Made by a program: the position numbers and the translations under genes | NCBI GenBank assembly: GCA_002709155.1 | Contig: PAQA01000025.1 | Coordinates: 11,953 to 44,095 of the forward strand | DNA from: Rhodospirillaceae bacterium | Lineage (GTDB): Bacteria > Pseudomonadota > Alphaproteobacteria > Thalassobaculales > Thalassobaculaceae | Reading direction: 5' to 3' | Length of the DNA stretch: 32,143 bases | Part shown: piece after piece, positions 1 to 32,143 of the stretch | Layout: the number at the start of each line of letters is the position of its first letter | How positions within the stretch are numbered: position 1 is the first letter of the stretch | The notes under the pieces: model-generated | What the model was told of the DNA's origin: nothing | Databases searched by the model: none | The model's input: only the letters and a program-made list of their open reading frames with translations

Positions 1-839
1 CCCTCTACCTCGGCAAATGGATCAACAAAAATAATCGCTTTGCCCCCCGCTAGCATGTACTGGTCTATAGCAAAAATAGTACGGGCAGACTGATTTTTGG
101 GATGCACGACCATTAAGACATTAACGCCGTTAGGCACTTCATCTATTTCTTTTCCCAAAAAACGCGTCTCGAATAATTCACCAATTTGATTTCGAACAAC
201 GTAGGGTGCTACTGGTTCCTGTCGACCTGTTGCCGTAACTTTCATGGTCCCATCTGTTGGAAGAGTGCTTACTATCCCAACCACGGTGGGCTTTGAGGTT
301 ACAAGCGCATACAGCATTTTTGATAAATCGTATTCCAGAAAGGCTTCGCGATCTATCTGGATAAAAGGTATTGTTTCAATATCATCGGTTGTATTTGAGC
401 CTACTAAACCAAAATACATATTATCCCCGCCGCTAACCGCAGGTATACCTCGCAGGCCAGCTGCCACGGCTCTGTCTTCTATACTTGAAAATGGCGCCGG
501 GTCCAGTACTTCCAATTTCACTTTTCCGTTTGAAATACTCTGGTACTCTGAGAGCAAATCTCTGACGCGGTTTGCATAAATTCCCAAATGCGGAACTGCC
601 TGCGCTAAGCCACCTGATAAGTATAACCTAAATGTCACTGGTTCTCTAACATCCTTGAGCAATTTTATTGTTGATTCTGAAAGTGTATACAGTTTGTCTT
701 TGGTTAGATCTAACCGCGCGGACGTTAACCAGCCACTGCTTAATACATTGACAGAAAGAAATAAAATCAAAAGAAGTGCCAAACCTGCTATGGCCAACCG
801 GTTCCCGTTATCAGAACTAACTGTATGTGGATGAGCCAT
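1..839 (-). CDS. GldG-like ABC system auxiliary protein (partial, C-terminus beyond window)
   Basis: About 279 codons read without a stop from an ATG at 839 to the left edge, so the C-terminus is missing. The N-terminus has a short polar stretch, then one hydrophobic segment (about residues 14-35) and a periplasmic-looking domain with LTKDKLYTLSES near residues 46-57, which is typical of the GldG / 'ABC-type uncharacterized transport auxiliary' family. Later parts such as VLMVVHPKN and FVDPFAEVE also fit that family. Its ATG directly follows the TAA of the permease gene (stop at 840-842), so the two are probably translationally coupled in one operon with the ATPase. In most proteobacteria these proteins are not tied to gliding, and the substrate is unknown. 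Family assignment is good; the exact role is unknown. Confidence 0.82.
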   Translation of the reverse strand, partial: MAHPHTVSSDNGNRLAIAGLALLLILFLSVNVLSSGWLTSARLDLTKDKLYTLSESTIKLLKDVREPVTFRLYLSGGLAQAVPHLGIYANRVRDLLSEYQSISNGKVKLEVLDPAPFSSIEDRAVAAGLRGIPAVSGGDNMYFGLVGSNTTDDIETIPFIQIDREAFLEYDLSKMLYALVTSKPTVVGIVSTLPTDGTMKVTATGRQEPVAPYVVRNQIGELFETRFLGKEIDEVPNGVNVLMVVHPKNQSARTIFAIDQYMLAGGKAIIFVDPFAEVE

Positions 840-1574
840 TTAGGTTGCCTTGCGCCAGTCTATGATTACGGCATTCGCGGTCAGTGCTATGATTATGATG
901 GACCCAAAAAATATAACATCCCGAAAATCAATTACACCGCGCTGTATCGATTGAAAATGGGGAAGAAAACCGAAATTACCCACAGCTTGTACTATATCTG
1001 CGGAAGCCCAGGCCGAAAAGAAATCTAATATCACAGGCGAACCAGCCAGCGTTAGTACGAAACACGTTGCTGTGGTTATTACAAAAGCGATTACCTGGTT
1101 TTTCGTACACGCAGATATCATTGATCCGATAGCTAAATATGCTCCGGCCATCAAAGCACTTCCTATATAGGAGGCAAAAACAACCCCATTATCGGGGGCT
1201 CCCAAATAGTTAACAGTTATCCAAAATGGAAAAGTAAGTAAAAGCGCAGTAACACTGAATGCCCAGGCGGCTAGAAACTTGCCAGTTACTGCTTGGTTCA
1301 TTGAAATCGGCAATGTTAAAAAGAGTTCTATTGTTCCCAATTTACGTTCTTCTGCCCATAACCGCATGGACAATGCCGGAACCAGAAACAAGTATAACCA
1401 AGGATGAAATTCGAAAAAAGGAACCAGGTCTGCTTGGTCCCGTTCTAGAAAACCGCCCATAAAGAAGGTTAGCAATCCAGCTAGCATTAAAAAAATCACA
1501 ATAAACACATACGCTAGCGGTGTAGCAAAGTAAGCCGTGAATTCTCTAATAAATATCAGTCTAACATTACGCAT
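840..1574 (-). CDS. ABC transporter permease, GldF/ABC-2 type
   Basis: A 244-residue hydrophobic protein with about six membrane segments, opening with a short cytoplasmic piece (MRNVRLIFIREFTAYF) typical of ABC-2 permeases. The segment around residues 65-95 (PALSMRLWAEERKLGTIELFLTLP) carries the conserved MRLWAEE-R-GTIE-L pattern of GldF/NosY-type permeases. The start codon overlaps the end of the upstream ATPase gene by 8 bp (1567-1574), and its stop abuts the GldG-like start, giving a three-gene operon ATPase-permease-GldG. The likely role is the membrane channel of an exporter or envelope-remodelling ABC system. The substrate cannot be read from sequence. Confidence 0.88.
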   Translation of the reverse strand: MRNVRLIFIREFTAYFATPLAYVFIVIFLMLAGLLTFFMGGFLERDQADLVPFFEFHPWLYLFLVPALSMRLWAEERKLGTIELFLTLPISMNQAVTGKFLAAWAFSVTALLLTFPFWITVNYLGAPDNGVVFASYIGSALMAGAYLAIGSMISACTKNQVIAFVITTATCFVLTLAGSPVILDFFSAWASADIVQAVGNFGFLPHFQSIQRGVIDFRDVIFFGSIIIIALTANAVIIDWRKAT

Positions 1575-2292
1575 TTAAAGTCACTTTCCTGAAGACCTCT
1601 TCTAAATCCCCAGACCCAGATTGCGATTTCAATTCGGACGGAGATCCATCGGCCACGACTTTCCCGGATGCGATTATCATTGCTCGACTGCAAACGGCAT
1701 CAACTTCCTCAAGGATATGCGTAGAAATAATAATACATTTTGTCGAAGCCATTTCCTTGATCAGATCTCTGACGACTTGCTTCTGATTTGGGTCAAGACC
1801 ATCTGTGGGCTCGTCTAAAATGAGCACTTTTGGATCGTGCAGGAGTGCCTGCGCTAGTCCGACGCGCCGTTTGTATCCCTTCGAGAGTGTCTCAATTGGC
1901 TGTTGTGCAACCTCTTCTATTCTCGTCATGCGCACCGCGTTTTGAACCCGTTCCTCCCGCTCTGATCCGTTAAAACCCCGTATGCCCGAGATAAAACGCA
2001 AAAAGCCCAGAGGTGTCATATCCGGGTAAGCCGGCGCTCCTTCAGGTAAATAACCAACAGATCTTTTAACATCTAGCGGATCTTTAAGAACATCAAAGCC
2101 GCATACCTCGGCTGACCCTTCGCTAGGTGATAAAAAACCAACAATCATTTTCATTGTTGTTGACTTTCCGGCACCATTTGGACCTAAGAAGCCTAATACT
2201 TCACCGATATTTGCGGAAAAGGTAACTTTATCGACCACCGTTCGTGGCCCGAACTGTTTTGTTAAACCTTTAACTGAAATGGCTAGATTCAT
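1567..2292 (-). CDS. ABC transporter ATP-binding protein, GldA-like
   Basis: A 241-residue ATPase with the full set of ABC motifs: Walker A GPNGAGKST (about residues 38-46), Q-loop region replaced by VGYLPEGAPAYPDM, signature LSKGYKRRVGLAQAL, Walker B KVLILDEPTDGLDP and the switch histidine in IISTH. The LSKGY variant of the signature is usual for the CcmA/GldA/NosF branch that pairs with ABC-2 permeases. It is the first gene of the minus-strand operon and is divergent from the CoA-transferase gene across a 177-bp gap. It powers the permease and GldG-like protein downstream. Confidence 0.92.
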   Translation of the reverse strand: MNLAISVKGLTKQFGPRTVVDKVTFSANIGEVLGFLGPNGAGKSTTMKMIVGFLSPSEGSAEVCGFDVLKDPLDVKRSVGYLPEGAPAYPDMTPLGFLRFISGIRGFNGSEREERVQNAVRMTRIEEVAQQPIETLSKGYKRRVGLAQALLHDPKVLILDEPTDGLDPNQKQVVRDLIKEMASTKCIIISTHILEEVDAVCSRAMIIASGKVVADGSPSELKSQSGSGDLEEVFRKVTLNA

Positions 2293-2469
2293 GGTATTTT
2301 TTCTTTAAAACTGATAATACAGTAGTGGTTTAACGTTTTTTTGAAGAAAATCAACTAATTGGGCATTTCTCAAGCGTAAATAACCCTAGTTAGGTTTAAA
2401 ATCAATTACTGTTGTCAGGTTATCAATAAATTTAAAAATAAGTTTTAAATAAAGAATGGATTTTGAAAG
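2293..2469. promoter_or_regulatory. Divergent promoter region between ABC operon and CoA-transferase
   Basis: A 177-bp AT-rich gap between two diverging genes, so it must hold a promoter for each unless transcription enters from outside. A short inverted repeat AACC-N7-GGTT lies near 2380-2397. A loose TTGTCA hexamer followed by an AT-rich stretch is seen upstream of the plus-strand gene. No promoter can be fixed by eye. Confidence 0.35.
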
Positions 2470-3693
2470 ATGACTACCCAATCCCCTCTTGGTGGTGTTC
2501 GTATTTTTGATCTCACGCGCATCTTGGCAGGGCCAACATGCACCCAACTTCTGGGAGACCTGGGGGCCGATGTCATTAAAGTGGAAAAACCAGGAGTGGG
2601 GGACGATACAAGGACGTGGGGGCCTCCCTATGTTCAGGGAGCGGATGGTCAAGATACGAGTGAATCTGCTTATTATTTATCAGCTAATAGAAACAAACGG
2701 TCAATAACAATAGACCTCCAAAATCCAAATGGGATTGCGTTGGCTAAAAAACTCATATCCAAATGTGACGTTCTTATTGAAAATTTTAAAGTAGGGGGAT
2801 TAGCTAAACTTGGCCTAGGCTACGAAGATATAAAAAAAGAATTCCCGAGCCTTATTTATTGCTCCGTCACCGGTTTTGGGCAAACCGGGCCCTATGCATC
2901 CAGGGCTGGATATGACTTTTTAGCTCAAGGTCTTGGAGGAATAATGAGTATTACCGGCCAGCCTGATGGAGAGCCGATGAAAGTGGGTGTTGGCATAGCA
3001 GATGTTATGACCGGAATGTATGCCTCTACAGCAATTCTTGCAGCGTTGCGTCATAGGGACGCTACAGGGGAAGGTCAGCATATCGATACGTGTCTGCTCG
3101 ATACCCAAGTTTCATGGTTGATTAATGAGGGGACAAATTATTTAGTTTCTGGGAAGGTTCCAATTAAGCTGGGTAATGAGCACCCAAATATCGTGCCGTA
3201 TAAAGTCTTTGCAACATCAAATGGCCATGTGATCCTTGCTGTCGGTAATGATAGGCAGTTTCAAGACTGGTGTACTGCGGCAGAGGCTCATGATCTAAAA
3301 AATGACCCCCGTTACGCTACTAATCCCCTTAGAATTGCGAACAGAGAAACATTATATAGTTTGATGCCCGATTTTATGGAAAAGAAAACAACCGAGGAAT
3401 GGTTGATTAAACTGGCAGAATTGAAAGTTCCATGTAGTCCTGTGAATGATATTGAGCAAGTCTTTAACGATCCGCACGTTCAGCATCGGGGTATGCGAAT
3501 AGAGATGGATCATCACGCATCAGGATCAGGTAAAGTTCCATTGATCGGAAATCCATTGAAAATGTCAGAACCCCCGCCTCAATATCGTTTGGCCCCGCCA
3601 ACGCTAGGACAGCATACGGACGAGGTTTTAGAAGAATTGCTAGATTTAAAAAAGGAACAAATTCAAATCTTGAAAGACGGAAATATCATATAA
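2470..3693 (+). CDS. CaiB/BaiF family CoA-transferase (class III)
   Basis: A 407-residue class III CoA-transferase, close to the usual length of the family. The N-terminal Rossmann part shows DLTRILAGPTCTQLLGDLGADVIKVEKP (about residues 14-41, written here as two joined motifs LAGPTCTQLLGD and LGADVIKVEKP). The GFGQTGPYASRAGYD motif follows near 135-149. The catalytic aspartate is probably D178 in GVGIADVMTGMYA, by position against formyl-CoA transferase. These enzymes move CoA from an acyl-CoA donor to a carboxylate; the substrate pair cannot be told from sequence. It sits 34 bp upstream of cbiD on the same strand, so it is likely co-transcribed with cbiD-cobK, although no known cobalamin step needs a CoA-transferase. 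Confidence 0.9.
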   Translation: MTTQSPLGGVRIFDLTRILAGPTCTQLLGDLGADVIKVEKPGVGDDTRTWGPPYVQGADGQDTSESAYYLSANRNKRSITIDLQNPNGIALAKKLISKCDVLIENFKVGGLAKLGLGYEDIKKEFPSLIYCSVTGFGQTGPYASRAGYDFLAQGLGGIMSITGQPDGEPMKVGVGIADVMTGMYASTAILAALRHRDATGEGQHIDTCLLDTQVSWLINEGTNYLVSGKVPIKLGNEHPNIVPYKVFATSNGHVILAVGNDRQFQDWCTAAEAHDLKNDPRYATNPLRIANRETLYSLMPDFMEKKTTEEWLIKLAELKVPCSPVNDIEQVFNDPHVQHRGMRIEMDHHASGSGKVPLIGNPLKMSEPPPQYRLAPPTLGQHTDEVLEELLDLKKEQIQILKDGNII

Positions 3694-3727
3694 TGCCTTT
3701 TTGCTGAAAATTAATGGTATCATCACG

Positions 3728-4816
3728 ATGTCTGAAACGAAAACTCACCTGCGAAGAGGTTGGACGACAGGAGCATGTGCAACAGCAGCTGCTAAAGCCG
3801 CGTTTACTGCCTTAATTACGGGACGATTTCCAGATCCCGTTGAGATCACCTTGCCAAAGGGGCAAAGAGTTTCCTTCTCTCTGGCAAAAGAGCAGTTGAC
3901 TGAAACAAGCGCCATGGCCGCCGTTATAAAAGATGCTGGAGATGACCCTGACGTTACCCATGGGGCTCTAATAGTAGTTACTGTTTCAATTGATAAAAGT
4001 TCTTCAGTGATCAGTTTCCGATCAGGTAATGGAGTGGGTACTGTTACTAAAATTGGCTTGCCAATAGGCGTGGGTGAGCCAGCTATAAATCCGGTTCCAC
4101 GGGAAATGATCAAAAATGCGATTTTGGAGGTCGCAAAAGCCAATGGAAAGAAGGTCGGTGTCATTGTGGAGGTTTCTATCCCAGGGGGGGAAGAAATAGC
4201 ACAAAAAACATGGAACCCACGCCTTGGTATAGTTGGAGGCCTCTCCATTTTAGGCACAACTGGTGTCGTAATACCATTTTCATGTTCAGCATGGATCCAT
4301 TCAATACATCGCGGTATTGATGTCGCAAGAGCTGCTGACGTTCCCCACGTTGGAGCATGCACTGGGTCAATATCTGAAACAGCGGTTCGTCAAAAGTATG
4401 GACTTCCGGAGAGTTCAATTCTGGATATGGGAGATTTTGTGGGTGGTACCCTAAAGTATCTTAGAAGACATCCAATTCCGCGTGTAACAATAGGTGGTGG
4501 GTTCGGTAAAATTTCCAAACTAGGTCAAGGGCATTTGGATCTGCATTCTGGTCGAAGTCAAGTTGACTTGGGTTGGCTTGCAAAGCTGGCTGCATGTGCT
4601 TCTGCCAGTGACGAAGTTATAGATCAAATTTATGCTGCTAACACAGCGATGGAGGTACTGGGGATAGCATCCCAAAATAAATTACATTTAGCCGATCTCG
4701 TCGCTAATGAAGCAAGAGTAATTGCATTGGATGTACTTTCGAGGGCACCCGTCGCCGTGGAGGTTTTGATTTTTGATCGGTCAGGTCAGTTAGTGGGTGC
4801 TGCTAATGGCTGGTAA
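3728..4816 (+). CDS. cbiD: Cobalt-precorrin-5B (C1)-methyltransferase CbiD
   Basis: CbiD methylates C1 of the contracted corrin ring using S-adenosylmethionine in the oxygen-independent pathway. The N-terminal RRGWTTGACATAAAKAA motif (about residues 9-25 from this start) is the hallmark of the family. LDMGDFVGGTLKYLRRHP and VTIGGGFGKISKLGQGH further on are also CbiD-like. I chose the ATG at 3728 (362 residues); an in-frame TTG at 3701 would add nine residues with no better ribosome site. The gene follows the CoA-transferase by 34 bp and overlaps cobK by 11 bp. CbiD takes the place of CobF, which is not seen in the window. Confidence 0.94.
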   Translation: MSETKTHLRRGWTTGACATAAAKAAFTALITGRFPDPVEITLPKGQRVSFSLAKEQLTETSAMAAVIKDAGDDPDVTHGALIVVTVSIDKSSSVISFRSGNGVGTVTKIGLPIGVGEPAINPVPREMIKNAILEVAKANGKKVGVIVEVSIPGGEEIAQKTWNPRLGIVGGLSILGTTGVVIPFSCSAWIHSIHRGIDVARAADVPHVGACTGSISETAVRQKYGLPESSILDMGDFVGGTLKYLRRHPIPRVTIGGGFGKISKLGQGHLDLHSGRSQVDLGWLAKLAACASASDEVIDQIYAANTAMEVLGIASQNKLHLADLVANEARVIALDVLSRAPVAVEVLIFDRSGQLVGAANGW

Positions 4817-5570
4817 TGTCATATTAATCCTTGGTGGGACAAGAGAAGCCATAGAAATTGCTTGTGATCTGGAGCAAATAGAAAACACAACAGTTATAAC
4901 TTCCCTAGCAGGTGTGACCCGTTCTCCGCGGCTTCCAAAGGGAAAAGTGCGTTATGGTGGATTTGGAGGCAAAGACGGCCTTTTTGATTATTTAATTTGG
5001 GAAAAGATTACTTTAGTCATTGATGCCACTCACCCATTTGCAGAAAAAATCACAAAAAATGCGTACGAAGCTTCGAAAAGAGCAAATATTCCGTGCCTCC
5101 ACTTTTCTCGTAAACCATGGGAAAAAACGGCACAGGACAAATGGTATGAGGTTGAAAATTCTAAAGCTGCAGCATCAACTTTGACCCAAAAAGACTTTGA
5201 ATGTGTCAAAAATGTATTTCTGACTATTGGACGCCAAGATGTGAACTGTTTTTATTCAATAAACACAAAACAATTTTTTGTTAGAAGTATAGAACCCGTA
5301 AAAGAATTAGGCTGCTTTGAAAATATGAAATGGATACAAGGCCGAGGACCCTTTGCTTTTCAAGATGAGTACACTTTTTTTAAGGAACACAGCATAGATT
5401 GTTTGGTCGCCAAAAATAGTGGGGGTTATGCCAGCCATCCTAAAATAGACGTTGCACGGTTTATAGGAGTACCTGTCGTCCTAGTGCAACAGCCAAAGTC
5501 AATCAATATAAAACAAATATATGACAGGGAGTCGCTGACTGCATTTGTGTCACATCATCTTTCAGGATGA
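4806..5570 (+). CDS. cobK: Precorrin-6A reductase CobK/CbiJ
   Basis: A 254-residue protein of the CobK/CbiJ family, which reduces (cobalt-)precorrin-6A to 6B with a pyridine nucleotide. Visible family features are the N-terminal ILGGTREAIEIA motif, RYGGFGGKDGLFDYL, and VIDATHPFAEKITKNA near residues 75-90. The ATG at 4806 overlaps the end of cbiD by 11 bp; a GTG at 4797 is possible and would add three residues. It is the last gene of the caiB-cbiD-cobK unit and converges on cobM across 13 bp. The cobK and cbiJ proteins are homologous, so the sequence does not separate the cobalt-free from the cobalt-bound substrate. Confidence 0.93.
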   Translation: MAGNVILILGGTREAIEIACDLEQIENTTVITSLAGVTRSPRLPKGKVRYGGFGGKDGLFDYLIWEKITLVIDATHPFAEKITKNAYEASKRANIPCLHFSRKPWEKTAQDKWYEVENSKAAASTLTQKDFECVKNVFLTIGRQDVNCFYSINTKQFFVRSIEPVKELGCFENMKWIQGRGPFAFQDEYTFFKEHSIDCLVAKNSGGYASHPKIDVARFIGVPVVLVQQPKSINIKQIYDRESLTAFVSHHLSG

Positions 5571-5583
5571 TTAAATAATCGGG

Positions 5584-6345
5584 CTAGGTCTTTTTAATTC
5601 TCAATAAATGTGAGCGGCTCGCGTCGTAAAGAGCGCTATCTGGATAATTCTCTTCTTCGAGCGCTGGGCCAATCAGAATAAGTGCTGTTCGGGTAATTTT
5701 CTCCGATCTTACTTTTTCAAAAATGTTTGATAGAGTCCCGCGGATTATTTTTTGATCGGGCCAGGTTACTCGATAAATCACGGCCACTGGATAATCTGAC
5801 CCATGAATAGGTTCTAGTATTCTTCGAATATATCGCAGGTTGCGAATAGACAGATGAATAGCCAAAGTCGCTTTTGAACTTCCAAGGCTTTCCAACTCCT
5901 CCCCGAGTGGCATTTTGGATGATTTCATAGAGGTTCTTGTAAGAATTACACTCTGACTTACTTGCGGAAGTGTCAATTCTTGCCCCAACGCTGCTGCTGC
6001 AGCCGCAAATGCGGGAACCCCTGGTGTAATTTCAAAGTCGATATTTAATTTTTTTAACCTTCTGATCTGCTCGGCGATAGCTCCATAAAGTGAAGGGTCC
6101 CCAGAGTGAACGCGCGCGACATCTTCGCTTTCATTATTAGCAGTAACTATTATTTCAATGATTTCATCGAGGTTTAAAGGTGCTGTATCTATTATTTTTG
6201 CGTCTTTTGGAGCGGCTTTTAATACCTCTTTGGGAACTAACGAGCCAGCAAAAAGACAATACTTACATTGTTCTATGAGATTTCTTCCCCGAATGGTTAG
6301 TAAATCTGGGTCACCTGGGCCTGCCCCAATAAAATGAACGGTCAT
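5584..6345 (-). CDS. cobM: Precorrin-4 C11-methyltransferase CobM/CbiF
   Basis: A 253-residue SAM-dependent uroporphyrinogen-III-type methyltransferase. It opens with VHFIGAGPGDPDLLTIRG, has the ARVHSGDPSLYGAIAEQI loop near residues 97-114, and has ITPGVPAFAAAAAALG near 132-147. That set (FAGSLVP after the first helix, VHSGDPSLYG) matches CobM/CbiF, which methylates C11 of precorrin-4 or its cobalt form. It is the last gene of the minus-strand operon. Its ATG overlaps the stop of the cbiG-cobJ fusion by 4 bp (ATGA, 6342-6345), so translation is likely coupled. Confidence 0.94.
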   Translation of the reverse strand: MTVHFIGAGPGDPDLLTIRGRNLIEQCKYCLFAGSLVPKEVLKAAPKDAKIIDTAPLNLDEIIEIIVTANNESEDVARVHSGDPSLYGAIAEQIRRLKKLNIDFEITPGVPAFAAAAAALGQELTLPQVSQSVILTRTSMKSSKMPLGEELESLGSSKATLAIHLSIRNLRYIRRILEPIHGSDYPVAVIYRVTWPDQKIIRGTLSNIFEKVRSEKITRTALILIGPALEEENYPDSALYDASRSHLLRIKKT

Positions 6346-8129
6346 TTGGAATAAATTTCGTTAGGAGTTTTTTTTATCAAATAACCTCGCGGTGTGAACA
6401 CTCTGCCCCTAAAAGTCTTTGTTTGGGTACTGCCGACAATAACTATTGATAACATGTCGACACTATCGGGTTCGAAATCTTGAATATCCATTATCTCTAA
6501 TTTTTCCTCTGCCCGGCCTAGTGATCTACCAATGATAACTGGGGTTTGTGGTCCTCTTCCTTGTTTTATGATTTCTATTGTCTTGACCAACTGATTGCGC
6601 CGTCGTCCAGATGCGGGGTTGTATAAGGCTATAACAAAATCACTTTCGGTTGCTGCTTTGATTCTTTTTTCTATAACGCTCCATGGTGTGAGAAGATCTG
6701 AAAGTGATATTGCACAAAAGTCATGTCCAAGAGGGGCGCCGGCTTTTGCTGCACAAGCCTGAACCGCAGATATACCTGGGGAAACGATTATTTCTACCAA
6801 GTTCCAAGATGGCTTGTCAAAATCCTTTAGACAGTCAAATACCAAGCTTGCCATAGCATAGATGCCAGGATCACCAGATGAAATTAACCCAACCGTTCTA
6901 CCTTCAGCAGCGATATCTAGAGCCCTTAAAACTCGATCCCTTTCCTCACCCAGCTCATATGGGTGAAGCGTTTTTCCACTAGTCGCGTTCCCCAACAGAT
7001 CTAGATAGAGTTTGTAACCAACTAGATCGGACGTAACGCGCATCAACTCATTGGCTTCGGGTGTTAACCAACCCTGTTTCCCGGGGCCAGTGCCTATTAT
7101 GAATAATTTACCCCGTTCTAACCCAATTTTTTCTGGAAGTAATATGTTTGGTGCTTTTGCTATTGCACATGTGGCTCTTTTTGACTTTTCTTTTGGAACA
7201 ATTAATTCGCCATCAGGGCCTGCAGCAGCTAGAGCTGCTGCTTCTGCTACTCCGTGGCAACCGACCTCGTTAAAAACAATATTAGACGGGTTTAATAATC
7301 TCGGTGTTTCTAACTCGAGTGTAGCTGCATTAAAAAAGCGCAGAGGTTTCTCTAATATTAGCGATAGTTGTTGGAGTGCTTCCTCATCCATCTTAAGGTC
7401 TATTGAAACGATGATTGCCACGCTGTCGGGACATAGAGTGTGCTTGGATAAAGTCGTTTTAACCAGATTAAATACTTCCTCTGCTGTAGCATTTCGCTCG
7501 CAGCCTACACCAACGGCCAGACACTCTGGGCTATAGGTTAGTGATGATCCGTCGGGTGCAGTTTGTTTTTCCGTCACATTTATTGATAATTTACCATTGT
7601 TTGAAAATGGTAGAGATGTATTCTCCAGCCACGCAGGTCGGTTGGAAATCTTGATTGAAGCACCATTCAAAAGCTCGGCCATAAATTTTTTATAAACCCC
7701 ATAATGCTGAAGGTGCCAGCCCTTTGGAGGAGTATCTAAGGTAACGTTGAAATGAAGATCGCTAGCTGTAGTTATGGTCACTCTGCCGTCGATTAATTGT
7801 CCGATTTGGTCGGCTAATTCATTGGCTCCGGAATGCCCGCCTAATACCGGGATCACTGAGCTTCCATCTTCTGCGACCACTACCACAGGAGGATCGTATT
7901 CTTTTTTTGTAATTACTGGGGCTAGAAGACGAACGAGAATACCTAGTGCTCCTATGAAAATGATGGGCTCTTTATCAATAAATAATGATCTTAACTGATC
8001 TGGGTATTTTTCGATTAGAATATCACACTCTGCAAATTTGCCGCGCAAACTTGCTTCAAAGTGTACTGCGATTTTTCGAGCGATTTGCAAGCCGGATGAG
8101 GAAACTACGACGACGGCTGTCACAACCAT
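6342..8129 (-). CDS. cobJ: CbiG-CobJ fusion: cobalamin biosynthesis protein CbiG joined to precorrin-3B C17-methyltransferase
   Basis: A 595-residue two-part protein. Residues 1-335 are CbiG-like: FIGALGILVRLLAP (58-71), VIPVLGGHSGANELADQIG (92-110), then the C-terminal CbiG domain starting at LAVGVGCERNATAEEV (204-219). CbiG opens the delta-lactone of cobalt-precorrin-5A and releases acetaldehyde. Residues from about 340 are CobJ/CbiH: IIGTGPGKQGWLTPEA (344-359), GLISSGDPGIYAMAS (414-428), VSPGISAVQACAAKAGAPLG (449-468) and ALYNPASGRRRNQL (501-514). CobJ methylates C17 and drives ring contraction. Joining the two places successive-pathway enzymes on one chain; such fusions are known in other bacteria. 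The start overlaps cobI by 10 bp and the stop overlaps cobM by 4 bp. Confidence 0.93.
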   Translation of the reverse strand: MVVTAVVVVSSSGLQIARKIAVHFEASLRGKFAECDILIEKYPDQLRSLFIDKEPIIFIGALGILVRLLAPVITKKEYDPPVVVVAEDGSSVIPVLGGHSGANELADQIGQLIDGRVTITTASDLHFNVTLDTPPKGWHLQHYGVYKKFMAELLNGASIKISNRPAWLENTSLPFSNNGKLSINVTEKQTAPDGSSLTYSPECLAVGVGCERNATAEEVFNLVKTTLSKHTLCPDSVAIIVSIDLKMDEEALQQLSLILEKPLRFFNAATLELETPRLLNPSNIVFNEVGCHGVAEAAALAAAGPDGELIVPKEKSKRATCAIAKAPNILLPEKIGLERGKLFIIGTGPGKQGWLTPEANELMRVTSDLVGYKLYLDLLGNATSGKTLHPYELGEERDRVLRALDIAAEGRTVGLISSGDPGIYAMASLVFDCLKDFDKPSWNLVEIIVSPGISAVQACAAKAGAPLGHDFCAISLSDLLTPWSVIEKRIKAATESDFVIALYNPASGRRRNQLVKTIEIIKQGRGPQTPVIIGRSLGRAEEKLEIMDIQDFEPDSVDMLSIVIVGSTQTKTFRGRVFTPRGYLIKKTPNEIYSK

Positions 8130-8824
8130 GCCTTTTCTCGGGAATGAATCAAAATCATAGAAAAGTATGGGGTCGATTTTGCATCAACCTTTTCAATATC
8201 AATGATTTTCTGAGTTTGCATTGTAGCTCTCTCTATATATCGAGCGTTTTGGATCAGTCCATGTCTCTTTAAGAGCTCTTTTATTCGATTAAAATGGCGA
8301 CCAATTTTGATGATAGCAATGGAGTCGGCGGTTTTTATTTTTTCTTCAAGCTCAGAGTTATCGAGTGGCGCCGGCAGTATAATTAAAATATCGTTACGAG
8401 ATGCAAGTGGGGATTCTAGGGAAGCTGAACAAGCTGTCAACGATGATACACCCGGAATAACTTCGATCGAACATTCATTTTTTAAACGGCTGAATAGATA
8501 CATGAAGGAACCATAAAAGAATGGATCACCCTCACAAAGTACCGCAACAATTTTGCCATCCCGTACAGCCTTGGATATTTTTGCACTTGCCTTATCGTAG
8601 ACCTCAAACGCTGGAAAACGTTCGCTCACCATCGGCGTTTTGATGACAAGTTCCTTGGTCCCTGTTGGAAAATGCTTCGCCGCGATGGACCTTGCTAAAC
8701 TTGTTCCGACTTCGGGTGCAGGATAAACGATCAGATCGGCTTTTTTTAGGACCTTAAGTGCTTTTAAAGTTATTAGGTCCGGATCGCCGGGGCCCACCCC
8801 TACGCCATATATTTTCCCACTCAT
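8120..8824 (-). CDS. cobI: Precorrin-2 C20-methyltransferase CobI/CbiL
   Basis: From the ATG at 8824 the protein is 234 residues and begins MSGKIYGVGVGPGDPDLITL, the usual start of CobI/CbiL. VLCEGDPFFYGSFMYLFSRL and IEVIPGVSSLTACSA are further family motifs. A longer in-frame start at 8896 would add 24 residues lying entirely inside cobL, and it is rejected: the 8824 ATG has an AGGAAAG ribosome site about 7 bp upstream and overlaps the cobL stop as ATGA. The enzyme adds the C20 methyl group, the first step committed to the corrin branch. It lies between cobL and the cbiG-cobJ fusion in the operon. Confidence 0.93.
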   Translation of the reverse strand: MSGKIYGVGVGPGDPDLITLKALKVLKKADLIVYPAPEVGTSLARSIAAKHFPTGTKELVIKTPMVSERFPAFEVYDKASAKISKAVRDGKIVAVLCEGDPFFYGSFMYLFSRLKNECSIEVIPGVSSLTACSASLESPLASRNDILIILPAPLDNSELEEKIKTADSIAIIKIGRHFNRIKELLKRHGLIQNARYIERATMQTQKIIDIEKVDAKSTPYFSMILIHSREKAWL

Positions 8825-10068
8825 ATGATACTTTCCTGTAACATTTGGATTGGTTTCTTTACTTTCCATTGGGTGACTTGCATAGAAGGACGCCAAGCCT
8901 TTTTAGAACCAATTTTTTCCAAATTCGATATGCTGATTCTAGTTAAGTCTCCTCCGAGTTTTTTTTGATTTTTTAAGACTACTGCTTCACCCTCGGTAGT
9001 AACGACGTTTGCAACAAGACAGCCGCCTGCCTTAAGAAAATCCCAGCATTGCTTGACCATCCCCTTGCTAGTTATGCCACCTCCAATAAAAATAGCATCA
9101 GGGGTTGGTAGTGTGGAGAGTATTGACGGTGCCTTATCATTTATTATCTTTAAGGTGGGAGCTCCCAACTTGCATGAATTTTGTGTGATGTTTTTTGCCC
9201 TTTCCGGGTTTGCTTCAATAGCGATTGCTTGGCAGCGATGATCCATTCGCATCCACTCTATTCCAATTGAGCCTGAACCGGCACCTACATCCCACAACAG
9301 GGCGCCCGGAAATGGCTCCAAAGCCGATAACGTTGTGACACGAACCTCTTGCTTTGTTATTTGCCCATCGTGAATAAATATGCTGTCTTGTAATCCTGGG
9401 GCTCGCGACTTAATCGCGTCAATATCAGAGCAATTTAGATCCACAGCAATAGTGTTAAAGGCCGCCCCAGGATTGTGCTGCCATTTATAAGCAATATCAT
9501 AGAAGGATCTTTCTTTAGTTCCATTCATATGTTCGAAAACTTTTATGATGCTGCTACCGTAACCCCTATTGGTGAGGAATTTCGCTACTAGTGATGGTGT
9601 GTCGCCATCGTGTGACAAAATAATAAGCTTCCCTCTCGGTCGCAAAAAGGTTTCTAGGGTGGCTATTGACCGTCCGTGGAGGCTAATTAAATCTGTGTCG
9701 TTGTGTGACCATCCCATGCGGGCGCATGCCAAAGTAGAGGCCGATAATGAGGGAAAAATTTGCATTTCATTGATAGAAAAAATGCGAGTTAGGGTATTGC
9801 CTATTCCGAACGAAAGTGGATCTCCTGTTGCCAGTATGCAAGTTTTTTTGCCTCTGAATGTTTCTAGCTTTTTCACGAGACTATGAATCGGCGACGGCCA
9901 AAGTATCTTTTTTTGTTTGGAATTGGGTACCATTTCGAGTTGACGTTGCCCACCAATTATAAACTCTGCTGTTTCCAAGAGGCGTATGGCTCTAGGGGAT
10001 AATCCACCAAGTCCATCCTCTCCAATTCCTATTACACTTAACCATCGATTATTCTCAAAGTTATTCAT
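8821..10068 (-). CDS. cobL: Precorrin-6Y C5,15-methyltransferase CobL (CbiE-CbiT fusion)
   Basis: A 415-residue protein with two methyltransferase domains. The N-terminal CbiE part shows VIGIGEDGLGGLSPRAI (12-28), FIIGGQRQLE (36-45) and CILATGDPLSFGIG (77-90). The CbiT part shows LLWDVGAGSGSIGIEWMR (257-274), a classical SAM motif I, with AIAIEANPERAKN as motif II, and AIFIGGGITSKGM. CobL methylates C5 and C15 and decarboxylates the C12 acetate side chain, giving precorrin-8. The fused form is the one usual in alphaproteobacteria. The ATG overlaps the cobH stop by 4 bp, and its stop overlaps the cobI start by 4 bp. Confidence 0.95.
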   Translation of the reverse strand: MNNFENNRWLSVIGIGEDGLGGLSPRAIRLLETAEFIIGGQRQLEMVPNSKQKKILWPSPIHSLVKKLETFRGKKTCILATGDPLSFGIGNTLTRIFSINEMQIFPSLSASTLACARMGWSHNDTDLISLHGRSIATLETFLRPRGKLIILSHDGDTPSLVAKFLTNRGYGSSIIKVFEHMNGTKERSFYDIAYKWQHNPGAAFNTIAVDLNCSDIDAIKSRAPGLQDSIFIHDGQITKQEVRVTTLSALEPFPGALLWDVGAGSGSIGIEWMRMDHRCQAIAIEANPERAKNITQNSCKLGAPTLKIINDKAPSILSTLPTPDAIFIGGGITSKGMVKQCWDFLKAGGCLVANVVTTEGEAVVLKNQKKLGGDLTRISISNLEKIGSKKAWRPSMQVTQWKVKKPIQMLQESII

Positions 10069-10706
10069 TCTGTGTCCTGCTCGATGGATATTCTTATCAA
10101 AGCATTTAAGGCTGCTGCTGCTATGGCACTGCCGCCTCGACGACCCAATAACGTAATATGTGGTATTTTCAATGTTGTCTTAGCCAGCGCCTCCTTCGAC
10201 TCAGCAGCACCGACAAAACCAACAGGAAAGCCGAGAACCGCCGCGGGCATTGGAGCTCCAGACTCAATTTCTTCAATAATCCGGAACAACGCTGTAGGGG
10301 CGTTGCCGATAACAATTATTGCCCCAGCTTGATGTTCCCTCCATAGCGTTACTTGGGCAGCTGAGCGAGTAGTTTGTTCATTTTTGGCTATACTCAAAAC
10401 ACTGGGATGATTCAAAAAGCAGTGTGCCCTTAAATTACTGTCATTCGAGATGGAAATCCCGGATGTGACCATATTACAATCGCAGATTATTTTAGCGTTC
10501 CTAGATATTGCAGTAAGCACCTCCTTGATAACGGTTGGAGAAAATTTTAAATCGTTGCCTATTTCGGGCATCCCCGACGCATGGATTATTCTTATGGCAA
10601 CTTTCGCCTCTTCCGTGTCAAAGCGACTTAAATCCGCTTCTTTTTGAACTATTTCAAAGGATCGCTGATAAATTTCATTCGGATTTTTTATGTAATTTAA
10701 TGACAT
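10065..10706 (-). CDS. cobH: Precorrin-8X methylmutase CobH/CbiC
   Basis: A 213-residue protein of the CobH/CbiC family, which moves the C11 methyl group to C12 to give hydrogenobyrinic or cobyrinic acid. Motifs seen are RIIHASGMPEIGNDLKFSP (about 38-56, with the catalytic histidine in IHASGM), IICDCNMVTSGIS, and VLGFPVGFVGAAESKEAL, then LLGRRGGSAIAAAALNAL at the end. It is the first recognised gene of the minus-strand operon. Its ATG shares one base with the stop codon of a possible 30-codon upstream ORF (TAATG), and the AAGG upstream lies inside a small hairpin, which suggests control of translation of the whole operon. Confidence 0.95.
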   Translation of the reverse strand: MSLNYIKNPNEIYQRSFEIVQKEADLSRFDTEEAKVAIRIIHASGMPEIGNDLKFSPTVIKEVLTAISRNAKIICDCNMVTSGISISNDSNLRAHCFLNHPSVLSIAKNEQTTRSAAQVTLWREHQAGAIIVIGNAPTALFRIIEEIESGAPMPAAVLGFPVGFVGAAESKEALAKTTLKIPHITLLGRRGGSAIAAAALNALIRISIEQDTE

Positions 10707-10798
10707 TAAAGGCTTAACCTTTTGCGATTGTTTTGTCTTTTCTTCATTGTTGAGATTTTTTGATTACTTGCCGCTTCCAACCCGGTTTTAAAGGCCAT
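10706..10798 (-). CDS. Possible 30-residue leader ORF coupled to cobH
   Basis: An ATG at 10798 opens 30 codons (MAFKTGLEAASNQKI, then a lysine/arginine-rich tail KKRQNNRKR) and stops at TAA 10706-10708, whose last base is the first base of the cobH ATG. This TAATG arrangement is typical of coupled genes. No clear ribosome-binding site is seen: GGAG lies about 20 bp upstream. The reading frame stays open further back to a TAG, so a longer form from a TTG near 10861 is possible. The peptide resembles nothing I recognise. It may be a leader peptide or chance. Confidence 0.3.
   Translation of the reverse strand: MAFKTGLEAASNQKISTMKKRQNNRKRLSL
10708..10722 (-). promoter_or_regulatory. Hairpin covering the cobH Shine-Dalgarno-like AAGG
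   Basis: On the minus strand, AAAGG and CCTTT flank a five-base loop (TTAAG) directly before the cobH start codon. The 5' arm holds the only purine-rich ribosome-site candidate. If formed, the hairpin would hide it. The stem is short and A/U-rich, so its effect is uncertain. Confidence 0.35.
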
Positions 10799-10808
10799 GG
10801 GTTTGGGG

Positions 10809-10944
10809 CTATTGCCCACTCCTGTGGCGCGTAGAGATTGATATCCGATTGGATCTATCAACCGCTAGCTACTCGTCCGGTCGTCATGGCTCGCATGTCC
10901 CAACAAGATCTAGGTTTACGCTTTATGGCCAAGTTGGGCAATAG
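10809..10944. ncRNA. Candidate structured RNA in the cobH / SDR divergent gap
   Basis: CTATTGCCCA at 10809-10818 is perfectly complementary to TGGGCAATAG at 10935-10944. In register inside it, TGGC (10825-10828) pairs with GCCA (10928-10931), and GCGTA (10829-10833) pairs with TACGC (10917-10921). Inside that, TTGATA-TCC / GGA-(2-nt bulge)-TATCAA forms a 9-bp hairpin at 10838-10861 with a GATT loop. CC-TAG at 10862-10868 can pair with CTA-GG at 10910-10914. Together these make a closing helix and a three-way-junction-like fold. The strand is unclear. On the minus strand it would be the cobH leader. On the plus strand, G-U pairs extend some helices, and it could be a free small RNA or the leader of the SDR gene. 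I could not match it to a named family. A short mobile element with inverted ends is an alternative. Confidence 0.4.
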
Positions 10945-11024
10945 TGATAATAATTGTGTTTTTTAATGATTTTGAGATAAACACTATTCTAATCTGCACA
11001 AAGTAATAAAATAAGAGAATCTTG

Positions 11025-11921
11025 ATGAGTGAATCTCCAGTCCCCAAAATACCACCAGGCCATTTATTCTGCTTCGGGCTAGGCTTTACTGCATCTCGCC
11101 TCGCGCTCCGATTACTTGAAGCTGGATGGAGAATTTCTGGTACAACGCGATCACTCGAGAATGTAGAGAAGTGGACATCGGTGGGTATAGAAACCTATTT
11201 ATTTGATGGAACTGCTTCAATAACGGCCAAAGATGATCTGTTCTCTGACATAACACATTTGGTGGCATCGATACCGCCGACAGATTTGGGCGAGTTGCCT
11301 CTTTTGTTTCATCAAAAACAACTTGTCAGCTCCGAAAAATTAAAATGGGCAGCATACTTATCAACTCCAGCAGTCTATGGGGATAGGAGGGGTGCGCTCG
11401 TCAGTGAGGCTGATTTGCCCCAACCGGGATCTAGGAGAGGAGAGAGACGGTTAAAGGCTGAAAATTCCTGGTTAAATGCTTTAAAAAATAGTTCAACGTC
11501 TATTCAAATTATGCGACTTGCTGGAATTTATGGTCCGGGACGGAATGTAATAGATCAAGTACTGGGTGGTAGAGCGAGGATTATTGAAAAGCAGGACCAG
11601 GTTTTCAACAGAATTCACGTTGATGACATCGGGACTATATTAATGGCATCTATAGATCGACCCAACGATGGTGCGATTTATAATGTGGCGGACCAAGAAG
11701 CCTGCCCAAGTGGTGACGTAGTGCGCTTTGCCTGCAACCTCGTCGGGATTACTGCACCCGAACCAATCTTGTTTGAAGACGCTGAGTTATCAGAGATGGC
11801 AAAATCTTTCTACAGCGAGTGCAAAAGATTAGTGACAGATAAGATAAAAAATGAGCTTGGGGTAGAATTACAGTATCCAACTTATAGAGAAGGTTTGAAA
11901 TCGATTTTTGAAAGTGGGTGA
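11025..11921 (+). CDS. NAD(P)-dependent epimerase/SDR-family protein (YeeZ-like)
   Basis: A 298-residue extended-SDR protein. The dinucleotide-binding site is FCFGLGFTASRLALRLLEAGW near residues 12-32 (G-x-G-F-T-x-x pattern). The active-site region has YLSTPAVYGDRRG (about 110-122), where the tyrosine of VYGD is the catalytic candidate. MRLAGIYGPGRN and a C-terminal NVADQEACPSGDVVRF are typical of the NAD-dependent epimerase/dehydratase family. The substrate is unknown. The ATG at 11025 is preferred over the TTG directly before it (11022); AAGAGAA lies about 5-9 bp upstream. It is transcribed away from the cob operon and converges on cobO, so a link to cobalamin is only positional. Confidence 0.85.
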   Translation: MSESPVPKIPPGHLFCFGLGFTASRLALRLLEAGWRISGTTRSLENVEKWTSVGIETYLFDGTASITAKDDLFSDITHLVASIPPTDLGELPLLFHQKQLVSSEKLKWAAYLSTPAVYGDRRGALVSEADLPQPGSRRGERRLKAENSWLNALKNSSTSIQIMRLAGIYGPGRNVIDQVLGGRARIIEKQDQVFNRIHVDDIGTILMASIDRPNDGAIYNVADQEACPSGDVVRFACNLVGITAPEPILFEDAELSEMAKSFYSECKRLVTDKIKNELGVELQYPTYREGLKSIFESG

Positions 11922-11948
11922 ACGATAATTTATGTCGTTTACTTCAAT

Positions 11949-12587
11949 TTAAAACTCTATACCGGGCTGCGCTTTGAAACCAGATCTGAAAGGATGTTTA
12001 ATCATAGTCATTTCTGTAACTAAATCGGCTGCCTCAATCAGTTCCTCTTTGGCATTTCTCCCTGTAACGATAACATGAAGTTCGTTGCGCTTATTTTTAA
12101 GCGTCTTTAATACTTCATCGATTTGAAGATAGTCGTATCTCAATACTATATTTAATTCGTCCATTAACACCATTGAGTAGTTGGGATCGTTCATCATTGA
12201 CTTTGCTTGCGCCCATGCCGCCTCGGCGGCAGCAATATCTCTTCCCAAGTCTTGTGTGTCCCATGTAAAACCCTCACCCATCGTATGGATTGTAACTTGA
12301 TCAGGAAAGGCTTCGAGTACCTTTTTCTCTCCAGTCTCCCATTTGCCCTTGACGAATTGCACAACGCCAACACGCATCCCATGACCAATGCCGCGACAAA
12401 TCATACCAAAAGCGGCCGTCGATTTACCCTTACCCTTTCCAGTGTTTACAACTAAAAGCCCCCCTGTTTTAGTTTTAGTAGCCATTATTTTGTTTCGGGC
12501 GGCCTTTTTCTTAGCCATTTTCTCAGCGTGTCGTTCTGCTGTTTTTGACTGGCCTGTGTTGCTACTATTAGAATCTAGGTCAGACAT
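11949..12587 (-). CDS. cobO: Corrinoid adenosyltransferase CobO
   Basis: A 212-residue CobA/CobO-type ATP:cob(I)alamin adenosyltransferase, which attaches the 5'-deoxyadenosyl group to cob(I)yrinic acid a,c-diamide. The P-loop VNTGKGKGKSTAAFG is unmistakable, followed by GVVQFVKGKW. MVLMDELNIVLRYDYL is the Walker-B-like segment, and the C-terminus HPFRSGFKAQPGIEF is the standard end of the family. I chose the ATG at 12587 because GGAG sits about 8 bp upstream; starts at 12608 or 12599 would add a few residues. A lysine-rich N-terminal arm of about 35 residues precedes the core, as usual for the family. It is a single gene, separate from the main cob operon. Confidence 0.95.
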   Translation of the reverse strand: MSDLDSNSSNTGQSKTAERHAEKMAKKKAARNKIMATKTKTGGLLVVNTGKGKGKSTAAFGMICRGIGHGMRVGVVQFVKGKWETGEKKVLEAFPDQVTIHTMGEGFTWDTQDLGRDIAAAEAAWAQAKSMMNDPNYSMVLMDELNIVLRYDYLQIDEVLKTLKNKRNELHVIVTGRNAKEELIEAADLVTEMTMIKHPFRSGFKAQPGIEF

Positions 12588-12981
12588 TAAAGGCTCCATA
12601 AATTTCATTAAACTGCTCGTTGAGTACGGTAAATTCTATGCTACGTATAATATTCTCAAAGGTCAAAGTCGTTAGGTAGATTAATGCCATAGTACATAAC
12701 AGAGGGCTTTTAGCAGCTCGTTTTTAGTGCCGCCTGTTCCCCGTCAAGCGGGAAGTTTGAACTTGTTTTTGGAGAAAGTAATCATTTTGATTCAAGATCG
12801 TAGAAATAAAATCAAGGTCAAAGCGTGATTGTATTGAGTTTGTTGTAGTTTTTTCATTTTTTAAATAGGTATATCTATAGTTTTTGGGTATTTAGTAAAA
12901 AAATATTGGTAAAGTGATTCTTTGAAGGGTTTTTAAGCATCATATTGCCCGAGAGCTAGATGACTAAATAAGAGGGTTTTT
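12588..12981. other. 394-bp divergent gap (cobO / ribF)
   Basis: AT-rich, with no convincing ORF. At 12737-12754 a hairpin TTCCC(C)G-TCAAG-CGGGAA is visible; no T-run follows it directly, so it is not an obvious terminator. On the cobO side, TTGACC followed 17 bp later by TAGCAT (near 12631-12670, minus strand) could be a weak promoter. On the ribF side, AGAGGG at 12971-12976 is a good ribosome site 5 bp before the ATG. No cobalamin riboswitch or tRNA was recognised. Confidence 0.45.
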
Positions 12982-13923
12982 ATGCGTATAGTGCAACATA
13001 CCAGCCAAATAAGATCTGAGGATCGAGGAAGTGTGGCTGCTGTTGGAAATTTTGATGGAGTACATTTAGGCCATCAGAAGGTTATTCAAGAAGCGTCTCG
13101 AATAGCTAATGGACTTAAAGCACCGCTATCGGTTCTGACGTTCGAACCGCATCCGAGAATGTTATTTCAAACTGACGGTGCGCCATTTAGATTAACAACG
13201 AGAGCATCGAAGTCTGATGTGCTCGCGGAAATCGGGGTTGAACTGCTTATCGAATTACCTTTTGATAACGCATTTTCACAACTTTCTGCAGAGGATTTCG
13301 TAACGAAGGTATTAGCTGAGGCCTTAGGCCTCAAACATGTAGTTTGTGGCTATGATTTTGTGTTTGGTCATAGAAGACGTGGTACCCCCGAAATATTAGA
13401 GCATTTATGCGGTAATACTGGCATAGGTGTGAGTAGAATGCCGGCATTTTCAGAGACAGACGGTGCGGTTTACTCATCGACCAGAGTTCGTCAATGCTTG
13501 ACAGAGGGGGACCCTCGTGGGGCTGCTGAATTGCTTGGCCGCCCATGGTCTTTTACAAGCACGGTAGAGACTGGGGATAAGCGTGGCCGAACAATTGGTT
13601 TTCCAACCTGTAATCTTCGTGTAGTTGATCTAGTGCAACCTGCTTATGGCGTTTATGCTGTTTTGGTGCAGTTGCATAATGAAACTGACTGGCTACCTGG
13701 TGTTGCCAATTTTGGAAGAAGACCAACGGTCAATGACCGTGGTGCATTATTTGAAGTTAACCTGTTTGATTTGGATAAAGATCTATATGATCAACAATTA
13801 ACGATAAGGATTATTGACTTTATCCGCCCAGAAATGAAATTTAGTGGAATAGATGACTTGAAGACGCAGATAACGTTAGATGCTATGAGAGCGAAAGAAT
13901 TCCTCTCGGAAATAAGAAGTTAA
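12982..13923 (+). CDS. ribF: Bifunctional riboflavin kinase / FAD synthetase RibF
   Basis: A 313-residue protein of normal RibF length that makes FMN from riboflavin and FAD from FMN. The N-terminal adenylyltransferase domain has VGNFDGVHLGHQKVI (21-35) with the HxGH-like nucleotidyl-transfer motif, and LTFEPHPRMLF (53-63). VVCGYDFVFGHRRRG and YSSTRVRQCLTEGD end that domain. The C-terminal kinase domain shows GDKRGRTIGFPTCNL and GVANFGRRPTV. An AGAGGG ribosome site is well placed. It starts the run ribF-ileS-lspA-DUF3035-M16-M16, an order common in alphaproteobacteria. Confidence 0.96.
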   Translation: MRIVQHTSQIRSEDRGSVAAVGNFDGVHLGHQKVIQEASRIANGLKAPLSVLTFEPHPRMLFQTDGAPFRLTTRASKSDVLAEIGVELLIELPFDNAFSQLSAEDFVTKVLAEALGLKHVVCGYDFVFGHRRRGTPEILEHLCGNTGIGVSRMPAFSETDGAVYSSTRVRQCLTEGDPRGAAELLGRPWSFTSTVETGDKRGRTIGFPTCNLRVVDLVQPAYGVYAVLVQLHNETDWLPGVANFGRRPTVNDRGALFEVNLFDLDKDLYDQQLTIRIIDFIRPEMKFSGIDDLKTQITLDAMRAKEFLSEIRS

Positions 13924-13942
13924 ATTTTAGGACATTTGATTA

Positions 13943-16747
13943 ATGACCATAGATTATAAAGACACAATTTTTCTCCCGAAGACGGATTTCCCAATGCGGG
14001 CAGGCCTCCCAAAAAAGGAACCTGAGATATTGGCGGAATGGGAGCGTATTGACCTTGAGAAAAGACTAAGAGAAGACCGAAAAGGAAAAGAAAAGTTTAT
14101 CCTGCATGATGGTCCACCATACGCCAATGGGCACCTTCATATGGGTCATGCTCTAAATAAAATACTTAAAGACGTGATTAACCGTTCTCAGCAAATGCTG
14201 GATAAAGATGCCAATTATGTGCCTGGTTGGGATTGCCACGGCTTGCCGATTGAATGGAAAATCGAAGAGGGATATCGGGAAAAAGGTCTTGATAAAGATA
14301 GTGTCCCTATAATTGAATTTCGTAAGCAATGTCGAGATTTTGCGGAAGAATGGATTAAGATACAGACTGCTGAATTTAAGCGACTTGGTGTAACTGGAAC
14401 TTGGGATAATCCATATACAACGATGACCTTTGCAGCTGAAGCTCAAATATCAAGAGAGATAGGGAAGTTTTTGATGAATGGTGGCCTATATAAAGGCGCC
14501 AAACCTGTACTGTGGTCGGTTGTGGAAAAGACAGCCCTAGCTGATGCGGAAGTTGAATACCATGATCATAAATCTACTACTATTTATGTACGTTTCCCAA
14601 TAGTTAGCAGTAATCAATCCATTCTCGAAGGGGCGTCTATAGTGATATGGACAACTACACCATGGACTATCCCTGGAAACCGGGCTGTTGCGTATGGAGA
14701 GCAATTTGACTACGGCGTCTATCAAGTTGAGGAAATAGATGAGGAAAGCACGGCGATTGTTGGCGAAAAACTTGTTATAGGTAGTGCGCTTGCGGAAGAG
14801 GTCGAGAAGGCCGCCAAAATAACAAAAATGCGACAGATTGGGTCTATAAAGGGAGCTGATTTTTCTGACGCAATATTATCACATCCCCTAAGAGGCTCTG
14901 GTTTTGATTTCAATGTGCCTATGTTGCCAGCCGATTTTGTCACATTGGAGCAGGGCAGTGGCTTTGTTCACATAGCTCCGGGAGCTGGTTCGGATGACTT
15001 CGAACTCGGCCTTGAACATGGACTAGAAGTTGTTACTAACGTTGATGACTCGGGAAAGTTTTATGACCATATTCCTCTAGTTGCGGGAATGGATGTTATC
15101 AAAGATAACTATCAGATAGCCATGATCGTTAAAGACGCTGGGGCACTAGTTGCTGTTGGCCGGTTAACACACAGCTATCCGCATTCTTGGAGATCCAAAG
15201 CTCCACTTATTTTCCGGACTACGCCTCAATGGTTTATTTCTATGGAGACTAACGACCTTCGCAAGTCAGCTTTGTCAGCACTAGATGACACACGGTTTAT
15301 TCCAGAACGTGGTCATACCAGATTGAAAACGATGATTGAACAGCGGCCCGATTGGTGTGTTTCCAGGCAAAGAGCGTGGGGCGTGCCAATCACAGTGTTT
15401 TTAGATAAAAGAACTGGTGAACCGTTAAGAGACCAATCTGTTATCGATAGAATTAGCTCTATTTTTGAAGAAGAGGGATCCGACGCCTGGTACATCAGCG
15501 ATCCGCAACGTTTTCTTGGAAATGACTATGATGCGAAAGATTTCGAACAAATTAAGGATATTATAGAAGTTTGGTTTGATAGTGGTTCATCTCACACCTT
15601 TGTTTTAGAGGCTCGTCCAGAATTGAAATGGCCAGCTTCACTGTATCTAGAGGGCTCTGATCAACATAGAGGTTGGTTCCACACTTCCTTGCTCCAATCT
15701 AGTGGGACGCGAGGTCGGGCCCCATTTGAGGCCGTTTTGACGCATGGGTTTGTTTTGGATGAGGCGGGTCGTAAAATGTCAAAGTCGATGGGAAATGTAA
15801 CTGCACCTCAGGATGTCATCGATAGGAGTGGAGCCGATATCTTGAGGCTCTGGGTTGTAGGATCGGACTATTCCGAAGACTTGCGCATCGGGCCGGAGAT
15901 TTTAAAAAGACAAGTGGATTTATATAGACGTCTAAGAAATACGCTAAGGTACGTATTAGGCAACTTAAATGATTTTAAAGAAAGCGAACGAGTGGATTTG
16001 GCTGATATGCCAGAGCTTGAACGTTGGGTTCTTCATAGATTATCGGAGTTAGACATCATTATTAGAGAGGGTGTAGATAACTTTGATTTTCATGCCCTAT
16101 TCCAACAATTACATAATTTCTGTGCAGTTGACCTATCCGCTTTCTATTTTGATATGAGAAAAGATGTTTTGTATTGTGATTCATCCGACTCTCTCAGACG
16201 CAGAGCAACGCGCACGGTACTAGATATTTTGTTCAATAGTTTGACGACCTGGCTTGCTCCTATTTTATGTTTTACTGCTGAAGAAGCATGGCAGGCCAGG
16301 GTTAAAAATTCGAAAGATTCAGTTCATCTAAAAACGTTTATGGAGATCCCAAAAGATTGGAACAATAAAAAATTGGCCCAGAAATGGGATTTGATTCGGG
16401 ATGTGAGAAAAGTAGTTACGGGCGCTTTGGAAATAGAAAGAGCTGAAAAAAGGATCGGATCATCTCTTCAGGCAAAACCAACCGTTTATTTAACATCTGA
16501 TGCTGTGGCTGCCCTGGAGGGATTAGATGCTGCTGATATTTTTATAACATCAGGCGTTACTCTCGTGGAATCAGAGCCCCCAGCAAATGCATTCAGGTTG
16601 GAGGAGGTCGCTGGCGTTGGCGTTGTCCAAGGTTCAGCTGATGGTACTAAATGCGAACGGTGTTGGAAAATACTGCCGGAGGTAGGAGCGAATAACGAAC
16701 CAGTCTGTGACAGGTGTGCAGATGCTCTTAAGCATAACGGCTCCTGA
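13943..16747 (+). CDS. ileS: Isoleucyl-tRNA synthetase
   Basis: A 934-residue class I synthetase of full length that charges tRNA-Ile. The HIGH motif is HMGH at residues 66-69 within HDGPPYANGHLHMGHAL. The KMSKS motif is intact at 611-615 (GRKMSKSMGN). The editing domain is present (TTTPWTIPGNRAVAY and the segment after). The C-terminus carries a zinc-binding pair of cysteine motifs, CERCWK and CDRCADAL, as in the bacterial-type enzyme. It lies 19 bp downstream of ribF and 5 bp upstream of lspA, so these are probably co-transcribed. Confidence 0.98.
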   Translation: MTIDYKDTIFLPKTDFPMRAGLPKKEPEILAEWERIDLEKRLREDRKGKEKFILHDGPPYANGHLHMGHALNKILKDVINRSQQMLDKDANYVPGWDCHGLPIEWKIEEGYREKGLDKDSVPIIEFRKQCRDFAEEWIKIQTAEFKRLGVTGTWDNPYTTMTFAAEAQISREIGKFLMNGGLYKGAKPVLWSVVEKTALADAEVEYHDHKSTTIYVRFPIVSSNQSILEGASIVIWTTTPWTIPGNRAVAYGEQFDYGVYQVEEIDEESTAIVGEKLVIGSALAEEVEKAAKITKMRQIGSIKGADFSDAILSHPLRGSGFDFNVPMLPADFVTLEQGSGFVHIAPGAGSDDFELGLEHGLEVVTNVDDSGKFYDHIPLVAGMDVIKDNYQIAMIVKDAGALVAVGRLTHSYPHSWRSKAPLIFRTTPQWFISMETNDLRKSALSALDDTRFIPERGHTRLKTMIEQRPDWCVSRQRAWGVPITVFLDKRTGEPLRDQSVIDRISSIFEEEGSDAWYISDPQRFLGNDYDAKDFEQIKDIIEVWFDSGSSHTFVLEARPELKWPASLYLEGSDQHRGWFHTSLLQSSGTRGRAPFEAVLTHGFVLDEAGRKMSKSMGNVTAPQDVIDRSGADILRLWVVGSDYSEDLRIGPEILKRQVDLYRRLRNTLRYVLGNLNDFKESERVDLADMPELERWVLHRLSELDIIIREGVDNFDFHALFQQLHNFCAVDLSAFYFDMRKDVLYCDSSDSLRRRATRTVLDILFNSLTTWLAPILCFTAEEAWQARVKNSKDSVHLKTFMEIPKDWNNKKLAQKWDLIRDVRKVVTGALEIERAEKRIGSSLQAKPTVYLTSDAVAALEGLDAADIFITSGVTLVESEPPANAFRLEEVAGVGVVQGSADGTKCERCWKILPEVGANNEPVCDRCADALKHNGS

Positions 16748-16752
16748 TTACT

Positions 16753-17241
16753 GTGACTTCGATTACTAGTAGGAGCACATTCTCTGGACTTGCAATTACA
16801 CTATCTGTAGTCGCATTTGATCAGTTTACTAAGATGTGGGCGCTAGAAAACTTTTTCTTACCACCTCGGGTTATAGAGGTATTTCCTTGGTTTAACTTGG
16901 TCCCAGTATGGAACACGGGAATAAGTTTTGGAATGTTGGCTGACTATTCTGATTGGATGCCGGGAATAATTTCTGGTATAACTATTATTATTTCACTTGT
17001 GCTTTTGGCGTGGTTGTTTGTGGCTGCTTCGGTGTCTATTAAATTGGCCCTAAGTTTAATTCTCGGTGGAGCAGTTGGAAATATAATCGACCGGATTAGG
17101 TTTGGCGCGGTCATTGATTTTGTAGACATTCATTTTTTTGGTTTTCACTGGCCAGCATTTAATATTGCCGACTCTGCCATTACAATTGGTGTTGCACTTT
17201 TTTTACTGGATAGTTTTTTTAAAAAAAGTGCTAAAGTGTAG
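16753..17241 (+). CDS. lspA: Lipoprotein signal peptidase (signal peptidase II)
   Basis: A 162-residue inner-membrane aspartyl protease that removes signal peptides from diacylated prolipoproteins. It has four hydrophobic segments. The family motifs are VWNTGISFGML (about 55-65), LGGAVGNIIDRIRFGAVIDFVDIHFF (split here as GGAVGNIIDRI and GAVIDFVDIHF), and FNIADSAITIG, the two catalytic aspartates being in IDFVD/NIAD. The start is a GTG 5 bp after the ileS stop. An A/T-only inverted repeat (CACTTTTTTT at 17195-17204 against AAAAAAAGTG at 17221-17230) overlaps the gene end. The next gene encodes a lipoprotein that could be its substrate. Confidence 0.96.
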   Translation: MTSITSRSTFSGLAITLSVVAFDQFTKMWALENFFLPPRVIEVFPWFNLVPVWNTGISFGMLADYSDWMPGIISGITIIISLVLLAWLFVAASVSIKLALSLILGGAVGNIIDRIRFGAVIDFVDIHFFGFHWPAFNIADSAITIGVALFLLDSFFKKSAKV

Positions 17242-17268
17242 AAAAGTTTGAATAGTTGGAGAAATAAA

Positions 17269-17841
17269 GTGGCTCATCACTTATTATTTAATGCAAGAAT
17301 GGCCATCGGTATTTTGGTTGTGCTCGTGACGGGGTCGCTCCTCAGCGGATGCAGTAACGTTCGCGACGCTCTTGGTCAGAATAAAAAATCGCCAGATGAA
17401 TTTGCGATTCTTGCGAGAGCGCCTCTAAGTGTGCCGCCTAATTTCAGTTTGCGTGTCCCCAATAAAGGAATGGAGAGACCTCAAGAGCCATCCTCTAGGA
17501 ATATGGGGAGGGACCTAATCTTTAAGAAGAGCAATTCGGATCGAGAAAACGATAGCAAATCTAACTCATCGAGCATCGGAGTTTTGCTTGGGGCCAATAA
17601 AGCAAATCCTAAAATAAGAGAAATTATCAATGCTGAAACGAAAAATATGGTTTTTGAAGATAAGTCGTTTTTGGATAAACTTTTGTCGTGGAAAAAAACG
17701 TCAGAAGATGGTGTTGTAGTAGATGCTGCTGCAGAAGCTAGGCGACTCAAAAATAATGTTGAACAGGGGAAACCTGTTACTGAGGGTAAAACCCCAATTA
17801 TAAATAGAAAAAAAAGTGGGCTACTAAATAAACTTTTTTAA
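17269..17841 (+). CDS. DUF3035-type lipoprotein
   Basis: A 190-residue predicted lipoprotein: a basic N-terminus, a hydrophobic segment (AIGILVVLVTGSLL), then the lipobox LSGC about residue 29 from this start. After it comes SPDEFAILARAPLSVPPNF, the conserved core of the DUF3035 family found behind lspA in alphaproteobacteria. The rest is polar and low in structure, with an R-rich/N-rich middle and a basic C-terminus. I chose the GTG at 17269 because GGAG lies 7 bp upstream; a TTG at 17248 is the longer alternative. Function is unknown; lipid anchoring at the envelope is inferred. Confidence 0.85.
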   Translation: MAHHLLFNARMAIGILVVLVTGSLLSGCSNVRDALGQNKKSPDEFAILARAPLSVPPNFSLRVPNKGMERPQEPSSRNMGRDLIFKKSNSDRENDSKSNSSSIGVLLGANKANPKIREIINAETKNMVFEDKSFLDKLLSWKKTSEDGVVVDAAAEARRLKNNVEQGKPVTEGKTPIINRKKSGLLNKLF

Positions 17842-17910
17842 AAATAACAAACCGGGGATTGCCATAGACCATTTTAACTCCCATCTGATAGGTCGTAGAT
17901 TGGGGGTATT

Positions 17911-19284
17911 TTGTCTCATTTAAAGAAAAACACGACGCTTGTAAAAGGGCTGATTCTGCTTACTGGGCTCCTTCTGCCGATCTGTATAAAATCTGCAATG
18001 GGAGAGGTTTTTTCTCCTCAATCGTTTGATTTAAAAAATGGTTTGAAAGTGGTGGTGGTGGAGGACCACCGCGCCCCAGTTGTGACACACATGGTATGGT
18101 ATAAGGTTGGGTCTGCAGATGAGCCAGTCGGCCAGTCTGGGATAGCACACTTTTTAGAACATCTTATGTTCAAGGGAACAAAACGGTTCAAGCCGGGCGA
18201 AGCATCGAAAATTATTTCAAAAAATGGTGGAATTGAGAATGCTTTCACCAGCTTTGATTATACTGCTTTTTATCAGACGGTCGCGCCAGATAAACTTGAG
18301 CTGGTCATGGATATTGAAGCTGACAGAATGCAGAACTTGCAGTTGGAAGATAAAGACGTAATAGCCGAGCGTGATGTTGTATTAGAGGAGCGAAGAACAC
18401 GAACAGATAATAGCGATGCAGCATTGTTTCGAGAACAGATAGCCGCGGCTATGTATTTAAATTACCCTTACAGGATTCCGATTATAGGGTGGGCTGGTGA
18501 GATACGCGCTCTAACCAAAGAAATGGCGCTGAAGTTTTACGAGCGATGGTATTCTCCCAATAATGCAATTTTAGTAGTAGCAGGAGCTATCGACCCCGGC
18601 GAAGTGAAGCGATTGGCCGTCAAATATTATGGTACCATCCCAGCAAAAGATTTAAATTTGCCTAATAGAGTTGAAGAGCCGCCTCAACTTGCAGCCCGAC
18701 GTTTGACGATGGAAAGCAAACAGGTTGGTCAAGCTAGTTGGAGCCGTAGGTACAGTGCGCCAAGTTACCGATATGGTGAGACTAAACATGCCTTCGCTTT
18801 GCAAGTCTTAAACGAGATTATCGGAGGAGGAACCACCTCGCGTCTTTATCAATCTTTGGTTGTTGATCAATCACTAGCAGTTGCCGCTGGATCCTGGTAT
18901 CGGGCTGAAAGTATTGGGCCATCAGTTTTTGGTTTTTACGCAAGTCCCCAAGAAGGCGTGAGTATGGAACGTCTAGAGAGAGGCATAGACCGCGAAATAC
19001 GCCTGGTTTTGAGAGATGGTGTTACTAAAGATGAAGTTCGTGCTGCTATAATTAGGCTACAGCGCACAGCCATATTCGCTAAAGACAGTGTAACAGCTCC
19101 CGCACGGATAATAGGTAGCGCTTTAGCTTCTGGTCGGAGCGTTCATGATATAGAGAATTGGCCCGATAAGATTTCAAAGGTGAGCAAAGATGACGTTGTT
19201 GTCGCTGCAGAGTGGGTTTTCAGAATAACTCGCTCTTTAACGGCCACCTTGCTTCCGACCAGTGTTACTCAAAGGAAACCTTAA
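17911..19284 (+). CDS. M16 family zinc metallopeptidase (catalytic subunit)
   Basis: A 457-residue insulinase/pitrilysin-like peptidase of the short M16B type. A signal peptide or membrane anchor covers about residues 10-32. The inverted zinc motif HxxEH is intact in GIAHFLEHLMFKGTKRF (about residues 76-92), and the third ligand is the glutamate in DIEADRMQNL. The start codon is a TTG with GGGGG about 5 bp upstream; no ATG lies before the signal peptide. It is followed after 5 bp by a second M16 gene without the zinc motif, and bacterial M16B proteins are known to work as such active/inactive heterodimers, here probably in the periplasm. Confidence 0.93.
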   Translation: MSHLKKNTTLVKGLILLTGLLLPICIKSAMGEVFSPQSFDLKNGLKVVVVEDHRAPVVTHMVWYKVGSADEPVGQSGIAHFLEHLMFKGTKRFKPGEASKIISKNGGIENAFTSFDYTAFYQTVAPDKLELVMDIEADRMQNLQLEDKDVIAERDVVLEERRTRTDNSDAALFREQIAAAMYLNYPYRIPIIGWAGEIRALTKEMALKFYERWYSPNNAILVVAGAIDPGEVKRLAVKYYGTIPAKDLNLPNRVEEPPQLAARRLTMESKQVGQASWSRRYSAPSYRYGETKHAFALQVLNEIIGGGTTSRLYQSLVVDQSLAVAAGSWYRAESIGPSVFGFYASPQEGVSMERLERGIDREIRLVLRDGVTKDEVRAAIIRLQRTAIFAKDSVTAPARIIGSALASGRSVHDIENWPDKISKVSKDDVVVAAEWVFRITRSLTATLLPTSVTQRKP

Positions 19285-19289
19285 AACTG

Positions 19290-20639
19290 ATGATGCTAAA
19301 ATCAAAAGCGATAGTGGCCTTAAATATTGCAATTTGTTTGTGTTTTATATTTGTCCCTCAGACAAGTGCCTTTGAGATAAAGAAGGTGACAAGCACTAAC
19401 GGTATTAATGCGTGGTTAGTCGAGGATCATAAAAATCCCCTCATTACGATGCAATTCGTAATGAGGGGTGGATCAAGTTTCGATCCCAAAAATAAAAGTG
19501 GCCTTGCATATTTGGTGTCGGGTCTACTTGATGAAGGTGCTGGGGATATGGACTCAAAGTCCTTTCAGACTTTTTTGGAAAGAAACTCAATTTCGCTATC
19601 TTTTAGTGCCCGAATGGATACGTTTTCGGGAACCGTCACAACTCTGACAGAAACAAAAGAGGAAGCCTTTAAGTCATTGAGGTTAGCCCTGACTGTTCCG
19701 CGCTTCGATGAGGGCCCCATATCTCGCGTAAAAAGCCAAATTTTGGCGAGCTTGCGAGCTAGTGAAGAAAATCCAAATAAAATAGCTGGAAGATTATGGT
19801 GGCAACTCGCTTTTCCAAACCACGCATATGGGCGATCTAAAAAGGGGTCTGCCACCTCAATTGAAAATATTACTCAAGAGGATATGAGGCAGTTTGTACA
19901 GCGTACTTTCACGAAAGATAATATAACTATCAGCGTTGTTGGTGACATAACCCCCGAAGAACTAAGTAATGTCCTGGACGATGTTTTTTCTGATCTCCCA
20001 GGATCCTTTTTGGGCGACGGGGTTGGGGAAGGTGTTATTGAAAATCAAGGCGAAACTGTAATTATTAATAAAGAAATTCCCCAATCAGTGGTGATTTTCG
20101 GAAGTAATGGGATAAAACGTGGGGATCCTGACTGGTACGCAACCATTATTCTATTTGAGATTCTTTCTGGTGGGTTTGGTTCACGATTAACAGAAGAAAT
20201 TCGCGAGAAACGTGGGCTTACTTATGGAGTCTCGGCTTATCCTCTCCCTCTGGAAAAGGCTGGAATTATTGTGGGTAGTGTTTCGACGGTTAACAACCGA
20301 GTGGCGGAGTCAATAAGATTAATTAAAGATATATGGCAGAAATTTGGTGAAGATGGGCCCACATCGGAAGAAATGCAAAATGCGAAAGACTATATCAATG
20401 GCTCTTTTGCATTACGTTTTACTAATTCAAAATCGATTGCCGGGGTATTAAATGCAGTGCAACGTTTCGATCTGGGCGTTGACTATCTTAAGAACAGATC
20501 AGAACTGATTAATAGTGTCACGTTAAGGGAATTAAAACGCGTAGCCAACCGACTTTTTAAATCTAATGCGTTGACCTTTGCGATAGTTGGGCAACCAAAA
20601 AATGTGATTTCATCGATGCCTGCCCCTGTAATTGAGTAG
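19290..20639 (+). CDS. M16 family protein lacking the zinc motif (non-catalytic partner)
   Basis: A 449-residue M16-fold protein with its own signal peptide (MMLKSKAIVALNIAICLCF onward, ending about SAFEIKK). Where the active partner has HFLEH, this one reads SGLAYLVSGLLDEGAGD, so it cannot bind zinc by the usual motif. It keeps GGFGSRLTEEIREKRGLTYG, the arginine/tyrosine segment found in the inactive subunit of M16B heterodimers. The longer reading frame from 19212 is rejected because it runs inside the preceding gene and puts 26 polar residues before the signal peptide; the ATG at 19293 is also possible. The gene contains a perfect 13-bp inverted repeat at 19437-19468. Confidence 0.92.
   Translation: MMLKSKAIVALNIAICLCFIFVPQTSAFEIKKVTSTNGINAWLVEDHKNPLITMQFVMRGGSSFDPKNKSGLAYLVSGLLDEGAGDMDSKSFQTFLERNSISLSFSARMDTFSGTVTTLTETKEEAFKSLRLALTVPRFDEGPISRVKSQILASLRASEENPNKIAGRLWWQLAFPNHAYGRSKKGSATSIENITQEDMRQFVQRTFTKDNITISVVGDITPEELSNVLDDVFSDLPGSFLGDGVGEGVIENQGETVIINKEIPQSVVIFGSNGIKRGDPDWYATIILFEILSGGFGSRLTEEIREKRGLTYGVSAYPLPLEKAGIIVGSVSTVNNRVAESIRLIKDIWQKFGEDGPTSEEMQNAKDYINGSFALRFTNSKSIAGVLNAVQRFDLGVDYLKNRSELINSVTLRELKRVANRLFKSNALTFAIVGQPKNVISSMPAPVIE
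19437..19468. repeat. Perfect 13-bp inverted repeat inside the M16 partner gene
   Basis: CCCCTCATTACGA (19437-19449) and its exact reverse complement TCGTAATGAGGGG (19456-19468) flank a six-base loop TGCAAT. It lies about 50 codons into the gene and encodes part of the conserved NPLITMQFVMRGG strand. It is not followed by a T-run, so it is not a typical terminator. It could form an mRNA hairpin, or as DNA be a protein site; the function is unknown. Confidence 0.85.
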
Positions 20640-20743
20640 TGTTATATTAACCCTGAAACCCGGGCCTAGCGCTTCCGAATTGGATGAGATATTTTGGAGC
20701 TTGGGTTGTTTTGTATTCATCATACCTTAAAACTGTTGTTTAA

Positions 20744-21988
20744 GTGCTTAATGCGCTAGCCTCGACCATCACTAGAGAAAACTTTTCTCAATTAGATGGA
20801 GATGTTGTCGTGCCTTCTTCTAGATTTTTATTTCTGAACCTTGGCCACAGTATAGATCATTTGTTTATGTTAATGTTTCCGGCGGTTGCAGCTCTGGCAG
20901 CAACAGACCTTTCCGCCAGCTATGGCGAAGTTTTGAGTTTGGCGACGGGTAGTTTCATAGCATTTGGAGTTTTTTCTCTGCCAATGGGATGGTTAGCGGA
21001 TCGTCTTAGTCGGGAATTCATGATGACTGTTTTCTTCTTAGGTATTGGCGTCGCTATGATCTTTACCAGTTTTGCTACTGAAACATGGCAAATCTTCGGG
21101 TCTTTGATATTAGTTGGGATGTTTGCTGCTATCTACCACCCGGTGGGCTTAGCGATGGTTAGCCAGGGTGGAGGTGATATTGGCAGGAGATTAGGTGTCA
21201 ATGGTGTATGGGGAAATATGGGTGTAGCCGCGTCAGCTCTTTTGGTTGGTGTTTTTGCTGACTTCGCAGGCTGGAGGGAAGCATTTCTGCTAGCTGGTGT
21301 GTCATCTATTCTAGTTGGCTGTGGGTGGATACAAAATATTCGTAAGATGGTGGCCAATACGAACGCCAATAAAAAGAGATCAAATGTACCAGCTTTGAAT
21401 TGGCAGCGCGTACTGCTTGTTGTTGCGATTACTACAACGATTGGAGGATTTATTTTCAATTCAATGACTGTCTCTTTACCTAAGGTTTTAGACGATCGTC
21501 TTGCTGTTTTCGTGATGAGTGCTACTGAAGTTGGGGCTATTGCATCCATTGTTTATGTGTCTGCCGCTTTTACTCAGGTGCTCGTTGGACGTGCGATTGA
21601 TAAGTATAGTATCAAGCCCATTTTTTTGTCCCTTGTCGCAGGTCAAGCGATAACTCTTTATCTTGCAGTAATGGCAGATGGCTGGTTGATGGTGGCAATA
21701 GCGGTCTTAGTGATGGTGATGGTCTTTGGACAAATACCTATCAATGATACATTGATAGCTCGTTACACGCCTGATGCATGGCGAGGGCGTGTTTACTCCA
21801 TAAAATATGTTTTGTCGTTTACGGTTTCGGCGGCAGCTGTACCCTCAATAGCCTGGTTATATGAGGGCGCTGGCGGCTTTTCTACAATGTTTACTCTTGC
21901 AGCTATAGCGGCGTTTGTTATTACGGTGACAGTTGCATTCATGCCCGGTGGAAAGCCATCGTCAGACAGCTTGGAACCTGCGGAATAA
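20744..21988 (+). CDS. MFS transporter (fosmidomycin-resistance-like branch)
   Basis: A 414-residue major facilitator protein with about twelve membrane segments and the usual loop motif GWLADRLSRE between segments 2 and 3. NLGHSIDHLFMLMFPAV in the first segment and AAIYHPVGLAMVSQGG near the fourth resemble the Fsr-like exporters. Substrate is unknown. The annotated start is a GTG with no clear ribosome site, and the first 30 residues before the first membrane segment are polar, so the start is uncertain. It stands 104 bp after the M16 pair and 186 bp before the mutase genes, so it is probably its own unit. Confidence 0.85.
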   Translation: MLNALASTITRENFSQLDGDVVVPSSRFLFLNLGHSIDHLFMLMFPAVAALAATDLSASYGEVLSLATGSFIAFGVFSLPMGWLADRLSREFMMTVFFLGIGVAMIFTSFATETWQIFGSLILVGMFAAIYHPVGLAMVSQGGGDIGRRLGVNGVWGNMGVAASALLVGVFADFAGWREAFLLAGVSSILVGCGWIQNIRKMVANTNANKKRSNVPALNWQRVLLVVAITTTIGGFIFNSMTVSLPKVLDDRLAVFVMSATEVGAIASIVYVSAAFTQVLVGRAIDKYSIKPIFLSLVAGQAITLYLAVMADGWLMVAIAVLVMVMVFGQIPINDTLIARYTPDAWRGRVYSIKYVLSFTVSAAAVPSIAWLYEGAGGFSTMFTLAAIAAFVITVTVAFMPGGKPSSDSLEPAE

Positions 21989-22041
21989 CGTTTGCGTAAA
22001 GCACAGGATGTTGTCTGCTTTCTGAAGTGACTAAGGAGTAG

Positions 22042-22073
22042 AATTATTTTAGCATGTTAAGTATAAAATAATT
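22042..22073. repeat. 10-bp A/T inverted repeat upstream of the mutase operon
   Basis: AATTATTTTA (22042-22051) and TAAAATAATT (22064-22073) are perfect reverse complements separated by 12 bases. A short T-rich run follows. It sits between the MFS gene end and the mutA start. It could be part of a terminator or an operator, but the pure A/T composition makes chance likely. Confidence 0.35.
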
Positions 22074-22174
22074 TTATTGTTTCGAATTGATTCTATTTTC
22101 ATGAGAGATGGTTTAACGTCCTACCAGGACCCCATTTTTGTGTTGTCTTAATTGCCGCTGGAATATAAATCGTA

Positions 22175-24214
22175 ATGAGCGAATCTACTGAAAAAACCAC
22201 CTTATCACTGGCTGAGGGTTTCGACACCGTTACAAAAAGTGAATGGATTGAGATGGTCGAGAAGGGCCTCAAGGAAGGCACCATTGAGGATATCTACAGC
22301 ACGTTAACATATGAGGGTTTTCCGTTAAATCCTATCTATTCTAGAGGAGATATAGAAGAATTCGGGGGATATGATAGCTACAAAAATGTTATGTCGAAGG
22401 TTCGTAATGAACTAAACAAAAATCCAAAAAATAATGGATGGGAAGTGCGGCAAACCTATTTTCATTCGGACCCCAGTGCAGTTAATGAAGATATCAAAAC
22501 TGATATCGCGGGCGGAGTGAATTCTCTTTTGCTGAGGGTAACCCATGACACAAATAGTTCAGACAATTCTGCTGCAATTATTAGCTCCATAGCTGACCTT
22601 GAAAAATTACTTGATGGGATTGATTGTGAAACCAATAAGGTAACGTTTGTTCCATATATGTCTGCCATTGTTGTAGCCAGTATGTTTGCTGCATTAATGC
22701 AAAAACGAGAAATAGATTTAAACAAAGTTTCGGGTAGCTTCGGTGGAGATCCAATTGGGATGCTAGCCAGTTTAGGTTTTTTAAAAGGTAATGTAGACGA
22801 GCACTTAAAAAAAATATCAGAATTGGCGGCGTGGAATATCCAAAATATGCCAGGGATAAGTGCTTTTAATGTTGATACAACAGCATATCATGGAGCAGGG
22901 GTAACTGAGACAGAAGACTTAGCTATTGCGATGTCGACAGCTGTTAATTATTTGCGTGTGATGGTATCCAATGGCTTGAGTGTCAATGAAGCTTTTAAGC
23001 AAATTAGCTTTACAATTTCCGTTGGAATGGATGTGTTCCAGGGTATCGCAAAATTGCGAGCCGCACGGTTTTTATGGTCAAGAATTTCAGAGGCTTGTGG
23101 TGTCAAAGAAAATATAGGACCGATGATCCTAAATGCGATGACAGCGTCTCGCACTTTGAGCAAGCGAGATGTAGCGGTAAATATGCTGCGTTCGACGAGT
23201 GCATGTTTTGCAGCGGGTCTTGGTGGAGCAAATAGTGTAACACTTTTCCCTCATACGAACTTGTTAGGCGTCGAGAGTGAAACAGCAAGACGGATTACCC
23301 GCAATACTCAAAATATTTTAATCAACGAGTCCTCTCTGGGTCGAGTGGTTGATCCAGGTGGAGGGTCGCATTATGTGGAGTACTTAACGAAAGAGCTCGC
23401 TGAGAGAAGTTGGCAGACTTTCCAGGGATTGGAGGCTAAGGGGGGGATATTGCAAGAATTGTTATCTGGACGAATTCAGGAGATGGCAGAGAAATCTTGG
23501 AAGAGTCGCAAGATAAATTTAGATAATAGAAATGAACCTCTGACTGGTGTATCTAGTTTTCCGAATTTAGATGAAGTCGTGGATGCACCAAGCAATACGG
23601 AAAAGCCAAAAATTGAGTGTAAATTGAATCCAGTTGTTGCAAACGACGTCAGTCTGGTAGGGCATGATTTCGTGTCTTTAATTAAAGCTGCGAGTGAAGG
23701 CGGCAGCCCGCAAAAATTGTCTGAGGTCTTTAGCAAGACAAAGACTGTATGCGACCCTCTCAAGAAACATAGATTGGGAGAAGCATATGAAAGGCTTAGA
23801 GATCAAAGTGATAGATGGCTTGAATTAAAAGGGTCTCGACCATTGGCGTTGATAATTTGTTTGGGGACGCAATCAGACTACACACCGCGTGTTAACTTTT
23901 CGAAGAACTACCTTGCTGCAGGGGGGATTGAGAGTTTTGAGCTAAACCCTGACCCTTTAAAATTAAAGGAATCTATTGACGAGTCGAACGGTGATTTAAC
24001 CGTGATCTGCTCCTCTGATAAAGTGTATTCAGAAGCTTTAGAGACTACGGTTAAAGTTTTGAAGTCTTGCGGAGCGGGAATGATCGTTTTGGCGAGTAAC
24101 CCAGGCGCAAAAGAAAAAATTTTAAGAGATCTAGGTGTGGATCTGTTTATTCACGCTAAAGATAATATGCTGGAAACATTATCAAAAATTGCTCAAAGAA
24201 TAGGGATGGGCTGA
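22175..24214 (+). CDS. mutA: Methylmalonyl-CoA mutase small subunit
   Basis: A 679-residue protein of the methylmalonyl-CoA mutase family, shorter than the large subunit. It shows LTYEGFPLNPIYSRGD near residues 46-61, and PHTNLLGVESETARRITRNTQN and VDPGGGSHYVEYLT (each below the large-subunit equivalents) in the barrel. At the C-terminus the cobalamin-domain region lacks the DxHxxG motif (SDKVYSEALETTVKVL and VLASNPGAKEKIL are seen instead), as expected for the non-catalytic subunit. It is followed by the large subunit after 3 bp. Together they interconvert (R)-methylmalonyl-CoA and succinyl-CoA. Confidence 0.95.
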   Translation: MSESTEKTTLSLAEGFDTVTKSEWIEMVEKGLKEGTIEDIYSTLTYEGFPLNPIYSRGDIEEFGGYDSYKNVMSKVRNELNKNPKNNGWEVRQTYFHSDPSAVNEDIKTDIAGGVNSLLLRVTHDTNSSDNSAAIISSIADLEKLLDGIDCETNKVTFVPYMSAIVVASMFAALMQKREIDLNKVSGSFGGDPIGMLASLGFLKGNVDEHLKKISELAAWNIQNMPGISAFNVDTTAYHGAGVTETEDLAIAMSTAVNYLRVMVSNGLSVNEAFKQISFTISVGMDVFQGIAKLRAARFLWSRISEACGVKENIGPMILNAMTASRTLSKRDVAVNMLRSTSACFAAGLGGANSVTLFPHTNLLGVESETARRITRNTQNILINESSLGRVVDPGGGSHYVEYLTKELAERSWQTFQGLEAKGGILQELLSGRIQEMAEKSWKSRKINLDNRNEPLTGVSSFPNLDEVVDAPSNTEKPKIECKLNPVVANDVSLVGHDFVSLIKAASEGGSPQKLSEVFSKTKTVCDPLKKHRLGEAYERLRDQSDRWLELKGSRPLALIICLGTQSDYTPRVNFSKNYLAAGGIESFELNPDPLKLKESIDESNGDLTVICSSDKVYSEALETTVKVLKSCGAGMIVLASNPGAKEKILRDLGVDLFIHAKDNMLETLSKIAQRIGMG

Positions 24215-24217
24215 GAA

Positions 24218-26386
24218 ATGAGTAAGATACCCGATTTTACAGCAATAGGTTTTACCGAAACCAACACTGACGTCGAAATGTTCAAAGAGGTAGATAGTTT
24301 CTTCAAAGATTGGCGAACACCTGAGGGTATAGACGTCAAACGCCTGTACTCGGAGGATGATACAGAGGAATTAGACTTTCTAGAGAGTTGGCCCGGATTC
24401 GCGCCTTTTACCCGTGGGCCGTACCCGTCCATGTATGTAACAAAACCTTGGACTATCAGGCAATATGCAGGATTTTCAACGGCTGAGGAATCAAATGCTT
24501 TCTATAGACGCAACCTTGCTGCGGGACAGAAGGGATTGTCTGTCGCTTTTGATTTAGCAACGCATCGTGGCTACGATTCTGATCACGCAAGAGTGAGTGG
24601 TGACGTGGGGATGGCTGGCGTTGCTATAGACTCAATACTCGATATGCGACAATTATTTGATGGTATACCCTTAGATCAGATGAGTGTTTCTATGACAATG
24701 AATGGAGCAGTGCTTCCAATCCTTGCTTTATTTGTAGTGGCGGCAGAAGAACAAGGAGTCAGTCAGGAAAAACTCTCAGGCACAATTCAAAATGATATTT
24801 TAAAAGAATTTATGGTGAGGAACACCTACATTTATCCCCCAAGTCCGTCGATGCGCATAATTTCAGATATATTTTCTTACACATCAAAACATATGCCTCG
24901 GTTTAATTCTATTAGTATATCAGGATATCATATGCAGGAAGCCGGTGCGACAGCAGATCTAGAACTCGCTTACACCATAGCAGATGGTATTGAGTATGTG
25001 CGAGCTGGGCTCGACTCCGGTATGCAAATTGATGATTTTGCGCCACGCCTTTCATTTTTTTGGGCGATCGGGATGAATTTCTTTATGGAAGTGGCAAAGA
25101 TGCGAGCAGCTCGCCTCCTATGGGCTAAAATGATGGCTCGTCATTCCCCAAAGGACCCGAGATCGTTATCACTGAGAACGCATTGCCAAACCAGTGGTTG
25201 GAGTCTCACTGCGCAGGATGTTTTTAACAATGTAACGCGCACCTGTGTTGAGGCTCTTGCGGCTACACATGGTCATACTCAGTCACTGCATACCAACGCC
25301 TTAGATGAGGCGTTAGCTTTGCCAACTGATTTTAGCGCACGGATAGCACGTAATACGCAGCTTTTCATTCAGCAGGAGACAGGAACATGCAACGTAATAG
25401 ATCCCTGGGGCGGCAGCTATTATGTGGAAAAACTCACGCATGATCTCGCCAAGAAAGCCTTGGAGCATATTGAGGAGATTGAGGGTCTTGGCGGTATGGC
25501 AAAAGCTATTGAAGCTGGCATCCCTAAAATGCGAATAGAAGAAGCGGCTGCCCGAACTCAGGCCCGTATAGATTCGGGTCGGCAAGTCATCGTTGGAGTA
25601 AATCGCCATAAATTAGAAGAAGAGGAGACCGTAGAGGTTTTAAAGGTTGATAATGCTGCGGTGCGCAAGCAACAGTTGGAGAAGCTCGATCGATTGCGCG
25701 CAGAACGAAACGAAAAAGAGGTGACCCAGCGACTCAACACTTTGACAAGTGCAGCCAAAACCGGGGAGGAGAATTTATTGGCACTGGCTATTGAAGCCGC
25801 TCGGGCAAAAGCAACAGTGGGAGAAATATCCTATGCGCTTGAAAAAGTATATGGCAGGCATGTGGCAGAAGTAAAAACCGTATCGGGTATTTACAGTAAC
25901 GAGGTTGGTATGGAAAATGAGACTGTTGAGGGCGTATTAAAGAGTGTGAGAGGTTTTCAAGTTTCTGAGGGGCGTAGACCAAGAATTCTTATAGCAAAAA
26001 TGGGTCAGGATGGTCACGATAGAGGGCAAAAAGTAATAGCCAGTGCTTTTGCCGATCTTGGTTTTGACGTCGATATAGGACCATTATTTCAAACTCCTGA
26101 GGAAGTGGCCAAGCAGGCAGTAGAGAACGATGTTCACATCATTGGGGCTAGTTCGTTAGCAGCTGGCCATTTAACGCTTGTTCCTGAACTGAGACAATCT
26201 CTGATGGCCCTGGGGCGTGGAGATATTATGATTGTTGTGGGAGGGGTTATTCCTGCTCAGGATTTTGAAGCCTTATACAAAGCTGGTGCAACAGCAATCT
26301 TTCCTCCTGGCACAATTATATCAGAGGCGGCTGACGATCTAATAATGAAATTGGGTATTCAATTAGGGCACTCCAATGGATCGTAA
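24218..26386 (+). CDS. mutB: Methylmalonyl-CoA mutase large (catalytic) subunit
   Basis: A 722-residue catalytic subunit, of the usual length. The substrate domain has [38 protein letters not shown] and [16 protein letters not shown], and [16 protein letters not shown] further on. The C-terminal cobalamin domain has [18 protein letters not shown], whose histidine is the lower cobalt ligand in the DxHxxG motif, and ends with [16 protein letters not shown] and IFPPGT. It needs adenosylcobalamin, made through cobO and the corrin genes at the other end of the window. Order mutA-mutB-meaB on one strand suggests an operon for propionyl-CoA use. Confidence 0.98.
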
Positions 26387-26434
26387 TAGTTCTCTTCAGA
26401 TGGATAATCGAAGAGTTAAGGATTAGTCTAAATA

Positions 26435-27427
26435 ATGGCCGCTAATAAACAACTGACAGAGACTGATTATGTGGAAGGGGTTATAAGTCAGGACCGTTCT
26501 ATCCTAGCGCGTGCAATAACTCTTGTAGAGAGTATTCATGTTGATCATCGTGGTTTAGCAGATTCGGTTTTAACTAAGCTTTTATCGCATGCGGGTAGGG
26601 CTCGTCGGGTTGGCATAACAGGTGTGCCAGGTGTTGGAAAAAGTACTTTCATTGAGACACTTGGTAAGCAGTTAACGTCGACAGGAGCCCGTGTTGCTGT
26701 TTTGGCGGTCGATCCTACTAGTTCTAGGACGGGTGGTTCTATTCTCGGCGATAAGACAAGAATGCAGGAACTTGCTCGTGATCCATCAGCATTCATTAGG
26801 CCATCCCCGACCTCGGGAACATTAGGGGGAGTGGCAAGAGCAACAAGAGAAAGTATGATTTTATGTGAAGCCGCTGGCTATGATATTATTTTGGTTGAAA
26901 CGGTGGGCGTGGGGCAATCAGAGACTACTGTTGCTGAAATGGTCGATTTTTTCCTCGCATTAATGCTTCCGGGAGCAGGCGATGAGCTACAAGGTATTAA
27001 AAAAGGCTTGCTAGAGATAGCTGATATGATCGTGGTTAATAAAGCTGATGGAAGCACAAAAAACGCGGCGGAGAGAGCGGCATCCGAGTATAGAAGGGCG
27101 TTACATATATTAAAACCTGCAAGTCCTACTTGGATGCCCCCGGCTCACACTTGTAGCGCTATTAGTGGTAATGGACTGGCTGATATTTGGAAAGATATAG
27201 AAAACCATAGAGAGTTGCTTAAAACATCGGGGGAATTTGATGAAAAACGAAAACAGCAGCGAGTTCGCTGGATGTGGTCTATGATACAAGATAGGCTCCT
27301 TCTTGAGATTGAAAAAAATAAGTCATTACAAAACATAGCTCGTGCTCTGGAGGCCCAAGTAATGGAGGATCAAATAACGCCTGGGTTGGCCGCATCAAAA
27401 GTTGTTGCTGCTATTAACGCTAATTAA
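26435..27427 (+). CDS. meaB: Methylmalonyl-CoA mutase-associated GTPase MeaB
   Basis: A 330-residue G3E-type GTPase of the MeaB/ArgK family. Walker A is GITGVPGVGKSTFIETLG (about 60-77), followed by VLAVDPTSSRTGGSILGDK, RPSPTSGTLGGVARATRE, the switch region VETVGVGQSETTVAEM and the guanine-specificity motif NKAD. MeaB protects the mutase and gates loading of intact adenosylcobalamin. It lies 48 bp after mutB and is followed by a PLP enzyme after 13 bp, which fits an operon. Confidence 0.96.
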   Translation: MAANKQLTETDYVEGVISQDRSILARAITLVESIHVDHRGLADSVLTKLLSHAGRARRVGITGVPGVGKSTFIETLGKQLTSTGARVAVLAVDPTSSRTGGSILGDKTRMQELARDPSAFIRPSPTSGTLGGVARATRESMILCEAAGYDIILVETVGVGQSETTVAEMVDFFLALMLPGAGDELQGIKKGLLEIADMIVVNKADGSTKNAAERAASEYRRALHILKPASPTWMPPAHTCSAISGNGLADIWKDIENHRELLKTSGEFDEKRKQQRVRWMWSMIQDRLLLEIEKNKSLQNIARALEAQVMEDQITPGLAASKVVAAINAN

Positions 27428-27440
27428 TAGGGGGATAAAA

Positions 27441-28565
27441 TTGAATAGATATAGACCTGCAGAAATAGGTATGGCTCTAGAGGACGTCGACACGCCAGCA
27501 CTGCTTTTGGATTTAGATGCATTTGAATTTAATATTCAATTAATGGCCGGTTTCGCAAAAAAATTTGGCATCAATCATAGACCGCATGCCAAAACACATA
27601 AATCTCCAGTGGTAGCTCAAAAGCAAATCGCTGCTGGGGCCGTAGGACAGTGCTGCCAGAAAGTAGCGGAGGCAGAAATACTAGTGGCTGGAGGGGTCAG
27701 TGATGTTTTGGTATCAAACCAAATTGTTGGACGCAGAAAGCTCGATCGGTTAGCAGGTTTAGCTCGTAATGCAAATATAAGCGTGTGCGTGGATGATAAG
27801 GATAACATTAATCAAATCAATGCAGCGGCTAAGCGATTTAATGCAAAAATAGACGTGCTTGTTGAAATAGATATTGGAGCTGGTCGCTGCGGTGTTGCGC
27901 CAGGGAAAGCTGCAGTTGAATTGGCTCAGATAATTGCCAACAATTCAAATTTAACCTTTGGAGGCTTGCAGGCTTATCAGGGAAGAGCTCAGCACATTCG
28001 AGGTTTTGGCGAAAGAAAGATAGCAATCGAAAAGGCCGGGAAACTGGTTCAGAAAACAGTACATTTATTATCCGAAGCAGGCCTTGAATGCAGGCTTATA
28101 ACAGGGGCTGGAACAGGAACTTTTCAATTTGAAGCACATTCGGGAATTTGGAACGAACTGCAGGCAGGTTCATATTGTTTCATGGATGCAGATTATGGGT
28201 TGAACTTGAATGAAACTGGCGAATTTATAAACACGTTTAGAAATAGTCTTTTTATTTGGGCCACTATTATGAGCCACCCAACAAAAGACAGGGCTGTTGT
28301 CGATGCCGGACATAAAGCAACCTCGATAGAGTCGGGTTTACCTCTTGTTGCTGATTTAAAAGGTGTAAAATATGTCAGTGCTTCAGATGAACACGGCTCT
28401 TTAATGCTTGGTGGAGATGCAATTGATGTGAAAATAGGACAGAAAATAAGATTGATACCTGGACATTGTGATCCAACAGTCAACTTACACGATTGGTATA
28501 TTGGAATTCGCAACGGGATGGTGGAGTCAATCTGGCCAGTAGAGGCGCGTGGCGCGGCGTTTTAA
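27441..28565 (+). CDS. DSD1 family PLP-dependent enzyme (D-serine dehydratase / D-threonine aldolase-like)
   Basis: A 374-residue fold-type III PLP protein. VDTPALLLDLDAFEFNI (about 15-31) begins the alanine-racemase-like barrel, and the lysine of NHRPHAKTHKSP is the likely PLP lysine. The C-terminal domain ends in IPGHCDPTVNLHDWYIG, where His and Cys are the metal ligands of DSD1 and D-threonine-aldolase-type enzymes. Activity could be D-serine dehydratase, D-threonine aldolase or 3-hydroxy-D-aspartate aldolase; sequence alone does not decide. I chose a TTG at 27441 with GGGGG 6 bp upstream, after the meaB stop. A longer frame from 27402 lies in meaB; an ATG at 27471 is the shorter alternative. 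Confidence 0.88.
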   Translation: MNRYRPAEIGMALEDVDTPALLLDLDAFEFNIQLMAGFAKKFGINHRPHAKTHKSPVVAQKQIAAGAVGQCCQKVAEAEILVAGGVSDVLVSNQIVGRRKLDRLAGLARNANISVCVDDKDNINQINAAAKRFNAKIDVLVEIDIGAGRCGVAPGKAAVELAQIIANNSNLTFGGLQAYQGRAQHIRGFGERKIAIEKAGKLVQKTVHLLSEAGLECRLITGAGTGTFQFEAHSGIWNELQAGSYCFMDADYGLNLNETGEFINTFRNSLFIWATIMSHPTKDRAVVDAGHKATSIESGLPLVADLKGVKYVSASDEHGSLMLGGDAIDVKIGQKIRLIPGHCDPTVNLHDWYIGIRNGMVESIWPVEARGAAF

Positions 28566-28568
28566 TTA

Positions 28569-28574
28569 TTGACA
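28569..28574 (+). promoter_or_regulatory. Possible -35 box upstream of sufE
   Basis: A perfect TTGACA lies 60 bp before the sufE ATG, directly after the DSD1 stop. The region 17-18 bp downstream (AAGTTAT) is only a weak -10 match. A strong GAGGAG ribosome site (28623-28628) then precedes the ATG. Confidence 0.3.
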
Positions 28575-28633
28575 AAGATAATTTAAATACCAAGTTATTG
28601 TATCGATTTGAACGGTAATTATGAGGAGAACTA

Positions 28634-29086
28634 ATGGTGGGCGATGAACTATCGATCCCTAAAACTACCATTTCAGAAGAACAAGAAAGCATCATTGAAG
28701 AGTTTGGATTTTTTGAAGATTGGATGGATAGATATCAATATTTGATAGATATTGGAAGAAAGCTTCCAAAAATGCCAGAAGAGTACTTACGCGATGAGTT
28801 TAAATTAAAAGGCTGCCAAAGTCAGGTCTGGTTCGTGGGGGAAGCTGTCGAGAACCGATTGATTTTTCGTGCATCGAGCGATGCGGCTATCGTCTCGGGA
28901 CTTATAGCAATTTTATTGAGAATTTATTCGAATAGAACACCCTCAGAAATACTAAGCGTAAAGCCAAGCTTTATTGCGGATATAGGGCTGGAGGAACACC
29001 TAAGTCCAACCAGAAAAAATGGTCTTGGGGCAATGTTACAGTCAATAATGCAGAGAGCAGAACTCGTTCTCAATAAAGCTTCATAG
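28634..29086 (+). CDS. sufE: SufE family Fe-S cluster assembly protein
   Basis: A 150-residue SufE protein, which accepts persulfide sulfur from a cysteine desulfurase and stimulates it. The active-site cysteine is in ELKGCQSQVW-like context (FKLKGCQSQVWFVGEA, about residues 56-71). LIDIGRKLPKMPEEYLRDE before it and VSGLIAILLRIYSNRTPSEIL after it are classical. A strong GAGGAG ribosome site supports the ATG at 28634. It is followed after 13 bp by an IscU-like scaffold gene; such pairing is seen in other alphaproteobacteria, away from the main suf operon. Confidence 0.95.
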   Translation: MVGDELSIPKTTISEEQESIIEEFGFFEDWMDRYQYLIDIGRKLPKMPEEYLRDEFKLKGCQSQVWFVGEAVENRLIFRASSDAAIVSGLIAILLRIYSNRTPSEILSVKPSFIADIGLEEHLSPTRKNGLGAMLQSIMQRAELVLNKAS

Positions 29087-29099
29087 GTATTAACCCTTT

Positions 29100-29525
29100 A
29101 TGAAAACACCAATTTCCAGTTTATACCAAGACAAACTGATAGATTTGGCGGGTCAGGCAGTTAAACTTGAGCGTCTTGAGTTCTGGGACGCTACGGCTAC
29201 AGCTGTTTCGCAAGCTTGTGGAAGTTCAGTGACCGTCGATCTTTTATTGAATGGTGAGGTGATATCTGCTGTTGGTCAGAATGTAGATGCATGTGCATTA
29301 GGGAGTGCATCATCTGTTATTGCCTCTTCCAAACTTGTTGGAAAGTCGTATAAAGAAATATATGAAATTCGACAAGAATTGGTTAACATGTTGCGAAACA
29401 ATGGTCCAGTTCCAAGGGGAGAGTGGTCTGAATTAGGTTTATTTGAAGCGGCTAAGGATCTGAAAAATAGACATCAATCAATACTTTTGGTTTTTGATGC
29501 TGTATTGAGTGCACTGGGGAAATAA
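29100..29525 (+). CDS. IscU/NifU-N-like iron-sulfur scaffold-type protein with two cysteines
   Basis: A 141-residue protein of the IscU/NifU N-terminal family. Two of the three cluster cysteines are present: QACGSSVTVDLL (about C40) and DACALGSASSVIAS (about C64), with the usual RLEFWDATATA start. The third position reads KNRHQSILLVFDAV, with serine where IscU has cysteine. Homologues I recall from alphaproteobacteria share this replacement, so it is a clade feature rather than damage. It may be a cluster-binding or sulfur-handling partner of the SufE encoded just upstream. A co-transcribed pair is likely. Confidence 0.88.
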   Translation: MKTPISSLYQDKLIDLAGQAVKLERLEFWDATATAVSQACGSSVTVDLLLNGEVISAVGQNVDACALGSASSVIASSKLVGKSYKEIYEIRQELVNMLRNNGPVPRGEWSELGLFEAAKDLKNRHQSILLVFDAVLSALGK

Positions 29526-29624
29526 ACTTATTTAGGTATTTTATGGGGCTTTTGATCTCTGACTGATAGTGTAAACTTATCATCAAAAAGCAGTACTCAT
29601 AGAGGCCATTTAGGTTTGCGGGGT

Positions 29625-30113
29625 ATGAACGATATGAATAACAACGATGATGTTGATAAAACACAAGACCAGCCAGTGATAGATATGAGAGATACCGGCC
29701 GTCGCGCCGCTCTTTTCAAACGGATACGCTTAGACCATAGTCTGGAAATAGCTGAGGATTATATAGAGTTAATATCGGATTTAATTGAAACGACAGGTGA
29801 GGCACGCGCAGTAGACTTGGCCTCTAACCTGGGGGTTAGTAAACCAACTGTTAACGCGACCATCCAGAGGCTACAGAAAGACGGCTATGTGGATTCTAAG
29901 CCTTACAGGGCTATTTTTTTAACGCAAAAAGGAAAAGAGTTAGCTGAGTGGTCGCGAGCTCGCCACAAAATTGTATTGGAATTTTTGCATGCTATTGGGG
30001 TGCCGCCAGAAACAGCAGAGGCTGATGCTGAGGGAATTGAGCATCATGTTAGTACTGCCACACTGAATGCGTTTAAAAAGGCAACCAAACTGTTGCAAGA
30101 AAAAGCAGTCTGA
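29625..30113 (+). CDS. mntR: MntR/DtxR-type metal-dependent transcription regulator
   Basis: A 162-residue protein with a winged helix at about residues 50-100 (ARAVDLASNLGVSKPTVNATIQRLQKDGYVD is the helix-turn-helix, shown as AVDLASNLGVSK and PTVNATIQRLQKDGY). YRAIFLTQKGKELAE is the wing. The dimerisation helix ARHKIVLEFLHAIGV and DAEGIEHHVSTATLNAF contain the His/Glu metal ligands of the MntR family. It probably represses or activates manganese or iron transport genes; none is adjacent. Starts at TTG 29616 or ATG 29634 are also possible. It follows the SufE pair and converges on the DHA2 transporter. Confidence 0.85.
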   Translation: MNDMNNNDDVDKTQDQPVIDMRDTGRRAALFKRIRLDHSLEIAEDYIELISDLIETTGEARAVDLASNLGVSKPTVNATIQRLQKDGYVDSKPYRAIFLTQKGKELAEWSRARHKIVLEFLHAIGVPPETAEADAEGIEHHVSTATLNAFKKATKLLQEKAV

Positions 30114-30131
30114 ACCAACAGTTAATTATCA

Positions 30132-31655
30132 TTACTCTTTTCGAACTTTGGCCAAAAACAAAAATGGACATATCGCGAAGGCGGTCATGCAAAATGCATA
30201 AAATGCATTCAGGTAGCCAATCATCATTGCCTGTCTTGTGATTTCGTCGCTTAGACTTGCTAGCCTTTGTACTCCGCTTACTGACCAGGTTGCAAAAAGC
30301 GAATCTTGAAAAATAAAGGCCTCATTCAGTGGATTAACATTTTGTGATAAAGTTGAATAATTCATGCTACCCGTCCTTATCATGATGGCGATAGTGATTG
30401 ATATAAAAACACTACTGCCAAAATTTCTAATTAAGTGAAAAATAGAGGCCCCTTCAGCTGTTTCAGTTTCATCTAGTTGACTGAAGGTTACAATGGTTAG
30501 AGGAACCCAAATCATGCCAACCCCCAGTCCCTGGAGCCAAGATGTCCACAAAACATCAAACATAGTTAAATTAATACTGAATTGTGCCATATACCATCCG
30601 GAAATTCCTTGTAGTAGAAATCCTGCGAACATAGTGTATCTTGGATCAATCTTACTTCCACCAAGAAACATAAAGGTGAAGCCAAGTAGGGTTCCAGTGC
30701 CTCTTATACCCAATATTTCTCCAACAATAGAGTCTGGATATCCGTGCAAGGTTTGCAGTAGTGCCGGAAGCAATGTGATAGGTGTAAAATTTAAGAGTCC
30801 AAAAATAAAAGCAAAAATTAGACCAAGCAAATAATTACGTTTTAACAACAATTTGGGATTGAGAAATGGTCTTTCTGATGTCAACGAGTGAGTTACAAAA
30901 ATATATAATGCAATTACTGCCGTAATCGCACAACCCATAATTACCCAGTTATCAAACCAATCGAGACGTTCTCCTCGATCAAGCATAAATTGAAATGCGG
31001 CCACCGCAATAACGAGAGATAAGAACCCAGTCCAATCAAGATGTAATTTCGAAAGTGCTCCTTTTTGGCGTATAAAAAGTAATACACCTATCAGTGAGGC
31101 AATCCCGCACGGAACCATCATAAAGAAAACCCATCGCCAACTATACGTTTCGCTTAAATATCCACCGATAGTTGGGGCAAGAATTGGGCCGAGAACCACA
31201 CCCATACCGAATATAGCATTAGCAGAGCCTATCTTTTCCTTAGGATAAGTGTCTACGACGATCGCTTGTGATAAAGGCGGTAATGGTGCACCACAAGCGC
31301 CCTGCATAATTCGATATAATACTAACTCTTCTAATGAAGAGGCAGTGCCGCAAAGAAAGGAAGATACAGTGAACCCTGTCACTGACCAAATCAGAACATT
31401 TCTTCTCCCGAATCGGGCTGTCAACCAGCCGGTCATTGGTGTGCCTACAGCTGTTGCTATAATGCTGAAAGTCACTATCAGCGCTATCTCATCGGTTGTT
31501 GCCGATAGTGCACCTTTGATTTGAGGTAGTGATACGTTAGCGATAGTAACCGACATGGCATAGAGCATTGTTACCAATGTTAGCGTAACTAGGATAGCGG
31601 CGTTTGCGAGCGCTTTATTCCTATAATCTGGTATTGGTTTTTCTAAAGATAACAT
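30132..31655 (-). CDS. DHA2 family (EmrB/QacA-like) drug/solute MFS exporter
   Basis: A 507-residue MFS protein with about fourteen membrane segments. The DHA2 hallmarks are visible: SVTIANVSLPQIKGALSAT in segment 1, GWLTARFGRRNVLIWS in the 2-3 loop, MQGACGAPLPPLSQAIV, and the antiporter motif C region GVVLGPILAPTIGGYLSE. It also has RWVFFMMVPCGIASL, all as in EmrB. EmrB works with EmrA and an outer-membrane channel; no EmrA gene is in the window, though one could lie outside. Substrate is unknown. It is convergent with mntR. Confidence 0.92.
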   Translation of the reverse strand: MLSLEKPIPDYRNKALANAAILVTLTLVTMLYAMSVTIANVSLPQIKGALSATTDEIALIVTFSIIATAVGTPMTGWLTARFGRRNVLIWSVTGFTVSSFLCGTASSLEELVLYRIMQGACGAPLPPLSQAIVVDTYPKEKIGSANAIFGMGVVLGPILAPTIGGYLSETYSWRWVFFMMVPCGIASLIGVLLFIRQKGALSKLHLDWTGFLSLVIAVAAFQFMLDRGERLDWFDNWVIMGCAITAVIALYIFVTHSLTSERPFLNPKLLLKRNYLLGLIFAFIFGLLNFTPITLLPALLQTLHGYPDSIVGEILGIRGTGTLLGFTFMFLGGSKIDPRYTMFAGFLLQGISGWYMAQFSINLTMFDVLWTSWLQGLGVGMIWVPLTIVTFSQLDETETAEGASIFHLIRNFGSSVFISITIAIMIRTGSMNYSTLSQNVNPLNEAFIFQDSLFATWSVSGVQRLASLSDEITRQAMMIGYLNAFYAFCMTAFAICPFLFLAKVRKE

Positions 31656-31822
31656 CGTGCTGGTTTGTATCCAGCTTTTACCAAAATTTAAACTACTAAT
31701 ATTAAAAATAGTTTAATCGTACAAATTCTGTTGATGGTTTGGGATAACCGAGGGCGTCAAATTTTTTCGAGGAGCTGAAAATCTGGGATTATAAATTTAT
31801 TTTCCCAATAGAAATTATTCAT

Positions 31823-32143
31823 TTAGGTTGTTTTCCAAGAGCCCCACCTTTTTGCAATCGGAGTTAAGGTCAGATCAATGACTTTTCTCAAATTGGCTTT
31901 CACTTTGGGGATCCGCATGACGTCAGAGATTCGACGATCCAAAAAGTCCCAGGTTTTGGCGTGGTTCTCAGATTTATCATCCAGCCAGTATAGAGTAGTG
32001 GAGGAGAGGACTGCAGCCAGCAGTGCGCGTTTCGAATAAAAATTAAAATCAACCGCTTTGTCACCCGCTCTTCGCCATATCAGATCCACTGTCTTGTATA
32101 GATGACGGGGAGATGATTTAAGAATAGAACGCCTCAGTGCTTC
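31823..32143 (-). CDS. COQ9 family protein (partial, N-terminus beyond window)
   Basis: 106 codons read from the right edge to a TAA at 31823-31825; the N-terminal part is cut off. The visible end is the COQ9 C-terminal domain: LYKTVDLIWRRAGDKAVDFN, then FYSKRALLAAVLSSTTLYWL and AKTWDFLDRRISDVM. In eukaryotes COQ9 binds lipids and helps COQ7 in ubiquinone synthesis; the bacterial homologues are typical of alphaproteobacteria. A GTG at 32087-32089 is an internal codon, not the start, because the frame continues to the window edge. Confidence 0.88.
   Translation of the reverse strand, partial: EALRRSILKSSPRHLYKTVDLIWRRAGDKAVDFNFYSKRALLAAVLSSTTLYWLDDKSENHAKTWDFLDRRISDVMRIPKVKANLRKVIDLTLTPIAKRWGSWKTT

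Follow-up and report, generated by a model that had tools for sequence, protein, structure and literature searches.

What kind of element occupies the gap between a cobalamin (vitamin B12) biosynthesis operon and its SDR-type neighbor in a Rhodospirillaceae genome? The window analyzed here, a stretch of 32,143 nucleotides from contig PAQA01000025.1, carries on its minus strand the gene cobH (precorrin-8X methylmutase, 10065..10706; best NCBIfam matches below the curated cut-offs). Downstream of it lies a block of genes (5584..10068, same strand) named by their best NCBIfam matches, namely CbiE/CbiT (cobL, 8821-10068), cobI (8120-8896), a cbiG-cobJ fusion (6342-8129), and cobM (5584-6345). Further cobalamin genes are found on both sides: cbiD and a precorrin-6A reductase at 3701-5570 (+), and a cob(I)yrinic acid a,c-diamide adenosyltransferase at 11949-12608 (-), beyond the SDR-type gene. 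The window holds no tRNA or tmRNA.

An initial annotation, made from the letters alone, had described nested inverted repeats ahead of cobH and proposed a structured leader-like element. The check it suggested, in which homologous cobH upstream regions are compared for covariation and searched with covariance models, came out positive, and the structured leader on the cobH strand was borne out by conserved hairpins and covariation. We hold with high confidence that the region encodes a leader element of B12 genes, conserved and covarying across relatives and specific to one strand. Its architecture differs in part from the one first described, and its possible function is discussed in the last section.

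Anatomy of the leader element

The element lies on the minus strand, in the sense of cobH, and consists of two hairpins, H1 and H3, with a further hairpin (H2) in between in most relatives. By comparative pairing, H1 occupies 10880..10904 and reads GUUG-[GGA]-CAUG-loop-CAUG-[A]-CGAC, and H3 occupies 10838..10861 and reads UUGAU-[AG bulge]-AUCC-loop-GGAUAUCAA, all on the minus strand. The segment that joins them (10862..10879, -) takes the place of H2 and forms no standard H2 here. In 23 copies, or 24 with the distant copy in genome G130 discussed below, H1 is built as a five-pair stem, a GGA/A internal loop, and a short apical stem, and H3 as a five-pair stem, a two-nucleotide bulge, and a three-pair stem. 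The internal loop is GGA/A in 22 of the 23 sequences of alignment A5 (CGA in G008), and the bulge is AG in 20 of 23 (AA in G003, AU in G017, and AC in G008). H2 is clear in genera g2, g3, g5, g7, and g9, where its pairs have changed on both sides, partial in g6, and not formed in g1 (the window's own) and g8. The core thus defined measures 71-96 nt, mostly about 70-80 nt.

The case for this structure rests on comparison. Over 24 sequences, 71 cells of the alignment have changed on both sides of a pair, versus 20.9 +/- 3.7 in shuffles (0 of 500 reach the observed count) and 3-25 in slid controls; these counts are to be read knowing that the structure was drawn on the same sequences, that alignment A6 was fitted to it, and that kinship among the genomes inflates them. 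Pairing follows the same trend, with 89.0% of cells paired over the 24 sequences versus 77.2 +/- 0.9 in shuffles. The H1 helices pair in 96.5-100% of cells (23 and 24 sequences), with both-side changes such as GUUG/CAAC, GCCCG/CGGGC, and the replacement of CAUG/CAUG by CGUG/CACG; H3 pairs in about 97% of cells, and a U-A pair gives way to C-G or G-C with both sides changed. A statistic that counts further pair types over the 24 sequences gave no excess over shuffles (294 of 500).

Folding energies are less telling. On the minus strand, the region of the initial annotation folds with a z of -1.98 (11 of 200 shuffles fold as well), and its plus strand is unremarkable (z -0.19). For the core, folded one sequence at a time, the z values of the 24 copies average -1.8. 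The four g1 copies range from -0.57 to +0.11, and the window's own, at -0.57, folds no better than its shuffles. Given these weak values in g1, the support for the element is comparative, not thermodynamic. What stands above chance is the inner hairpins H1 and H3 as a pair, together with their place before cobalamin genes.

The outer architecture fared differently. The inverted repeat that had been taken to close the structure does exist, with CTATTGCCCA at 10809-10818 facing TGGGCAATAG at 10935-10944, and the caution that a single 10-bp repeat would not be rare was justified: the window contains eight perfect 10-mer inverted repeats at this spacing (some overlapping) versus 4.7 +/- 2.5 in 30 dinucleotide shuffles. 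Over ten relatives this closing helix, which was modeled in the first covariance model (R1) and partly in the second (R2), pairs in 77.0% of cells; the next weakest (columns 29-32/129-132) pairs in 82.5%, and the four hairpin helices in 90-100%. Of its ten pairs, the four g1 genomes form 10, 9, 9, and 7, and the three g8 genomes form 4, 4, and 5. The nested architecture closed by this helix was thus dropped: it is the least paired in relatives, no rarer than chance, and its 5' arm overlaps a likely -35 box.

This box (TTGCCC, 10936..10941, -) would belong to the promoter of the cobH operon, with a probable -10 box, TAAACC, at 10913..10918 (-) according to promoter-pair scoring. Transcription would be expected to start near 10907-10905. 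As the 5' arm of the closing helix resembles a -35 box, it is probably not part of the RNA, which would begin at or just before H1. The same box would account for the invariance of CTATTGC across g1 and g8, even though only four or five of the ten helix pairs form in g8. In 20 of the 24 copies, the best sigma70-like pair has TTGnnn as its -35 box, a spacing of 17-18 bp, and a -10 box ending 10-15 nt before the GGGAC of H1. In the other four this last distance differs: it is 3 nt in G002, for which the scan picked a different register, 45-46 nt in G018 and G009, and 30 nt in G130. The mean score over the 24 copies is 9.44 versus 8.39 +/- 0.11 for mononucleotide shuffles (0 of 200 reach it), where the scan takes the best pair in 90 nt upstream, its weights are approximate, and sister genomes are not independent. 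For the window's copy alone, 18% of its shuffles score equally, and the listing of a stricter promoter scan does not include the site.

On the 3' side of H3, inspection of the sequence reveals a possible local hairpin, GGGC-AAUA-GCCC (10806..10817, -), which is mutually exclusive with the closing helix described above. It is followed by a stem that the initial annotation had correctly noted, CCAA(A)CCC/GGGTTGG at 10808-10777 (-). Compared by eye in G000-G003 and seen in the predicted fold, it may surround the AUG of a small ORF and is a candidate expression platform. That ORF (30 aa, 10706..10798, -; its stop overlaps the cobH start as TAATG) had been counted as part of the element, and it is not maintained as a reading frame of its own: G003 lacks the ATG, and the frame of G001 continues into cobH.

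Distribution and gene neighborhood

When 61 genomes were searched at the DNA level, three congeners had clear homologs (identities of 95, 92, and 73%), and G011 had a partial homolog. cobH was located in 29 of the same genomes, and reading the regions upstream revealed the element in G020 and G027 as well. Model R1, made from a seven-sequence alignment, was run on the 36 genomes of the window's family and matched ten, three of them new and located in genus g7 before a cbiX-cobH operon. With model R2, built from those ten copies, the number of matched genomes rose to 23 of the 36 (E<=0.05), 13 of them not found before. Three of the 23 cover part of the model at E 0.0036-0.0069, and it is their location that vouches for them; a match in G028 (E 0.549) was dropped.

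Both models search whole genomes without knowledge of the genes, and the matches fall at one kind of place. In all 22 family genomes with an element and a known cobH position, the element lies upstream of cobH on the same strand. Six of these (g1 and g8) have it directly before the gene, 97-110 nt from the cobH match, as in the window; in the other sixteen it lies 1074-1412 nt before the cobH match, ahead of cbiX-cobH. A gene with the CGHGSR motif (CbiX-type) starts between element and cobH in these sixteen, and Pfam recognized CbiX in all three of the intervening genes that were tested. The 23rd genome, G002, has its element at a contig end. Seen from the other side, the element occurs in 22 of the 24 family genomes with a cobH match and in 1 of the 12 without (G002). 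Many family genomes are incomplete, so absences weigh less than presences. In the two exceptions that have cobH and no element, G013 and G022, a canonical Cobalamin riboswitch lies on the cobH strand, about 6 kb upstream of the gene.

As a side observation, the CbiX-type proteins (e.g., L102 1667-2761) have by eye a histidine-rich C-terminal part, with a weak, sub-cut-off Zip match in Pfam, which suggests metal binding.

Beyond the family, model R3, built from all 23 cores, matched 3 of 385 genomes of the class (G000, the window's own; G005; and G130) and 2 of 398 genomes of the phylum (G000 and G005), and R1 matched 1 of the 385, again the window's own; these searches used stricter filters, with which weak matches are lost. 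Of the 29 genomes with a cobH match, five (G036, G042, G050, G051, and G057) fall outside the family, and R3 gave no match in the sequence around their cobH.

G130 belongs to another order, and its copy (E 2e-5) is the sole one outside the family and the sole one independent of R3. Its family and order comprise two genomes in the set, one of them positive. The gene that begins at this element encodes a TonB-dependent receptor, for which NCBIfam gives the vitamin B12 receptor as the best match (312 bits vs a curated cut-off of 599.7); its ORF opens with an ATG (L126 1569) that falls within the 3' strand of H3. The next gene encodes a FecCD permease with BtuC as its best match (198 bits vs a curated cut-off of 334). 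The uptake context comes from one genome, and the link to uptake is therefore suggestive. The proposed connection with cobalamin genes has thus held up: the element precedes cobH, cbiX-cobH, and once btuB- and btuC-like genes.

The initial annotation had also entertained a small RNA or a short mobile element. The fixed place before one operon speaks against a small free-standing RNA. A mobile element is at odds with one match per genome, located before B12 genes wherever the neighbor is visible, and with the single copy in the window's own genome. Phage sequences gave no match to the element. Plasmids gave three short ones (E 0.02 to 0.7, 28-38% of the query) and, for a second query, none, and viral contigs contained 46 H1-like and 31 H3-like stretches; none of these 77 holds a credible element, the best model E being 0.078.

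Relation to known RNA families

The window as a whole contains no Rfam 15 family at its gathering score. At the element's region, the weak matches are three snoRNA or miRNA hits (E 2.1 to 7.8), and such matches, like other Rfam matches at E 1 to 10 and far under their gathering scores, were set aside as chance. Scanning the whole library over 21 of the 24 copies (all except G016, G029, and G032) gave no family at the element, including the AdoCbl-variant RF01689; in these scans the Cobalamin riboswitch (RF00174) appeared only at two places other than the element. When RF00174 was searched at E<=0.001 in the 36 whole family genomes, 29 were matched, none of them at the 23 element copies. It was likewise absent at the element up to E 10 or 5 where this was tried, and from the 19 kb around the G130 element. 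The claim that the element is not a canonical cobalamin riboswitch thus stands.

B12 riboswitches usually target B12 synthesis and uptake genes, and to our knowledge all B12 RNA sensors known so far share one architecture. The element resembles RF00174 in being a leader before cobalamin biosynthesis and btuB-type uptake genes, perhaps with translational control. The canonical riboswitch has a four-way junction with an L4-L6 T-loop contact and an L5-L13 kissing loop (PMC10907184, PMC9600662). In contrast, the element, judged by the consensus of its 23-24 copies, is a row of consecutive hairpins without a four-way junction, and the nucleotides it conserves are different ones. The AdoCbl-variant, listed as 'Marine' (PMC2864571), shares the B12 context and the marine setting, and it gave no match in the 21 of 24 copies scanned. 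A more general type is formed by riboswitches with an aptamer that overlaps the start codon or the ribosome-binding site. G130, with its start codon in the 3' strand of H3, is similar in this respect; particular families of this type were compared through the Rfam scans.

Among the titles and abstract openings returned by literature searches, none names such a motif, and a description in supplementary files or in further papers is possible. The main texts of PMC8632094, PMC11109978, and PMC6429828 contain no mention of cobalamin, cbiX, cobH, btuB, or B12. We would therefore class the element with the cis-regulatory leader RNAs, as a new candidate family separate from RF00174.

Both kinds of leader occur side by side. 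A canonical Cobalamin riboswitch is present in 20 of the 23 element-bearing family genomes (not in G001, G012, and G021). For example, the window's own genome has one (L078 G000:C59:17467-17666, -) before a gene that by eye is of the cobW type, and in G024 (L114) the element (1276-1370) and a canonical riboswitch (14322-14535), both on the minus strand, lie about 13 kb apart.

A possible function in B12 gene control

The element is probably a riboswitch if all ligands are counted, and a cobamide is our best guess for the ligand. Ligand, direction of control, and mechanism are what we infer from the observations above: we lean slightly toward a cis-acting leader RNA that acts as a compact cobamide riboswitch and represses translation of B12 genes. 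The leader RNA would lie at or near the 5' end of the cobalamin-gene message, with H1 and H3 as its core. Abundant cobamide (a cofactor of the vitamin B12 type) would stabilize the core and block translation of the first gene, either through a hairpin that forms further downstream over the ribosome-binding site or, for the btuB-like gene of G130, through the position of the start codon within H3.

Several leaders have a predicted hairpin over the ribosome-binding site. Pairing of this site over 22 leaders is 0.72 versus 0.64 +/- 0.04 in shuffles (2% of 150 reach it), and over the 16 cbiX leaders it is 0.71 versus 0.63 +/- 0.05 (5% reach it), with single leaders often not above their shuffles. 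The excess is small, and translational repression is thus something we infer and that is easiest to picture in G130. The window's leader has no terminator-like site. By eye, the downstream part of the cbiX leaders (e.g., L061 after 1630 and L093 after 1599) often contains a stretch of the GCGUG type that is similar to the 3' strand of H1 and could pair with the H1 5' arm instead, giving an alternative fold.

With a canonical Cobalamin riboswitch already present in 20 of the 23 genomes, the need for a second B12 sensor is not obvious. This coexistence would also fit a division of labor in which the element is a riboswitch for another signal of the pathway, i.e., a corrin intermediate, cobalt, or SAM/SAH. 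The operon contains several SAM-dependent methyltransferases, and a CbiX-type chelatase is the first gene in 16 family genomes. We nonetheless consider such a ligand unlikely, as the btuB- and btuC-like genes of G130 are easier to reconcile with a cobamide than with SAM or an intermediate. Somewhat less likely still is a leader bound by a regulatory RNA-binding protein instead of a small molecule. Small hairpins with a near-invariant internal loop and bulge are typical of protein sites too, whereas this core is found in two orders ahead of different genes, and we know of no candidate protein regulator. That the dyads are read in DNA, as an operator for a transcription factor, is very improbable: the element does lie just 3' of the predicted promoter, where repressors bind, but its separate helices keep pairing as the letters change, and a DNA site would be expected to keep its letters. 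A strongly diverged canonical Cobalamin riboswitch is scarcely credible despite the downstream genes being of the same kind, since RF00174 finds strong matches elsewhere in the 36 family genomes and none at the element or at G130.

Returning to the cobamide riboswitch, we suggest more tentatively that the element could represent a new compact class of B12-sensing riboswitch, with a fold unrelated to the known one, situated at the 5' end of the message and controlling a different part of the pathway beside the canonical riboswitches. If so, a second and much smaller RNA fold would offer an independent way of sensing one of biology's largest cofactors, and its small size would make it convenient for studies of binding and structure. 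Annotation based on RF00174 alone would then partly miss the control of B12 genes in this family, including in uncultivated SAR116-type Alphaproteobacteria.

Elsewhere in the window, at 22175-27427 (+), two large ORFs resemble by eye the subunits of methylmalonyl-CoA mutase, a B12-dependent enzyme, and a smaller ORF resembles its G-protein chaperone.
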